Assembly (NCBI GenBank): GCA_019359125.1
Contig: JAHHHY010000001.1
Coordinates: 248,001-312,000 of the forward strand
Direction of reading: 5' to 3'
Source of the DNA: Pleurocapsa minor GSE-CHR-MK 17-07R
GTDB lineage: Bacteria > Chloroflexota > Anaerolineae > Aggregatilineales > Phototrophicaceae
DNA: 64,000 nucleotides
The position numbers and the translations under genes are program-made. Positions within the stretch are counted from its first letter, which is position 1. The number at the start of each line of letters is the position of its first letter. The notes below the pieces were generated by a model. That model was not told where the DNA came from, did not search any database, and saw nothing but the letters and a program-made list of their open reading frames with translations. Positions 1 to 64,000 of this stretch are shown here, in pieces.

Positions 1-738
1 TCGATTTATAGCCGCGACCGCAACCTGTTCCACATCAGCCATGAGGGTGGCCCGCTGGAGAATCCGTGGCTGGAGCCGGAAGAAGCGATGTTCAAGCTGT
101 CGGTCTCGCCGGAAAATGCGCCTGACCAGCCCGAATATGTGGAAGTGGAATTTGAAAGCGGCACGCCAGTAGCGGTCAATGGCGAGCGCCTGGCGCCCGT
201 CGCGCTGTATGAAAAGCTGAACGCATTCGGCGCGAAGCATGGCGTGGGCCGTATCGACATGGTGGAAAACCGCCTTGTGGGCATGAAGAGCCACGGCGTG
301 TACGAGACGCCGGGCGGCACGATCGTGCACAAGGCGCATCAGGCGCTGGAAAGCATCACGCTGGACAAGCACACCGTGCACTATAAGGATATTCTGGCGG
401 TGAAGTATGCCGAGCTGGTCTACAACGGCCTGTGGTATGGCCGCCTGCGCGAGGCGCTGGACGCGTTCGTCAATGTGACGCAGGAGAACGTGACCGGTAC
501 TGTGCGGGTCAAGCTGTATAAGGGCAATGTGATCATCGTGGGCCGCAAGAGCCCGACCAGCCTGTACCGCGAGGACTATGCCTCGTTTGGTGAGGAAAAT
601 GTGTACGACCAGCGCGACGCTGAAGGCTTCATCCAGTTGTTTGGCCTGCCCATGAAGGTTGAGGCGCTGCTGGATATCGACGGCGGCGGAGCCAGTCGGT
701 ATCGCCAGCCGGACTACACCAAGTTCAAGCGCGACTAA
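1..738 (+). CDS. argG: Argininosuccinate synthase, C-terminal part (5' end outside window)
   Basis: The open frame runs from the first base to a TAA at 736-738 and gives 245 residues of an enzyme usually about 400 long, so roughly the last 60% is present. The visible start reads [20 protein letters not shown], a conserved stretch of the argininosuccinate synthase C-terminal domain. The enzyme joins citrulline and aspartate with ATP to make argininosuccinate in the cytoplasm. The next gene, argH, follows after 90 bp on the same strand and catalyses the following step, which supports the call. The ATG at 88 is internal and is not the true start. Confidence 0.95.
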
Positions 739-828
739 GTCGGACTTTCCTGCGCCCGTGGGCTTGTTTCATGGGTGCAGGAAAGTTATTTCAGCACTCC
801 GCAATCCCTAGCACGAAAGGCAAATGTC

Positions 829-2205
<1,377 letters not shown>

Positions 2206-2293
2206 GTCGTTTGTGGGGTGTGCAGGTTGCACGACTGCGGATGGCAAAGGTATACGAACTTTTGCAGAGAGCCCGCTTCAGCCGTGGAACCTG

Positions 2294-2322
2294 TTGACAC
2301 GTCTGTCGATACGCGATACTCT
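2294..2322 (+). promoter_or_regulatory. Sigma70-type promoter of the ilv-leu operon leader
   Basis: A perfect TTGACA (2294-2299) is separated by 17 bp from TACTCT (2317-2322). Transcription would start near 2330, about 30 nt before the leader peptide ATG at 2359. It is the strongest promoter-like element between argH and ilvE. Confidence 0.6.
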
Positions 2323-2358
2323 TATCTGTAATGCGTTGTACGTATTCAACGGAACATC

Positions 2359-2430
2359 ATGCGTAAATCAGCGGTCGTACTTAGCCTTAGCATTATTGTA
2401 CTCGTAAGCCTTATTGGCAGCGGGTTATAA
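2359..2430 (+). CDS. ilvL: Branched-chain amino acid-rich leader peptide of the ilv-leu operon
   Basis: A 23-codon reading frame starts with ATG at 2359 and stops with TAA at 2428-2430. After a charged start (MRKSA) it is dominated by branched-chain residues: 4 Val, 5 Leu and 3 Ile, that is 12 of 23, including runs VVL, IIVLV and LI. A weak GGAA lies 6-7 bp upstream. The stop codon is immediately followed by one arm of an antiterminator (2432-2439) and then by a strong terminator. This is the arrangement of an enterobacterial-type ilv/leu attenuator: ribosomes stalled at Val/Leu/Ile codons leave the antiterminator arm free, while a ribosome reaching the stop masks it. The hydrophobic sequence alone could be read as a tiny membrane peptide; the RNA structures and the operon make the regulatory reading much better. 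Confidence 0.75.
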   Translation: MRKSAVVLSLSIIVLVSLIGSGL

Positions 2431-2431
2431 C

Positions 2432-2495
2432 TGCTTGGGTTGTTGACGACGCACGACTTTCGTGACAGAGAAGCCCCCAAGCACGGGGGCTTTTT
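2432..2495 (+). promoter_or_regulatory. ilv-leu transcription attenuator (antiterminator/terminator switch)
   Basis: Two mutually exclusive pairings are visible. Antiterminator: TGCTTGGG (2432-2439) pairs perfectly over 8 bp with CCCAAGCA (2476-2483). Terminator: AAGCCCCC (2471-2478) pairs with GGGGGCTT (2485-2492), followed by a T tract. The shared segment 2476-2483 can join only one of them. A small hairpin CACGA/TCGTG (2452-2464) lies inside the antiterminator loop. The 5' antiterminator arm starts one base after the leader stop codon, so a terminating ribosome would cover it. The mechanism is inferred from the sequence and the known logic of ilv/leu attenuators. Confidence 0.75.
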
Positions 2496-2498
2496 GTT
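2471..2498 (+). terminator. Attenuator terminator upstream of ilvE
   Basis: An 8-bp GC-rich stem (AAGCCCCC/GGGGGCTT) with a 6-nt loop (AAGCAC) is followed by TTTTTGTTT. It lies after the leader peptide and before ilvE, so it should act conditionally. Confidence 0.85.
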
Positions 2499-2743
2499 TG
2501 GGTGAGAGGATTACAGGGTGAACACTTTCGGGCAATGGCAGCAGGACTCTACGGCATCGGCTGAATGCAGCACGATGACGTCGACGTGCGCCATGGCCGC
2601 CAGTATGCCCTGTGCCACATCTTCTGCGCAGAGTACGCGCAGCGCCCATCTGCGTACACCACACGCGCCCGTTGGCGACAAGGCTTTGGCCGGGTCCCCC
2701 ACGAGCGCGTTTTTATTTTAGAGTTTAGGAGAGAGTAGTCACG
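2499..2743 (+). other. Untranslated stretch between attenuator and ilvE
   Basis: About 245 bp separate the attenuator terminator from ilvE. I see no recognisable gene or known riboswitch consensus here. Short frames exist on both strands (for example a 63-codon minus-strand frame at 2511-2702), but none has a convincing SD or a recognisable family. The last part before ilvE, TAGGAGAGAG (2726-2735), is its ribosome binding site. Confidence 0.5.
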
Positions 2744-3661
2744 ATGCCAGCCGAATTTATCTGGAAGAACGGCGAATTTATTGCATGGGAAGCGGCCAAC
2801 GTACACGTCACGACGCACGCGCTGCATTACGGCTCCAGCGTATTTGAAGGCGTACGGGCTTATGCGACGCCAAAGGGCCCGGCACTATTCCGGCTGCAGC
2901 CGCACACACGCCGCCTGGTCAATTCGTGCAAAATTGCCCGCATAGCCCTGCCGTGGAGCGAAGACGAGATCAACGCTGCGATAGTCGAGACGGTGCGCCG
3001 CAATGGCCACGACTCGTGCTATATCCGTCCTGTCGCGATGCGCGGCGCAGGCCCGCTGGGTGTGGAAGGCCGCAAGAACCCGACCGACATGTTTATTTTC
3101 ACGATGGAGTGGGGTCGTTATCTGGGTGCCGAGGCGATCGAACAGGGCATCGACGTGCAGGTCAGTTCGTGGCGCCGCATCGCGCCGGACACGTTTGCGT
3201 CGATGGCCAAGATCGGCGGACAGTACGTGAACAGCCAGTTCATCAAGATGGAAGCCGCTGACAATGGCTTCGCGGAAGGCATCGCGCTGGACTACAACGG
3301 CACGGTGAGCGAAGGCAGCGGCGAGAATATCTTCGTCATCATGGACGGCGTGGTGTACACGCCGGGCACGGCCTCGTCGATTCTGGTGGGCATCACTCGC
3401 GACACAGTGATTACCCTGCTGAAGGAACTGGGCTACGAGGTGCGTTTCGAGGCGATAGCGCGCGACATGCTCTACATCGCCGATGAAATTTTCATGACCG
3501 GCACAGCGGCCGAAGTCACGCCTGTGCGCTCGGTCGACCGCGTACCGGTCGGCGCTGGCAAGCGTGGCCCGATTACCAAAGCCGTGCAGGATGCCTTTTT
3601 CGCCATCACTAGTGGATCCGTTGAAGACCGTCATGGCTGGCTGACGCCGGTGCGTGGCTAA
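2744..3661 (+). CDS. ilvE: Branched-chain amino acid aminotransferase
   Basis: This 305-residue class IV PLP aminotransferase transfers the amino group between glutamate and the keto acids of Val, Leu and Ile. Visible hallmarks are HYGSSVFEGVRAY near residue 29, the segment ASMAKIGGQYVNSQ near 152 that carries the PLP-binding lysine, EGSGENIF near 192 and the late PLP-contact segment FMTGTAAEV near 250. Length and order match IlvE. The start has GGAGAGAG 9-18 bp upstream. It is the first structural gene after the attenuator, and ilvB follows 51 bp later. Confidence 0.95.
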   Translation: MPAEFIWKNGEFIAWEAANVHVTTHALHYGSSVFEGVRAYATPKGPALFRLQPHTRRLVNSCKIARIALPWSEDEINAAIVETVRRNGHDSCYIRPVAMRGAGPLGVEGRKNPTDMFIFTMEWGRYLGAEAIEQGIDVQVSSWRRIAPDTFASMAKIGGQYVNSQFIKMEAADNGFAEGIALDYNGTVSEGSGENIFVIMDGVVYTPGTASSILVGITRDTVITLLKELGYEVRFEAIARDMLYIADEIFMTGTAAEVTPVRSVDRVPVGAGKRGPITKAVQDAFFAITSGSVEDRHGWLTPVRG

Positions 3662-3712
3662 TTCTGACAAACATCGTACACACAAGACATAGAGAGAAAA
3701 GGGACTGTTCCC

Positions 3713-5413
3713 ATGATGCTTACCGGTGCTGAAATCCTGCTGGAGTGCCTGCTTCGAGAAGGTGTTGATCTGATTTTTGGCTATCCGGGCGGCGCGATTC
3801 TGCCGACCTACGACGCGCTGACCAAATATCCGCAGATTCATCATGTGCTGGTGCGCCACGAACAGGGGGCCTGCCATATGGCTGACGGCTATGCCCGCGC
3901 CACCGGCAAAGTCGGTGTGGCGATGGCCACCAGCGGCCCCGGCGCGACCAACCTGGTGACCGGCATTGCCACCGCCATGATGGACTCGTCACCGCTGGTG
4001 GCCATCACCGGGCAGGTCACGCGCGGCGCGATCGGCTCGGATGCCTTCCAGGAAACCGACGTGACCGGCGTCACGCTGCCGATCACCAAGCACAACTATC
4101 TGGTGATGGATGTGCATGAGCTGCCGTACATTGTCCGCGAGGCGTTTTATATCGCGCGAACAGGGCGCCCCGGCCCGGTGCTGATCGACATCCCCAAGGA
4201 TGTGCAGCAGGAAAAGATCGAGTTCGTGTATCCGGAAGAAGAGATTCGTCTGCCGGGCTATCGCCCGCCGCAGAAGGCGCGCCCGGATGAAATCGAGGAA
4301 GCCCTGCGCCTGATTGCCGAAGCCGAGCGCCCGATCATCCTGGCCGGTCACGGCATCAATATCTCCGGCGCAGCTGCCGAGCTGCGCGAGCTGGCCGAAC
4401 GGGCGCAGATTCCGGTCGCGCTGACGCTGCTGGGCAAGGGCGCGATGCCCGAAGGCCATCCGCTGACGATCGGTATGATGGGCATGCACGGTGAAGCCGC
4501 GTCGAACCTGGCGATTCAGGATGCCGACCTGCTGATCGCGCTGGGCATGCGCTTTGACGACCGCGTGACCGGCAACCTGAAGACGTACGCGAAGAAGGCG
4601 AAAAAGATTCACGTCGATATCGATGCGTCGGAAATCAACAAGAATGTGCGCGTGGATGTGGGCATTGTGGGTGACCTGCGCACGGTGCTGACGCAGCTTG
4701 TGCCGCAGGTGAAGCGTGCCCAGCATGCCGAGTGGATCGGCAAGATTCGCAACTGGCTGGAAGACAGCGACGAACGCGACATCATCAACCGGGAAGGCCA
4801 GGATGTGCTGCTCGGCGCACAGGTGATCAACGACCTGTGGAAATTCACCGAAGGCGATGCCATCACCGTGACTGACGTGGGCCAGCACCAGATGCTGGAG
4901 GCGCAGTACTATCCGCATCAGCGCCCGCACAGCATGATCACCAGCGGCGGCCTGGGCACGATGGGCTTCGGCTTCCCGGCGGCCATCGGCGCACAGATGG
5001 GCATGCCCAAAGACGAGGTGTGGGCCATCGTGGGTGACGGCGGCTTCCAGATGACACTGTGCGAGCTGGCGACGGCCAAGCAGGAAAATGTGCCGGTCAA
5101 GATCGCGATCATCAACAACAACTACCTGGGCATGGTGCGCCAGTGGCAGGAATTCTTCTATGAGGAACGCTACTACGCGACGCCGATGTTCAATCCTGAT
5201 TTCTGCAAGCTGGCGGAGGCCTATGGCATCCCGGCCATGCGCGTGACCAGCCGCGATCAGATGGAAGAAAGCGTGAAATTTGCGCGCAGCCACAGTGGCC
5301 CGGTGCTGATCGAATACATGGTGGAAAAAGAAGAAATCGTGTATCCGATGGTGGCAGCCGGCCGTGACCTGGACGATATGATCCGTCGACCCAAAGCGGG
5401 CGAGGAGAGCTAA
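3713..5413 (+). CDS. ilvB: Acetolactate synthase, large catalytic subunit
   Basis: This 566-residue thiamine diphosphate enzyme condenses two pyruvates, or pyruvate and 2-oxobutyrate, in the first common step of Val/Leu/Ile synthesis. The N-terminal TPP domain carries the catalytic glutamate in [18 protein letters not shown] near residue 47. The central FAD-binding domain spans about 190-330. The C-terminal TPP/Mg motif GDGGFQMT near 442 ends with [13 protein letters not shown]. Two ATGs (3713 and 3716) are possible starts, and a GAGAGAAAAGGGA tract precedes them. The regulatory subunit gene ilvN starts 2 bp after the stop, so the two are translated together. Confidence 0.97.
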
Positions 5414-5415
5414 AC

Positions 5416-6003
5416 ATGATCCCCAAGAGTGAACGTCGCAAGCAGATCCTGGTGGCCCTGGTCGAGAATCGTCCCGGTGTCCTGAACCGCGTGGCAAGCC
5501 TGTTCCGCCGCCGTAATTTCAATGTCGACAGCCTGACGGTCGGGCGCACGCATCGCTCGCACCTGTCGCGCATGACGATTGTCGTGGATGGCGACAAATC
5601 TGACGGGCGCCGCATCGCGGCCAACCTGTTCAAGCTCATCAATGTGGTGGATGTCTCGCTGGTGAGCGAGGAACCGCACGTTAGTCGCGACCTGGCGCTG
5701 ATCAAGGTGCGCGCTGCCGATGCTGAGGCACGTAATACCCTGACGCAGATCTGCGACGAATATCCGGCGCGCATCGTCGACATCGGCCCGGAAGTGGCAA
5801 TTGTGGAAATCGTCGGCCAGGAAGACCTGGTTGAAGCCTTCATCAAAGACCTGGCCGTGTTGGAAATCGTCGAGATGGTGCGCACGGGTGTCGTGGCGAT
5901 GGGCCGCGGCGTGCGCATCCTCGACAGCCAGTATGAGCCGGTGGTGCCCGCGACCATGCGCAATGGCAACGGCAACAGCGGCTTCGAGAAATACAGCGTG
6001 TAG
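5416..6003 (+). CDS. ilvN: Acetolactate synthase, small regulatory subunit
   Basis: At 195 residues this is the longer form of the ACT-domain subunit that stimulates IlvB and mediates valine feedback inhibition. The N-terminal ACT domain begins ILVALVENRPGVLNRVASLF, where the Asn in ENRPGVL lies in the valine-site loop of known IlvH/IlvN proteins. A C-terminal ALS_ss-like half follows (about 85-175), with GPEVAIVEIVG and DLAVLEIVEMVRTGVVAMGRG. It begins 2 bp after ilvB. A GC-rich inverted repeat (GGGGC/GCCCC near 6018-6041) lies in the 117-bp gap before ilvC and may mark mRNA processing. Confidence 0.95.
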   Translation: MIPKSERRKQILVALVENRPGVLNRVASLFRRRNFNVDSLTVGRTHRSHLSRMTIVVDGDKSDGRRIAANLFKLINVVDVSLVSEEPHVSRDLALIKVRAADAEARNTLTQICDEYPARIVDIGPEVAIVEIVGQEDLVEAFIKDLAVLEIVEMVRTGVVAMGRGVRILDSQYEPVVPATMRNGNGNSGFEKYSV

Positions 6004-6120
6004 TCACGGCATTATCCATGGGGCGGGGCGGCCTGCCCCTTCAGATTCACGTTTATTCATGCGGCAGGGCGGCACGGGTCGCCGCCGCAATTCACACGAA
6101 TTTCAGGGAGAGCATCACAA

Positions 6121-7131
6121 ATGGCAACACTTTACTACGATAAAGACGCAGACCTTTCGCTGTTGACTGGCAAGACGATTGCCGTGATCGGCTATGGCAG
6201 CCAGGGACATGCCCATGCGCTGAATGCCAAAGACAGCGGGTTTCGCGTGGTCATCGGCCTGCACGAAGGCAGCAAGAGTGCTGACAAGGCCCGTGCAGAT
6301 GGCCTGGAAGTCTTCAGTGTTGCCGATGCGGTCAAGCAGGCTGACGTGATTATGATCGTCATTCCTGACACCAAGCAGGCTGATGTGTACACCCAGTCGA
6401 TTGGCCCGAACCTGAAGGACGGCGCGCTGCTGCTGTTCGCGCACGGCTTCAATATTCACTTCGGCCAGATCGTGCCGCCTGCCAGCGTAGACGTCGCCAT
6501 GGTGGCGCCGAAGTCGCCCGGCCACCGCGTGCGCGAAGTGTTCAAGGACGGCGCAGGTGTGCCCGGCCTAATCGCGATTCATCAGGATGCGACCGGCAAC
6601 GCGCGCGGCCTGACGATGGCCTATGCCAAGGCGATTGGCTGCACCCGCGCCGGCGTCATCGAGACGACGTTCAAGGAAGAAACCGAAACCGACCTGTTCG
6701 GTGAGCAGGTGGTGCTGTGCGGTGGCGTGACCGCCCTGGTGCGTTCCGCGTTTGAGACGCTGGTGAAAGCGGGATATCAGCCGGAAGTGGCCTATTTCGA
6801 ATGCCTGCACGAGCTGAAGCTGATCGTCGACCTGATGTATGAAGGTGGCCTGAGCTACATGTGGTACAGCGTCAGCGACACGGCGGAATACGGTGGCTAC
6901 ACGGTCGGTGACCATGTCGAGATGCAGGTGAAGGAATACTTTGCAGAAGTGCTGCATAACATCCAGGACGGCACGTTTGCGAAGAACTGGATTGCTGAAA
7001 ACAAGGCTGGCCTGCCTGAATTCAAGGCGCGTCGCAAGCAGGAACACAGCCTGCTGATCGAAGAAGTGGGCGGCAAGCTGCGCCCGATGATGACATTCCT
7101 GAATGCCAAGAATATCAAGCAGCAGGACTAA
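6121..7131 (+). CDS. ilvC: Ketol-acid reductoisomerase (class I, short form)
   Basis: This 336-residue enzyme isomerises and reduces acetolactate to dihydroxyisovalerate using NAD(P)H and Mg. The Rossmann motif [12 protein letters not shown] is at about residue 24 and is followed by the cofactor-specificity loop [40 protein letters not shown] with the metal-binding Asp/Glu, and the knotted helical domain [18 protein letters not shown] are all present. The length fits class I, not the duplicated class II. The start has GGGAG about 10 bp upstream. The dihydroxyacid dehydratase gene ilvD is not in this operon. Confidence 0.97.
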
Positions 7132-7159
7132 TGGCTGAGTGGTCGAAAGGGCTGTAACG

Positions 7160-8047
7160 GTGGATGTTCGCCGCTGGACCAATCGTGACGAGATGATCGA
7201 GGCGCTGATGCCGTTTCTGCGGCAGCAGGAAGATGCCAACTGCATTCTCGTCGGCAACCTGCACGCCATGCAGATGGCCGGGCGTGACATCGGCACGGAG
7301 CGGATATTCCTGAGTGCTGAACAGGATGGCCAGATCTGCGGCGTACTCATGATGACGCCACCTTACGGCCCCACAATTTCTCATGTCAGCCGGCCACAAG
7401 CAGCACACGCGCTGGCAACCGAGCTGTACGTACATGTCCAGTCGATCGGCGAGATGGTGGCCCTGCCTGAATCGGTAGCTGCATTTGCCGAGGCATGGGA
7501 AGCGCTGTCTGGCGAAAAGGCCGAGCGCGTGTACACCGAAAGGCTGCATCGGCTGGATGAAATCGCCTTCTGGCCCAGTGTGCCGGGAAAGATGGTGGAG
7601 GCAGTTGAGGAACATCTGCCCCTGCTGACGACCTGGATGAAGGCTTTCAATCACGAGGCGCTGGGCAAGATCGCGCCGCGGAATGCCGAAGCCGCGATTC
7701 GGAACCGGATGGCTGGCCCGCCTGAGGTATCTGGCCTGCGCGTGTGGCTGGACGAGACGGGTGAACCGGTCACGATGGCTGGCTACGCCGGCCCAACCGG
7801 CAAGAGCATGCGCATCGGCCCGGTGTACACGCCGCCCAACCGGCGCGGCTTTGGTTATGCCACTGCGCTGACCGCCCATCTGACACGCGAACTGCTGGAT
7901 CGCGGTCTGCGCAGTGTGCTGCTGTTTACCGACGCGGACTATCCGCAGTCGAACCGTATTTATCAGCGCATCGGCTATCTGCCCATATGCGATCTGGCCC
8001 AGTATCGATTTGATTCTGGCGGAAAAGAGCAGGCGACAAATGACTGA
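7160..8047 (+). CDS. GNAT-family N-acetyltransferase, two-domain
   Basis: This 295-residue protein has a C-terminal GNAT fold: YTPPNRRGFGYATALTAHL matches motif A (acetyl-CoA pyrophosphate loop, RRGFGYA) and the end NRIYQRIGYLPICD matches motif B. The N-terminal half (about 1-150) resembles the less conserved first domain of paired GNATs and has no clear acetyl-CoA loop. GTG at 7160 is preferred because GAAAGGG ends 8 bp upstream; an in-frame GTG at 7139 would add 7 residues. It sits 28 bp after ilvC in the same operon. The substrate is unknown; a role in amino acid or peptide acetylation would only be a guess. Confidence 0.8.
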   Translation: MDVRRWTNRDEMIEALMPFLRQQEDANCILVGNLHAMQMAGRDIGTERIFLSAEQDGQICGVLMMTPPYGPTISHVSRPQAAHALATELYVHVQSIGEMVALPESVAAFAEAWEALSGEKAERVYTERLHRLDEIAFWPSVPGKMVEAVEEHLPLLTTWMKAFNHEALGKIAPRNAEAAIRNRMAGPPEVSGLRVWLDETGEPVTMAGYAGPTGKSMRIGPVYTPPNRRGFGYATALTAHLTRELLDRGLRSVLLFTDADYPQSNRIYQRIGYLPICDLAQYRFDSGGKEQATND

Positions 8048-8079
8048 TGTCATCGGCGATGTAGAAAGGGGGTGATCCT

Positions 8080-8181
8080 GTGGCTGAAGATGGTCTTACC
8101 GATCTTATGCAATACAGCGCAGACACCGTTTACAGTGCTATGAAAGGACACCCCGACTATGACCAGCCCAATTTCTCGTGA
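8080..8181 (+). CDS. Possible 33-codon ORF overlapping the start of leuA
   Basis: A GTG at 8080 is preceded by an almost perfect anti-16S match, AAGGGGGTGATCC (8066-8078), stronger than the SD of leuA itself. The frame runs 33 codons to TGA at 8179-8181 and overlaps leuA (start 8159) by 23 bp in another frame. It is not rich in Val/Leu/Ile, so it does not look like an attenuator peptide. It may couple translation to leuA, or the SD match may be fortuitous. No family is recognisable. Confidence 0.3.
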
Positions 8182-9784
8182 GACTGACGAAAATGTCGTC
8201 CTGTTTTTTGACACCACCCTGCGTGACGGCGAGCAAAGCCCCGGCGCCACGCTGTCCAGCTCGGAAAAGCTGGAAATCGCCCGCCAGCTGAAACGGCTGG
8301 GCGTGGATATCATCGAGGCTGGGTTCCCCGCGGCTTCGCCTGACGACCTGGCTGCTGTGCAGCGCATCGCACAGGAGGTGGGCACCGAAGATGGCCCAAT
8401 CATCTGTGGGCTGGCCCGTGCCGTGGAGCAGGACATTCGCACGTGCTGGGAAGGCGTGAAGATGGCGGCTCGTCCGCGTATTCACACCTTTCTGGGCACA
8501 TCGGACATTCACCTGAAGTACCAGACCGGCCTGACCCGTGCGCAGGCTATCGAGGTCGTGAAGACCAATGTGGCGCTGGCACGCAGCCTGTGCGCGGATG
8601 TCGAATTCAGCCCGATGGATGCAGGCCGCACCGATCCGCAGTTCCTGGTGGAAATCTGCGCGACAGCCGTCGCGGCTGGTGCAACCACGCTGAACATCCC
8701 GGACACAGTGGGTTACGTAACGCCGCAGGAGTGGGGCGAGCTGATCGCCATGCTGGTGGCTGAGACTCCCGGCGCGGGCCCCGGCAGCGGCGTCATCTGG
8801 TCGGTGCACTGCCATAATGACCTGGGCATGGCCACGGCCAATTCGCTGGCCGGCGTGGTCAATGGTGCGCGCCAGGTGGAAGTGACGATCAACGGCATTG
8901 GCGAGCGCGCGGGCAATACCAGTCTGGAAGAAGTCGCGATGGCCTTGCAGACGCGCCCGCAGTTCTATAATCTGCGCACCAATATCAACAGCCGCGAGAT
9001 CGTCAAGACCAGCCGTATGGTCAGCAACTATACCGGCATGCATGTGCAGCCGAACAAGGCGATCGTAGGTGCGAACGCATTTGCCCATGAAGCCGGAATT
9101 CATCAGGATGGCATGCTGAAAAATGCCAGCACGTACGAGATCATGACCCCGGAAAGCGTCGGCTGGACGCAGAGCCGCCTGGTGCTGGGCAAGCACAGCG
9201 GTCGCCATGCCCTGAAAGTGCGCCTGCACGAGCTGGGCTACGAGCTGGAAAAAGAACAGGTCAACGCGGTGTTCGAGCGTTTCAAGGTGCTGGCCGACGC
9301 CAAAAAGAATGTGACCGATGCCGACCTGGAAGCGCTGATGGCCGATGAGCTTCATCGCCCGGTTGAGTATTTTAAACTGGCCGAAATTCAGGTAACGTGT
9401 GGCACAATGGGCATGCCGACGGCGACCGCCAAAATGGTGACCCCCGAAGGCGAGGAAACGATCGTCGCGGCGGTGGGCACTGGCCCGGTCGATGCCTGTT
9501 ACCGCGCGGTCGACCTGGTGGTGCAGTGCCCCAATACGCTCATCGAGTACAGCGTGCACAGCGTGACCGCGGGAATCGATGCGCTGGGCGAAGTAACGGT
9601 GCGTATCGCAGAGCCAGCAAGTGGCCGCTCGTTCGGTGGCTATGGCGCAGATGACGATATCATCGTCGCCAGCGTGAAAGCCTATTTAGCCGCGCTGAAC
9701 CGCATGGTCGCGGGGATGGGCCTGGGTACCAAGGTGCAGCCCGAAGGTGACGCTGCCACAGTGGCCATCAGCGCCGGGGACTAA
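8159..9784 (+). CDS. leuA: 2-Isopropylmalate synthase
   Basis: The 541-residue enzyme condenses 2-oxoisovalerate with acetyl-CoA in the first committed step of leucine synthesis. The HMGL-like TIM barrel opens with [17 protein letters not shown] near residue 18 and carries the metal-binding [13 protein letters not shown] motif near 218 and [15 protein letters not shown] near 244. The C-terminal LeuA dimerisation and leucine-feedback domain spans roughly 405-530 ([25 protein letters not shown]). The start has GAAAGGA 10 bp upstream. A toxin-antitoxin pair separates it from leuC. Confidence 0.96.
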
Positions 9785-9882
9785 AAGATCATTCCAAAGT
9801 CGTTGGATCACAGCACGCACAAGTGCATTGAGAGTTTGATTCTGGCTTAGTGCTGTAACTGACATTGAGGAAAGGAGTCCAT

Positions 9883-10146
9883 ATGCATGACTCAATAACG
9901 GTTCATGTAACCCCACTGCAAAAGCAGATGCTGGATGCTATAGCCAGACTTGATGTGGAGATGCAGCGTGAAACCCTCACGTATATTCGGAAGCTCGCAC
10001 TTCCAAAGGGAAAGAGTGGGGCCGAAATGGTGAAACTTACCCAAGACCTGTCGATAGATGCTGAGGAATTGCATAATTTGCAGCGCATTATTGACGAGGA
10101 ATTTGGACAGGTGAATGCGGATGACTGGGATGTATCTGCTGGATAG
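9883..10146 (+). CDS. Putative antitoxin (VapB-like partner of the PIN toxin)
   Basis: An 87-residue, acidic and probably helical protein with no family I can name. The ATG at 9883 has AAAGGAG (9871-9877) at good spacing. The N-terminus (SITVHVTPLQKQMLDAI) could be a short DNA-binding element, and the C-terminal tail ending EEFGQVNADDWDVSAG resembles the acidic, Trp-containing tails with which antitoxins cap PIN toxins. It overlaps the downstream PIN gene by about 30 bp, typical of toxin-antitoxin pairs. Base composition and codon use are visibly more AT-rich than in the flanking leu genes, which suggests acquisition by transfer. The antitoxin function is inferred from position. Confidence 0.65.
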   Translation: MHDSITVHVTPLQKQMLDAIARLDVEMQRETLTYIRKLALPKGKSGAEMVKLTQDLSIDAEELHNLQRIIDEEFGQVNADDWDVSAG

Positions 10147-10513
10147 CAATGCGGTGATAGCCTGCCTCAATACGGGTGAACAGGCAATTACTAAACTTAT
10201 TGTGCAGGCAGATGCAGTTTATCTATCCGCTGTTGTCGTTGGAGAGTTATTGTTTGGCGCGCTGGCCTCAGGGCGCACTGAGCAGAATCTGAAGGTATTG
10301 AATGCCTTTATAAGTGAGAACGCCGTCCTGATGATCGATCAGGACACTGCGCGGTTCTATGCAGATGTGCGGTTGGAGCTGAAACGGTTGGGCAGACCAA
10401 TCCCAGAAAATGATCTTTGGATTGCCGCCACTGCCATACAGCACAATCTGATGCTGGTTACACGAGATGCCCATTTTTCCGCTATCGAATCACTTTCGGT
10501 GCGGAGCTGGTAA
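10115..10513 (+). CDS. vapC: PIN-domain ribonuclease toxin (VapC-like)
   Basis: This 132-residue protein is a complete PIN domain. The acidic catalytic set is visible: Asp10 in YLLDSNAVIA, Glu44 in VVVGELLFGA, Asp100 in IPENDLWIAATA and Asp118 in LVTRDAHF. VapC toxins cleave tRNA or rRNA when released from their antitoxin. Three in-frame ATGs (10115, 10121, 10130) are possible starts; GGACAGGTGA best serves 10121, and 10130 gives the classic MYLLDSN start. It is AT-richer than its neighbours, and leuC begins 22 bp downstream, so the pair is embedded in the leucine operon. Confidence 0.85.
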   Translation: MRMTGMYLLDSNAVIACLNTGEQAITKLIVQADAVYLSAVVVGELLFGALASGRTEQNLKVLNAFISENAVLMIDQDTARFYADVRLELKRLGRPIPENDLWIAATAIQHNLMLVTRDAHFSAIESLSVRSW

Positions 10514-10535
10514 GTAGACGGAGAACAGGAACAGA

Positions 10536-11972
10536 ATGGCACCACAGACGTTATTCGAGAAGGTATGGAACAATCACCTCGTACGGCCGCAGACAGATGA
10601 CCTGCCAGCGGTGCTCTACATTGACCTGCACCTGGTCCACGAGGTCACCAGCCCCCAGGCCTTCACCCAGATGCGCGAGCGCGGCCTGAAAGTGCGCCGC
10701 CCCGACCAGACGCTGGCGACGATGGACCACAGCACGCCGACCACCCCGCGCGGCCTCGACGGGCTGATTCCGGTGACCGACAGCATGGCGCGCGCGCAGC
10801 TGGACGTGATGCGCAAGAACTGCGCCGACTTCGGCATCAAGCTGTTCGACCTGGGCACGCGTAATCAGGGCATTGTGCACGTTATCGGGCCTGAACAGGG
10901 CATCACCCAGCCCGGCATGACGATTGTGTGCGGCGACAGCCACACCAGCACGCACGGCGCGTTTGGCGCGCTGGCATTCGGCATCGGCACCAGCGAAGTC
11001 GCGATGGTGATGGCGACGCAGTGCCTGCTGCAAAACAAGCCCAAGACGATGGCCGTGAAGGTCAATGGTGACCTGCATGCCGGCGTTACGGCCAAGGACA
11101 TCATCCTCGGCATCATCGCCAAGATTGGCGTAGGCGGCGGCACCGGCTACGTGCTGGAATACATGGGTCAGGCCATTCGTGGCATGAGCATGGAAGGCCG
11201 CATGACCATCTGCAATATGTCGATTGAAGGCGGCGCGCGCGCTGGCATGATCGCCCCCGACGAAACGACTTTCCAGTGGGTCAATGGCCGCCCGGCCGCG
11301 CCCAAGGGTGCGGATTTCGATGCTGCCGTGGCCGAATGGCGCAGGCTGCCGTCGGACGAAGGCGCCGAATTTGACGCCGAAGTCACGCTGGAAGCGCATG
11401 AGCTGGTTCCGATGATCACCTACGGTACCAATCCCGGCATGGGCATGCCGATCACCGGCTACGTGCCCGACCCCGATCGTATCCGCGACGTGAGCGAAAA
11501 GCTGGCGATGGACAAGGCGCTCACCTACATGGGCCTGCAGCCGAATGAACAGCTGCTGGGCAAGCAGGTCGACGTGGTGTTCCTGGGCAGCTGCACCAAC
11601 AGCCGCATCGGTGACCTGCGCGAAGCCGCCAAAATCATCCGCGGCCGCAAGGTGGCCGAAGGCGTGCGTATGATGGTCGTGCCCGGCAGCCAGCAGGTGA
11701 AGGCCCAGGCCGAAGCCGAAGGCCTGGACAAGGTATTCAAGGAAGCCGGCGCAGAATGGCGCGAGGCCGGCTGCTCGATGTGCATCGCCATGAACGGCGA
11801 CCAGCTTTCCCCGGGCCAGTATGCCGTCAGCACCAGCAACCGTAACTTTGAAGGTCGCCAGGGCAAGGGCGGGCGTACCTTCCTGGCCAGCCCGCTGACC
11901 GCGGCAGCCACAGCCATCACCGGCCGCGTCACCGACCCGCGCACCATCATCGGCGAAAGGGAATTTGCGTAA
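10536..11972 (+). CDS. leuC: 3-Isopropylmalate dehydratase, large subunit
   Basis: The 478-residue aconitase-family subunit holds a 4Fe-4S cluster and, with LeuD, isomerises 2- to 3-isopropylmalate. Cluster ligands are visible in [13 protein letters not shown] near residue 350 and in [11 protein letters not shown] near 412 (CxxC). Substrate-binding stretches [26 protein letters not shown] (about 130) and TYGTNPGMG are also present. The start follows a GGAGAACAGG tract. leuD begins at the base after its stop codon. Its Fe-S requirement links the operon to the Suf and Mrp genes elsewhere in the window. Confidence 0.96.
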
Positions 11973-12587
11973 ATGGAACCGATCAAGACATTCTCCGGCA
12001 AGGTTGTCGCCCTGCCGATCAACGACATTGACACCGACCAAATCATTCCGGCGCGTTACCTGAAAGTAACCGACAAGAATGGCCTCGGCGCGGCCTGCTT
12101 CTCTGACTGGCGCTACGAGAGCGATGGCTCGCCCAAGCCGGAATTTCCGCTGAACAAGCCGGAACACCAGGGCGCGGAAGTGCTCATCGGCGGCCATAAC
12201 TTTGGCTGCGGCAGCTCGCGCGAACATGCCCCGTGGGCGCTGATGGGCGCCGGCTTCAAGGCTGTCATCAGCACCTATTTCGCGGATATCTTCAAGAATA
12301 ATGCGCTGAAGAACGGCTTGCTGCCGGTGGTGGTGGACAAAGACACCCACGAACAGCTCATTAGCCTGGCGCAGGAAGACCCGAACACCCAGGTGACTGT
12401 GAATCTGGCTGAGCAGACGGTGACGCTGCCCGATGGCCGCGAGGTCACATTCCCGATCGACGGCTTCAGCAAGCACTGCCTGCTGAACGGGGTGGATCAG
12501 CTCGGCTATGTGATGGGCCTGGACGACGTGATCAGCGCCTACGAATCGACGCACGCCAAACGCATCAGCACGCTTCAGACCAGCTAG
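11973..12587 (+). CDS. leuD: 3-Isopropylmalate dehydratase, small subunit
   Basis: The 204-residue swivel domain partner of LeuC has the usual length. DIDTDQIIPARYLK near residue 19 and the substrate-loop signature GHNFGCGSSREHAPWAL near 72 are diagnostic. It abuts leuC with no gap, so translation is coupled, and cimA follows after 13 bp. Confidence 0.96.
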   Translation: MEPIKTFSGKVVALPINDIDTDQIIPARYLKVTDKNGLGAACFSDWRYESDGSPKPEFPLNKPEHQGAEVLIGGHNFGCGSSREHAPWALMGAGFKAVISTYFADIFKNNALKNGLLPVVVDKDTHEQLISLAQEDPNTQVTVNLAEQTVTLPDGREVTFPIDGFSKHCLLNGVDQLGYVMGLDDVISAYESTHAKRISTLQTS

Positions 12588-12600
12588 CCGAGGTTCTTGA

Positions 12601-14208
12601 ATGACGCATTCCGCTTCAAAACGCGTTGCCATCTATGATACGACGCTGCGCGACGGCACCCAGCGCGAGGGCATTTCCCTGTCGCTGGCCGACAAACTGC
12701 GCGTGACCGAGCTGCTGGACAACCTGGGCGTCGCCTATATTGAAGGCGGCTGGCCGGGAAGCAATCCAAAGGACGCAGCCTATTTTGAAGCCGTGCGTGA
12801 TCTGCCGCTGAAGCATGCCCGGATTGCCGCTTTCGGCAGCACCTGCCGCAAGAACAGCGATCCGGCCACTGACAGCAACATTCAGGCGCTGGTGGATGCA
12901 CATACGCCGGTCGTCACCGTCGTGGGCAAGACATCGATGCTGCATGTGACCGATGTGCTGCAAACCACGCCGGAAGAAAACCTGCGCATGATCCGCGAGA
13001 GCATCGCCTTTCTGAAGGGGCTGGGCAAAGAAGTCATCTACGATGCCGAGCACTTCTTCGACGGGCTGAAGCTCGATCTGGAATACGCGCTGGAGACGAT
13101 CCGCTCGGCCGTCGAGGGTGGCGCGGATGTCGTCACGCTGTGCGACACCAACGGCGGCTCGATGCCGTGGGAAGTCACACGCTATGTCGATGTCGTCCAG
13201 CAGACATTCCCCGGCGTGCCGCTGGGCATCCATACCCACAACGACAGCGAGCTTGCCGTGGCCAATTCACTGGCCGCGGTGCTGGCCGGCGCAGTGCAGG
13301 TGCAGGGCACGATCAATGGCTATGGCGAACGCTGTGGCAATGCCAACCTGTGCAGCATCATCCCTGACCTGGAGCTGAAGATCGGCGTGCGCTGCCTGCC
13401 GGAAGGCGCGCTGCAAACGCTGACGCACGTCTCGCGTGCCGTGAGTGAAATTGCCAATCTGGCGCCGGACAATCATCTGGCCTATGTGGGCAAGAGTGCC
13501 TTTGCCCACAAGGGCGGCATTCATGTCGCCGCGATTCGGCGCAATGTGGACAGCTATCAGCACATCGCGCCGGAGCTGGTGGGCAACGAGATGCGCGTGC
13601 TGGTGAGCGACCTGTCGGGTCAGGGCAACCTGCTCAGCAAGGCCGAGGAACTGGGGCTGGATGTCTCCAATGCCGAGGCCGTCAAGGTGCTGAATGAAAT
13701 CAAGCATCTGGAAAACGAAGGCTATGTATTTGAAGGTGCGGAGGCCAGTGTTGCCGTGCGCCTGCATCGCGCCCAGCCGGACTATCAGCCGTTATTCACG
13801 CTGATTGACTTCACGACCATTGTCGAGGATCGTCGTCTGCGCGGCTCGGTGGCCGAAGCGATGGTCAAGATTGAGATTGACGGCGAGGTGGTGCACACGG
13901 CCGCTGAAGGCAATGGCCCGGTGAACGCGCTCGACCTGGCCCTGCGCAAGGCGCTCATGCCGCGTTATCCGCAGATTGCCGATTTCCAGCTTGCCGACTA
14001 CAAGGTGCGCATCCTGGACAGCGGCAGCGGCACGGCGGCCACCACCCGCGTGCTGATCGATACGCAGAGTGGTTCGCGCCGCTGGAGCAGCGTCGGCGCG
14101 GGCGAGAATATCATCCGGGCAAGCTGGCTGGCGCTGGTCGACAGCGTGGAATACGGCATTCGGCTGGCGTCTGATCAGCCGGAGCTGAAGCCGGAAGCCC
14201 AGCACTAA
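12601..14208 (+). CDS. cimA: (R)-citramalate synthase
   Basis: This 535-residue LeuA relative makes citramalate from pyruvate and acetyl-CoA, feeding isoleucine synthesis without threonine dehydratase. It opens IYDTTLRDGTQREGISLSLADK and has EGGWPGSNPKD near residue 45, a signature of CimA and not LeuA. Metal-binding HTHNDSELAVANS is near 217, and the C-terminal regulatory domain spans about 400-520. LeuA and CimA in one operon argue for a pyruvate-based isoleucine route using the same LeuCD and LeuB; this pathway reading is inference. A strong hairpin follows before leuB. Confidence 0.93.
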   Translation: MTHSASKRVAIYDTTLRDGTQREGISLSLADKLRVTELLDNLGVAYIEGGWPGSNPKDAAYFEAVRDLPLKHARIAAFGSTCRKNSDPATDSNIQALVDAHTPVVTVVGKTSMLHVTDVLQTTPEENLRMIRESIAFLKGLGKEVIYDAEHFFDGLKLDLEYALETIRSAVEGGADVVTLCDTNGGSMPWEVTRYVDVVQQTFPGVPLGIHTHNDSELAVANSLAAVLAGAVQVQGTINGYGERCGNANLCSIIPDLELKIGVRCLPEGALQTLTHVSRAVSEIANLAPDNHLAYVGKSAFAHKGGIHVAAIRRNVDSYQHIAPELVGNEMRVLVSDLSGQGNLLSKAEELGLDVSNAEAVKVLNEIKHLENEGYVFEGAEASVAVRLHRAQPDYQPLFTLIDFTTIVEDRRLRGSVAEAMVKIEIDGEVVHTAAEGNGPVNALDLALRKALMPRYPQIADFQLADYKVRILDSGSGTAATTRVLIDTQSGSRRWSSVGAGENIIRASWLALVDSVEYGIRLASDQPELKPEAQH

Positions 14209-14221
14209 AACGATTCTGAAA

Positions 14222-14264
14222 GCGGCCTGCACAGGTGACTCATTTGTGCGGGCCGCGTGTTTTT
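14222..14264 (+). terminator. Hairpin with T tract between cimA and leuB
   Basis: A 12-bp stem (GCGGCCTGCACA at 14222-14233 with TGTGCGGGCCGC at 14245-14256, one G-T pair) is followed by GTGTTTTTAT. It lies inside the leu operon, so it probably attenuates leuB expression or marks the end of a longer transcript with leuB partly independent. Confidence 0.7.
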
Positions 14265-14286
14265 ATCTCTTGCAAAAAGGTGTGCC

Positions 14287-15348
14287 ATGAAAGCAAAGAT
14301 TGCGGTGCTGGCCGGAGACGGTATCGGCATTGAAGTGACTGCCGCCGCTGTGCAGGTGCTGGAGAAAGTCGCCAGCAAATACAACCACGAATTCTCGTTT
14401 GAGGAAGGCCTGATCGGCGGCATCGCCATCGATACGACGGGCACGGCCTTGCCAGACGAGACCATCGCCATGTGCGAAGGCACCCAGGCGATTCTGCTGG
14501 GCGCCGTAGGCGGCTACAAGTGGGACAATCCGTCGGCCAAAGTGCGCCCGGAGCAGGGCCTGCTGAAGATTCGCAAGCACTTTGACCTGTTTGCTAATCT
14601 GCGCCCGGTGAAGACGTATCCCGCGCTGGCCGGCTTTACGCCGCTGCGCCCTGACCTGCTGGAAGGCGTGGATATGCTGTTCATTCGCGAGCTGACAGGC
14701 GGCATCTACTTTGGGGATCGCGGCGAACAGGGCGATGGCGACCACGCCTTCGACACTGAAAATTACTCAGTGGCCGAAGTGCAGCGCGTGGCGCAGGTCG
14801 CATTTACCGCCGCACAGGGCCGCCGCAAGAAAGTCACGTCAGTGGACAAGGCGAATGTGCTGGCGACTTATCGGCTGTGGCGCAAGACCGTGACCGCCTT
14901 GCATGACGATTATGCTGACGTGCAGCTTGATCACATTCTTGTCGATGCGATGACCATGTATCTGATGACGCGCCCCGCGTCGTTTGACGTGATTGTGGCC
15001 AGCAACATGTTTGGCGACATCCTGACTGATGAGGCCTCGGTGCTGGCGGGTTCGCTGGGGATGCTTCCCAGCGCCTCGATCAATGGCAGCAGCATGGGCC
15101 TGTACGAGCCCTGCCACGGCAGCGCGCCTGACATTGCAGGACAGGGCAAGGCGAACCCGATCGGGTCGATCCTCAGCGCCGCGATGCTGCTGCGCTACAG
15201 CCTGAATCTGTCGTATGAGGCGGAAGTCGTGGAACGTGCCGTGGATTCTGCACTGGACGCTGGTGCCCGTACCGCTGATATCGCCCCACGTGGCGCGGGC
15301 TTTGTCAGCACGACCGAACTGACCCAGACCATCATCGACGCGCTGTAA
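14287..15348 (+). CDS. leuB: 3-Isopropylmalate dehydrogenase
   Basis: This 353-residue NAD-dependent enzyme oxidises and decarboxylates 3-isopropylmalate. AVLAGDGIGIEVT opens the protein, RPEQGLLKIRKHFDLFANLRP is near residue 95, FIRELTGGIYFG near 130 carries the substrate-loop Arg, and the metal ligands lie in DAMTMYL and FGDILTDEAS. The C-terminal NAD motif PCHGSAPDIAGQGKANPIG is clear. ATG 14287 is chosen over an in-frame upstream TTG because AAAAAGG lies just before it. It is the last gene of the operon and ends at a bidirectional terminator. Confidence 0.96.
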   Translation: MKAKIAVLAGDGIGIEVTAAAVQVLEKVASKYNHEFSFEEGLIGGIAIDTTGTALPDETIAMCEGTQAILLGAVGGYKWDNPSAKVRPEQGLLKIRKHFDLFANLRPVKTYPALAGFTPLRPDLLEGVDMLFIRELTGGIYFGDRGEQGDGDHAFDTENYSVAEVQRVAQVAFTAAQGRRKKVTSVDKANVLATYRLWRKTVTALHDDYADVQLDHILVDAMTMYLMTRPASFDVIVASNMFGDILTDEASVLAGSLGMLPSASINGSSMGLYEPCHGSAPDIAGQGKANPIGSILSAAMLLRYSLNLSYEAEVVERAVDSALDAGARTADIAPRGAGFVSTTELTQTIIDAL

Positions 15349-15370
15349 TCGGCGCGGGTTTCCAGATAGC

Positions 15371-15410
15371 AAAAGCGTGCCCTATTGTGTTTAGAGGGCA
15401 CGCTTTTTTT
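15371..15410. terminator. Bidirectional terminator between leuB and the Clp-N/kinase gene
   Basis: AAAAGCGTGCCCT (15371-15383) pairs perfectly with AGGGCACGCTTTT (15395-15407) around an 11-nt loop, with T runs on both strands. It separates two convergent genes. Confidence 0.92.
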
Positions 15411-15414
15411 ATTG

Positions 15415-17322
15415 CTACAGCAGTGCAGATTGGCCAGAGCGCAGCGTGTCATCAGTACTGCCGCTGTGGGATTCAAGCTGGCGCATGGCGTAGGCAGCCA
15501 GCAGGAAAGACGCTCGTCGTGCCCCGTGAGGCAGGGTGTCCCACAGCGCGGCACGCAGGGCCGTAAATGCCAGGCTGAGGAAATATTCGCCCCATTCCTG
15601 CCGGTCCGCCAGCATGCCTGAGACCACGCTGCGCACGGCTCCAATCGGCTGTAATTCCAGGTCCACTGGGGGCTGTTTGTCGGCCGGACTCAACGATGCG
15701 ATACGCTCCACAACGCTCAATGCATCCGCCCATGTGCTGCCAGATTTGGGGCTGATCTGCTGATTGAGCAGGCTCACCTCCAGGCACGCCCAGTCAAACA
15801 GGCTGTGCCCTGTGCGCGCCTGGGCAAAATCGATCAGGAAGGCGGTGCTGCGTCGCCCCACCATGATGTTGCCCGCGTGCATGTCGCCATGAATCTTGCA
15901 CATGGTGCCGCGAATCGTGCGGTCGAGCAGCGCATCATAGGCCAGCAGCGGATTAGGCAACTGCATGCCATTGGCCAGTGCCCCGATAGTGGGCGCTTCC
16001 AGCTTGAATTCTGGCGAGAGCTGCACGATCGACATACGCATCATTTCGTCTCGCGTGCGCCAGATGCTTCCGGTCAGCCGCTCGACGACTTCTCCGCGGA
16101 AATGGGCATCCTGGGCCAGATTCACGCCGCTGATCTCGATCTTGTAGGCGCGTTTGCCCGATTCAGACCCGCGCCCATTCGATACCATAACAGTCGACTG
16201 GTCACGGCTGACGCGGTGCACAGTGAAGCCTTCGACATGCACGACTGAACCGAAATCGAGCGCGCGCACCGAGCCGCGTCGAATCGGATCGCGCAGCGTC
16301 ATCACGACTTTGTCGCTGGCGTCGCTGGTTTCCAGCGTCAGCAGCGGGGGCAGTAGCCAGTCATATTCCGTCCACACCTGAAAGCGGTATGGGCGCGTCT
16401 GCATCCACCACGTCTTGCCGAATGACGGGAATAATTCGCCCTGAATCCAGATGCCCAGTTCATCGGGCGGCATTGTCGCCAGCGTGCTGGCCAGGTCGCG
16501 CGGCTCGCCGTCATCGCCCACGATAAACGTATATTTCAGGCCGGCCAGGTCGCTGCCGTCCAGCGTCGCCGGCTTATCTTCCAGGCGGGCGGTCTGCTGG
16601 GGCAGCGTCACGCGGATCTGGCTGTCATAGCGCTGCGCCTCGTCGAGGATCTTGTCGGCATGGTCCAGCTTGACCACCACCGCAGCGTCTTTCATACCCT
16701 CGGTGTCCGTCGGCGTGACGACCAGCACGATGGCAGAGGTGAAGCCGCCCGTGAGCTGGCGCTCGATGGTGATGCGCTGCGATCCATGAAACAGCTTGCG
16801 CAGGATGCGATAATGCGGGTCCTGCAAGGGCGTGATGACCTCGTAGTGCGGCCCGTAGTCGATGTGCAGTGCGGGTGCAGAGATGACGGAAGCTGTCGTT
16901 CTGGGGGGCAGCTGCTCCAGCGTTGCTAGCGCCTCGCGCGTGATGCCAAAATGGCCAAGCACGCGAATCGGGATGCTGTCGTTTTCCTCGAAAATGGCTT
17001 CCAGCAGCTCTTTTTCGCCAATTTCCTTTTTGCCGGCGCTCAGCGCGATATCGTTGGCGATGCCCAGCACAGTCTCGGCACGTGGGGTATAGGGAACGCC
17101 GGTGAAAGTGCGCTGAGAGGTGCCTTTGCCGGTGCGCCGGCGTATCGCGTCGATGACGTATTCCACAGGCAGTCCGTGCATTTCGATCAGGCGTGCGGCC
17201 AGCCCGCTGCCCAGTTCCAGCATGCCGATGAACAGGTGCTCCACGCCGATGAAGTAATGCTTCATGCGGAAGCTTTCCTGTCGGGCGCTGATCTGAATGT
17301 CTTTCAAGGTGAGGATGCTCAT
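15415..17322 (-). CDS. Clp-N domain fused to a kinase/phosphotransferase-like domain
   Basis: A 635-residue cytoplasmic protein. Residues 1-140 form a double Clp N-terminal repeat (FRMKHYFIGVEHLFIGMLE, and again around GEKELLEAIF), the adaptor and substrate-binding module of ClpA/ClpC, but no AAA+ ATPase follows. From about 170 on it resembles a protein-kinase or aminoglycoside-phosphotransferase fold: glycine loop LTGGFTSA (190-197), candidate lysine in VVVKL (218), catalytic loop HGDMHAGN (478-485) and metal motif LIDFA (496-500). Roughly 320-430 looks like a beta-rich insert in the kinase core. It resembles the kinase-like ternary complex-associated domains described in NTP-dependent conflict systems, though I cannot run a profile to confirm. 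It starts 3 bp after the stop of an FHA gene, so the two form one operon. Confidence 0.7.
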   Translation of the reverse strand: MSILTLKDIQISARQESFRMKHYFIGVEHLFIGMLELGSGLAARLIEMHGLPVEYVIDAIRRRTGKGTSQRTFTGVPYTPRAETVLGIANDIALSAGKKEIGEKELLEAIFEENDSIPIRVLGHFGITREALATLEQLPPRTTASVISAPALHIDYGPHYEVITPLQDPHYRILRKLFHGSQRITIERQLTGGFTSAIVLVVTPTDTEGMKDAAVVVKLDHADKILDEAQRYDSQIRVTLPQQTARLEDKPATLDGSDLAGLKYTFIVGDDGEPRDLASTLATMPPDELGIWIQGELFPSFGKTWWMQTRPYRFQVWTEYDWLLPPLLTLETSDASDKVVMTLRDPIRRGSVRALDFGSVVHVEGFTVHRVSRDQSTVMVSNGRGSESGKRAYKIEISGVNLAQDAHFRGEVVERLTGSIWRTRDEMMRMSIVQLSPEFKLEAPTIGALANGMQLPNPLLAYDALLDRTIRGTMCKIHGDMHAGNIMVGRRSTAFLIDFAQARTGHSLFDWACLEVSLLNQQISPKSGSTWADALSVVERIASLSPADKQPPVDLELQPIGAVRSVVSGMLADRQEWGEYFLSLAFTALRAALWDTLPHGARRASFLLAAYAMRQLESHSGSTDDTLRSGQSALL

Positions 17323-17325
17323 GCT

Positions 17326-17709
17326 TTACTCGCTCGACTGCAGGCGAAACCAGGTGCGACCCACGCGAAATAACTGACCGATGCCCAGCGGCACGGTCCC
17401 GCTGACGCGCACATCGTCGTCGCGGCCGTTCTCGATGTAGGTGCCATTTTTGCTGTCGCAGTCTTTCAGCGTCCAGGCCGTGCCATCATGGATGATCTGG
17501 GCATGATCGCGTGACGCAAAGCTGTCATAGCGCAGCCACACGGCATTTTCTTCCCGCCGCCCCAGGCCAAGGATCCATTTTCCGTTTTCGGTCTGACCGT
17601 CTGTGTCTGTGGACAATACGAGCAGCTTGCCGTCCTCGATGCTGCTCATAAACATGATTGCGATGGAGTATTCCATAGGCTCAAAAATCCGCGCGCTGCG
17701 CCCGATCAT
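17326..17709 (-). CDS. FHA domain protein
   Basis: A 127-residue protein that is almost entirely one forkhead-associated domain. The phosphothreonine-binding signature is intact: LGRREEN at 48-54, SRDHA at 66-70 and DSKNGTY at 85-91. FHA domains bind pThr peptides. The next gene in the operon encodes a kinase-like protein, so this could be its reader or substrate adaptor; that is inference. A -10 hexamer TATACT lies exactly 7 nt before the ATG, so the mRNA is probably leaderless. Confidence 0.85.
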   Translation of the reverse strand: MIGRSARIFEPMEYSIAIMFMSSIEDGKLLVLSTDTDGQTENGKWILGLGRREENAVWLRYDSFASRDHAQIIHDGTAWTLKDCDSKNGTYIENGRDDDVRVSGTVPLGIGQLFRVGRTWFRLQSSE

Positions 17710-17716
17710 TCATCCT

Positions 17717-17722
17717 AGTATA
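17717..17722 (-). promoter_or_regulatory. -10 box of the FHA/Clp-N operon, leaderless start
   Basis: TATACT on the minus strand (plus-strand 17717-17722) is followed by 7 nt and then the ATG of the FHA gene. No good -35 and no properly spaced SD are seen. The predicted start site falls at or next to the initiation codon. Confidence 0.45.
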
Positions 17723-17758
17723 GCCGGAATCACGATTGTTCACCTGAGGCTGATACGC

Positions 17759-17787
17759 TTGACCAGCAGGGGGGAGTGTGCTATTGT
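17759..17787 (+). promoter_or_regulatory. Promoter for the SAM riboswitch-metB transcript
   Basis: TTGACC (17759-17764), a 17-bp spacer and TATTGT (17782-17787), with TGC directly before the -10 (extended -10). The aptamer begins about 34 bp downstream. Confidence 0.6.
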
Positions 17788-17820
17788 TTTCAGCAGCACT
17801 TTGACAACCCCATAAGCGAA

Positions 17821-17925
17821 ACTCTTATCAAGAGCGGTGGAGGGATCGGCCCTACGAAACCGCGGCAACCCCTGATGCGTCGGGAAGGTGCCAACTCCGG
17901 CAGAGATGTCTGACAGATGAGATGA
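17821..17925 (+). promoter_or_regulatory. SAM-I (S-box) riboswitch aptamer
   Basis: The S-box core is intact: CTTATCAAGAG, then GGTGGAGGGA, GGCCCTACGAAACC, CGGCAACC and a closing GATGAGAT. P1 forms between 17822-17829 and 17917-17924. It senses S-adenosylmethionine. A terminator follows at 17962-17991, so high SAM should stop transcription before metB. A further 7-bp hairpin ACCTTGA/TCAAGGT lies between aptamer and terminator. Confidence 0.95.
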
Positions 17926-17961
17926 ACCTTGAAGTGTTGTATGAATTCTCAAGGTCAATCT

Positions 17962-17993
17962 AAAAAGACTTCCCTGCGAAGTCTTTTTTTATT
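17962..17993 (+). terminator. Riboswitch-controlled terminator before metB
   Basis: AAAAAGACTTC pairs with GAAGTCTTTTT around a CCTGC loop, then TTTTATT. It is the expression platform of the upstream SAM-I aptamer. Confidence 0.9.
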
Positions 17994-18065
17994 TCAAATC
18001 CACGAGAGTCGCGCGTTGGTGGCAGTGCAAATTGTCGGTTTAGATGATAAAGGGACAATGCCAGG

Positions 18066-19367
18066 ATGGATGCACACTTGAATGATCTGCTGAATGGTCG
18101 CGGCCAGGAAGACCGCAACGAATCCGGCTCCAGCACCCGCGCGGTGCATGGTGGGGCACGCCGCAATAAGGCGTTCAACAGCCTGACCGAGCCGGTGGTG
18201 CAGACGGCCACCTATACCTTCCGCGACACGCAGGACCTGATCGACTTCATGGAGCGCAAGACCTGGGGCGACGGCGACGACCGCGAGGAATACGGCCGCT
18301 ATGGCAACCCGACGGTGACCGCCGTGGAGCGCAAGCTGGCCGCGCTGGATGGCGGCGACGATGCCGTGCTGTACAGCTCCGGCATGAATGCGGTCACCAG
18401 CGTGCTGCTGACCATTCTGCCTGCGGGCGCGCACATCATCATGACCGATGACTGTTACCGCCGCACGCGCCAGTTCTGCCTGACGTACCTGAAGCGATTC
18501 GGCATCGAGACGAGCGTGGTGCCGATGGGCGATTACGAGGCCATGGAAGCGGCCATCATCCCCAAAAAGACGCGCATCATCATCTCCGAAAGCCCGACCA
18601 ACCCGTATCTGCGCATTGCTGATATCGAGCGGGTGGCCGCGCTGGGCAAGAAGCATAAGGTGCTCACCCTGATTGACAGCACGTTTGCGACGCCGATCAA
18701 TCAGCGTCCGCTGGACTGGGGCATCGACCTGGTGATGCACAGCGCGACCAAGTATCTCAGCGGCCATAACGACATCCTGGTGGGCGTGGTCACCGGCCGT
18801 GGCGACCGCATCAAGGCGCTGCGCGATTCACGCGGCGTGCTGGGCGGCGTGGTCGACCCGCATGCTGCCTATCTGCTCGACCGCGGCATCAAGACGCTGG
18901 GCGTGCGCATGGGCCAGCAGAATGCCAATGCGCTGGCTGTGGCGCAGTTCCTGGAGACGCATCCGGCCATTGAGCGCGTGTGGTACCCCGGCTTGGCTTC
19001 GCACCCGGACCATGCGGTGGCGGCCGAGCAGATGAGCGGCTTCGGCGGCGTCGTGACGTTCGAGGTGAAAGGTGACCTGAAAATCACCAGCGATTTCATC
19101 GACCGCCTGCGTATCCCATATATTGCGCCCAGCCTCGGCGGCGTCGAGAGCCTGATCGAGCAGCCTGCGCTGATGAGCTACTATGAGAAGACGACCGAGG
19201 AACGGCTCGCGCTGGGCATGAAGGACAATCTGGTGCGCTTCGCCGTCGGCATCGAGGATACAGACGACCTGCTGGAAGATCTGGAACAGGCGCTCAGCGG
19301 CGTGCCGGTCTATCAGACGCACGTACGCCAGCTTAATGACCTGTGGGAGAAGCGTTTCAGGACGTAA
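18066..19367 (+). CDS. metB: Cystathionine gamma-synthase (trans-sulfuration enzyme)
   Basis: A 433-residue Cys/Met-metabolism PLP enzyme. EYGRYGNPTVTAVE near residue 77, YSSGMNAV near 102, SESPTNPYLRIADI near 178 and HSATKYLSGHNDI near 226 with the PLP lysine are all conserved. The sequence is closest in appearance to cystathionine gamma-synthases (plant-like EYGRYGNPT). O-acetylhomoserine sulfhydrylase or cystathionine beta-lyase activity cannot be excluded from sequence alone. The SAM-I riboswitch upstream fits a methionine-synthesis role. It is followed by a terminator and by thrC in convergent orientation. Confidence 0.88.
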   Translation: MDAHLNDLLNGRGQEDRNESGSSTRAVHGGARRNKAFNSLTEPVVQTATYTFRDTQDLIDFMERKTWGDGDDREEYGRYGNPTVTAVERKLAALDGGDDAVLYSSGMNAVTSVLLTILPAGAHIIMTDDCYRRTRQFCLTYLKRFGIETSVVPMGDYEAMEAAIIPKKTRIIISESPTNPYLRIADIERVAALGKKHKVLTLIDSTFATPINQRPLDWGIDLVMHSATKYLSGHNDILVGVVTGRGDRIKALRDSRGVLGGVVDPHAAYLLDRGIKTLGVRMGQQNANALAVAQFLETHPAIERVWYPGLASHPDHAVAAEQMSGFGGVVTFEVKGDLKITSDFIDRLRIPYIAPSLGGVESLIEQPALMSYYEKTTEERLALGMKDNLVRFAVGIEDTDDLLEDLEQALSGVPVYQTHVRQLNDLWEKRFRT

Positions 19368-19396
19368 AACAGTCTCGACACCTATGCTATATGATC

Positions 19397-19441
19397 AAAA
19401 TAAAGAAAGGACAGGGAGTCGCGACCTGTCCTTTCTTTATT
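19397..19441. terminator. Bidirectional terminator between metB and thrC
   Basis: AATAAAGAAAGGACAGG pairs with CCTGTCCTTTCTTTATT around a short GC-rich loop; A and T runs make it usable from both sides. Confidence 0.9.
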
Positions 19442-19458
19442 GGCCACAACAGCGCAGA

Positions 19459-20760
19459 CTACACTTGGACCGGTTCCTGTAATCCTTCCAGCACGGCGCG
19501 CAGGCTTTCCAGGCTTGCCGCCGAGTCGTAGACCGTGTTTGGATAGTGCGGCGTGATGTCGGCCAGTTCACTGCGGTGATAGGCAATCGTTGCTTCCGGG
19601 TCTTTGAGCACATGGCCGGTCAGCACGCCAACCACCCGGTCTGATTTCGTGATAATGCCTGCGTCCGTCAGCTTGCGGATGCCCGCCAGTGAGCAGGCCG
19701 AGGCCGGCTCGCAGCCGATGCCCTGCGCGTCGATCAGCGCCTTGGCATCCATGATTTCCTGGTCGGTGACCTGCTCGACGACGCCGTTTGTCCACTCGAT
19801 AGTGCGCATCGCCTTGCGGTAGTTGACCGGATTTCCGATCTTGATGGCCGTGGCGATCGTCTCGGCGTGCATCGGCTCCATGCGGTCAAAGCCACGCTTG
19901 TATGCTTCGTAGAGGGGATTGGCGCCTTCAGCCTGGATGATGGCCAGGCGCGGCATCCGGTCGATCAGCCCCAGGTCAAACAGCTCTTTCAGCCCCTTGC
20001 CAAACGCCGAGCTGTTCCCCAGGTTGCCGCCCGGCACGACGATCCAGTCGGGCGCTTCCCAGCGCAGCTGCTGGATCGTCTCGAACATGATTGTCTTCTG
20101 GCCTTCCAGACGGAATGGATTGACCGAGTTCAGCACGTAGATGTCGAGTTCTTCTGAAATCTGGCGGACGAGCTGAATATTGCGGTCAAAGTCACCATCG
20201 ACGCGGATGCAGGTTGCGCCATAGGCCACGGCCTGCGCCAGCTTGCCCAGCGCGACCTGTTTGTTCTGGAACAGCACGATGCCCTGAATCTCGGCCAGCG
20301 CGGCATAGGCGGCCAGCGACGCGCTGGTGTTGCCTGTGGAGGCGCAGGCGACGCGCTTCTTGCCCAGCACGCGGGCCTGTGTGACGCCGCCGGTCATGCC
20401 GCGATCCTTAAACGAGCCGGTCGGGTTTTCGCCTTCGTGTTTCAGGTGCAGGCGTCTCACGCCGGCCCACTCGGCCAGCTTCGGCACGTTGTACAGGCGG
20501 GTATTGCCTTCCGGGCGGCTGACGATCAGCGCCGGGTCCAGGTCGGGATAAACCAGCTCCTTATAACGCCATACGCCGCTGTCATAGGGGGCATCCAGCG
20601 AGCCGAGACGTGCGTCAAACAGGGCACGGGTCGCAGTCGCTTTCAAGGCATCGAGGTCGTGCAGCACGTCCAGCAGTCCACCGCAGGTGTCACAGGTGTA
20701 AATCAGGCTGTTCGTTGGGTATTGCCGCCCGCATTCGATGCATTGTAATATGCTGCCCAT
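19459..20760 (-). CDS. thrC: Threonine synthase
   Basis: This 433-residue PLP enzyme converts O-phosphohomoserine to threonine. An N-terminal zinc ribbon (CIECGRQYP...CDTCGGLLD) is followed by the fold-II PLP domain: LKHEGENPTGSFKDRGMTGG near residue 105 carries the PLP lysine, STGNTSASLAAYAA is near 142 and VVPGGNLGNSSAFGKG near 250. ATG at 20760 is preferred because TTGAGG lies 6-8 bp upstream; a further ATG at 20802 lacks an SD. It is divergent from thrB, the preceding step, across about 70 bp. Confidence 0.93.
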   Translation of the reverse strand: MGSILQCIECGRQYPTNSLIYTCDTCGGLLDVLHDLDALKATATRALFDARLGSLDAPYDSGVWRYKELVYPDLDPALIVSRPEGNTRLYNVPKLAEWAGVRRLHLKHEGENPTGSFKDRGMTGGVTQARVLGKKRVACASTGNTSASLAAYAALAEIQGIVLFQNKQVALGKLAQAVAYGATCIRVDGDFDRNIQLVRQISEELDIYVLNSVNPFRLEGQKTIMFETIQQLRWEAPDWIVVPGGNLGNSSAFGKGLKELFDLGLIDRMPRLAIIQAEGANPLYEAYKRGFDRMEPMHAETIATAIKIGNPVNYRKAMRTIEWTNGVVEQVTDQEIMDAKALIDAQGIGCEPASACSLAGIRKLTDAGIITKSDRVVGVLTGHVLKDPEATIAYHRSELADITPHYPNTVYDSAASLESLRAVLEGLQEPVQV

Positions 20761-20829
20761 GCTGTGCCTCAATCCGGATAACTGCGTCAGTTTTAGGTTC
20801 ATTCGGTTTCGTAAAGGATAACACCCGCT

Positions 20830-21765
20830 ATGCCTTTGTCCAGTGCCGAAGCTTTTGCCCCAGCGACGATCGCAAACATCGGCGTTGGGTTCGACATCCT
20901 GGGCATGGCTGTCGAGGATATCGGCGATACAGTGTTCGCCCAGCTGACCGAAACGCCGGGCGTGGTCATCGAGTCGATCACGGGTGATGGCGGCAGGCTT
21001 CCCCTCAAAGCAGAAAAGAACACGGCTGGTGTCGCGGCAATAGAGGTGCTGAAACGGGCAGGCAGCCCGTTTGGCGTGTCACTGCGCATCCACAAAGGAC
21101 TGCCGCTGGCCAGCGGGCTGGGCAGCAGCGCGGCCAGCGCTGTCGCCGGCGCTGTGGCGACCAACGCCGCGCTGGGCAATCCGCTCACCCGGGATGAACT
21201 GCTTGCGCCCGCGCTGGAAGGCGAGGCATTGGTGAGCGGTTATCATGCCGACAACGTCGCGCCGGCGCTGTATGGCGGCATCACGCTGTCGTATGGCGTC
21301 ACGGCTGGGCAGATCGTGCGCCTGCCATCGGTTGCATCGATGTATCTCTCGCTGGTCACGCCTAACGTGGAAGTGGAAACTGCGAAGGCGCGCGCTGCAC
21401 TGCCAGCCCAGGTGCCGCTTAAGTCGATGGTGGCGCAGACGGCAGGGGTGGCCCGCCTGATGCACGGTATCTACACAGGCGATATTGCAATGATCGCCGC
21501 TGCGATGGAAACGGACACGATCATCGAGCCGGCGCGCGCCTTTCTGATGCCGCTGCTGGCTGAAGCCCGCTCGACCGCCAAGCAGCATGGCGCGCTGGCG
21601 CTGGTGATCAGCGGGGCAGGGCCGACGCTGGTGGCGGTCAGCGACAACGCGCAAACGGCCGGTGACGTTTGCAAAGCGCTGCAAGCCCTCTATGATCAGG
21701 CAGGTATCGGCGGCGTTACCCGCACCTCCAGAATTCTGGACAGCGGCGCCTACGTCACTTTGTGA
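20830..21765 (+). CDS. thrB: Homoserine kinase
   Basis: A 311-residue GHMP kinase that phosphorylates homoserine. SAEAFAPATIANIGVGFDILGMAV opens the protein, the ATP-binding loop PLASGLGSSAASAVAGAVA is near residue 97, and the C-terminal GHMP motif ALVISGAGPTLVAVSD is near 258. The SD is AAAGGA about 12 bp upstream. The promoter of the next gene begins 5 bp after its stop. Confidence 0.94.
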   Translation: MPLSSAEAFAPATIANIGVGFDILGMAVEDIGDTVFAQLTETPGVVIESITGDGGRLPLKAEKNTAGVAAIEVLKRAGSPFGVSLRIHKGLPLASGLGSSAASAVAGAVATNAALGNPLTRDELLAPALEGEALVSGYHADNVAPALYGGITLSYGVTAGQIVRLPSVASMYLSLVTPNVEVETAKARAALPAQVPLKSMVAQTAGVARLMHGIYTGDIAMIAAAMETDTIIEPARAFLMPLLAEARSTAKQHGALALVISGAGPTLVAVSDNAQTAGDVCKALQALYDQAGIGGVTRTSRILDSGAYVTL

Positions 21766-21770
21766 AATTG

Positions 21771-21799
21771 TTGACAAACAGGCACAAAATTTCTATACT
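21771..21799 (+). promoter_or_regulatory. Near-consensus promoter of the aldehyde dehydrogenase gene
   Basis: TTGACA (21771-21776), 17-bp spacer, TATACT (21794-21799). This is one of the best sigma70-type promoters in the window and starts right after the thrB stop codon. Confidence 0.8.
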
Positions 21800-21855
21800 C
21801 CCGCACGCTTTTAATGCGTGTAAATTCCTTTTGCATGCCGATTGAAAGAGACTTT

Positions 21856-23328
21856 ATGTCACGCGAAACGCACAACTTTATCGGTGGGAACTGGCAGGCT
21901 GCGACCAGTGGGCACGTCTTTGACAGCGTGAATCCGGCGACGGAAGAAGTGCTGGCCACCGCGCCCGACAGCGATGCATCCGATGTGAATGCTGCCGTGC
22001 AGGCTGCCAAAGCCGCCTATCAGGAATGGCGCCTGACGCCCGCGCCCCGTCGTGGTGAGGTGCTGTATCGCGTCGCCCAGATTCTGGAACAGAAGAAAGA
22101 AGAGCTCTCCCGCGTGATGACCCAGGAAATGGGGAAGGTCATCGTCGAGGCGCGCGGTGATGTGCAGGAAGCCATCGACATGGCCTACTACATGGGTGGC
22201 GAAGGCCGCCGCATGTTGGGCTACACCGCCCCGGTGGAATTGCCGAACAAGTTTGGCATGGCTCTGCGCGAATCGGCTGGCGTAGTGGCGCTGATTACCC
22301 CGTGGAACTTCCCGGTCGCGGTGCCAAGCTGGAAGATGCTGCCGGCACTGGTGGCGGGCAATACCGTCGTGTGGAAGCCGAGCGAAGAAACCCCGCTGAC
22401 GGCCGCCGAATTCGTGAAGGTTTTCGCCGAGGCTGGCCTGCCGCCCGGCGTGCTCAATCTGGTGACCGGCGCAGGTGCAGCTGGCGCCGCACTCGCCCAG
22501 CACCCTGACGTGCGTGTGATTTCTTTCACCGGCAGCACCGAGACCGGCCTGAAGGTGTATACCACGGCCGCCGCGCTGGGCAAGAAAGTCGCGCTGGAGA
22601 TGGGTGGCAAGAACGCCATCATCGTCATGGACGATGCCAATCTGGAGCTGGCGGCCCAGGCGATCACCTGGAGCGCCTATGGCACCACCGGCCAGCGCTG
22701 CACCGCGACCAGCCGCCTGATCGTGCACAAGGCGGTCAAGGCGCAACTGGTGGACATGCTGGTCGAAAAAGCAAAATCTCTCAAGGTGGGTTATGGCATC
22801 GAGAACGATGTCCAGGTAGGCCCGCTGGTGAATCAGAAGGCGCTCGAAAAAGTGGAGCGTTATGTGGCGATTGGCCGCGATGAAGGCGCCAACGCGGTCG
22901 TCGGTGGTGGCCGTGCGCTGGACAAAGGCTTCTTCTACCAACCGACGCTGTTTGCCGATGCCACGCCGGATATGCGCGTCGCCCGCGAGGAAATCTTCGG
23001 GCCTGTGCTGAGCGTGCTTACGATCAACTCGCTGGAAGAAGCGGTGGCGGTCAATAATGGCGTCGCCTACGGCCTGTCGAGCTCGATCTTCACCGAGAAC
23101 GTCAATGCTGCATTCCGCGCCATCCGCGACCTGACGACCGGCATCGTGTATATCAATCACGGCACCACCGGGGCCGAGATTCAGTTTCCGTTTGGCGGCA
23201 CGCGCGGCACCGGCAACGGCATGCGCGAGGCAGGGCAGACCGCGCTCGACTCATTCACCGAGTGGAAATCAGTCTATGTGGACTACAGCGGCACGCTTCA
23301 GCGCGCGCAGATCGACAATCGCGAATAG
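21856..23328 (+). CDS. NAD(P)-dependent aldehyde dehydrogenase
   Basis: A 490-residue ALDH superfamily enzyme that oxidises an aldehyde to its acid. PWNFPVAVPSWKMLPALVAGN near residue 152, FTGSTETG near 230, the general base in EMGGKNAIIV near 250 and the nucleophile in GQRCTATSRL near 285 are all present. ATG 21856 has GAAAGAG 5 bp upstream. It most resembles succinate-semialdehyde or 2-oxoglutarate-semialdehyde dehydrogenases, but the substrate cannot be fixed by sequence. It has its own strong promoter. A small hairpin (23329-23348) without a T tract follows. Confidence 0.9.
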   Translation: MSRETHNFIGGNWQAATSGHVFDSVNPATEEVLATAPDSDASDVNAAVQAAKAAYQEWRLTPAPRRGEVLYRVAQILEQKKEELSRVMTQEMGKVIVEARGDVQEAIDMAYYMGGEGRRMLGYTAPVELPNKFGMALRESAGVVALITPWNFPVAVPSWKMLPALVAGNTVVWKPSEETPLTAAEFVKVFAEAGLPPGVLNLVTGAGAAGAALAQHPDVRVISFTGSTETGLKVYTTAAALGKKVALEMGGKNAIIVMDDANLELAAQAITWSAYGTTGQRCTATSRLIVHKAVKAQLVDMLVEKAKSLKVGYGIENDVQVGPLVNQKALEKVERYVAIGRDEGANAVVGGGRALDKGFFYQPTLFADATPDMRVAREEIFGPVLSVLTINSLEEAVAVNNGVAYGLSSSIFTENVNAAFRAIRDLTTGIVYINHGTTGAEIQFPFGGTRGTGNGMREAGQTALDSFTEWKSVYVDYSGTLQRAQIDNRE

Positions 23329-23390
23329 CCCGCTGGATAAGTAGCGGGTAAATACGCAGTCCTGCCGTCCTGAAAGGGCCGAAGCTGTGC

Positions 23391-23396
23391 TAGAAT
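23391..23396 (+). promoter_or_regulatory. Extended -10 promoter of the iscX-nuo operon, leaderless start
   Basis: TGCTAGAAT is an extended -10 (hexamer TAGAAT 23391-23396). Exactly 7 nt separate it from the ATG of iscX and there is no SD, so the transcript probably begins at the start codon. Confidence 0.5.
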
Positions 23397-23403
23397 ACGT
23401 GGC

Positions 23404-23621
23404 ATGAATACGGAACAACCGCTGCTTTACTGGGATGCCAGTTACGAAATCGCGCTTGCGCTGATTGAAACGTATCCCGATGTGGATGTGGAGGATGTGG
23501 GCCTGGAGCAGTTGAAGACGTGGGTGTTTTCGCTGCCAAACTTCGCCGACAATCCGGATTTGGTAAACGACGCAATACTCACCGATATTCTTCGTGAGTG
23601 GTATGAGGAGGTCAGCGCCAG

Positions 23622-23625
<4 letters not shown>
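23404..23625 (+). CDS. iscX: IscX-like Fe-S assembly protein
   Basis: A 73-residue acidic protein that aligns along its whole length with IscX (YfhJ): [21 protein letters not shown] at the start, the [12 protein letters not shown] centre (DxxDF/NF-type), and the end [12 protein letters not shown]. IscX binds iron and the cysteine desulfurase IscS and modulates cluster assembly. No isc operon is near; instead its last 4 bp overlap nuoB, so it is translationally coupled to the Fe-S subunits of complex I. That placement suggests a dedicated role in complex I maturation, which is inference. Confidence 0.8.
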
Positions 23626-24458
<833 letters not shown>

Positions 24459-24473
24459 CGGGTTGAGGACACT

Positions 24474-26348
24474 ATGACTGATCAGATGATTGCGCCTGCG
24501 GCACCAGGCTCGCTCGACAGCGGGGATGTTGCAGGCTACCTCAAGACGAAGTTTCCTGACGCGGTGAAGGATGATACGCGTCAGGGCTACAGCGGTGTGG
24601 TGATTGACCGCAACCGGCTGGTGGAAGTGGCCGAGTCGATCAAGAACGAGCTGGGCTACAACTATCTCTCCAGCGCCACGGCGGTGGACTATCTGGGCAT
24701 CGAAGACTCGATGGAGATGGTCTATCACGCCTATCGTACATCCGGTGGCGGGCCACTGGTCTTCAAGGCCCAGACCCCGCGTGAAAATGCGGAAATCCCG
24801 TCGCTGATCGATGTGTGGCCGGGCGCGGACTTTCAGGAACGTGAGGCCTACGACCTGTATGGCATCCACTTTCCGGGACACCCGAACCAGAAGCGCATCC
24901 TGATGTGGGAGGGCTTTGAAGGCCATCCCATGCGCAAGGACTGGAAAGAAGCGTACTACGAGCAGGAACTGAAGCCGTTCGACAGCCGCTGGCCCAAGGG
25001 CTATGCGCGCCGCGCCGAAGAACTGAATATGTTCGGCAAGAACGTGAAGTATCCGTCTGACCTGAACCTCAGCCGCCTGACCGACCATTCCGAGAGCTCG
25101 CTCTACAGCGGCATGGGCCTGGGCGTGGACGTGGAACCGGTGCCGGACAGCGAAGGCCTGCAAACTGACAAGCTGGTCGTCAACCTGGGGCCGCACCATC
25201 CCAGCACGCACGGCGTGTTTCGCATGGTCGTCACCCTGAACGGTGAGACGATTGACCAGCTTGAGCCGGTCATGGGCTACCTGCATCGCAACCACGAGAA
25301 AATCGGCGAACGCAACGCGTGGAATCACAACATGCCGTTCACCGACCGCCTGGACTATATCTCCAGCATGAGCAATAACCTGGGCTACGCGCAGGCTGTC
25401 GAGAAGCTGATGGCGCTGGGCGCACGCTACACCCCGCCCACGTATCGTGCGGAAGTCATCCGCGTGCTGATGGTCGAGCTGACCCGCATCGTCAACCACC
25501 TGTGGGCGATCGGCTTCCTGCTGAACGACCTCGGTGCGTTCTTTACGCCCTCCCTGTACGGCATCGCCGAGCGCGAAAAGGTGCTCGACTTCTTTGAGGC
25601 CGTGTCTGGCTCGCGCATGATGTGCAATTACATGCGCTTCGGCGGCGTGTTCAAGGACCTGCCGGAACGCATCCGCAGCACTGCCAACCTGGTTAACGAT
25701 CAGGTGCGCGACTTCGATACGATGAAGTATCTGACCGAGCTGATCAACGACAGCCTGCCGCGTGCCATCGATGAATACGACCGCTTCCTGACAGACAGCG
25801 AAATCATCAAGGCGCGCACCCAGGGCGTCGGCTATCTGCCGGCTGAAATGGCGATTGCCTACAGCGCGGCTGGCCCGCTGCTGCGCGGCAGCGGCGTGGC
25901 TTACGATGTGCGCCGTGCCGAGCCGTACAGCATCTATCCGGAGCTGGATTTTGACGTGGCTGTGCGCTACAACGGCGACATCTACGACCGCTATCTGATT
26001 CGCCTGGATGAAATGCGTGAAAGTGTGCGCATTCTGAAGCAGATTCTGCCGCGCCTGGAAGCCACCAAAGGCGAGAGCATCTTCTCCGGTAATAAGGCGA
26101 TCTATATGCCGCGCGTGCCGATTGGCGAATCGTATGGCCGCGTAGAAAACCCGAAGGGTGAGCTGGGCTATTACACCGTCTCCCAGGGTGACCCGAAGGG
26201 CCCGCAGAATCCATGGCGCTATCACGTGCGCGCGCCATCGTTCATCAACCTGACGGCGCTGGGCCCGATGTGCAAGGGCCAGAAGGTCGCCGACGTGGTC
26301 GCGATTCTCGGCAGTATTGACATTGTGTTGGGTGAAACCGACCGCTAG
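24474..26348 (+). CDS. nuoCD: NADH-quinone oxidoreductase subunits C and D, fused
   Basis: This 624-residue protein joins the NuoC (30 kDa) domain, about 25-205, with [23 protein letters not shown] as signature, to the NuoD (49 kDa) domain, about 230-624. NuoD hallmarks include [24 protein letters not shown], and the C-terminal end [12 protein letters not shown] that replaces the hydrogenase NiFe ligands. Both form the Q-module of the peripheral arm. Fusion is also known in enterobacteria. It begins 15 bp after nuoB. Confidence 0.96.
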
Positions 26349-26409
26349 CATGAACCTCAGCGGGGCAGGCCTCACACTGGCGGGCCTGCCTCCACTCAAG
26401 GAGTGAAGT

Positions 26410-27264
26410 ATGTACGGACTCGGCATTCTCAAAGGGCTTGGTGTCACCATCAGGCACTTTTTTGAATCGTATATCGAGGATATCCGCTATGCGGGCAGCA
26501 AGCTGACCCCGACGCAGAAATTTGAAAAGCGCCAGGGCACGGATGCCGTTGGTATCTATACGGTGCAGTATCCGGAAGAAAAGATCGCTGTGCCGGAACG
26601 CTTCCGCTTTGTGCCGTTCCTGGTGGTGGAGGATGACGATCATCCTGATCGCCCCGGACACGACTGGTGTACGAGCTGCGGTATCTGCGCGAAGGTGTGC
26701 CCACCTCAGTGTATTTGGATCGTGCGCAGCGAAGATCCGGTCAGCAAGCGCCCTGTGCCAGAGCCAGAAGCCTTCTTCATCGACATCGACATCTGCATGA
26801 ACTGCGGCTTCTGTGCCGAGTTCTGCCCGTTTGATGCGATCAAGATGGACCACGACTACGAGCTGGCCGACTACGACCGCACCGGTACGCACATTTACGA
26901 CAAGGAAAAGCTGTCCAAGCCGTTCAGCTTCTGGCGCAAGATTGCCCCCACGACCGCGTGGGAAGAAGCTGTCGACCGCAAGAGCTGGGAGCATACGGAC
27001 GTCGTCAAGGCCAAGCAGAAGACCGGCGCGCCGATCAGCGTCCCCGGCGGCCTGAATGACCCGTATCAGCCGCCGATCGTGCCGAAGAAGGAAGAGCCTG
27101 TCGCTGCCGCCCCGTCCGCCGCTGGCGAAGCAGTCGCCGAGGCTGTCCCGGCTGCTGCTGCTGCGCCGTCCGAGGAAGATCTGGCCAAGGAAGAACGCCG
27201 CAAGAAGCGTGAAGCCGCGCTGGCCCGCAAGGCTGCCGAGAAGGCCGCCAGCGAAGGCAACTAA
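26410..27264 (+). CDS. nuoI: NADH-quinone oxidoreductase subunit I, with C-terminal extension
   Basis: A 284-residue two-cluster ferredoxin subunit. The two 4Fe-4S motifs are CTSCGICAKVCPPQCIW near residue 87 and CMNCGFCAEFCPFD near 129. After about residue 205 comes a tail rich in Ala, Glu and Lys ending in a charged helix, similar in style to the tail of NuoB. An N-terminal amphipathic segment (LKGLGVTIRHFFES) fits membrane-arm contact. The gene ends the cluster at a terminator; no nuoE/F/G or membrane-arm genes follow here. Confidence 0.94.
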   Translation: MYGLGILKGLGVTIRHFFESYIEDIRYAGSKLTPTQKFEKRQGTDAVGIYTVQYPEEKIAVPERFRFVPFLVVEDDDHPDRPGHDWCTSCGICAKVCPPQCIWIVRSEDPVSKRPVPEPEAFFIDIDICMNCGFCAEFCPFDAIKMDHDYELADYDRTGTHIYDKEKLSKPFSFWRKIAPTTAWEEAVDRKSWEHTDVVKAKQKTGAPISVPGGLNDPYQPPIVPKKEEPVAAAPSAAGEAVAEAVPAAAAAPSEEDLAKEERRKKREAALARKAAEKAASEGN

Positions 27265-27291
27265 ACTTCGCACTGATGTGACATCAACAGG

Positions 27292-27326
27292 ACAGGACAG
27301 GGTAAATTCCCTGTCCTGTTTGTTTT
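27292..27326 (+). terminator. Terminator after nuoI
   Basis: ACAGGACAGGG pairs perfectly with CCCTGTCCTGT around a TAAATT loop, followed by TTGTTTT. Confidence 0.92.
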
Positions 27327-27401
27327 CCCCGCCTCATCCGCGTCTAAGCCAGCTGCGACAGACTGCTACGAGAACAGCGACACGATTTCAGGACGATCCC
27401 G

Positions 27402-27548
27402 ATGCGCGGAGTCAAAAAAGCCAATCTGCCCAGCAAGCTGTGCGCCACCTGTGGACGCGAGTTTGTGTGGCGTAAAAAGTGGGAAAAAGTGTGGGACGAA
27501 GTGAAGTATTGCAGCGATGCCTGCCGGATGAAGAAAGGCAAAGCGTGA
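27402..27548 (+). CDS. DUF2256 small zinc-ribbon-like protein
   Basis: A 48-residue basic protein beginning [14 protein letters not shown] with two paired cysteine motifs (CATCG and YCSDAC) and the conserved core [16 protein letters not shown], diagnostic of DUF2256. Such proteins occur next to photolyase/cryptochrome genes in many bacteria, and here the stop codon overlaps the start of a photolyase FAD-domain gene by one base. The four cysteines probably bind zinc. Molecular role unknown. Confidence 0.85.
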
Positions 27549-28372
27549 TGAGCGAGCTTCAGCCGCTGCGCCGCGAATTTGCGTCTCGCGAAGACCTGAT
27601 CGCATACGTGACCGCGCAGTTTCCTGCCTCTGCCGAAATTGACAGCCATGCCAGCCCGATTCCGGGCGGACGCGCCGCCGGATTGCGCGCGCTGGGGGCG
27701 GTCGATGGCGCAAAATATGCCGCCACGCGAAATTATCTGAATGGACGGGTGAGCCGCCTGTCGCCTTATTTACGACACGGAGCGGTCTCGCTGTCTGAGG
27801 TGCGCGATCATGTCGTGCGGCGCACGCCCAAACGCCACGAGAGCGAGAAATTCGTCAATGAGCTGGCCTGGCGCGATTACTGGCAGCGGCTGTATGCGAA
27901 GCTGGGTGACGGCATCTGGCGCGACCGGGAGCCGTATAAGACCGGCTTTCGTCCCGCGGATTATGCCGATGCGCTGCCCGATGACATCATGCAGGGTGAG
28001 ACGAGCGCCGCCTGCATCGACGGGTTTTCGCGTGATCTGCGCGAGACGGGCTACCTGCACAATCATGCGCGCATGTGGATGGCCGCCTATGTGGTGCATT
28101 GGCGGCGCGTGAAATGGCAGGCGGGTGCGCGCTGGTTCCTTACGCATCTGCTGGACGGCGACCCGGCCAGTAATAATCTGTCGTGGCAGTGGGTGGCCAG
28201 CACATTCAGCCACAAGCCCTATATCTTCAACCGCGAGAACCTGGAAAAGTACACGGCTGGCGCTTATTGCCGGGGATGTCCGCTGGCCAATAACCGCCGC
28301 TGCCCGTTTGACAAGACGTATGAACAGCTTGGCGCGGAGCTGTTTCCGAATGCACCCCCGGAAGGACGGTGA
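27548..28372 (+). CDS. Photolyase/cryptochrome FAD-binding domain protein (stand-alone)
   Basis: A 274-residue protein corresponding only to the C-terminal helical FAD domain of the photolyase/cryptochrome family. FAD-pocket and active-site stretches are clear: SRLSPYLRHGAVSLSEV near residue 74, ELAWRDYWQRLY near 112, TGYLHNHARMWMAAY near 170, and DGDPASNNLSWQWVASTFSHKPYIFNREN near 205. It ends with a cysteine-containing tail CRGCPLANNRRCPFD. The N-terminal antenna-binding alpha/beta domain is missing from this frame; a separate gene immediately downstream encodes it. ATG 27548 overlaps the DUF2256 stop (TGATG). Confidence 0.85.
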   Translation: MSELQPLRREFASREDLIAYVTAQFPASAEIDSHASPIPGGRAAGLRALGAVDGAKYAATRNYLNGRVSRLSPYLRHGAVSLSEVRDHVVRRTPKRHESEKFVNELAWRDYWQRLYAKLGDGIWRDREPYKTGFRPADYADALPDDIMQGETSAACIDGFSRDLRETGYLHNHARMWMAAYVVHWRRVKWQAGARWFLTHLLDGDPASNNLSWQWVASTFSHKPYIFNRENLEKYTAGAYCRGCPLANNRRCPFDKTYEQLGAELFPNAPPEGR

Positions 28373-28375
28373 ACC

Positions 28376-28813
28376 ATGGCATCATTTGAGCGACCGATCA
28401 TCTGGGTGCATGCGGACTGCCTGACGCCGACGCATCCCGGGCTGCTGGCCTATCCCGATGCCCCGGCTGTGTTCGTCTTTGACGAAGCTCTGCTGGCCGA
28501 TTGGGAAATCAGCCTGAAACGCGTGCTGTTCATGTATGAGTGCCTGCTGGAAATGCCTGTCACCCTCCTGAAAGGTGATGTCGCAGCGCAGGTGAGCGCG
28601 TTTGCGCGCCAGCATCAGGCCGATGCCATCATCACCAGTGACTCGCCTTCGCCGCGTTTTCGTGAGATTGTGGCGAAACTGCGCCAGTCGATGCCGGTGA
28701 CCATTCTGGAAGTCGATCCATTTGTGGATTATGATGGTCACATGGACCTGGGGCGGTTTTCCCGCTACTGGCGCACTGCCGAGAAGTACGCGTTCGACGT
28801 GCGTGAGCCGTAA
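28376..28813 (+). CDS. Photolyase alpha/beta (antenna) domain protein, stand-alone
   Basis: A 145-residue Rossmann-like protein resembling the N-terminal alpha/beta domain of photolyases. IIWVHADCLTPTHPGL corresponds to the first strand and loop (normally WFRxDLRxxDN), AVFVFDEALL to the second, and the tail follows the RVLFMYECLLEM helix, VTLLKGD, and ADAIITSDSPSPR strands. It starts 3 bp after the FAD-domain gene, so the usual domain order is reversed and split. The two products may assemble into one enzyme; this is inference. Alternatively it is a degenerate antenna domain with another role. Confidence 0.65.
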   Translation: MASFERPIIWVHADCLTPTHPGLLAYPDAPAVFVFDEALLADWEISLKRVLFMYECLLEMPVTLLKGDVAAQVSAFARQHQADAIITSDSPSPRFREIVAKLRQSMPVTILEVDPFVDYDGHMDLGRFSRYWRTAEKYAFDVREP

Positions 28814-28854
28814 TCGGTCACCCCGAATCCTGTGAATTTATAAGATAAACGCTA

Positions 28855-28860
28855 TAATAA
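28855..28860 (+). promoter_or_regulatory. -10 element upstream of the Mrp gene
   Basis: A perfect TATAAT lies at 28855-28860 in an AT-rich stretch, about 38 bp before the start codon. The -35 is weak (TGTGAA at 28833). Confidence 0.45.
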
Positions 28861-28898
28861 TTCACATGCTGTGATGTGCATGAATGGAGACAAGTCCC

Positions 28899-29951
28899 AT
28901 GGCAGATTTACAGGCTCAGGTGATGGCTGCGCTGAGCACGGTCATCGAGCCGGAGCTGCACCGCGACATTGTCACGCTGAATATGGTGCGTGACCTGACG
29001 ATCGAAGGTGGTACCGCGAAATTCACGATTGTGCTGACGACGCCGGCCTGCCCGCTGAAAGATGTGTTCCTCACGCGCTGTAATCTCGCCGTGGTGGGGA
29101 AGGTCCCTGGTATCGAAAAGCTGGACATCCGCTGGGATGCGCAGGTGCCGACTGACAAAAAGATGCAGGGTCGCCTCGATGTGCCGATGCGCAGCATTAT
29201 CGCGATCAGCAGCGGCAAGGGCGGCGTGGGCAAGAGCACCGTCGCGATCAATCTGGCGGCGGCGCTGGCAGAAGCGGGCGCACGCGTCGGCCTGATTGAT
29301 GCCGACATCCTGAACCCGAATATTCCGATGATGGCGGGCGTGGGCACCGGTCGTCCGCGCGTTGTCGAAGAAAAAATGATCCCGGTGGAAGCCTATGGCG
29401 TCAAGCTGATGAGCACCGGCTTTCTGATGGATCCGGAAAAGCCGCTGATCATGCGCGGCCCGATGCTGCACAGCGCGATCCGCCAGTTCTTCACCGATGT
29501 GAACTGGGGCAACCTTGACTACATGATCGTCGACCTGCCGCCGGGCACGGGCGATGCGCCGCTGTCGTTGGCCCAGTCGTTCCCGCTGACAGGCGCAATC
29601 GTGGTGACGCAGCCGCAGGAGGTAGCGTTGTCAGACGCGCTGCGCGGTGGCATGATGTTTGAACAGCTCAATGTGCCGGTGCTGGGCATTGTCGAGAATA
29701 TGGCTGGCGATTTCTTCGGCGAGGGTGGCGGTGAGGCGCTGGCGAAGCAGCGCAACTGGCATTTCCTCGGGCGTGTGCCGCTGGATGCCGAAGTGCGCAA
29801 GGGTGGCGATTTTGGCCGCCCGGTGGTCATCACCCGTCCGGATTCCCCCGCAGGCAAGGCATTTCATGCGCTGTCGCAGCAGGTGGCCGCACGTGTGAGC
29901 GTGGTCATGCTGCAGGGGATGGATGTGATTCCGCTGACGGTGATCAACTAG
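28899..29951 (+). CDS. mrp: Mrp/NBP35-family Fe-S cluster carrier ATPase
   Basis: A 350-residue protein with an N-terminal MIP18/DUF59 domain (about 1-85; VIEPELHRDIVTLNMVRDL, TTPACPLKD) and a P-loop ATPase. The deviant Walker A is SSGKGGVGKSTVAINLA near residue 105, with DADILNPNIPMM and DLPPGTGDAPLS following. ApbC/Mrp proteins bind and transfer 4Fe-4S clusters. The usual CxxC dimer motif near the C-terminus is not obvious (the region reads VENMAGDFFGEGGGEAL), as in several bacterial homologues. ATG 28899 has GGAG 9 bp upstream. Confidence 0.9.
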   Translation: MADLQAQVMAALSTVIEPELHRDIVTLNMVRDLTIEGGTAKFTIVLTTPACPLKDVFLTRCNLAVVGKVPGIEKLDIRWDAQVPTDKKMQGRLDVPMRSIIAISSGKGGVGKSTVAINLAAALAEAGARVGLIDADILNPNIPMMAGVGTGRPRVVEEKMIPVEAYGVKLMSTGFLMDPEKPLIMRGPMLHSAIRQFFTDVNWGNLDYMIVDLPPGTGDAPLSLAQSFPLTGAIVVTQPQEVALSDALRGGMMFEQLNVPVLGIVENMAGDFFGEGGGEALAKQRNWHFLGRVPLDAEVRKGGDFGRPVVITRPDSPAGKAFHALSQQVAARVSVVMLQGMDVIPLTVIN

Positions 29952-30010
29952 CGGAAACGCAATTGGTCGATTGATGATATTCTGGGGGGCTTTGGCGTGT
30001 GCCGGGCCCC

Positions 30011-30289
30011 TCAGTCGTCCATGCCGATCACCTGGATATCATCGCTGCTGCCCGGCGGATTATAGCGGCCGATGAACAGCCAGAAGAACAGATTGAGCAG
30101 CAGCGCGACAATGAACGCGGTCCATGCCTCGCTGTGCACATCGCGGAACCATACATAGCGGCGCAGCAGCTCCACGACAATCAGTGACGTGAGAAATACA
30201 ATCAGGCGGCGGCGTTTTTCGCTGCGCTGCACAAGAAACATCATCAGCCCGAAGGCGGCGATGAGCAGTAGGGTGATGCCTGCATCCAT
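30011..30289 (-). CDS. Small membrane protein, unknown
   Basis: A 92-residue protein with three hydrophobic segments: about 4-19 (ITLLLIAAFGLMMFLV), 26-39 (LIVFLTSLIVVELL) and 52-68 (AFIVALLLNLFFWLFIG), separated by basic RSEKRRR and RRYVW loops. It ends in an acidic tail. I recognise no family. The ATG at 30289 is preferred to an upstream ATG at 30388, because the extra 33 residues look untranslated and overlap the STAS gene leader. It has no good SD. Confidence 0.55.
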   Translation of the reverse strand: MDAGITLLLIAAFGLMMFLVQRSEKRRRLIVFLTSLIVVELLRRYVWFRDVHSEAWTAFIVALLLNLFFWLFIGRYNPPGSSDDIQVIGMDD

Positions 30290-30386
30290 AGCGCTTGCGT
30301 GCGTCCTTTTGGCATGGCGATCGAAAGATATTGGTAGTGTAGCGTGCGTGCATGAGTTACAGTTAAATCTGTCGCACAGGGGGTGC

Positions 30387-30728
30387 ATGATGACGATTCA
30401 CGCGGGAGAATACAAGGGCCTGATGGTGATCGAGATTTCCGGTCCACTGACACAGGTGTCTTATAATTCCCTGCTGGCGGAAGTAAACGCGGCCCTGCTG
30501 AATGCGGGTGATCGCGTCGTCATGGCGCTCGATAAGGTCACGCTGCTGGACAGCGGCGGCCTGCGCGCGCTCATGAAGGCCTACAAGTCGGCGCGGGACG
30601 CCGGGGCATCGCTGGAGCTTGCCCAGTTGTCCGAAGCAGCAGACGAGACGCTGGCCCTGTCTGGGCTGCGCCCCGTCTTCATCATCCATGACTCGCTGGA
30701 TGCAGCTGCTTCAGCAAAGTTGCGTTAG
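30387..30728 (+). CDS. STAS-domain protein (anti-anti-sigma factor type)
   Basis: A 113-residue single STAS domain. The phosphorylation-site motif VTLLDSGGLRALMKAYKSAR near residue 50 has the serine that SpoIIAA-type antagonists use. The product would bind an anti-sigma/serine kinase partner when unphosphorylated, but none is encoded here. ATGATG at 30387 has AGGGGGTG just upstream. Its TAG stop overlaps the TAA stop of the convergent beta-lactamase-like gene. Confidence 0.85.
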   Translation: MMTIHAGEYKGLMVIEISGPLTQVSYNSLLAEVNAALLNAGDRVVMALDKVTLLDSGGLRALMKAYKSARDAGASLELAQLSEAADETLALSGLRPVFIIHDSLDAAASAKLR

Positions 30729-32371
30729 CTGCTCGGCCAGGTGATGCTGGTGCCGTCGGAGCGCCACGCGTTGATATCGTTCAGGTTGACCTGGCCATAG
30801 GGCGGCGAGAATACGTCGCATCCACGCGCAATTTCGGGCAAATCGGCACGTGGCGCGATCAGCGGGTCTTCCGGATTGAAATAGTTCCAGGTCGCGCGCG
30901 AAATGCCCTCGACCAGCGGCCAGGCGCGCTCGAAGCTGAAGAAATTCCCCTGTTCCCACACAAACACCGAAATCACATAATGGCGGCCGTTGGGCGAGAA
31001 CACGATACCCGCGTCCCCGTGCACATTGTCCAGCCAGCCATTTTTGTGCGCTATAGGAACTCCCGTCGGGATACCCCCTTGCAGCAGCCTGCTCAGGTCG
31101 TTTGAGCTCATGATGTTGAGCATCTGGCGGCATTCCTGCTGGGTGAACTCACCGTTGGGATAAGCCGAGATCAGCCCGGAGCCGTACATGGCACAGTCGT
31201 AAATCAGCGCGAACAGCGTACCCAGATCCTCGGTTGTGGTCTGGTTAAACGGGTCGCTGCCGGTGCTGAAGCTGGGATTCGGGGCTGTGGTCGGCGCGGG
31301 AATCGAGCCGAGCTGCTGGTCACCGCCCAGGAAGAGCGGCGCACTCAGGTAGGAATTGCGCGCGCCCAGATATTGTGCGGTGTTGGTGACGCTGGCGATG
31401 CCTGCATACAGATCGTTGTTGCCGATGAGCTGCATAATCAGATTGGAGGAGCTGTTGTTGCTGCACAGCAGCGACTGGACCATCAGAAAGGCTTCGTCGT
31501 CATTGGGCGCGAAGGACAGGTCGCGGAAATAGTCGACCAGGATGGGAAGCTTGACCGTGCTGGCGGCCGACACCGCCACATCACTGAGGATGTTCACTTC
31601 GGCGCCGGTTTGCAGGTCCATGACGAACACGCTGGCCACGCTCGACTGGCCGTCATAGACAAAACCCTGCGAATCCAGCCAGGCGATGATTTCGTTGCGT
31701 AACGCCTCGATATCGGGCAGGCTGGCATTGGTGTCGGCCACCGGCAGCACGACCTGGCGCTGGAGTGGATTCATGAGGGCAGCATCGACCAGGTCAATGG
31801 CGCGCTCGATGTCGAGGCGATAGCCCGGCTCGCCCGTGCGAATGGTCAGGGTTTGCAGGTCATACTCGGCGGTGCCGGGTTCACGGTCATAGCGCAGCGC
31901 AATATCACGCAGCTGGTTTTCCAGCAGGCGTTCCTGATAATCTGCCGACAGCTCCACATTCAGCTGCTGGCGCACCTGCTGCCCCGTGAGATAGCTGACG
32001 AATCGCTGCCAGAACGAGTTTTCGCTTTCGCTGGCAGCGCGGGCAGCGGCCAACATCGACTCCTGATTGGTGCGAAAGCCCACAGCGGCCGGGTCCAGCC
32101 GGATCGGTGAATTGGCGTACCACAACGTGATCGGCGCGGCGTAAGCCTGCTCCCAGCGGCTGACCGCTTCAACAGCCGACAGGCCGCCCACATCCACGCC
32201 TGCGACGTTCACATCCACCGACAGCGTATCTGACTGCTGGCTGAAACGCACCAATTGCAGCGAGAACATCCCAATTGCCCCCAGGATGCACATCCACGAC
32301 AGCAGCGCCACAATCGGCAGGCGCCGCGCTCTCTTTTTTGTGCCCAAACCTGTTAAACCGCTGGTTGCCAT
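30725..32371 (-). CDS. Membrane-anchored beta-lactamase/transpeptidase-like serine hydrolase
   Basis: A 548-residue protein with one N-terminal membrane anchor (about 18-40) preceded by basic KKRARR. Residues 50-200 resemble the peptidoglycan-binding/YoaR-like segment seen before VanW or beta-lactamase domains. From about 240 there is a class A beta-lactamase fold: STVK (Ser271, Lys274), SSN at 308-310, and HKNG at 442-445 in place of KTG, then GDAGIVF. It probably acts outside the membrane on wall peptides or beta-lactams. The catalytic set appears complete. The gene is convergent with the STAS gene and divergent from the kinase-like gene downstream. Confidence 0.8.
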   Translation of the reverse strand: MATSGLTGLGTKKRARRLPIVALLSWMCILGAIGMFSLQLVRFSQQSDTLSVDVNVAGVDVGGLSAVEAVSRWEQAYAAPITLWYANSPIRLDPAAVGFRTNQESMLAAARAASESENSFWQRFVSYLTGQQVRQQLNVELSADYQERLLENQLRDIALRYDREPGTAEYDLQTLTIRTGEPGYRLDIERAIDLVDAALMNPLQRQVVLPVADTNASLPDIEALRNEIIAWLDSQGFVYDGQSSVASVFVMDLQTGAEVNILSDVAVSAASTVKLPILVDYFRDLSFAPNDDEAFLMVQSLLCSNNSSSNLIMQLIGNNDLYAGIASVTNTAQYLGARNSYLSAPLFLGGDQQLGSIPAPTTAPNPSFSTGSDPFNQTTTEDLGTLFALIYDCAMYGSGLISAYPNGEFTQQECRQMLNIMSSNDLSRLLQGGIPTGVPIAHKNGWLDNVHGDAGIVFSPNGRHYVISVFVWEQGNFFSFERAWPLVEGISRATWNYFNPEDPLIAPRADLPEIARGCDVFSPPYGQVNLNDINAWRSDGTSITWPSS

Positions 32372-32563
32372 CCAAGAACCTCTACGCTTTGTGGACTGTC
32401 ATTTTACGGGCCGGATGCGAGAGCGTCAACGACGCGCGTCCGACGAACATCCGCCGCTGGGGCCAAAACATGAATTTCGTACGAATATCGTTGTAATTGG
32501 TAGGAAAATGTTAGAATACTGGGGTAGCTTGTTGCAAGAATTATACCTTAAGGGGCCGATCTG

Positions 32564-35500
32564 GTGGCTGCTTCCCCTAATCTCATTGACCTGCTGGTGG
32601 TTTCTCCGGGTGACCTCATCTATTACCTGGCTGTTTTTGCGATCGCGCAGGCAGCATTATTCATGGCGCTGGGTGCCAGGGCGCGGCGCAAGCACATCCG
32701 GGCTCCCCGTATTTATGCCATCGCGCATGGTGGCGTGGTGGTCGCATGGACGCTGCTGCTGCTGGCTGCCCTGTTCGCACTGGTCACCAACAGCCCCTCG
32801 AATGCTATTTTGCCGCCCACAGATCGACTGGTGCATACGCTGGTCATCACGGTGCTGGGGTGGGCGTTCCTCACGGCTGATGATGAGCGGTTGGGCCGGG
32901 TCGGGAATATCGCGCTGCTAATTGTGCTGGCGTGGACGGCCGTCGGCTTCGTCGTCACCGGCATCGAGTGGTCCGATCAGTACATGCAGATTCCCTTCAA
33001 CGAATTCAGCTTCAACAGCACCTGGGTGGTGATCACCCTGGTCATCTGCGCGGTGGGTGTCGTCGTCAGCGTGACGCAGTTCCGGCGCATCCCCGATGCC
33101 CCGCTGAAGATTGTATTTTTCCTCGTGCTGGTGCTGGGCTATGGCGCTGCGCTCATGATGAGTACGTCTGGCGCGGTGGCGGGTGACTACCTCGGCGTGA
33201 CGCGCTGGGCATTCCTGTCGGCTGTGCTGGTGGCGCTGGGCATCGTGTATCGCATGGTTGTGCAGGTGATGGATGAATCACAGGCCGCGCCGGCTGTCGC
33301 GCCGCGGGGCATGATGCCGCAGACGGGTGCGTTTGCTCCCCTGCCGCCAGAACCCGTCATCAGCGATATGCCGCGTACGCAGCTTCCTGTGACTCCGATG
33401 CCCGAACGCGAAAGCGCCCAGCTGATGAAGGCGCTGGGCATCATGCTGGAGAAGGCGTCGCCGGATGCCATTCCTGAGCGCATTATCCAGTCGGCGCTGA
33501 ATACGCTGAAGGCGGACGTCGGGGCGCTGCTGCAAGTGCAGGGCCGCGGATACGTCGATATCGCGACCGGTTTTGACCGCACCATGAACCGCCCGATTCG
33601 CCCGAATGCCGTGAATCTGGCGCAACAGCCCACGCTGGCCAATGCCATCGAGCGGCGCGTGCAGCGCAGCCTGCTGAAAGAGAAACAGCCGGAAGAAATT
33701 GCCGAGCTGTATTCGCGCATGGATATCGACACAATCGGCCCGGTCTATTTCCAGCCGCTCGTCAGCGAGGGCGAATTACTGGCCGTCCTGATGATCGGCC
33801 TGCCGTACAGCGACCGCGAGCTGGGTGCGTCTGACCAGGAATTGCTCAAGGGTATCGCCATCATCGCGGCCAATCTGCTCTCGCTGAGCTATGCCTCTCG
33901 CAGTGCCCAGCTCAGTGCAGAAGCCCGCGCCATCGAGGCGATGGCCCAGGGCGTGCCGATCGAGGATGTCTCGGATGGCAGCGCGCTGTCAAAGTGGAAC
34001 GAAATGCGCGGTGAGCTGGAAGCTGCGCGCGACCAGATTAATCAACTCTCGATGCAGGTCACGTCGCTGCGAATCGAGCTGGATGACGAGCGCAGCCGCG
34101 TGAAAGATGTGCTGGGCGATACCAGCCAGACGCAGTCCGCCTCGCAGCGCATCATCACGCTGAATGAGGCGCATCAGCGCCTGATCGATGAGCGTGACCG
34201 GCTGGCTGCCCGCCTGCGCGAAGCTGAAATGGCGATGGCCAGCGCATCGGATGAGAGTGCCGGTGGCGTCATGGCGTCGATGGTGGAGCTGCTGCGCCGC
34301 GAAAAGGATGATCTGGCGGCCCAGCGCGACCGTATGCAGCGTGAAATTGCAGAGCTGCGCGCGATTCAGGGGGCCGAGTCTCCCGGTGCTGAAGGCGTTG
34401 CCTCGCGCATGGTGCAGGATCAGGCGCGGCTGGAGCGCGAACGCGATGAACTGACCAAACGACTGGCCGAAATGGAAAGTCGGCTGGGTGAAATGGGCGT
34501 TGCGGTGGGCGAGGGCAATCTGGCGCAGATGGTGGCCGGGGTGTTTGACCAGCAAATCGCGCTGCAGGCGCAGGTCGCGGCTGTCCAGCGTGAGCGCGAC
34601 GCCTTGCTCAGCGGTGAATCGGACGCGATGATGCAGCGTCAGGTCGACCGCGACAAAATTGTGCTGGCCCTGCAAAACGAAATTGCCAATCTGGCCGCCG
34701 ACCGTGAGTCGGTGACGAAGGCGCGAGACAAAGTGCGCTCTGAGCGCGATGAACTGCTGCGTAAGCAGGAGAGCATGCGCAGTTTGCAGGCGCGCGTGCT
34801 GGCCGAGAATGCGGCGTATGAGCAGGAACTGATCGAGGCGCACGGCGAAATCGAAGATGTGCGCACGGAGCTTCAGCGCATCGCCAACGAGCGCATCTCG
34901 CTGGCCCAGGAGCGCGACTCGCTGCTGGCCGAGCGCCAATCGCTGGAGAGCGCACGCGATCAGCTGATGGCGCGTATCGAGGGGGACCGGTCGCGCTTGC
35001 AGCAGCTTGGCGCTGATGGTGTCGGTGCGCTGACCAAGATGATTGATGAGCTGACCGCTCAGCGTGCGGCCGTTGAGCGCGAATTGAACGAGACGCGCGG
35101 CAAGCTGGCCTCGGTGGAAAATCGCCTGGAGATGGCCGAAATTCGGGCTGCGACGGTGCAGCCGGAAGTGATTTATCGCTCTGATAATCCAGATGCCCTG
35201 ATCGGCATGATTCAGGAACTGCGCACGCCGATGACGTCGATCGTCGGCTATGTCGACCTGCTGCTGAACGAGAGCGCGGGTATCCTGGGCGAAATGCAGC
35301 GCAAGTTCCTGCAGCGCGTCAGCGCCAATGTGAATCGCCTGTCCTCGATGATGGACGACCTGATCCAGCTGTCTTACCTGGATGCAGGAAAATTTCGCCT
35401 GAAGACGCAGCTCATCAATGCGATTGAGGTGCTGGAGGATGCCATTTCGAATGCGTCTGCACCCCTGCGCGAGAAAGGCCTGACGGTCAATCTGGAGCTG

Positions 35501-35917
35501 GACGACGATGCGCCAATTGTGTGTGCTGACCGCGATGCCTTGCTGCAAGTCATCGGCCAGCTGCTGACCAACGCCTATCTGGCGTCTCCGTCGGGCACGC
35601 AGTTGAACGTGCGCGCCAAGCGCCACATGATGAATCGTCAGGTGGGCGGGCAGGTGGAGTCGTATCCAGTGCTGCTCATCAGCTTTGAGGATGCGGGCGG
35701 GGGCATCGCGCTGGAAGATCAGTCGCGCGTGTTTGCGCGCAAGTACAAAGCTGAGAATCCGCTGATTCAGGGGCTGGGCGATACCGGGGTGGGGCTGGCG
35801 ATTGCCAAGTCACTCGTTGAAGCCCACGATGGCGAAATCTGGGTTGAGTCGAAACCAGGGCGCGGAGCATCCTTTAACTTTATACTACCGGCCGAGCCGG
35901 AACAGGCACTGGAGTAA
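32564..35917 (+). CDS. Histidine kinase-like membrane protein lacking the phospho-acceptor His
   Basis: A 1117-residue protein. The N-terminus (about 10-230) has some seven hydrophobic segments. A GAF-like domain follows (about 290-450). A very long charged coiled coil spans about 460-860. A HisKA-like and HATPase part ends the chain. The H-box reads IQELRTPMTSIVGYVDLL: the normal His is Gln884 (codon CAG at 35213-35215), so classical autophosphorylation is impossible. The ATP domain looks intact: QLLTNAYLAS (N box), FEDAGGGI (G1) and GVGLAIAKSLVEAHDGEIWVES (G2). GTG 32564 has AAGGGG 8 bp upstream. The next gene starts 3 bp after its stop. Confidence 0.85.
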   Translation: MAASPNLIDLLVVSPGDLIYYLAVFAIAQAALFMALGARARRKHIRAPRIYAIAHGGVVVAWTLLLLAALFALVTNSPSNAILPPTDRLVHTLVITVLGWAFLTADDERLGRVGNIALLIVLAWTAVGFVVTGIEWSDQYMQIPFNEFSFNSTWVVITLVICAVGVVVSVTQFRRIPDAPLKIVFFLVLVLGYGAALMMSTSGAVAGDYLGVTRWAFLSAVLVALGIVYRMVVQVMDESQAAPAVAPRGMMPQTGAFAPLPPEPVISDMPRTQLPVTPMPERESAQLMKALGIMLEKASPDAIPERIIQSALNTLKADVGALLQVQGRGYVDIATGFDRTMNRPIRPNAVNLAQQPTLANAIERRVQRSLLKEKQPEEIAELYSRMDIDTIGPVYFQPLVSEGELLAVLMIGLPYSDRELGASDQELLKGIAIIAANLLSLSYASRSAQLSAEARAIEAMAQGVPIEDVSDGSALSKWNEMRGELEAARDQINQLSMQVTSLRIELDDERSRVKDVLGDTSQTQSASQRIITLNEAHQRLIDERDRLAARLREAEMAMASASDESAGGVMASMVELLRREKDDLAAQRDRMQREIAELRAIQGAESPGAEGVASRMVQDQARLERERDELTKRLAEMESRLGEMGVAVGEGNLAQMVAGVFDQQIALQAQVAAVQRERDALLSGESDAMMQRQVDRDKIVLALQNEIANLAADRESVTKARDKVRSERDELLRKQESMRSLQARVLAENAAYEQELIEAHGEIEDVRTELQRIANERISLAQERDSLLAERQSLESARDQLMARIEGDRSRLQQLGADGVGALTKMIDELTAQRAAVERELNETRGKLASVENRLEMAEIRAATVQPEVIYRSDNPDALIGMIQELRTPMTSIVGYVDLLLNESAGILGEMQRKFLQRVSANVNRLSSMMDDLIQLSYLDAGKFRLKTQLINAIEVLEDAISNASAPLREKGLTVNLELDDDAPIVCADRDALLQVIGQLLTNAYLASPSGTQLNVRAKRHMMNRQVGGQVESYPVLLISFEDAGGGIALEDQSRVFARKYKAENPLIQGLGDTGVGLAIAKSLVEAHDGEIWVESKPGRGASFNFILPAEPEQALE

Positions 35918-35920
35918 CGC

Positions 35921-37816
35921 ATGCGGCGTGATATCGGAAATGAGGTCGTCGTTGCGATCGTCGCTGTGCTGGTGCTGGCGCTGGCGCTGGTGTTCGGCGT
36001 GATCCTGTCGCTGTCGAACAATGGTGCGCGCACGGTGGCAGATCTGCCCACAGGGACGCTATCCGCCCCGACTGCCGGTGAAGCGACCCTGATGCCGACG
36101 ATGGATATGACGTCGCTGTCCGGCACGCTGTATATCGGCACCGAAGTGGTGCAATTGCTCACAGCCAGCGCAGAAGCGGCTGGTCCCGTGATCACCAGTA
36201 CCCCGACGGCGGACGCTGCGGCGGTCGTCACCGAGGTCGTGCCGACGAGTGTGGTGCCAGCCACGGCTGTTGATACGGATACGCCATCCCCGACTGTGTT
36301 CGTTACCGAGACATCGCAGGTCACCGAGGTCCCGGCCGAGACACCCCGTCCCACGCGCCCTGCTGCCACAACTGAGCCCGATACCAGCACCCCGAATGCG
36401 GCCCAGTCTGCCTTCGCGGGCACGGCAACCGCCATCAGCGACATGCTGGCCGCGACGCGCGCGGGCACTGCCGAAGACACCTCGTCAGCCCAGGCCAGCC
36501 CAACGGCTGACGTGCAGGCCTTTCAGGCGCGCGCGACCGACCTGGCAGGCACCCAGGCGGCGCTGACTACCACAGTCCGCGAGACGACTGCGCCCGCGGC
36601 TTCGCCAGGTGCATCAGATACGGCCGAGTCAACAGAGACGCGCACGCCGCGCCCGAGCAACACGGCCACGCCTGTGCCGACCGAGACGGACGAACCGACA
36701 GCGACGCGTACGCCACGCCCAAGCAACACGGCCACGCCAGTGCCGACTGAGACGGACGAGCCGACAGCGACACGTACGCCGCGCCCGACCAATACCGCAA
36801 CGCCTGTGCCGACCGACACGGCCGAACCGACAGCGACGGCATCCGCTACGCGCACAGCAACCAGCACAAATACCAATACGCCGCGGCCATCAGCGACGAT
36901 GACGCCGAGTGTCACGTCTACCCACACGCCGACGAATACGCCGACGCCGACGGCCACGAGCACTCCAACGGCCACCCTGACGCGAACGCCAACCAACACA
37001 CCGTCGCCCACCAGCACTTCGACGCCGACGCCCAGCGCGACAGCCACGCATACGCCGACTCAAACACCGTCAAACACGCCGACGAACACGGCAACAGCGA
37101 CGTTAACGCCGACGAATACTGCGACCAGCACGCCCACGGCGACACGAACGGCGACACTCACGCCCAGCGCGACGAATACGCTGATCGTGGCGACCGCGAT
37201 TGAACTACAGGGCAATCTGCCGATTCCAACGGCTGGCGTCACGCCTGAGTTCCTGTGTTCGCTGCCGTTTGGCTGGAGCGTTTACGAGACGCGTGAGGGC
37301 GACACACTGTATGCGATTGCCGAGGCAGCGCGCTCCAGCGTGCGCGAACTGCGCGAGGCCAACTGCCTGGCGAACGTCGCGCTGCTGCCTCGCGGGCTGA
37401 GCCTGTATGTGCCCAATGCCATTCCAGACGCTGTTGGGACGCTGCCCGCCGTATTCCCCAGCGTGACGCCGCGCGCCGATGAGCTTCTGCTGGTTGTGAA
37501 TCTGCCGGCAGAGGGCTGCACGTCAGCACAGGTGCGGATCACCAGCCCGGTCCCCGGACAGGTGGCTGGCAGCATTCTGAACGTCTTTGGCACGGCCGAC
37601 GGGGATGGCTTTGTGGCTTATCGGCTGAGTGTGCGCAGCGCTGCAAACGCGCAGTACAGCGAATATGTCGTCGAAGATGAACCAGTCACCGCCAATCTGC
37701 TCGGACAGATCAACCCGCTGTTCTTCGGCTCTGGCATCCACTATGTGCGGCTGGATGTGCTGGATGCGGGTGGCGGTACGCTGGCATTCTGCGCTATCCC
37801 TGTGATATTCCGCTGA
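35921..37816 (+). CDS. Secreted Thr/Pro-rich stalk protein with LysM-like domain
   Basis: A 631-residue protein with an N-terminal membrane anchor (residues about 7-30), then a 400-residue low-complexity region rich in Thr, Pro, Ala and Ser, then a folded C-terminal part. The latter opens with a LysM-like module ([33 protein letters not shown], about 445-500), which would bind wall glycan, and ends in a beta-rich domain of about 110 residues. The Thr/Pro region contains three 22-residue repeats and then TPT/TNTP runs, probably an extended, perhaps glycosylated, stalk. It starts 3 bp after the kinase-like gene, with GGAG 6 bp upstream. Confidence 0.8.
36638..36835 (+). repeat. Three tandem 66-bp coding repeats
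   Basis: Units at 36638-36703, 36704-36769 and 36770-36835 each encode a 22-residue block of the type [20 protein letters not shown] plus TA. Unit 3 differs (S to T, E to D, D to A). They lie inside the stalk protein gene. Confidence 0.9.
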
Positions 37817-37904
37817 TTCGGCTGCACCGTAGAGGATGCGTGATCGTTCTGCTATGCTTACGACCTGAAGCAATGACATGTCGGCTGGGCAGGGTGGAAC
37901 AGAA

Positions 37905-39509
37905 ATGACAGACGTGCAGCAAACTCAGGGGCGACCGGCTGGTCTGTGGTATCGGGTGCTGATTGTGGCGCTCAGTGCCGGGCTGATGATCGCCTTGTCG
38001 CAGCTTGTGTTCCGTGGGGTGACCTATCTGCGCGAAAGCCAGTCCTATGCCAGTGCCTGGCCGTCGATGGTATTGACAGCGACCGCGCTGGCCCCCCGTC
38101 CTGATGCGTCTGCCCCGAAGCTGAATAATCAGCGGGCGCAGGTCTTTCCTACGAATACGCCAGCAGCGCCCAACGCGCAGGATGTGACGCCGACGCCAGA
38201 ACCCGTGGTTGCCGAGGCCACGCCGCGCCCGCTGCCCACGCTGTTTATCTACTCTGGCCCCGATCAGTCGGCCAATGCGCCGCTGCCGATACCTACTGCT
38301 GTCCCCCAGCTTGATCGCCAGGGCAATGACCTGATGAACATCCTGCTGCTGGGCAACGACAACGAAATCACGGGCGAATCGGTGGCGCGCACCGACACCA
38401 TCATGATCCTGTCAATCAACCGCAGCACCAACAGCGTCTCGCTGCTCAGCCTGCCGCGTGACCTGTACGTGTATGTGCCCAGCTGGACGATGCAGCGCAT
38501 TAACGTGGCCTATCCGTACGGTGAATCAGTCGGCTGGACAGACGGCGGCTTCGGCCTGATGCGCCAGACGCTGTTTTATAACTTCGGCATTAATGTGCAT
38601 TACTACGCGATGGTGGACCTGACCGGCTTCAAGGCGCTGGTGGATGCTGTCGGCGGGGTCGAGTTGTCGGTGGACTGCGCGATTCAGGACCTGCCGCTGA
38701 TTGGCGCGGAAGTGCCCGCTGGCGCGTATCGCTATGACGCGGACGGGTATTATGTGCTGCCGGTGGGCTATTACACCATGAATGGCGAAGAGGCCCTGTG
38801 GTACTCGCGCTCGCGCCACAATAGCTCCGACTTTGACCGTGGCCGCCGCCAGCAGCAGGTGGTGCGTGCCGTGTGGCGCGCAGCCCGCGAACAGGGCCTG
38901 CTGACCCAGCTGCCCAACCTGTGGACGCAGTTCTCACCGTATCTGCAGACGAACCTCGCGTTTGAGGATATCCTCGGCCTGGCTCCGCTGGCTACAGACC
39001 TCGATGCAGGGCGCATTGAGACCTTTACACTGGTGCGCACGTATCACACCACGCCGTGGCAGACGCCAGACGGGGACTTTGTGCAGCTTCCCGTGTATGA
39101 AACGCTGCGCCCGATGCTGGAGGACTTTTACAGCCCGCCGACGGCCAATCAGATTGCCTCTGAGGGCGCGCGTATCGCGGTGTATAACGGCACCGATAAT
39201 CCGGGCTGGGATCGTGTGGCCGCGGAGCGTTTGCAGTGGGAAGGATTCAATGCTGTCGCTATGGGCGATGCGCCCGAAACTGGCCTGCCCGCGACCACGA
39301 TGATCGACTACACGGGCGCGACCAAAGGCAGCAGCCTGGAGGCGATTGCTGAGGTGCTGAATCTGTCGCCGGATAATCTGACGATCCTGCCCAGCGCCGA
39401 GCGCGAATATGACTTTGAAGTGGTCATCGGTGAGTCGTACAACTCATGTACTGTGGGCGGGGTGATCGCTGTACCCGAAGGCACAGCGACCCCCTCGGCT
39501 GGAAGCTAG
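37905..39509 (+). CDS. LytR-CpsA-Psr (LCP) family protein
   Basis: A 534-residue type II membrane protein that should attach glycopolymers to peptidoglycan. One N-terminal membrane helix (about 18-40) is followed by a Pro/Ala linker and the LCP catalytic domain (about 145-340): NILLLGNDNE, ARTDTIMILSINRSTNSVSLLSLPRDLYV, and DLTGFKALVDAVGGVEL. The conserved Arg/Asp residues for the polyprenyl-phosphate substrate (TDTI, LPRD, RSRH) are present. A LytR_C-like domain ends it (RIAVYNGTDNPGWDRVAAERLQ). ATG 37905 has AGGGTGGA 6 bp upstream; an earlier ATG at 37878 lacks an SD. It closes a cell-envelope operon. Confidence 0.9.
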   Translation: MTDVQQTQGRPAGLWYRVLIVALSAGLMIALSQLVFRGVTYLRESQSYASAWPSMVLTATALAPRPDASAPKLNNQRAQVFPTNTPAAPNAQDVTPTPEPVVAEATPRPLPTLFIYSGPDQSANAPLPIPTAVPQLDRQGNDLMNILLLGNDNEITGESVARTDTIMILSINRSTNSVSLLSLPRDLYVYVPSWTMQRINVAYPYGESVGWTDGGFGLMRQTLFYNFGINVHYYAMVDLTGFKALVDAVGGVELSVDCAIQDLPLIGAEVPAGAYRYDADGYYVLPVGYYTMNGEEALWYSRSRHNSSDFDRGRRQQQVVRAVWRAAREQGLLTQLPNLWTQFSPYLQTNLAFEDILGLAPLATDLDAGRIETFTLVRTYHTTPWQTPDGDFVQLPVYETLRPMLEDFYSPPTANQIASEGARIAVYNGTDNPGWDRVAAERLQWEGFNAVAMGDAPETGLPATTMIDYTGATKGSSLEAIAEVLNLSPDNLTILPSAEREYDFEVVIGESYNSCTVGGVIAVPEGTATPSAGS

Positions 39510-39510
39510 C

Positions 39511-40494
39511 TTACCAGCGCTGATGTACGCCTGCCTTGATCAGGCGATTATAGATGTCTTCGATGGCGGCCATATGTGACGGGGACAGCGCGGCCAGGTC
39601 ACTCGCGGCTGCGTTGTCTTTGGCCTGTGCGGGCGTCTTTGCACCCGGAATCGCGCACGTGACGGCGTCGAACATCAGGATCCAGCGCAGGGCAAACTGC
39701 GCCATACTGGCATTTTCCGGCTTCAGCGCGCGGATTTCCTCAACCGCCTGCAGCGCGACGTCATAATCGACCCCGGAGAAAGTCTCGCCCACGTCAAACG
39801 ACTGCCCGTAGCGGTTAAAATTGCGATGGTCATCCTGCGGGAATGCGCTCTGCGCGGTCATCTTGCCTGTCAGCATGCCGGATGCCAGCGGCACGCGGGC
39901 GATGATCGCCACGCCGCGTCGTTTCGCTTCGGCAAAGAAGTGTTCCGTCGGGCGCAGGCGGAACATGTTGAAGATGATCTGCACGCTTTGCACGTTCGGG
40001 AATTCAATCGCCTTCAGCGCCTCTTCCACTTTTTCCACGCTGACGCCGTAGTGGCGAATCTTGCCCGCCGCCATCATGTCATCCAGCGCCTGAAAGACTT
40101 CCGGCCGATAGTAGACTTCGGTCGGGGGACAGTGCAGTTGCACCAGATCCAGGCAGTCGGTTTCCAGGTTTTTCAGGCTGCGCTCGACAAAGGCTGTCAG
40201 GTTTTCGGCATTGTAGCCCGCGCTGACATGCGGATTCAGGCGGCGGCCGGCCTTCGTCAGCACATAAAATGGCTCGCTGCGTTCGCGGCGCAGCCGGGCG
40301 ATCAGGCGCTCGCTGTGCCCGTCGCCATACACATCGGCGGTGTCGAACATATTCATGCCGCTGTCCAGCGCCGCATGCATGGCCGCCATTGACTCGTTGT
40401 CGTCCACCGCGCCCCAGGCCGACCCAACCGCCCACGCGCCAAAGCTGATGTCAGAGACTTTCCAGCCAGTGCGGCCGAAGTCACGATAGTTCAT
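39511..40494 (-). CDS. Aldo/keto reductase
   Basis: A 327-residue NAD(P)H-dependent TIM-barrel oxidoreductase. The catalytic Asp and Tyr are in MFDTADVYGDGHSE near residue 48, the Lys in FYVLTKAGRR near 77, and His in LVQLHCPP near 117; the C-terminal cofactor part reads CAIPGAKTPAQAKDN. ATG 40494 has AAAGGA 8 bp upstream; a TTG 6 bp earlier is less likely. It lies 36 bp downstream of the rhamnose isomerase gene on the same strand, so it may handle a rhamnose-derived aldehyde such as lactaldehyde. That substrate is inference. Confidence 0.88.
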   Translation of the reverse strand: MNYRDFGRTGWKVSDISFGAWAVGSAWGAVDDNESMAAMHAALDSGMNMFDTADVYGDGHSERLIARLRRERSEPFYVLTKAGRRLNPHVSAGYNAENLTAFVERSLKNLETDCLDLVQLHCPPTEVYYRPEVFQALDDMMAAGKIRHYGVSVEKVEEALKAIEFPNVQSVQIIFNMFRLRPTEHFFAEAKRRGVAIIARVPLASGMLTGKMTAQSAFPQDDHRNFNRYGQSFDVGETFSGVDYDVALQAVEEIRALKPENASMAQFALRWILMFDAVTCAIPGAKTPAQAKDNAAASDLAALSPSHMAAIEDIYNRLIKAGVHQRW

Positions 40495-40530
40495 GGTCAA
40501 TGTCCTTTATGGTTTCGCCTGCCCGGGAAC

Positions 40531-41745
40531 TCAGGTGGGAAATCCGCCTGAGCCAGCCGCCGCAGTGCCGCGCTCGCGGATGATGTTGGCCTGATAGCTG
40601 TCTGCGCGATACGCTGCGATCGGGTCGCGATGCTTGTCCATCTCGATGCGCACCTGCGCCAGCAGCGGACGCACATCGGTCTCGAAAGCATCGACCATCT
40701 CGCGATGCGCGCCCATCACATCGCCATTCGCCTGTTTTTCGGCCAGCCGCTCATAGTTTACGCACAATGCCTTGGCATAGGCGGTCTGGCAGTTGACCAC
40801 GCTGATGAGCATGCCTTCCAGCTTCGACTCGATGTTGAAGCACTGGTCGATCATATAGGCCACGTCTTTCGACTTGTCGCCTGCCTTGACCAGTTCGCAG
40901 TAGATTTCAAACAGTTCCAGCGGGTTGGCGCTGCCCACAATCAGGTCATCATCCGCATACTTGCGGTTGTTGAAATGGAAGCCGCCCAGCCGACCTTCGT
41001 CCAGCAGGAAAGCGACGATGTGGGCGATGTTGGTGCCCTGTGCGTGATGCCCCAGGTCCACCAGCACTTCTGCCTTCGGGCCTAGCTTGAGCGCGGTCGC
41101 GTAGGCCATGCCCCAGTCCGCAAAATCGGTGTGATAAAACGCCGGTTCGAAGAACTTGTATTCGATCAGCATGCGGCCGTTTTCAGGCAGATGGCGATAC
41201 GTCTCGGCCAGCGCGTGCTCCATGCGCTGCTTGCGCCCGGTGATGCTGTCCTGGCCGGCATAATTCGTGCCGTCGGCAAACCACAGGCTGAGCAGATTGC
41301 TGCCCGTCTTGCGCATGATGTCGCAGCATTCCACCAGATGCGCGATGGCTTCTTCGCGCACCGCGCCGCTGGGGTGGGTGATGCTGCCCAGCTTGTACTG
41401 GTCATCCTGAAACAGGTTGGGGTTAACAGCGCCAATGCTGACGCCGCGCAGGCGGGCATAGTCCTGTAGCGCGACCCAGTCGTCGGTTTTGTCCCACGGG
41501 ATATGGATGGCCACGCTGGGCGCCACACCGGTCAGGCTATGGATGTAGCCTGCATCGTCCAGCTTTTCGTGGATGTTGCGGGCCGCCCCGGGGTAGTTAA
41601 ATGTCTTGAAACGCGTGCCGCTGTTGCTGTAGCCCCAGGACGGGGTTTCGATGTGCTGCGTTTTCAGCTTTCGTTTGACGAATTCCACGTCGATGCCGCG
41701 TTCGGAAAGCTGATCGGCCAGCTGGGGGAAATATCTTTCACTCAT
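40531..41745 (-). CDS. rhaI: L-rhamnose isomerase (RhaI type)
   Basis: A 404-residue xylose-isomerase-like TIM-barrel enzyme that converts L-rhamnose to L-rhamnulose. Metal and substrate residues are in [10 protein letters not shown] near residue 79, [13 protein letters not shown] near 151, [18 protein letters not shown] near 192, [11 protein letters not shown] near 225 and [18 protein letters not shown] near 250. It matches the Rhizobium/Pseudomonas-type isomerase, not E. coli RhaA. ATG 41745 has AAGGAA 7 bp upstream. It is divergent from the DeoR regulator. Confidence 0.9.
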
Positions 41746-41871
41746 GAAATATTCCTTATTATGAATTTGCACAAAGGCAAACAGACCGGATACAATGCAA
41801 TAGATATATCGTTTGCTTTCTTTTTATGATGATTTTCGCCAGTGTATGCGCTTTCGGAATGCGTGTCAATT
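41746..41871. promoter_or_regulatory. Divergent promoter region of rhaI and the DeoR regulator
   Basis: A 126-bp AT-rich intergenic region. It contains CGTTTGCTTTC at 41810-41820, whose exact reverse complement recurs at the downstream rha promoter (42700-42710). This is the most likely operator of the DeoR-type repressor here. Confidence 0.6.
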
Positions 41872-42648
41872 ATGGCTCTGTTTGTTGAAGAACGCCGTAG
41901 AATCATTCTTGAACAGCTCCTCAAATCTGGCCGGGTTTCGGTAAAGGACCTGAGCGATGAGATGCGCGTGAGTGCTGTCACGATTCGCCAGGACCTGCGC
42001 GTGCTGGAAGAAGAAGGCCGGCTGGAGCGCACGTATGGCGGCGCGGTCCGGCGTGAATCGCTGTTCCCCGAGCTGTCTTTTCATCAGCGCATCCAGAAGA
42101 AGCGCGCCTCAAAAGAAGCGATGGCGCTGGCTGCGATCTCGTATATTCGCGACGGGTCCAGCATTGCTATCGACGGCAGCACGACCGTGTTTGCGATGGT
42201 GCCGCACCTGAAGAAATTCTCCAAGCTGACCATTATCACCAACAGTCTGATGACGGCCCAGCAGTTTCTGGATACGCCGCATATCACTGTGCTGCTGCCC
42301 GGCGGACGCCTGCGCCGCGATTCGATCAGCATCGTTGGCCGGCCGGACAGCCTGCCCGATGTCAACCTGAATCTCGGCTATTTTGGCGCGCGCGGCGTGT
42401 CGATGCTGGGTGAGGTGAGCGACGTGGATGCCGATGAATGCTCGATCAAGCAGGCGATGCAGTCGCGCTGCCTGGAGACGGTCATTATGGCCGATGGCAC
42501 CAAATGGGGGCAGGTGGCTCCCTACACATTTACCCGTTTTGCCCAGGTGTCACGCTTCATCACGACTGACGATGCGCCGGAAGACCTGGTGCAGCAGGTG
42601 CGCGCTGCCGGCCCGCTGGTGGATGTGGTGAAAGTGCACAGACGCTGA
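41872..42648 (+). CDS. rhaR: DeoR-family regulator of rhamnose genes
   Basis: A 258-residue repressor-type protein. The N-terminal winged helix-turn-helix reads ERRRIILEQLLKSGRVSVKDLSDEMRVSAVTIRQDLRVLEEEGRLERTYGGAV, the DeoR signature. The sugar-phosphate-sensing domain follows, with IAIDGSTTVFAM near residue 100 and the DECSIKQAMQ segment near 185. It sits between divergent rhaI and the rhaEW-rhaB-rhaTPQS genes, as DeoR-type RhaR does in rhizobia. ATG 41872 gives the standard N-terminus; the SD is weak. Confidence 0.88.
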   Translation: MALFVEERRRIILEQLLKSGRVSVKDLSDEMRVSAVTIRQDLRVLEEEGRLERTYGGAVRRESLFPELSFHQRIQKKRASKEAMALAAISYIRDGSSIAIDGSTTVFAMVPHLKKFSKLTIITNSLMTAQQFLDTPHITVLLPGGRLRRDSISIVGRPDSLPDVNLNLGYFGARGVSMLGEVSDVDADECSIKQAMQSRCLETVIMADGTKWGQVAPYTFTRFAQVSRFITTDDAPEDLVQQVRAAGPLVDVVKVHRR

Positions 42649-42661
42649 GCCTGGAACGTCG

Positions 42662-42714
42662 TTGACAATCCGGTGCTGCGCGTTAAACTTCGCGACACTG
42701 AAAGCAAACGAAAG
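42662..42714 (+). promoter_or_regulatory. rha operon promoter with candidate operator
   Basis: TTGACA (42662-42667), a 16-bp spacer and TAAACT (42684-42689) form a good promoter. Just downstream lies GAAAGCAAACGAAAG (42700-42714). Its first 11 bases are the reverse complement of 41810-41820 at the divergent promoter. Bound repressor would cover the start site. Confidence 0.65.
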
Positions 42715-42765
42715 TGAATGTTTGTAAGTGACTGCCTCGCATATGCAACATGAAGGGTGAACCAA

Positions 42766-44832
42766 ATGCCACAGAATCTCTGGAACGACGCGGATGCCAG
42801 TAAGCTCCCTGATCTGGACGGGCTGGTATACGCCAGCAATCTGCTGGGGCGTGACCGCGCTGTGGTGAATATCTACGGCGGAAATACCAGCGCCAAGCTC
42901 ATGATGCAGGATCATATGGGCCGCATGGTGGAGGTACTCGCGGTCAAGGCATCGGGCTCTGACGTGGCGACGATCAAGGAGCGCGGCTTTGCCCTGCTGC
43001 GCATGGAAGACATCCGCCCGTTGTTTGAGCGCGAGGCGATGACCGATGAGGAGATGGTGGCCTACCTGGAGCGTACGCTGCATGAACCCGGCCGGCCGCG
43101 CCAGAGCATCGAGACGCTGCTGCATGCGTTTGTGCCGAAGCCACACGTCTATCACACCCATCCTGACGCGATTATCAGTCTGGCCTGCGCGCCCGATGCC
43201 GAAGCGACAGCGCGCGCCGTGTATGGTGACCGCATGGCCTACGTGCCGTATATCCGCCCCGGCTTTACGCTGTCAAAGTGGATTGGCCAGAAGGTGATCG
43301 ATAATCCGGGCATCGAGTGCGTCGTGATGGGCAAGCACGGCCTGGTGACCTGGGGCCCGGATGCAAAGTCGTCGTATGACAGCGCGATCAGCATCATTCA
43401 GGAAGCGGAAGACTATATCGCTGCGAAGAAGGCTGGCAAGCGCGTGTTTGGCGCGCTGAAGGTGCAGCCGCTGGACGCACAGGCGCGCGAAGATGTGCTG
43501 GCCGAAGTGCTGCCGGTCATCCGTGGCCTGGTGTCGAAGCTGCGCCACACCATCCTGCAGGTGGACACCAGCGACGCCGTGCTGGATTTTGTGGGCAGCG
43601 AACGCTCGGCTGACGTCAGCCAGCTTGGGGCCGCCTGCCCGGACCATCTGGTGCACGTGAAGCGCCAGCCGCTGTTTGTGAACTGGACGCCGGATCAGGG
43701 TGTGGATGCCCTGAAGCAGTCTCTGAAAGATGGCATCGAGACTTATAACGCTGCCTACAGCGCGTATTTTGACGAGTGTAAGGAGCCGGGCGACGAGATG
43801 CGCGACCCAGCACCGCGTGTGATCCTGATTCCCGGTGTGGGCATGGTCAACACGGGCAAGGACGCGACCAACGCCGACGTCAGCCGCCAGCTGTATCACC
43901 GCGCCATTGAGGTGATTGGTGGCAGTGAGGCGCTGGGCGGATTCGTCAGCCTGTCCCCGAAGGAAGCCTACGATATCGAATACTGGCCGCTGGAGCTGTA
44001 CAAGCTGAAGCTGGCGCCGCCTGACCGTGACTTTGCCGGGAAGGTCGCGCTGGTGACCGGCGGAGCCAGCGGCATTGGCCGCGCCTCGGCCTTCAAGATG
44101 GCCAGCGAGGGCGCCCATGTGGCGATCGTGGACATCAATGCCGAGATGGGGCAGGCCACCACCGACGACCTGAATGCGAAGTTTGGCAAGGGCCGCGCCG
44201 TGTTCATCCGCTGCGATGTGACCAGCGAAGAACAGGTGCAGCATGCCCTGCGCGCCATCACGCTGGCCTTCGGCGGCATCGACGTGCTGGTAAATAATGC
44301 AGGAATCGCCGGCGGTGCGCCGATCATCGAAACCACGGTGGCAGACTTTGATCGCCAGATGAATATTCTCGTGAAGGGCTATTTCCTGTTTGCCCGCGAG
44401 TCTTTCAAGGTGATGAAGTCGCAGGGCGTGGGCGGCACGATGGTGTTTGTGGGCAGCAAGAACAGCATCGCGGCAGGCAAGGGCGCCAGTGCATACAGCG
44501 CAGCCAAGGCAGCTGAAGTGCATATGGCGCGCTGCCTGGCCGAAGAAGGCGGCGAGTTTGGCATTCGCGTGAACAGCGTGCTGCCGGATGCGGTCATCCG
44601 TGGCAGCAGCATCTGGGGCGCGAAAGGCTGGAAGGAAGCGCGTGCGGCGCAGTATGGCATTGGGGTGGACGACCTGAACGAGTTCTACCGCAAGCGTAAT
44701 ACGCTCAAGGTCGAGATTCTGCCCGAAGACCTGGCCGAGGCGATTGCCTTCATGGCCGGCCCGCGCAGCGCCAAGACGACCGGCGCGATGATTACGGTGG
44801 ATGGTGGCGTACCGGGCGCATACGCCCGCTAA
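42766..44832 (+). CDS. rhaEW: Bifunctional rhamnulose-1-phosphate aldolase / short-chain dehydrogenase
   Basis: A 688-residue fusion. The N-terminal class II aldolase/adducin domain (about 1-400) has NIYGGNTSAKL, the zinc-ligand motif HTHPDAI near residue 130 and GKHGLVTWG near 192; it cleaves rhamnulose-1-phosphate to DHAP and L-lactaldehyde. The C-terminal SDR domain (about 425-688) has ALVTGGASGIGRASA for NAD, NNAGIAGG, and YSAAKAAEVH with the catalytic Tyr/Lys; it should oxidise lactaldehyde. The same fusion is known from Bacillus RhaEW. AAGGGTGA lies just before ATG 42766. It is the first gene after the rha promoter. Confidence 0.93.
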   Translation: MPQNLWNDADASKLPDLDGLVYASNLLGRDRAVVNIYGGNTSAKLMMQDHMGRMVEVLAVKASGSDVATIKERGFALLRMEDIRPLFEREAMTDEEMVAYLERTLHEPGRPRQSIETLLHAFVPKPHVYHTHPDAIISLACAPDAEATARAVYGDRMAYVPYIRPGFTLSKWIGQKVIDNPGIECVVMGKHGLVTWGPDAKSSYDSAISIIQEAEDYIAAKKAGKRVFGALKVQPLDAQAREDVLAEVLPVIRGLVSKLRHTILQVDTSDAVLDFVGSERSADVSQLGAACPDHLVHVKRQPLFVNWTPDQGVDALKQSLKDGIETYNAAYSAYFDECKEPGDEMRDPAPRVILIPGVGMVNTGKDATNADVSRQLYHRAIEVIGGSEALGGFVSLSPKEAYDIEYWPLELYKLKLAPPDRDFAGKVALVTGGASGIGRASAFKMASEGAHVAIVDINAEMGQATTDDLNAKFGKGRAVFIRCDVTSEEQVQHALRAITLAFGGIDVLVNNAGIAGGAPIIETTVADFDRQMNILVKGYFLFARESFKVMKSQGVGGTMVFVGSKNSIAAGKGASAYSAAKAAEVHMARCLAEEGGEFGIRVNSVLPDAVIRGSSIWGAKGWKEARAAQYGIGVDDLNEFYRKRNTLKVEILPEDLAEAIAFMAGPRSAKTTGAMITVDGGVPGAYAR

Positions 44833-44848
44833 CGATGGAGTGTTCAGC

Positions 44849-46276
44849 GTGACACACGCAATTGCGGTGGATTTGGGGGCGACTTCGGGGCGGGTGCTGA
44901 GCATCGAGCTGACCGAACGCGGCTTCCATCAGACAGAACTGCATCGCTTTGCCAACGAGCCGGTCTTTGCGGGTGGTACGCTGTATTGGGATGCCCTGCG
45001 TCTGTGGCATGAAATAAGGCAGGGCATCACCAAAGCCCCGGCTGGCGCACAGAGTATTGGCCTGGACGCCTGGGGCGTGGATTTCGCGCTGCTGGACAAG
45101 CACGGCAGGCTGTTGTCGAATCCGGTGCATTATCGTGATGCGCGCGCCAACGGCATGATGGAGTGGGTGTTTGAGCGCGTGCCGAAGCGCGAAATTTACG
45201 AGCGCACAGGCTTGCAGTTCATGCAGCTGAACACGCTGTATCAGATCGCCAGCCTGGTGAAAGAGCAGAGCGTGCTGCTGGACAGCGCCGCGACCTACCT
45301 GTCGATGCCCGATCTGTTCCTCTACTGGATGGGTGGCGACAAGGTGTGTGAATTCACACATGCCACCACGACCCAGTTTTTTGACCCGCGTGCGGGTGGC
45401 TGGGACCTGGAGCTGCTGGCAAAGCTGGGCGTGCCGACGCATATCTTCCCGCAGATTGTGCCCCCCGGCACCGTCACCGGCGATATGAACGGGATTCCCG
45501 TGATTGTGCCAGGCACGCATGATACGGCGAGCGCAGTCGTCGGCATCCCCACCACAACCGATGACTTCGCCTATATCAGCAGCGGCACATGGAGCCTGAT
45601 CGGGCTGGAGACGCCGGGGCCGGTCATCAATGACCTGTCCTATGCGGCCAATGCCACCAACGAAGGCGGGGCATACGGCACCTACCGCTTCCTGCGCAAC
45701 GTCGCGGGGATGTGGCTGCTGGAGCAGAGCCGCGCCACCTGGAGCGCCGCCGGACACACCTATTCCTATGACGAACTTCGGCGCATGGTGGAAGAAGCAC
45801 CAGCCTTCCGCAGCCTGTTTGACCCTGATCATCTGGATTTCCTGGCGCCGGGAGATATGCCCGCACGCATTGCAGCCTACTGCGCGCGCACGGGCCAGCC
45901 TTCACCAGAGACACCGGGGCAGGTTGTGCGCGCCATTTACGAGAGCCTGGCGCTGAAATACCGGCACGTGCTGCGCGGGCTGATCAGCGCCAGTGGCAAG
46001 CATGTCAGCCGGATGCACATCATCGGCGGCGGCTCACAGAACGCCCAGTTGTGCCAGATGACGGCAGATGCGCTGGAAATGCCGGTGGTGGCTGGGCCGG
46101 GCGAAGCGACCGCGATTGGCAACGCGATGGTGCAGTTTATCTCTACCGGCGCGCTGGCGTCATTGGCGGATGCGCGCCAGCTGCTGGCCAGCTCGGTGGA
46201 GACGCGCACGTATGAGCCGAAGCATCAGGCGCAGTTTGCCGAAGCCGCCGAAAGATTTGCGACGTTACTGTCATAG
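44849..46276 (+). CDS. rhaB: Rhamnulokinase
   Basis: A 475-residue FGGY kinase that phosphorylates L-rhamnulose at C1. The N-terminal phosphate loop is AVDLGATSGRVL, the catalytic Asp is in GLDAWGVDFALL near residue 73, and the C-terminal FGGY motifs include GTHDTASAVVGIP near 228, YISSGTWSLIGLE and HIIGGGSQNAQLCQM near 390. GTG 44849 is chosen because GGAG lies 8 bp upstream and it follows the rhaEW stop by 16 bp; extension further upstream would run into rhaEW. Confidence 0.93.
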   Translation: MTHAIAVDLGATSGRVLSIELTERGFHQTELHRFANEPVFAGGTLYWDALRLWHEIRQGITKAPAGAQSIGLDAWGVDFALLDKHGRLLSNPVHYRDARANGMMEWVFERVPKREIYERTGLQFMQLNTLYQIASLVKEQSVLLDSAATYLSMPDLFLYWMGGDKVCEFTHATTTQFFDPRAGGWDLELLAKLGVPTHIFPQIVPPGTVTGDMNGIPVIVPGTHDTASAVVGIPTTTDDFAYISSGTWSLIGLETPGPVINDLSYAANATNEGGAYGTYRFLRNVAGMWLLEQSRATWSAAGHTYSYDELRRMVEEAPAFRSLFDPDHLDFLAPGDMPARIAAYCARTGQPSPETPGQVVRAIYESLALKYRHVLRGLISASGKHVSRMHIIGGGSQNAQLCQMTADALEMPVVAGPGEATAIGNAMVQFISTGALASLADARQLLASSVETRTYEPKHQAQFAEAAERFATLLS

Positions 46277-46291
46277 AAAAAGAGTTATGTG

Positions 46292-47794
46292 ATGTCTGAG
46301 CTTTTGGAACTAGCAGGCGTAACCAAGAGTTTCCCCGGCGTCAAAGCCTTGCAGGAGGCGCAGTTTTCGCTGCGTGCGGGCGAGGTTCATGCCCTGTTGG
46401 GCGAGAATGGCGCGGGAAAATCGACCATGATCAAGATTGTGTCGGGCGTATATCGCCCAGACGCAGGCAGAATCTTGGTGAATGGACAGGCTGTGCAGTT
46501 CAATAACCCACATGAAGCCAAGTCGCACGGCGTGGCGACGATTTATCAGGAGCTGAGCCTGTATCCTGAGCTGACAGTGGCCGAGAATATCTTCCTGGGA
46601 CACTGCCCGCGCACGCGTTTCGGCCTGATCGACTGGGCGGAGACGCACCGTCGCGCACGTGAAATTCTGGAATCGCTGGAAATTCACGACATGGACGTCA
46701 CCCGTAAAGTCGGGTCGATGACCGTGGGCAACCGCCAGCGCGTCGAAATCGCCAAGGCGCTGAGCCAGAATGCCAAGATCCTGATTATGGACGAGCCGAC
46801 TGCATCGCTGTCTGAGGCGGATGTGCAGCGCCTGTTCGAGATTGTGCGCCTGTTGCGTGAGCGCGGCGTGGGCATTATTTACATCAGCCATCGCATGGAA
46901 GAAGTGTTTGAGCTGGCGGACCGCGTGACGGTGCTGCGCGATGGCCAGTATGTGGGCACGCGCCATGTGAGCGACGTTAATGAAGCCGAGCTGATCCAGA
47001 TGATGGTGGGCCGCACGATTGACCAGTTGTTCCCGAAGCTGGATGCTGAAATTGGCCAGCCTGTGCTGGAAGTGCGTGACCTGGTGCGTCCGCCACTTAC
47101 CCGTGGTGTCAGCTTTACGCTGCGCGCCGGCGAGATTGTGGGCATGGCCGGGCTGGTCGGCTCTGGGCGCAGTGAAGTGGCGCAGGTGATTTTTGGCATT
47201 AACCCACCTGTGCGCGGCGAAATCCTGATCGATGGCAAGCCTGTGCACATTCGGAATCCCGGCGAGGCGATGAAGAAGGGTATCGCCTACGTGCCAGAGG
47301 ATCGCGGTTCGCAGGGGCTGGTGCGCGCCATGAATGTGCGCCAGAACATGTCGCTGGCGGTGCTGCGGGCGCTGGCACGCGCCAATTTCATCGACGACAA
47401 GCGCGAATTTAGTCTCGCCCGCGAGATGATCGAGCGGCTGAATATCAAGGCCTACAGCACCGAGCAGATCGTGAACAAGCTGTCTGGCGGCAACCAGCAG
47501 AAGATCGTGATTGGCAAGTGGCTGGCCGCCAAACCGCGAGTGCTGATTATGGATGAGCCGACGCGCGGTATTGACGTCGGCGCCAAAGCAGAAATTCATC
47601 GCCTGATGAGCACGCTCGCCCAGCAGGGCATGGCGATTCTCATGATTTCCAGCGAGCTTCCCGAAGTGCTGGGCATGAGTGACCGGGTACTGGTGATGCG
47701 CGAAGGCCGAATCGCAGCGGAGTTCCCGCGTGCGCAGGCCACCCAGGAAGTGATCGCTTCGGCGATGATGTCGCAGACAGGAGCAGCTTCATGA
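46292..47794 (+). CDS. rhaT: Rhamnose ABC transporter ATP-binding protein
   Basis: A 500-residue duplicated sugar ABC ATPase of the CUT2 (ribose/rhamnose) family. The first half has Walker A GENGAGKSTM near residue 38 and Walker B ILIMDEPTASLSE near 165, with degenerate signature VGNRQRVEIAKALS. The second half has GLVGSGRSEVAQ as a weak Walker A, LSGGNQQKIVIGKWLA near 397 and VLIMDEPTRGIDVGAK. ATG 46292 follows GTG 46289; either may be used. Its stop overlaps the first permease (ATGA). Confidence 0.93.
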   Translation: MSELLELAGVTKSFPGVKALQEAQFSLRAGEVHALLGENGAGKSTMIKIVSGVYRPDAGRILVNGQAVQFNNPHEAKSHGVATIYQELSLYPELTVAENIFLGHCPRTRFGLIDWAETHRRAREILESLEIHDMDVTRKVGSMTVGNRQRVEIAKALSQNAKILIMDEPTASLSEADVQRLFEIVRLLRERGVGIIYISHRMEEVFELADRVTVLRDGQYVGTRHVSDVNEAELIQMMVGRTIDQLFPKLDAEIGQPVLEVRDLVRPPLTRGVSFTLRAGEIVGMAGLVGSGRSEVAQVIFGINPPVRGEILIDGKPVHIRNPGEAMKKGIAYVPEDRGSQGLVRAMNVRQNMSLAVLRALARANFIDDKREFSLAREMIERLNIKAYSTEQIVNKLSGGNQQKIVIGKWLAAKPRVLIMDEPTRGIDVGAKAEIHRLMSTLAQQGMAILMISSELPEVLGMSDRVLVMREGRIAAEFPRAQATQEVIASAMMSQTGAAS

Positions 47795-48792
47795 CCAGTG
47801 TGACCGTCAATCAATCGAACAATGGCAGCACGAAACGCTCTGCCGGGCTGGTGCGTAAAATTGTTTCTTCGCAGGAATTCATCCTGTTTGTCAGCCTGAT
47901 CGCGCTGATTCTGACAGTAGGCTCTATCAACGGGAATTATCTGCGGCCCAATAACCTGATCAGCATCCTGCAGGGAAATGCATTTGCAGCGGTGGCCGCG
48001 CTGGGCATGTGCCTGGTGATTATCTCCGGCAACATCGATATCTCGGTGGGGTCGGTGGTCGGTGTGCTGGCGGTCATCAGCGGCAATGTGGTGATTGCCG
48101 GAGTGCCATTCTGGATCGCCTGGCTGGTGCCGATTGTGCTGGGTGCGCTGGTCGGCGCGCTGATCGGATTTCTGGTGGCGTATCTGCGTATCCCCAGTAT
48201 TGTCGTCACGCTGGGCCTGGCCAGTATCATCAAAGGCGGCCTGATCCTCGTGACCAGTGGACGCGAGATTTCGGGCATGCCGGCGGAATTCATGATTTCC
48301 CAGTTCCGCCCGCTGGGCATCCCTATGCCCATCTATTTCATGATTGTCCTCACGATCATCATGGCGATCATTATGCGCTACACGGCCTTCGGACGGTCGA
48401 TTTATGCCGTGGGCGGCAACGCTGATGCGGCGCGTCTGTCGGGCATCAATGACCGGCGCGTGGTGCTGCAGGTGTTCATCATCAACGGCATCTTCGTGGG
48501 CATCGCGGCGCTGTTGTTTGCCACTCAGCTTCAGATTATCCGCGCCACAGTGCCCGCCAACTTTGAACTGCTGGTCATCACCGCGGCGGTCGTGGGCGGG
48601 GTGAGCATCCTGGGCGGGGTGGGCACGGTTGTGGGCGCGACGCTGGCGGCCATCCTGCTGAATGCGATTAATTCGTCGCTGGTGTTTGTCGGTATTTCGC
48701 CGTATTGGATGCGTGCGTTTCAGGGCATCCTGATCCTCGTCACGGTACTTGCAGACCTGTTGCGCCGCCGTCGTCAGGGGATCGGGCTGTAA
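47791..48792 (+). CDS. rhaP: Rhamnose ABC transporter permease 1
   Basis: A 333-residue polytopic BPD_transp_2-type permease with about 8-10 membrane helices. The family motif region GLASIIKGGLILVTSGREI (about 143) and AVGGNADAARLSGINDRRV (about 207) are present. It overlaps the ATPase gene by 4 bp and pairs with the next permease as a heterodimer. Confidence 0.9.
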   Translation: MTSVTVNQSNNGSTKRSAGLVRKIVSSQEFILFVSLIALILTVGSINGNYLRPNNLISILQGNAFAAVAALGMCLVIISGNIDISVGSVVGVLAVISGNVVIAGVPFWIAWLVPIVLGALVGALIGFLVAYLRIPSIVVTLGLASIIKGGLILVTSGREISGMPAEFMISQFRPLGIPMPIYFMIVLTIIMAIIMRYTAFGRSIYAVGGNADAARLSGINDRRVVLQVFIINGIFVGIAALLFATQLQIIRATVPANFELLVITAAVVGGVSILGGVGTVVGATLAAILLNAINSSLVFVGISPYWMRAFQGILILVTVLADLLRRRRQGIGL

Positions 48793-48822
48793 GCCGGCCC
48801 GCCAAAAAGGATTGCTGAGATT

Positions 48823-49872
48823 ATGGCCCAAACACCTCTTATGCTGGATAAGAACCCTGAACAATCGACGGGCGGGCGCCTGCGCAAGCTGCTGCTCAGC
48901 CAGGAAGTCATCCTGTTCATTATTATGGTGGTCGCGATCGGGCTGCTGGCCACCCGGTCAGACCGGTTCCTGACGCAGGATAATCTGCTGACGCAGGGCA
49001 GGCTGATGGCGGAAATCGCGCTGGTTGCCCTGCCGATGACCTTTATCATCATCACTGGCGGCATCGACCTGAGCGTGGGTGCGATCTTTGGCCTGTGCGC
49101 GATTATGCTGGGCTGGACGTGGGAAAATATCTGCCTCAGCCCGATTGCCATCAAATCACGCGGGTTTGAGTGCGCCGTAAATATGCCGCTTGAAGTCTCG
49201 ATTGTGCTAGCGATCCTGATCGGCATTCTGGCCGGGCTGGTCAATGGCTGGTTCATCGTGAAGATTAAAGTGCCGCCGCTGATTATGACGCTGGCCACGC
49301 TGGCGCTGTATCGCGGTATGGCTGAGGGCATCAGCCAGTCGCGCTCGGTGCGCGGCTATCCCGACTGGTTTTATCAGCTGGGGCAGGGGGATCTGTTCGG
49401 CATCCCCACGCAGATCTGGCTGATCATCGTCTTTTCGATTATTTCAGCCATCTGGCTGTCCCGCACGACCTTTGGCCGGTCATTGTATGCCATCGGCAAT
49501 AATGAGACGGGCGCGCGCTTCTCCGGCATTGCTGTGGGCCGACAGAAAATGATCATCTACGCGTTCAGCGGGATGATGGCCGGTATCGCAGCCTGGATCT
49601 TCGTCTCACGCGTCAGCACAACCCGTTCTGACATGGGGTCTGGCCTGGAGCTGGATGTGATCGCCGCAGTCGTCCTGGGCGGTACCAGTATCTTTGGCGG
49701 TGTGGGCAGCATTGTGGGCACGCTTATCGGTGTCGTCACCATCCAGATGCTTAAAAATGGACTTTCCCTGGCCGGCGTGACGGGCGACGCGACGATTATC
49801 GTCGTCGGCCTCGTCCTGATCGCGGCGGTATTGATTAATGGCTTTATCCAGCGCAGGTCTGGTGCCAGGTAA
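48823..49872 (+). CDS. rhaQ: Rhamnose ABC transporter permease 2
   Basis: A 349-residue second permease of the same family: TGGIDLSVGAIFGLCAI near residue 77, LATLALYRGMAEGIS, and AIGNNETGARFSGIAVGRQK near 224. It lies 30 bp after permease 1. A periplasmic loop of about 20 residues with two cysteines (ICLSPIAIKSRGFEC) between early helices is unusual. It is followed by the binding-protein gene. Confidence 0.9.
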   Translation: MAQTPLMLDKNPEQSTGGRLRKLLLSQEVILFIIMVVAIGLLATRSDRFLTQDNLLTQGRLMAEIALVALPMTFIIITGGIDLSVGAIFGLCAIMLGWTWENICLSPIAIKSRGFECAVNMPLEVSIVLAILIGILAGLVNGWFIVKIKVPPLIMTLATLALYRGMAEGISQSRSVRGYPDWFYQLGQGDLFGIPTQIWLIIVFSIISAIWLSRTTFGRSLYAIGNNETGARFSGIAVGRQKMIIYAFSGMMAGIAAWIFVSRVSTTRSDMGSGLELDVIAAVVLGGTSIFGGVGSIVGTLIGVVTIQMLKNGLSLAGVTGDATIIVVGLVLIAAVLINGFIQRRSGAR

Positions 49873-49982
49873 CCCTTGAAAGGGGGTGGTGTGTCGCAGG
49901 AGACCACATCAGGTTAGGGGCGATTTAGCCCACCGTTTTGCTGGCTTGTTCGAACATTGTTGTTGTATCTGAGGAGTCAAAA

Positions 49983-51128
49983 ATGAAGAAACTGCTTAGT
50001 GGAGCTTTGGTTGCCTGTCTGGCGACTGTTTCGCTTGGTCTGCTGCCCGCGGCCGCACAGGACCGCTGGGACGGTGCCGATGACCTGCCGACCAATCCGC
50101 TGGCCTGCCCAGGCGCGGAAGTGGAAGAAATGGCCGAAGGCGAAGGCGAAATGATGGAAATGCCGGCCTACGACGGCGGCGCGGCAGTCGATGCGCCCGA
50201 CCTGGCTGGCCAGCCCATCGTGCTGGTGGACGTGCCGAAGCTGATCGGTATTGGTTACTTTGCGGCCACGACCCAGGGCCAGCAGGAAGCTGCTGAAGAA
50301 CTGGGCAACGTCACCGTGACGACCGACGCCCCGACCGACGCCAACATCGATGACCAGATTGCGTTCATCGAAAACTACATCGCCCAGGGCGTGAACGGCA
50401 TTCTGTTCGCCGCCAATGACCCCGTCGCTATCGCCCCCGTGCTGCGCAGCGCGCTGGAACAGGGTATCCACGTCGTGGGTTATGACGCCAACAGCGAACC
50501 TGATGCCCGTACCTGGTTTGTGAACCAGGCCGAATTCAACGGCATCGGCAAGTCCCTGATCGACCAGATGGCTGCCGAGCGTGGCGAAGATGCCAGCTTT
50601 GCGATCGTCACCAGCACCTTCACCACCCCGAACCAGGCCCGCTGGATCGCTGAGATGCAGGCATACCAGGAAAATTGCTACCCTGACATGACCTGGCTGG
50701 CGACCCTGGAAGCCCAGGAAGACAACACGCTGTCCTTCAACCAGGCCACCACGCTCATCAACCAGTACGGTGAAGAGCTGGACGGCATCTTCGGCATGAC
50801 CAGCGTTGCCACGCCTGCTTCGGCTGACGCGGTGACCCAGGCCGGTCTGTGCGGCGAAGTCGCAGTCGTGGGTCTCGCGACCCCGAACGCCATGAAGCCG
50901 TATGTTGAAAGCGGCTGCGTGCAGTCCGTCGTGCTGTGGAACCCGGTTGACCTGGGCTACGCCGCAGTATACGTGATGCGCGCCATTGTCGACGGCACCC
51001 TGACGCCCGAATCGACCTCGGTCGAAGCTGGTCGCCTGGGTGAGCTGCAGATCGTGAATGGCTCGGAAGTGCTGCTCGGTGCGCCGTTTGTTTACAATGC
51101 GGACAACATCGACGACTTTGACTTCTAG
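49983..51128 (+). CDS. rhaS: Rhamnose-binding periplasmic protein
   Basis: A 381-residue sugar-binding protein (periplasmic-binding protein family 4). A signal peptide (MKKLLSGALVACLATVSLGL, cleavage near AAAQ) is followed by an acidic linker rich in Glu and Met (about 44-65) and then the two-lobed domain (IGIGYFAATTQGQQEAAEEL, VNGILFAANDPVAIAPVLRSALEQGIHVVGYD). GAGGAG lies about 6 bp before the start. A strong terminator follows, which would keep this gene more highly expressed than the aldolase after it. Confidence 0.92.
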   Translation: MKKLLSGALVACLATVSLGLLPAAAQDRWDGADDLPTNPLACPGAEVEEMAEGEGEMMEMPAYDGGAAVDAPDLAGQPIVLVDVPKLIGIGYFAATTQGQQEAAEELGNVTVTTDAPTDANIDDQIAFIENYIAQGVNGILFAANDPVAIAPVLRSALEQGIHVVGYDANSEPDARTWFVNQAEFNGIGKSLIDQMAAERGEDASFAIVTSTFTTPNQARWIAEMQAYQENCYPDMTWLATLEAQEDNTLSFNQATTLINQYGEELDGIFGMTSVATPASADAVTQAGLCGEVAVVGLATPNAMKPYVESGCVQSVVLWNPVDLGYAAVYVMRAIVDGTLTPESTSVEAGRLGELQIVNGSEVLLGAPFVYNADNIDDFDF

Positions 51129-51162
51129 TCAAAACGACCTGACAGTCCAGTTTGTGTGAATG

Positions 51163-51202
51163 AGGGGCGGCTGCTGCGGTTCAGGGTGGCCGCCCCTTTT
51201 TG
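51163..51202 (+). terminator. Terminator/attenuator between rhaS and the class II aldolase
   Basis: AGGGGCGGC (51163-51171) pairs with GCCGCCCCT (51189-51197) followed by TTTTTG. Confidence 0.85.
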
Positions 51203-51218
51203 TATACAGGGGGAACCT

Positions 51219-51968
51219 ATGTCAGCAGTTCTGGAATCGCTCGTCAGCCTCAGCCGGATGCTGGGTGAGCCGGCGCGCAATCTTGCCATCATTGGCGAGG
51301 GCAATACGTCAATCCGCGTGGACGACGACTCGTTCTACGTGAAGGCCAGCGGCCATCATCTGGGCACGATCACGGAGGCAGGCTTTGTACAGGTTGGATT
51401 TGCGCCGATTCTGCGCCTGCTGGATGAGCCTTTGACGGGCCCGGCGTTGCAGGAAGCCTTTCTGGGGGCGCGCGTCGACCAGACGGGCGCTGTCCGGCCC
51501 AGCGTGGAAGTCACCTTTCATGCCATGCTGCTGGCCGAATGCGGCGTGCAGTGCATCGCCCACACGCACCCTGTGGAAGTCAACAAGATCCTGTGCAGCA
51601 CCCGCGCCGAACAGTTTGCATCCAACCGCACCTGCCCGGACGAAGTCGTGCTGTGCGGGCCGCGTTCGGTGTTCATTCCCTATTTCGATCCTGGCCTGCC
51701 GCTGGCTGTGGAGATGCGCCGGCATGTGCGCGCCTACATCGAGGAAAACAACGAGCCGCCGAAGGTCATTCTGCTGGGAAATCACGGCCTGATTGCGCTG
51801 GGGTCGTCCACCACAGACGCGTTCAATATCACCCAGATGGCGGTCAAGTCAGCCGCTATTTTCGCGGGGGCATGCAGCATCGGCGAGCCGGTATTCATGT
51901 CGCGCGAAGATATTCATCACATTTACAAGCGCCCCGACGAAATCTTCCGCCGCAGACAGTTCATCTGA
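51219..51968 (+). CDS. Class II aldolase/adducin family protein
   Basis: A 249-residue protein of the fuculose/rhamnulose-phosphate aldolase family. Zinc ligands are in CIAHTHPVEVNKIL near residue 112 and LLGNHGLIALGSS near 188, and GEGNTSIRVDDDSFYVKASG is near 27. AGGGGGA lies 6 bp before ATG 51219. It ends the rhamnose operon. Since RhaEW already has an aldolase domain, this one may act on a related deoxysugar phosphate or as an isozyme; the substrate is not determined. Confidence 0.85.
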   Translation: MSAVLESLVSLSRMLGEPARNLAIIGEGNTSIRVDDDSFYVKASGHHLGTITEAGFVQVGFAPILRLLDEPLTGPALQEAFLGARVDQTGAVRPSVEVTFHAMLLAECGVQCIAHTHPVEVNKILCSTRAEQFASNRTCPDEVVLCGPRSVFIPYFDPGLPLAVEMRRHVRAYIEENNEPPKVILLGNHGLIALGSSTTDAFNITQMAVKSAAIFAGACSIGEPVFMSREDIHHIYKRPDEIFRRRQFI

Positions 51969-51977
51969 AGCGTAAAT

Positions 51978-52010
51978 AAAACGGGACAGCCGATGTGCTG
52001 GCTGTCCCGA
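51978..52010 (-). terminator. Terminator of the peptide transporter operon
   Basis: CGGGACAGCC (51982-51991) pairs with GGCTGTCCCG (52000-52009) around an 8-nt loop. On the minus strand it is followed by TTTTATTT, so it serves mainly the leftward permease genes. Confidence 0.85.
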
Positions 52011-52041
52011 TGATGTTCAGCTTGTTTGTCCGTCAGCCGGA

Positions 52042-52992
52042 CTAGTCCTTGGCCGTCGGGTCAAAGGCGTCACGCACGCCGTCGCCAATCACGTACAGGC
52101 ACAGCACGGTGATGAAGATCATCACACCGGGGAAGAACACCAGGTGTCCGCCGCGGGTGAAGTATTCCTGCGCCTTGCTGAGCATATTGCCCCAGCTTGG
52201 GAACGGTTCCTTGATGCCCAGGCCGAGGAAGCTGAGGGCTGCTTCGGACAGGATCAGGCCGCCGATGTCGATGGCCAGCGTGATCACGATGACCGAGAAC
52301 AGGTTCGGCAGGATGTGTGAGAACATGATATGCAGTGGCGAGGCCCCGATGGCGCGCGCGCTGACCACAAACTCGCGTTCACGCAGCGAGAGTGTTTCAC
52401 CGCGCACCAGACGGGTGGTGCCCGTCCAGCCCAGCAGGCCGAGCACGATGATCAGCGTGGTGGGGGAAGGCTGTAACACTGCCGCGATAATCAGCAGCAG
52501 GAACAGTGAGGGTATCGAGTTCAGGGTGGAGATGATCCAGTTGATGAAGTCGTCAATCCATCCGCCGTAATAACCGGTGATGATGCCCGCCGTCACGCCG
52601 ATGCTGAGCGCCAGAATCGCGGCCAGGAAGCCCACCGACAGCGAAACCTGACCACCGTAAAGCAGGCGTGTGAAGTGGTCTCGTCCAAGATCATCGGTGC
52701 CCAGGATGTGATACGACGTGCTCTCGTTCAGCCCGACTTCGAGCGTTTGCAGCGGGCGTGCGAACGTATTGTTAGAATTGGTGCGTGTATAGGACACATT
52801 CAGCGCCCCGCCGATCAGCGGTGCTGAAAAGCACAGCAGCGCAATCAGAATCAGCACCCCCATCGCCAGCAGGGTGAGCTTGTCGCGGCGCAGGCGGCGA
52901 ATCGCCAGTTTGGTGAGCGATTCACCAGAATCACGCTTGCGCGGGGTGTCTAACTTCGGGATCGCAGTACTTGTGGATGTCGTGCTCGTCAT
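52042..52992 (-). CDS. Peptide/nickel-type ABC transporter permease (DppC-like)
   Basis: A 316-residue inner-membrane permease with six predicted helices. After an N-terminal cytoplasmic stretch and helix (LTLLAMGVLILIALLCF) comes a periplasmic loop and HILGTDDLGRDHFTRLLYGGQVSLSVG, a DppC hallmark. The EAA loop is LSLREREFVVSARAIGASPLHIMFSHILPN near residue 200. It follows the DppB-like gene by 12 bp and forms the heterodimeric channel with it. No ATPase genes are in this operon. Confidence 0.92.
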   Translation of the reverse strand: MTSTTSTSTAIPKLDTPRKRDSGESLTKLAIRRLRRDKLTLLAMGVLILIALLCFSAPLIGGALNVSYTRTNSNNTFARPLQTLEVGLNESTSYHILGTDDLGRDHFTRLLYGGQVSLSVGFLAAILALSIGVTAGIITGYYGGWIDDFINWIISTLNSIPSLFLLLIIAAVLQPSPTTLIIVLGLLGWTGTTRLVRGETLSLREREFVVSARAIGASPLHIMFSHILPNLFSVIVITLAIDIGGLILSEAALSFLGLGIKEPFPSWGNMLSKAQEYFTRGGHLVFFPGVMIFITVLCLYVIGDGVRDAFDPTAKD

Positions 52993-53004
52993 GATGCGTC
53001 TCCT

Positions 53005-54114
53005 TTAGTCAAACCGAATGCGCGGGTCGATCACGGCATACAGGATGTCTGACAGCACATAGCCGCAGATCGTCGAGATGGCGCCGATGATGACGACGGC
53101 CATCACGACCGGATAATCCTGTGATGTCACCCCGCCCACCGCGAAGCGGCCCAGTCCGGGCCACGAGAAGATTGTTTCAGTGATGACGGCACCGCTGAGC
53201 AGGCCCGTGATTGCCGGCCCGAGGAAGGTGGCCAGCGGGATCAGTGCGTTACGCGCACCATGTTTGAACCATACTTCGCGGCCGCTCAGTCCTTTCGACT
53301 GCGCGGTGCGCATGTAGTCCTGGCTTTTCACGTCGAGCATCGATGCGCGCATATAGCGTGAATAGACGGCAATCGCGCCAGTCGCCAGCACGAACGTGGG
53401 CAGAATCATATATTCAAGGCGCCCCCAGATGGGCGGGCAGCCACCGGTCAGCGTAGGTGGGCAACGGCCACCCATCGGCAGCAGGCCGAGCTGCGATCCG
53501 AAAATCAGGATGAGGATCAGGCCGAGCCAGAAGATGGGAATCGCGCTGAAGCACACCGCGATGATGCGTGTGACATTGTCAAACCAGCCACCTTTGCGAA
53601 CGGCCGCAATGATGCCGATCGGCACGCCGATGACCAGGCCGAACAGCAGTGATGACAGGCCCAGCTCCAGCGTTGCTGCCACCCGTTCGCCGATCAGGCT
53701 GGCCACAGGCCGGTTGTAAAAGAACGAGCGGCCAAAGTCACCGCGCAGGATGCCTTTGTTGTCGCCGGGCGGGAAGTGCAGGTCACCCTCGGTCGCGTCG
53801 TCATAGTCGCCGTCGTTGTTGGCATCAAAGCCCACCGGGATGAAGATTGACTGGTCGGCCTTGCCGTCGCCGTCGGTGTCCCAGCGCATCCAGTCGTCGC
53901 CAGCCAGCCAGCGCAGGTACTGCACAATCCACGGGTCATTCACGCCCAGCTGCAGCGCGATACGCTGGCGCTGCTGCGGGCTGATGTTAGGCGCCTGCGT
54001 CAGCGCGCCAACCGGCCCGCCTGGCGCAGCGGTCATCAGCAAATACGAGAAGACGGTGATGCCAAGGAAGGTTGGAATCGCCTGAAGCAAACGGCGAAGT
54101 GTGTATTTGATCAT
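53005..54114 (-). CDS. Peptide/nickel-type ABC transporter permease (DppB-like) with Asp-rich insert
   Basis: A 369-residue permease. It opens like DppB/OppB (MIKYTLRRLLQAIPTFLGITVFSYLL) and keeps the EAA loop DYMRTAQSKGLSGREVWFKHGARNALIPL. Unlike most homologues of about 310-330 residues, the periplasmic loop after helix 1 contains roughly 45 extra residues with two Ca-binding-like motifs, DTDGDGKAD and DANNDGDYDD. ATG 54114 gives the standard N-terminus; the SD is poor. It lies after a hairpin downstream of the binding-protein gene. Confidence 0.9.
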   Translation of the reverse strand: MIKYTLRRLLQAIPTFLGITVFSYLLMTAAPGGPVGALTQAPNISPQQRQRIALQLGVNDPWIVQYLRWLAGDDWMRWDTDGDGKADQSIFIPVGFDANNDGDYDDATEGDLHFPPGDNKGILRGDFGRSFFYNRPVASLIGERVAATLELGLSSLLFGLVIGVPIGIIAAVRKGGWFDNVTRIIAVCFSAIPIFWLGLILILIFGSQLGLLPMGGRCPPTLTGGCPPIWGRLEYMILPTFVLATGAIAVYSRYMRASMLDVKSQDYMRTAQSKGLSGREVWFKHGARNALIPLATFLGPAITGLLSGAVITETIFSWPGLGRFAVGGVTSQDYPVVMAVVIIGAISTICGYVLSDILYAVIDPRIRFD

Positions 54115-54221
54115 AGTGAGAGCGACTTTCCCAGCGGAATCGTTGACGAAAAACACCCGAAAATGCGCGTTTTTTCACAAATAAGTTAAGAGTGTATTTT
54201 AAATTTTGGGGGCCAAAATAA

Positions 54222-54253
54222 CAGGGGCAATGGGGATGATCCCACTGCCCCTG
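54222..54253 (-). terminator. Hairpin between binding-protein and permease genes
   Basis: AGGGGCAATGGG (54222-54233 on plus) pairs with CCCACTGCCCCT (54241-54252) with one mismatch-type pair; on the minus strand it is followed by GTTATTTT. It should reduce readthrough from the binding-protein gene into the permeases. Confidence 0.7.
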
Positions 54254-54283
54254 CATACTTAAAGATTGCTGATGGGGCTCAGA

Positions 54284-56014
54284 CTACGGGGTAGCCTGGC
54301 TCCAGCTGTCAACATTCCAGTACAGGAGGCTGGGATACGGGCCGAAGCCTGCAATGTCAGCACCCGCGGCGTAAGCGCCGTTGATGGCGAACAGCGGCAC
54401 GTAGGGCAGCTCGTTCTGGAAGATTTCAGCCATCTGGTAGTACAGCTGTGCACGTTCAGCGGTGTCGCAGCCAGCCAGCGTCTTGGCCTGGGTGTTGAGT
54501 TCGTTGAACTCAGCATTCGACCAGGAGGTGAAGTTGCTGCCGGAGCCCACCACGTCAGACTGGGCGGTGAACAGCTGGGTCGCATCCGGATCGTCCGGCC
54601 AGCCATTGCGCCAGCCGAGGATGACGGAGTCGAAGGTCTGGCTGTCGATGATGTCGAGCAGCGTGTTGAAGTCGATGGTCGAGAAGTTCACCTGCACGCC
54701 GATCTGGGACAGCTGGTCCTGGATCAGGGTACCGGTCTGGGTGCGACGGCCATTGCCTTCGTTGGTGTACAGCGTGAAGCTCAGCGGCACGCCGTCTTTT
54801 TCACGGATGCCATCGCCATCGGCGTCAACCCAGCCAGCTTCGTCCAGGAGGGCGGCAGCAGCGTCGGGGTTGTATTCGATGAGCGGCAGGTCCTGGTTGT
54901 AGGCCCAGGAAGCGGGGATGATGAACGAGTTCATGCGTTCACCTTCGCCAAACACGGCGGCGTCGATCGCGGCGTCAACGTCGGTGCCCAGCGCGATGGC
55001 CTGGCGGACGGCGATGTCACCGAAGATCGGGTGCGCACCCTGGTCGATCAGGTTGCCATCGGCATCCAGACCGTTCTGGGGGTTGGTCGGGTCAGCGAAG
55101 TTCAGCGCGAAGTAGTCCCAGGCATTGCCGGGGAACGTGAACAGCTGCTTCTCACCGGCTTCGGCCAGTGCGCGCAGTTCGGCCAGACGGCTCACTGCGG
55201 GGCTGTCGATGACGTTGGTCTCGCCAGCCAGGAACTGCTCGAACAGCACGGTCTGGTCAGGCACGACGCGGTAGATGAAGCCTGCGGGGGCAACATCGCC
55301 GGGGGTGGCAGCGTCAAAGTAGTCATCGTTGGCCAGCAAAGCAACCTGCTCGCCGGGGTTCAGAGCGCTGAAGGTGAACGCGCCGCCGGAAACCGTCGGG
55401 GCGAGATTGAATTCAGCGTCATTCAGCAGGGCCAGGTCTTCGGGCAGAACATGCGACGGCGCCGGGTACAGCACGCCGACGTTGCCGAGCGAGGTGCACT
55501 CAGGCGACGCAAACGTCACGACGACGGTGCTGGCATCAGGAGCGGTGACATCAAGGATGCCGGTCGCGCCGGTCGGGTCGATGACGAATGACAGCGGGGT
55601 ATCGACGATACCTTCCACACCGGCCTGCAGGGCATTCCACGTGTAGATGACGTCGGCCGAGTCAATCGGGTCGCCATCCGACCAGGTCAGGCCTTCACGC
55701 AGGGTGAAGGTGTAGACCGTGCCGGATTCGTCGATCGTCCAGCTGTCGACGATGCCACCGGAGGCCAGCGGGGGATCAAACTCAGAGAAATTCGCGGTTT
55801 CTGCGTTGGCATTGATGAAGCCAGGGAACAGGAAACCAGTGATACGGCGGCTCGCGGTGTCGCTAGCCAGAATCGGATTGAATGTAGCCGGATCGCCACC
55901 GAAGTTACCTTCGATGATGATGAGGCCATCATCCTGCGCCAGGGTCGGCGCTACAGCCAGGGCGGCGATTGCCAGCCCGCTGGCTGCTAACAGAAGACGA
56001 CGGAAATTCTTCAT
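54284..56014 (-). CDS. Peptide-type ABC transporter substrate-binding protein
   Basis: A 576-residue family 5 extracellular solute-binding protein. A signal peptide (MKNFRRLLLAASGLAIAALA, cleavage near TLAQ) lacks a lipobox cysteine. The mature part has the family signature LREGLTWSDGDPIDSADVIYTW near residue 120, VVPDQTVLFEQFLAGETNVID, and VRQAIALGTDVDAAID. ATG 56014 has AGGAGA about 9 bp upstream; the frame extends further but without an SD. It is the first gene of the leftward transporter operon. Confidence 0.93.
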   Translation of the reverse strand: MKNFRRLLLAASGLAIAALAVAPTLAQDDGLIIIEGNFGGDPATFNPILASDTASRRITGFLFPGFINANAETANFSEFDPPLASGGIVDSWTIDESGTVYTFTLREGLTWSDGDPIDSADVIYTWNALQAGVEGIVDTPLSFVIDPTGATGILDVTAPDASTVVVTFASPECTSLGNVGVLYPAPSHVLPEDLALLNDAEFNLAPTVSGGAFTFSALNPGEQVALLANDDYFDAATPGDVAPAGFIYRVVPDQTVLFEQFLAGETNVIDSPAVSRLAELRALAEAGEKQLFTFPGNAWDYFALNFADPTNPQNGLDADGNLIDQGAHPIFGDIAVRQAIALGTDVDAAIDAAVFGEGERMNSFIIPASWAYNQDLPLIEYNPDAAAALLDEAGWVDADGDGIREKDGVPLSFTLYTNEGNGRRTQTGTLIQDQLSQIGVQVNFSTIDFNTLLDIIDSQTFDSVILGWRNGWPDDPDATQLFTAQSDVVGSGSNFTSWSNAEFNELNTQAKTLAGCDTAERAQLYYQMAEIFQNELPYVPLFAINGAYAAGADIAGFGPYPSLLYWNVDSWSQATP

Positions 56015-56222
56015 GCCAACAGTTCTCCTCTTGTCTATTAATAAACTACCGTGCAGCACAGAATGCAATATCAGCACCCGGTACAGATACACGTGATACT
56101 TGTCATACACGGTGCCTGCGGGAAAGGTTCGATTTTGATTGTTGCTGACACGATAGCGTGATTGTATCTCTGTAAGGAGGAAACAGATAGTCGGATGTTA
56201 AGAAGAATATGAGAGTGCAAAC
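56015..56222. other. Intergenic region upstream of the binding-protein gene
   Basis: About 200 bp without a recognisable gene. A possible minus-strand promoter is TTGCAT-N17-TTTATT (near 56043-56071). A plus-strand TAAGGAGG (56171-56178) is SD-like but is followed only by a few codons. Confidence 0.4.
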
Positions 56223-56244
56223 AAAAAGAGGCCATAAGGCCTCT
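56223..56244 (-). terminator. Terminator downstream of tRNA-Pro
   Basis: On the minus strand AGAGGCC, loop TTAT, GGCCTCT, then TTTTTG: a compact 7-bp stem with T tract. A second hairpin GGAGAG/CTCTCC (56267-56286) lies between it and the tRNA. Confidence 0.8.
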
Positions 56245-56390
56245 GTTCTGTCACGCTTATACTGTTGGAGAGTTGAACTACTCTCCATGCACCTCAACAA
56301 TATTCAAGCGCAAAACGATAGGCACGCATGGGATCGAAACTGGGGACCCCCAAACACATTCAATGTGCCCATCTGATGCGGAAATAACAG

Positions 56391-56464
56391 TCGGGGTACC
56401 CGGACTCGAACCGGGGACCTCTTGCACCCCATGCAAGCGCGCTACCAAGCTGCGCCACACCCCG
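56391..56464 (-). tRNA. tRNA-Pro (anticodon GGG)
   Basis: A 74-nt cloverleaf on the minus strand. The acceptor stem CGGGGTG pairs with TACCCCG, the D-arm reads GCGC-AGCTTGGTA-GCGC, the anticodon stem CTTGC/GCAAG closes loop ATGGGGT (anticodon GGG, T33 and G37), and the T-arm CCCGG-TTCGAGT-CCGGG is perfect. The discriminator is A. CCA is not encoded. GGG decodes CCC and CCT proline codons. Confidence 0.95.
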
Positions 56465-56513
56465 TAACGTTGAAAAGTGTACATGAGCGACCAAAGCCGC
56501 GCAAGGCAGAAAG

Positions 56514-56541
56514 TTGACCGAACTGTCTGTCAGGTTATACT
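56514..56541 (+). promoter_or_regulatory. Promoter of selD
   Basis: TTGACC (56514-56519), 16-bp spacer, TATACT (56536-56541), about 40 bp before the start codon. Confidence 0.65.
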
Positions 56542-56580
56542 GTGTCACGCGAGGCTGTAGCTTTGAGAAAGGAGGCAAGC

Positions 56581-57630
56581 ATGTCTGAAATCGTCAAACT
56601 GACGGCCATGGCCAGCTGCGCGGGTTGAGCCGCCAAGCTCGATCCGAGCCGACTGACGCACGTGCTGCGTCCTTTAAATGACATGTTCCAGGCAAAAGAT
56701 TATCCCGCGCTGCTGGTTGGGCTGGCAGAGCCGGATGATGCTGCCGTGTATAAGCTGAATGACACACAGGCAATCGTGAGCACGGTGGACTTTTTCCCAC
56801 CGGTGGTGGACGATGCCTACGCGTTCGGCGCGATTGCGGCTGCCAATGCGCTGAGCGATATCTATGCGATGGGTGCAGATCCGCTGTTTGCGATCAATCT
56901 GGCCGCCTTTCCGGATGCGCTGGACGACAGCATTCTGACGGATATCCTGCGCGGCGGTGCGGAAAAAGTGCGCGAGGCTGGCGCGGTCATCGCGGGCGGG
57001 CACACCATCACCGACAAAGAGCCGAAATACGGCCTGGCGGTGACTGGCATTGTTTCGCCTGATCGAATATTTACCAAGGGTGGCGCACGGCCTGGTGACC
57101 GACTGGTGCTGACGAAACCGCTGGGCACCGGGGTCATCACGACGGCGCTTAAGCGCGATCAGGCCAGCAGCGAGGCCGTGGACGGCGCCGTGGCCAGCAT
57201 GATGCGCCTGAATCGTGGCGCCTCGCAGATCGCCCGCCGCTTTGCCGTCAATGCAGCTACCGATATCACCGGGTTTGGTCTGCTGGGCCACGCGCACGAG
57301 ATGGCACATCTGGGCGATGTCGCGTTTGCATTTACGTATGATGCGCTGCCGTGGCTGCCATTTGCGCAGGAATACGCGCAGCAGGATATTTTTCCGGGCG
57401 GCAAGGGGCGTAACCTGGGCGCGTATCACGGCTTCGTGACGCTGGAATCCCCGTTGCAGAACTGGCAGGCCGACCTGCTGTACGACCCGCAAACGTCGGG
57501 CGGGCTGCTGCTGGCGATGCCCGAAACCGATGCCGCGGCCTACCTTCTGGAAATGCAGGCCGCGGGCGAATCGGCGTGGCTGGTGGGCGCCGTGCTGGAT
57601 GGCCCGGCAGGACATATTTACATTCGCTAA
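56581..57630 (+). CDS. selD: Selenide, water dikinase; selenocysteine-containing (TGA at codon 16)
   Basis: A 349-residue PurM-like enzyme that makes selenophosphate from selenide and ATP. ATG 56581 follows an excellent SD (GAAAGGAGG). The frame is interrupted only by TGA at 56626-56628, in the context SCAG-U-AAKLDP, exactly where SelD has its catalytic Cys or Sec. Everything after is standard: GLAEPDDAAVYKLND, STVDFFPPVVDD, GGHTITDKEPKYGLAVTG, LTKPLGTGVI, and ATDITGFGLLGHA. A hairpin GACGCA/TGCGTC with loop CGTGC (56655-56671) begins 26 nt after the TGA, placing a GU about 33 nt downstream, compatible with bacterial SECIS elements. Simple translation would wrongly begin the gene downstream of the TGA. 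Confidence 0.92.
56655..56671 (+). promoter_or_regulatory. Candidate bacterial SECIS hairpin in selD
   Basis: A 6-bp stem (GACGCA/TGCGTC) with pentaloop CGTGC, lying in the coding sequence 26 nt after the UGA. The distance and the GU in the loop fit SelB-binding elements, though no strict consensus exists. Confidence 0.5.
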
Positions 57631-57715
57631 GCTGCATGGGGACGGTATTCGGGTTACACTTGAGTTGTTAACCGATTTCAAACGTTAAGAGGGTGATGCC
57701 CTCCGGAGGTGACGC

Positions 57716-59842
57716 ATGGCTGCAAGTCTTCCCGCAGTGCCCAAACCCGCATCCGCAGGAGCGGGCCAGGATGCACTGGCCAGGACAAAGCGCGATTTCG
57801 CCTACATCCGTAATGGCCCCGGCACCAACTATAAGGATGTCGGACAGCTCAGGAATCTCACGCTCGTCAAATATTATCCGGCGACGCGTGCGGCGGATGG
57901 CTGGGTATGGGTGGAGCAGAGCAATGTTGCTGGCTGGACGTCCACATCCGTCGTCACTTTTGATGCTGCCCCCGCGCCGATCCCCCCGCCGACGGGCGCA
58001 TCCCCTTATCAGGGCGCTGTGGCGCTGTGGCACTGGCGTGCCGATGTGGTGCCGCAAAACTCGATTGACGAGCTGGCGCGCTCGATCAAGACCAATGCCC
58101 CGTATGTGACGCAGGTGTTCGTCAAGACGAGCGACTATGGCTCGGTGGGCACCAATGGCGTGCGCACGGCCCGCTGGATGGGCGTGTGGGACAGCAAGCG
58201 TGCGCTGGCCATCGACGGCCCCGGCTCAATCGACAATTGGGTGAATACGCTGCGTAACTACAACCTCGAATTTCATGCCTGGTGCGTGCCCAAGGGCCTT
58301 GACCTGAATGCAGAGACAGATCTGATCATTCAGGCCTGCAATCGCCCGGGTGTGAAGTCGATGATTCTGGATGTGGAGCCCTATAAGGAATACTGGCAGG
58401 GCGGTCAGGCGCTGATTCGGCCGTACATGGAGCGGATCCGCCGCTCGATACCGGCCAATTTCCATATCGGCCTGTCCGTCGATCCGCGCATTCAGCACTA
58501 CGAGACGATTTTTCCGCGTGAATGGCAGCCATTCGTCAACAGTGTGCATCCGCAGTCCTACTGGACGACGATGGACCGAGACCTGGAGGGTCTGCTGGCC
58601 GAGGTCTACAGCGTGTGGTCCCCGTTTGGCAAGCCTATCATTCCCGTGCTGCAGGGGGATGCGCCCAGCCAGGAAATTGCCTCTGCGCGCTCGGTCGCGA
58701 TCAGCAAGCATCGGGCTGTGGGCCTGAGTTACTGGCGCATTGGCGTGATCGGGCCGGTGGAGTATTCGGCGCTGAACAAGCCAATGAGTGATACCAGTAC
58801 GCCTCCGGGCCAGCCGCCCCAGGTCATCTACGGGCCCGAGTTTATCGTCAAGACGGGCGATGCCAACTACAGCGATTTCTCCTACACGGGCAATCGCCAG
58901 ATGGTGGAATTCACCAACCTGTGGGGCTGGAAGGCGCTGTACAAGACCACGACAGCGCGCGCGGCCGAAGCGGCTGCCCGCTGGTCACCGCGGCTGACGA
59001 AAGCCGCACAGTATGATGTGTCGGTGTTCATCCCCGGCCGCAACAGCACGACCACGCAGGCGCGCTACAAGGTCAATGGCGTGGTCGGGGCTGGCACGGA
59101 AGTCGTGGTGCCCATCGACCAGAGCCGATATTCCAACCAGTGGGTGTCTCTGGGCGTGTTCCAGCTCGACCCGCGGGTGATCAACAGCGGCACCGTCTTC
59201 CTGAATGACCTGACAGGTGAATCGGACAAACGGATTGCATTTGACGCGGTGCGCTGGCAGGAAGTGATGTATGTGGATGCGGGCGGCGGCGGGCCAGTGC
59301 CGGTGGGTTATGCGGATGGCTTTGACCAGCCCATGGGCACCGAAGCCGAACGCGCCAGCACAACGGTGTGGGGTGGCGGCTGGAAAGATGTCTCGCCGTA
59401 TGCCAAAGCGTACCTGCAGGGGGACTATCACACGGGCGCGGACCTGAACCTGAATACCCCTCGCTGGGATGCCGACGCCAACGCGCCGGTCTATGCGCCA
59501 GCCAGCGGCACGGTCACGTTTGCGGCCAGCCTGCCCATCTGGGGGAATATCATCGTCATCAAGCACGATCCGCTGGCAGTCGGCGGCAAGGTGGTGTACA
59601 CCCGCTTTGCCCACGTCAGCAATATGATCGTCAAGGTTGGGGATCGCGTGCGCCGTGGCCAGCAGGTGTGCCAGGTGGGCAATGCGTTCGGGCGCTTCGC
59701 CTATCATCTGCACTTCGATATCGTCACATCGTCAATTCTGGAGACGTCACCCGGCGACTGGCCAGGGCGCGACCTGAATCGCCTGAAGGCACACTACGTC
59801 GATCCGCGCCTGTTCATTCAGCAGAACCGGCCACGACGCTGA
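57716..59842 (+). CDS. Multidomain cell-wall hydrolase: SH3, TIM barrel, golvesin-like, M23 peptidase
   Basis: A 708-residue protein. Residues about 23-82 are an SH3b domain (RDFAYIRNGPGTNYKDVGQL, DGWVWVE). About 97-350 looks like a TIM-barrel glycosidase with acidic motif LDVEPYKEYW. About 380-510 is a beta-sandwich like golvesin C-terminal domains (YSDFSYTGNRQMVEF). About 540-700 is an M23 metallopeptidase: zinc ligands in HTGADLN and HLHFDI, with ASGTVTFA and VGDRVRRGQQVCQVGN. It would cut peptidoglycan or related polymer. No signal peptide is visible, so export would need another route. GGAGGTGA lies 4 bp before ATG 57716. Confidence 0.8.
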   Translation: MAASLPAVPKPASAGAGQDALARTKRDFAYIRNGPGTNYKDVGQLRNLTLVKYYPATRAADGWVWVEQSNVAGWTSTSVVTFDAAPAPIPPPTGASPYQGAVALWHWRADVVPQNSIDELARSIKTNAPYVTQVFVKTSDYGSVGTNGVRTARWMGVWDSKRALAIDGPGSIDNWVNTLRNYNLEFHAWCVPKGLDLNAETDLIIQACNRPGVKSMILDVEPYKEYWQGGQALIRPYMERIRRSIPANFHIGLSVDPRIQHYETIFPREWQPFVNSVHPQSYWTTMDRDLEGLLAEVYSVWSPFGKPIIPVLQGDAPSQEIASARSVAISKHRAVGLSYWRIGVIGPVEYSALNKPMSDTSTPPGQPPQVIYGPEFIVKTGDANYSDFSYTGNRQMVEFTNLWGWKALYKTTTARAAEAAARWSPRLTKAAQYDVSVFIPGRNSTTTQARYKVNGVVGAGTEVVVPIDQSRYSNQWVSLGVFQLDPRVINSGTVFLNDLTGESDKRIAFDAVRWQEVMYVDAGGGGPVPVGYADGFDQPMGTEAERASTTVWGGGWKDVSPYAKAYLQGDYHTGADLNLNTPRWDADANAPVYAPASGTVTFAASLPIWGNIIVIKHDPLAVGGKVVYTRFAHVSNMIVKVGDRVRRGQQVCQVGNAFGRFAYHLHFDIVTSSILETSPGDWPGRDLNRLKAHYVDPRLFIQQNRPRR

Positions 59843-59865
59843 GATTCGCTCGCGAGTAGATATCA

Positions 59866-59909
59866 CAAAAGAAGCGCAGCTCGTATCAAAGACGAGCTGC
59901 GCTTCTTTT
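59866..59909. terminator. Bidirectional terminator
   Basis: AAAAGAAGCGCAGCTCGT pairs with ACGAGCTGCGCTTCTTTT around ATCAAAG. It separates the hydrolase gene from the convergent MIP18-family gene. Confidence 0.93.
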
Positions 59910-59941
59910 CTTATCTGGCGTTTCCTGAATGGCAGCGTGGC

Positions 59942-60244
59942 CTAGAACAGGCCCCAGTCGCCATCGGCACCGTCTTCCATCATCGTCGGGTCCCACATTT
60001 CCAGGCCCATCTCGATGGTCGTCGGTGCGCCCAGGTAATCCTGCGCGGCGCGGCGCGTCTGCTCCAGCAGGGCGGGGGCATAGGGGCAGAACGGCGTGGT
60101 CATAATCATCGTGACATGACCGCGATCAGCTTCAATTTCCACCTTGCGGATCAGGCCCAGCTCGACCACGTTCATACCAATTTCAGGATCGACCACCACG
60201 CGCAGGGCTTCGCGCAGGCCTTCCTCCGTCTTGATGTTGTCCAT
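59942..60244 (-). CDS. MIP18/DUF59-family Fe-S assembly factor (SufT-like)
   Basis: A 100-residue single DUF59 domain: LREALRVVVDPEIGMNVVELGLI, then MIMTTPFCPYAPALLEQ with the conserved cysteine, and an acidic tail ending WGLF. Such proteins assist Fe-S cluster insertion. It is divergent from sufC over about 200 bp, and a DUF59 domain also heads the Mrp protein in this window. ATG 60244 is followed by DNIKTEEGLREAL, a standard beginning. Confidence 0.88.
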   Translation of the reverse strand: MDNIKTEEGLREALRVVVDPEIGMNVVELGLIRKVEIEADRGHVTMIMTTPFCPYAPALLEQTRRAAQDYLGAPTTIEMGLEMWDPTMMEDGADGDWGLF

Positions 60245-60313
60245 GAGACCTCATTTCTTCTCGTGATGGCGTGTTTAATGCTTTCATGATAGCACCGCCA
60301 ATTTTCTAAGTCA

Positions 60314-60370
60314 ATTTTTATGATAACCATAATAAAAATATTGACGAAGCGCACGCCGGGCTGATATACT
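60314..60370 (+). promoter_or_regulatory. suf promoter with upstream inverted repeat
   Basis: TTGACG (60341-60346), an 18-bp spacer and TATACT (60365-60370). Immediately upstream is a perfect inverted repeat ATTTTTAT (60314-60321) / ATAAAAAT (60332-60339) with a 10-bp spacer, a possible regulator site or UP element. Confidence 0.6.
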
Positions 60371-60403
60371 GACGGTATGTTTAACCTCAAGGTACGCGAT
60401 AAT

Positions 60404-60419
60404 TTTAACGCGTGTTAAA
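60404..60419 (+). promoter_or_regulatory. Palindrome between suf promoter and sufC
   Basis: TTTAAC-GCGT-GTTAAA is a perfect inverted repeat about 34-49 bp after the -10, just before sufC. It could be an operator for a Fe-S-sensing repressor; no regulator gene is adjacent. Confidence 0.4.
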
Positions 60420-60440
60420 TTGTATGGAGGTCGCCTGCAA

Positions 60441-61208
60441 ATGGGTGCAGCGCTTGAAATTCGTAATCTGCATGTGAATGTCGAAGACAAACCAATCCTC
60501 AAAGGCGTCAATCTCGTCATCAGGCAGGGCGAAGTGCATGCCCTGATGGGCCCGAACGGCTCTGGCAAGAGCACGCTCGCCAATGTGCTGATGGGCAATC
60601 CTGCCTACGAAGTGACTGCCGGCGAGATCATTTTTGACGGCCGTGATGTGATGGAGATGGAGCCCGACGAACGCAGCCGCGCCGGCATGTTCCTCGCCTT
60701 CCAGTATCCGATTTCGATCCCTGGTGTCACGCTGGCGAACTTCCTGCGTCTGTCGATCAATGCCCGCATGAAGGCTGCCGATCCGGACAGCAAGGGCATC
60801 GGCGTGAGTGACTTCCGCAAGATGATGCGCGCCAAAATGGACGAACTCCAGATGGACCACAGCTTTGCGGGCCGCTACCTGAACGAGGGCTTCAGCGGTG
60901 GCGAGAAGAAGCGCGCTGAAATCCTGCAGATGGCCGTGCTGGAACCGAAGATCGCCGTGCTGGATGAGACCGACAGCGGCCTCGACATTGACGCGCTGCG
61001 CGTCGTGTCTGAAGGCGTGGTGAAGCTGAAAGGCCCGAACCTGGGCGTGCTGGTCATCACGCACTACCAGCGTATCCTCAATTACATCAAGCCGGAATTT
61101 GTGCATGTGCTGTATCAGGGCCAGATTGTGGAAAGCGGCGGCCCCGAACTGGCGCTGAAGCTGGAAGAAGCTGGATACGACTGGATTCGTGAACGCGCCG
61201 AGGGCTAA
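60441..61208 (+). CDS. sufC: Fe-S cluster assembly ATPase SufC
   Basis: A 255-residue ABC-type ATPase. Walker A GPNGSGKSTLANVLMG near residue 38, signature NEGFSGGEKKRAEILQ near 155, and Walker B IAVLDETDSGLDID near 180, the latter being SufC-typical. It energises the SufBC2D scaffold. GGAGGT lies 10 bp before ATG 60441. sufB follows after 27 bp. Confidence 0.96.
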   Translation: MGAALEIRNLHVNVEDKPILKGVNLVIRQGEVHALMGPNGSGKSTLANVLMGNPAYEVTAGEIIFDGRDVMEMEPDERSRAGMFLAFQYPISIPGVTLANFLRLSINARMKAADPDSKGIGVSDFRKMMRAKMDELQMDHSFAGRYLNEGFSGGEKKRAEILQMAVLEPKIAVLDETDSGLDIDALRVVSEGVVKLKGPNLGVLVITHYQRILNYIKPEFVHVLYQGQIVESGGPELALKLEEAGYDWIRERAEG

Positions 61209-61235
61209 TCCTCTCGGGTAGTGGAGACAAAACTC

Positions 61236-62687
61236 ATGGTGGATCATCTGGTACAGTCTGAAAAGCAGTTTACGGAAGACGAATCCGCACTGCAGGGCGT
61301 ACGCAACTCATACGAAGAACAGTACGGCTTCCATGACTCGGAGACGGCGTATTCGTTCAAAAGCGAAAAAGGCATCAATGCCGACGTCGTGCGCAACATC
61401 AGCCGCATGAAGAACGAGCCTGCCTGGATGACGGAATATCGTCTGAAGGCCTACGAGCTGTTCCTGCAGAAGCCGATGCCTGAATGGGGCAGTGACCTGA
61501 GCGGTATCGACTTTGACGATATCTACTACTTCGTGCGCGCCACTGACGGCCAGGGCCGCAACTGGGACGAAGTGCCCGAAGAAATCAAGAACACCTTCGA
61601 TCGCCTGGGTATCCCGGAAGCAGAGCAGAAGTACCTTCAGGGTGTGACCGCCCAGTATGAATCGGAAGTGGTGTATCACAGCATCCGCAAGGACCTTGAA
61701 GAAAAGGGCGTGCTGTTCACTGACATGGACTCGGCCCTGCGCGACTATCCGGAGATCGTGAAAGAGTATTTCGGCACGATCATTCCGTCGTCGGACAACA
61801 AGTTTGCGGCGCTGAACAGCGCGACGTGGTCTGGTGGGTCGTTCGTGTACGTGCCGAAGGGCGTGCATGTCGAAATGCCGCTGCAGGCCTATTTCCGCAT
61901 CAACACGCAGAACATGGGCCAGTTTGAACGCACGCTGATCATCGTTGAAGAGGGCGCGTACGTGCATTACGTGGAAGGCTGCACAGCCCCAACCTACACC
62001 GAAGACAGCCTGCACAGCGCGGTGGTGGAAATCATCGTCAAGGACGGCGGCCGCTGCCGCTACACGACCATCCAGAATTGGTCGAACAACGTGTATAACC
62101 TGGTGACCAAGCGCGCCGTGGCTTACAAGAATGCCACCATGGAATGGGTGGACGGCAACCTGGGCAGCAAGGTGACGATGAAGTACCCAGCGGTGATCCT
62201 GGCGGGCGAAGGCGCGCACGGTGAAGTGCTCTCGATCGCATTTGCGGGCAAGGGCCAGCATCAGGATGCGGGTGCCAAGATTACGCATCTGGCCCCGAAT
62301 ACCACCAGCCAGATCATCAGCAAGTCGATCAGCAAGGACGGCGGTCGCGCCAGCTATCGCGGCCTGCTGAAGATCGCTGAAGGCGCGGACAACAGCCGCA
62401 GCAATGTGGTGTGCGATGCCCTGCTGCTGGATGATCGCAGCCGTTCGGACACCTATCCGACCATCGAAGTCGATGCCAAGAAGGTGACGATGGGTCATGA
62501 AGCGTCGGTCAGCCGCGTGGGCGAAGATCAGCTTTTCTACGCGATGAGCCGCGGCATGAGCGAAGACGAAGCCAATGCGATGATCGTCAACGGCTTCATC
62601 GAACCGCTGGTGAAAGAACTGCCTATGGAATATGCGCTCGAACTCAACCGCCTGATCCAGATCCAGCTTGAAGGCTCGATCGGCTAA
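61236..62687 (+). CDS. sufB: Fe-S cluster assembly scaffold SufB
   Basis: A 483-residue beta-helix scaffold protein. Family signatures include [17 protein letters not shown] near residue 59, [19 protein letters not shown] near 205, [20 protein letters not shown] near 248, and [15 protein letters not shown] near 287, holding the conserved region of cluster assembly. The end, [35 protein letters not shown], matches SufB. ATG 61236 has GGAG 9 bp upstream; a GTG at 61221 is less likely. Confidence 0.96.
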
Positions 62688-62718
62688 ACAAGGCGCGTCC
62701 TGAAGGAGAAATAAAGCT

Positions 62719-64000
62719 GTGGAAGCACAAAAACAGCGTCGTACGGCCGCCCCTGCGGCGCCCCTGTACACCCGCGCCGATGTGGAAAAACTGAGCGCAT
62801 CGCTGAACGAGCCGCGCTGGCTGGCTGAAAGCCGCGAGGTTGCCTGGGACCTGTATACCAGGATGGAGATGCCTGGCCGTAATGAAGAAGCCTGGCGCCG
62901 TACCGATTACCGACGTATCCGCTGGGATGAAGCGGGTACGTGGATTGCCCAGCCGAAGCAGGACGTGAGCGTGGTGCCGGCCGAGTATCTGGAGCCGTTG
63001 ATTGGCGATCAGCAGGGTGGCACAATCGTCTTCACCGACGGTGTGCTGGCCCAGCATGATGTGCATGCCTCGCTGACCGAGCAGGGCGTGGTCTTTGCCA
63101 GCCTGAGCGACGCCGTGAAGTCGCACGAATCGCTGGTGCGCGCCAACCTGATGACCAGCGCAGTGCTGCCCGGCGAAGGTAAATTCGCCGCGCTGCACGC
63201 CGCGCTGTGGACACATGGCGTGTTCCTGTACGTGCCGCGCAACGTGGCGGTCGAGCTGCCGCTGCATGTCGTGATGTACAACGCGCAGGACGGCGCCACG
63301 ATGGGCCATGTGCTGGTGGTGCTGGAAGAAGGCGCCCAGGCGACGCTGCTGGTGGACTACCGCTCGGCAGAAGGCGCAACCCAGAGCAGCTTTGTGGGCG
63401 CGACCGAACTGCTGGTGGGCACCAATGCCAACCTGCGTTATGTCAGCCTGCAGGACTGGAACCGCGAGACATATGAATTCAGTACGCAGCGCGCCCGCGT
63501 GGGACGCGATGGCCAGCTGGACTGGATCGTCGGCAACATGGGCGGCGAATTCGTCAAGCAGTTCATCGAAGTCGAGCTGGATGGCCAGGGCGCGAACGGC
63601 CGTGTGACCGGCATGTTCTTCGCGGAACATGAGCAGTTGTTCGACCAGGATACGCAGCAGGTACATAATGCCCCGCTGACAACCTCCGACCTGCTGTTCA
63701 AGGGTGCTGCGAAAGACGATGCGCGCACCGTGTGGCAGGGCATGATCAAGTCGCTGCCGAAGATGCAGAAGATTGACGGTTTCCAGGCCTGCCGCAACCT
63801 GCTGCTGAGCGAAGACGCCCGTATGGACGCCATCCCCGGCCTCGAAATCGAAGCTGATGATGTGCGCTGCACCCATGCGGCCACCTTTGGCACACTGGAA
63901 GAACAGCCTGTGTTCTACCTGATGAGCCGTGGCGTGCCGCGTGCCGAGGCAGAGCTGGCCGTCATCAACGGTTTCTTTGAGGAACTGCTGGACCGTGTGC
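62719..64000 (+). CDS. sufD: Fe-S cluster assembly protein SufD (3' end outside window)
   Basis: A frame opens at GTG 62719 with AAGGAG 11 bp upstream and stays open to the window edge (about 427 codons). The product resembles SufD: RNEEAWRRTDYRRIRWDE near residue 55, FLYVPRNVAVELPLHVVMY near 170, the beta-helix core, and FFAEHEQLFDQDTQQVHNAPLTTSDLLFKG near 295. The end visible is LMSRGVPRAEAELAVINGFFEELLDRV, close to the natural C-terminal motif, so only a short tail is missing. It partners SufB and SufC. Confidence 0.93.
   Translation, partial: MEAQKQRRTAAPAAPLYTRADVEKLSASLNEPRWLAESREVAWDLYTRMEMPGRNEEAWRRTDYRRIRWDEAGTWIAQPKQDVSVVPAEYLEPLIGDQQGGTIVFTDGVLAQHDVHASLTEQGVVFASLSDAVKSHESLVRANLMTSAVLPGEGKFAALHAALWTHGVFLYVPRNVAVELPLHVVMYNAQDGATMGHVLVVLEEGAQATLLVDYRSAEGATQSSFVGATELLVGTNANLRYVSLQDWNRETYEFSTQRARVGRDGQLDWIVGNMGGEFVKQFIEVELDGQGANGRVTGMFFAEHEQLFDQDTQQVHNAPLTTSDLLFKGAAKDDARTVWQGMIKSLPKMQKIDGFQACRNLLLSEDARMDAIPGLEIEADDVRCTHAATFGTLEEQPVFYLMSRGVPRAEAELAVINGFFEELLDRV

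Follow-up and report, generated by a model that had tools for sequence, protein, structure and literature searches.

A conserved pair of genes for an FHA protein and a Clp_N-TCAD9 kinase-like protein: possible phospho-signalling in one order of the Chloroflexota

Introduction

The window analyzed here, a stretch of 64,000 nucleotides from the genome of Pleurocapsa minor GSE-CHR-MK 17-07R, contains two adjacent genes, one for a small protein with an FHA domain and one for a protein in which a double Clp_N domain is joined to a kinase-like region. A preliminary description of the sequence had proposed that they form an undescribed signalling or conflict system. The N-domain of Clp ATPases docks clients and adaptors, and to our knowledge bacterial phosphorylation-directed proteolysis is known mainly via phosphoarginine and ClpC. 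The locus raises the question whether the two genes belong together and what a kinase does with a Clp-type N-domain and a predicted phosphothreonine reader as its neighbor.

Results

Layout of the gene pair

Both open reading frames are located on the minus strand. As proposed, the FHA gene lies upstream and the Clp_N-kinase gene follows after an intergenic gap of 3 bp. The features of the pair are:

17326..17709, minus strand: gene for the FHA protein, 127 aa (Pfam FHA; invariant contact residues in 70/70)
15415..17322, minus strand: gene for the Clp_N-TCAD9 kinase, 635 aa (Pfam; residue conservation)
16918..17322, minus strand: double Clp_N domain, residues 1-135 (two Pfam stretches; Foldseek matches to ClpC N-terminal domains; alignment)
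16867..16917, minus strand: variable linker, residues 136-152 (no column conserved at 90% or more in 83 sequences)
15553..16776, minus strand: TCAD9 kinase-like region, residues 183-590 (PF19974, 111.1 bits)
16042..16317, minus strand: OB-like beta insert in the kinase, residues ~336-427 (VIA Z up to 6.7; low-confidence model)
16669..16671, minus strand: N-lobe lysine K218 (83/83 homologues)
15868..15891, minus strand: catalytic loop HGDMHAGN, residues 478-485 (H478 83/83, D480 82/83, N485 83/83)
15826..15837, minus strand: LIDF motif, residues 496-499 (D498 83/83)
15418..15477, minus strand: variable C-terminal tail, residues 616-635 (DxT[D/E]-hydrophobic in 36/83 homologues; the window copy lacks it)

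The real start of the FHA gene may be the ATG at about position 17676, because the start codons of several homologous FHA reading frames sit near residue 12 of the window protein.

Domains and conserved residues of the two proteins

The FHA domain of the 127-aa protein scored 45.4 bits against a Pfam cut-off of 20.7, and G50, R51, S66, R67, H69 and N88, residues of the type that serve phosphothreonine contact in FHA domains, were invariant in all 70 FHA proteins compared. GarA/OdhI and FhaB are likewise small, stand-alone FHA proteins, but the window protein falls short of the corresponding NCBIfam equivalogs, with 22 of the 200 bits set for OdhI and 55.8 of the 125 bits set for FhaB. By its sequence, the smaller protein is a bare predicted phosphothreonine reader.

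In the larger protein Pfam detected Clp_N in two stretches (44.2 bits, cut-off 20.7), and residues 1-135 grouped with ClpC N-domains in sequence searches and in fold searches with Foldseek, so that the double Clp_N domain of the preliminary description was recovered by both approaches. The AAA+ ATPase that it had described as missing is indeed absent from the Pfam matches: no AAA+ family was reported in the 635 residues, and the protein is by this measure not a ClpC/Hsp100 ATPase. A McsB-type kinase domain was not among the Pfam matches either. The glutamates E28 (83/83 homologues) and E103 (81/83) align with E32 and E106, which are named in part of PMC12583610 as phosphoarginine-site glutamates of ClpC; both positions also belong to the general fold motif of Clp_N.

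Residues 183-590 matched TCAD9 (PF19974) with a whole-protein score of 111.1 bits against a cut-off of 40, and residues 459-514 matched the APH family (PF01636) with 29.6 bits against 23.2. Conservation was determined in an alignment comprising 83 of 87 homologues; L154, which is the same as L089, and L112, L124 and L042, whose C-termini are broken or cut, were left out. An N-lobe lysine, the HxDxxxxN loop and a metal-site aspartate are the functional residues of APH-type kinases, and these were found in 82 to 83 of the 83 sequences: K218, H478, N485 and D498 were present in every sequence, as was E228, and D480 in 82. Given these kept residues a pseudokinase is unlikely, and the larger protein is apparently an APH-type kinase of the TCAD9 family that we predict to be competent.

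Structure prediction was less informative. AlphaFold reached a pLDDT of 65 with an alignment of 10 sequences and of 64 for the kinase region alone with 9 sequences, and a Foldseek search with the latter model yielded no match at E <= 0.001. In a comparison with VIA the best match of this weak kinase model was maltokinase (Z 7.9, rmsd 4.1, 177 aligned residues), followed by choline, homoserine and glucosamine kinases (Z range about 5 to 7.9); all these values lie below Z 8, the level below which VIA warns of chance arrangements. As to the kinase or phosphotransferase fold that had been proposed, the Pfam TCAD9 and APH profiles indicate a kinase, but the weak model does not decide the matter. 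The proposed beta-rich insert, residues ~336-427, looks OB-like, with VIA Z values of 4.5-6.7 to OB folds in a low-confidence model.

Linkage of the FHA and kinase genes across relatives

Nine homologous loci (46-53% identity) were found in MAGs with the titles Anaerolineae, Anaerolinea, Aggregatilineales or Chloroflexi. At all nine the FHA gene is located directly upstream of the kinase gene; the kinase gene of one locus (L016) is frameshifted. A survey of the whole order revealed 91 places with a strong match, 86 of which were examined; the remaining five were contig fragments (G004, G010, G076, G080 and G134). An FHA homologue lies just upstream on the same strand in 70 of the 86 loci. The distance between the domain ends is 18-52 nt in 67 loci and 100, 221 and 550 nt in the other three. 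These frequencies rule out that the genes are chance neighbors, and the preliminary idea of a conserved two-gene unit with the look of a signalling system held, whereas the possibility that homologues never occur beside FHA genes did not. For the fragments G010 and G080, the match coordinates place an FHA gene directly upstream as well.

At 16 of the 86 loci an adjacent FHA gene is missing, including one locus (L132) whose sequence extends just 322 nt upstream. Among these 16 genomes, twelve contain an FHA homologue elsewhere (E <= 1e-12). In the other four (G136-G139), which carry the Clp_N-TCAD9 gene, no FHA homologue was found at this threshold, and therefore the kinase can occur without FHA.

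Presence and absence were compared in the 98 genomes searched of family f1, to which the window belongs. Both genes are present in 54 genomes and neither in 42, so that they agree in 96 of 98; one genome has the kinase only and one FHA only. The kinase-only genome is 63% complete and its locus is a contig fragment (G076). In the FHA-only genome (G037) the kinase is gone and the locus consists of FHA and a stand-alone Clp_N protein of 142 aa; this single genome suggests a core made up of FHA and Clp_N. The Fisher value of 1.9e-25 for joint presence in this family overstates the case, because the genomes are related and a single event can remove neighboring genes. Two FHA matches were found in a single genome of the family (G047), which is also the sole one with two Clp_N-TCAD9 genes. 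G066 and G068 retain both genes at a distance of about 20 kb on one contig; the separated FHA gene remains near thrC in these genomes.

A motif in the C-terminal tail

Behind the last conserved helix, 30 of the 69 FHA-linked homologues contain a DxT[D/E]-hydrophobic motif, compared with 1.6 on average and at most 6 in 500 rounds of shuffling. The unlinked homologues contain it in 6 of 14 cases (shuffles 0.3, maximum 2), so the motif does not separate linked from unlinked loci. The pattern was picked by eye on these same, related sequences, and we treat it as a lead, a candidate dock for a phosphothreonine reader.

Genomic setting and inheritance

The pair of the window is flanked by leuB, with a citramalate synthase gene beyond it, and by a cystathionine gamma-synthase family gene, thrC and thrB. 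Sixty-two of the 70 FHA-linked loci contain one or more of the five amino-acid genes, versus 4 of the 16 unlinked ones; at the other 8 of the 70, two of which (L105 and L122) are short stretches, none was found in the sequence examined. FHA adjacency thus largely tracks an ancestral amino-acid locus, from which the pair moved elsewhere in a minority of genomes, and much of the linkage is explained by the sharing of this locus by descent. All 11 loci of family f2 contain, in the sequence examined, a homologue of the histidine kinase with three GAF domains that is encoded at L106.

In a midpoint-rooted tree of 39 Clp_N domains the TCAD9-fused domains form one side of a branch with support 98/94. 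The sampled rows group by family, firmly for f1, f2, f3 and f4 and weakly for f5 (90/75) and f7 (81/92), which argues against a mobile gene. A survey of the class detected matches at 1e-30 in 18 of 298 genomes, 12 inside the order and 6 outside it. The matches inside begin at residue 1-7 and those outside only from residue 134. When 36 TCAD9-family loci from outside the order, mostly with about 1.5 kb of flanking sequence, were searched with Clp_N and FHA profiles, nothing was detected at E <= 0.01. Within these surveys, fusions of Clp_N to TCAD9 were confined to the order of the window, which is apparently Aggregatilineales of the Chloroflexota. Given these results, the fusion looks like an invention at the level of this order that has been vertically inherited. 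TCAD9 itself exceeded the cut-off in 20 of 400 genomes of a phylum sample.

Relatives of TCAD9 and FHA in other contexts

Outside the order TCAD9 is joined to other partners: a receiver, with a match just below the cut-off, and a caspase (L058), an STPK (L158, L159 and L161), an STPK together with TIR and AAA_35 (L163), or EAD7 (L160). Within the order, one of the two copies of G047 is fused to an ATPase with a KGGVGR motif and adjoins a TIR gene; it falls inside f1 in the tree as a derived duplicate.

Related FHA genes occur in runs of a ClpC-like gene, a kinase-TPR gene and FHA (L137, L138, L140, L150 and L153); of these L138 was domain-scanned, and in L137 the FHA gene was placed by match coordinates. 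It was placed in the same way in L139, where the run is interrupted by other genes. A further related FHA gene (L136) comes after an STPK-Clp_N fusion. This FHA group is recurrently associated with Clp_N or ClpC-like proteins in genomes, which lends indirect support to a link between the pair and Clp ATPases. The genome of the window encodes a ClpC-like > STPK-TPR operon, beside which no FHA match was found, as well as a second, canonical-looking ClpC and one ClpP. The LGF loop is kept in the ClpC-like ATPase as in the canonical one. A clpC gene is the direct neighbor, in convergent orientation, at 1 of the 20 loci listed (L130). In the whole genome 22 matches to the FHA family and 26 to Hanks-type protein kinases were counted.

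Discussion

Unlike the pair described here, the T6SS pathway PpkA - Fha - ClpV uses a Ser/Thr protein kinase and has a full ATPase as its Clp component. The pair resembles it in combining a kinase with an FHA protein; PMC3953482 places two such proteins in one pathway of threonine phosphorylation. With McsB-ClpC the pair shares the double Clp_N repeat, in which the glutamates equivalent to E32 and E106, also part of the general Clp_N motif, are kept; it differs in showing no Pfam match to AAA+ or to a McsB-type kinase domain and in offering a predicted threonine reader instead. Compared with kinases of the APH/choline-kinase type (PF01636) the protein has the HGDxxxxN and IDF motifs in common, and its weak model matches maltokinase and choline kinase in VIA, but it adds the OB-like insert and the fusion to Clp_N. 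In the TCAD9 relatives examined, the accompanying domains are receiver, STPK, TIR, caspase or EAD7, and a Clp_N input was seen only in the order of the window. In the passages of Kaur et al. on NTP-dependent conflict systems (PMC7159879), kinases of the APH type, FHA domains and vWA proteins with fused ClpN repeats are named as components, but a ClpN-kinase fusion with an FHA partner gene is absent from these passages, and the pair of the window differs further in being vertically inherited beside metabolic genes. No description of a Clp_N-TCAD9 protein or of an FHA + Clp_N-kinase pair was found in the open-licence PMC literature searched. Each single domain is known and the fusion and the pair are absent from the print searched; 'undescribed' therefore applies to these two, and the kinase domain is the known TCAD9.

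The domain anatomy, the conservation of catalytic and reader residues, the linkage throughout the order, the joint presence and absence and the recurrent association of this FHA group with Clp_N or ClpC-like proteins lead us to favor, tentatively and at slightly less than an even chance, a dedicated pair for phospho-signalling whose input is a docking domain of the Clp type and which forms part of the normal, vertically transmitted chromosomal gene content of one Chloroflexota order. We infer that the duplicated ClpC-type N-domain would serve as input of the kinase and sense or dock a Clp-type client or adaptor. The TCAD9 kinase, or the STPK of the related ClpC-like/STPK-TPR operon, would then phosphorylate a threonine, either in the variable C-terminal tail or in a client, and the FHA protein would bind this phosphothreonine and assemble or switch the complex, possibly with a link to proteolysis. 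Against this reading stand the 16 loci without adjacent FHA, the part that shared descent of the amino-acid locus has in the linkage, the small-molecule substrates of many APH-type kinases, the weakness of the kinase model and the absence of the tail motif from the window copy.

Three other explanations were weighed, and we rank a role as Clp adaptor before a metabolic role and the latter before a role in conflict. As an adaptor, Clp_N-TCAD9 or the FHA protein would recruit phosphorylated clients to ClpC/ClpP, as a threonine-based counterpart of McsB. The ClpC-type double N-domain with its glutamates equivalent to E32 and E106, the related FHA genes in ClpC-like operons and the occurrence of ClpP and of an LGF-containing ClpC-like ATPase in the genome are in line with this role. 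We nevertheless consider it doubtful: a Clp_N domain on its own, without an AAA+ ring, might just as well be a competitor of ClpC or a binding partner of its adaptors, the glutamates are also part of the fold motif, and the five neighbor genes tested are metabolic. A clpC gene adjoins 1 of the 20 loci listed, as mentioned above. In a more far-reaching version, to which we give a similarly low chance, the kinase and FHA would form a writer-reader adaptor as a phosphothreonine-based counterpart of McsB-ClpC marking; together with the STPK-TPR/ClpC-like operon, which occurs in the genome of the window and in relatives, this adaptor would deliver to, or gate, a dedicated ClpC-like/ClpP machine.

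Small molecules are frequent substrates of APH-type kinases with the HGDxxxxN motif. For a related group, such substrates are suggested in PMC7159879. On the metabolic reading the kinase would modify a metabolite and the pair would tune amino-acid metabolism. The leuB, citramalate synthase, gamma-synthase, thrC and thrB genes around the pair and the small-molecule kinases among the top VIA matches (Z about 5 to 7.9) point in this direction, as does the reported control of central metabolism in Actinobacteria by the small FHA proteins GarA/OdhI. We judge a metabolic role unlikely all the same, since 8 of the 70 FHA-linked loci showed none of the five genes, the pair runs opposite to leuB and the gamma-synthase gene, the plus-strand SAM riboswitch precedes the gamma-synthase gene rather than the pair, and the FHA protein stays under the OdhI and FhaB cut-offs. 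A conflict or defence module would agree with the association of TCAD9 with the vWA-MoxR-VMAP ternary conflict system reported in part of PMC10910872, with the TIR, AAA_35, caspase and EAD7 partners in other Chloroflexota, with the derived G047 copy beside a TIR gene, and with the conflict-system parts named in the passages of PMC7159879, which include kinases of the APH type, FHA domains and, for one subsystem, repeats of ClpN. The paired copy, in contrast, is vertically inherited in the Clp_N tree and mostly syntenic with biosynthesis genes, PADLOC models gave no family for either protein at E <= 1, and no vWA, MoxR or VMAP gene was among the five neighbor genes tested. We therefore dropped the conflict reading of the preliminary description as the leading one and regard it as very improbable.

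The signalling pair that we favor makes it directly testable whether threonine phosphorylation steers a Clp machine, a question framed by a genome that is rich in matches to Hanks-type kinases and FHA domains. For TCAD9, a family named after conflict systems, the pair provides a stable setting at a metabolic locus for assays of its activity.

Genomic surroundings of the Clp_N-TCAD9 gene

The divergent gap adjoining the FHA gene of the window contains a SAM riboswitch, which precedes a gene of the cystathionine gamma-synthase family.

Window 17822-17923, plus strand: SAM riboswitch (RF00162, 90 bits)

Within family f2 of the window's order, a homologue of a three-GAF histidine kinase was found alongside the Clp_N-TCAD9 gene at all 11 loci (L102-L112), and at one of these (L106) an FHA gene lies directly downstream of this homologue. 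For family f7, reading of the gene order by eye indicated that a penicillin-binding-protein-like gene comes after the Clp_N-TCAD9 gene at loci L129, L132 and L133 and that a MinD/ParA-like gene precedes it at L129 and L132.

Altered pairs and related gene rows

The pair itself also occurs in altered versions within the order. At locus L077 an additional 166-aa ORF separates FHA from the kinase gene. At L134 the kinase domain is lost and FHA is accompanied by a stand-alone Clp_N of 142 aa, flanked by metB-like and leuB genes.

L134 (genome G037, contig C205) 4637-5420: FHA and stand-alone Clp_N

FHA genes were additionally found near other Clp-type and kinase genes. In the row at L136 a Hanks kinase bears a C-terminal Clp_N; the row also holds an FHA match and two zinc-ribbon proteins, one of them kinase-like and the other 924 aa long. 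At L155, in the window's own genome, a ClpC-like ATPase is followed after 15 nt by a 1395-aa kinase-TPR protein; counterparts of this gene run in other families have FHA as the third gene.

L136 (G034, C316) 1228-6910, minus strand: Hanks kinase-Clp_N, FHA match, two zinc-ribbon proteins
L155 (G000, C15) 6243-12911, plus strand: ClpC-like ATPase and kinase-TPR

TCAD9 in other architectures

One Clp_N-TCAD9 copy is fused to a KGGVGR-motif ATPase, giving a protein of 989 aa, and is adjoined by a TIR-domain gene; it is a derived copy that was apparently recruited into a conflict-type system.

L154 (G047, C24) 121-4327, minus strand: KGGVGR-motif ATPase/Clp_N-TCAD9 fusion beside TIR-domain gene

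Elsewhere TCAD9 is joined to receiver and caspase (L058), to EAD7 (L160) or to STPK-TIR-AAA_35 (L163). From these three architectures, TCAD9 looks like a signalling module open to reuse.
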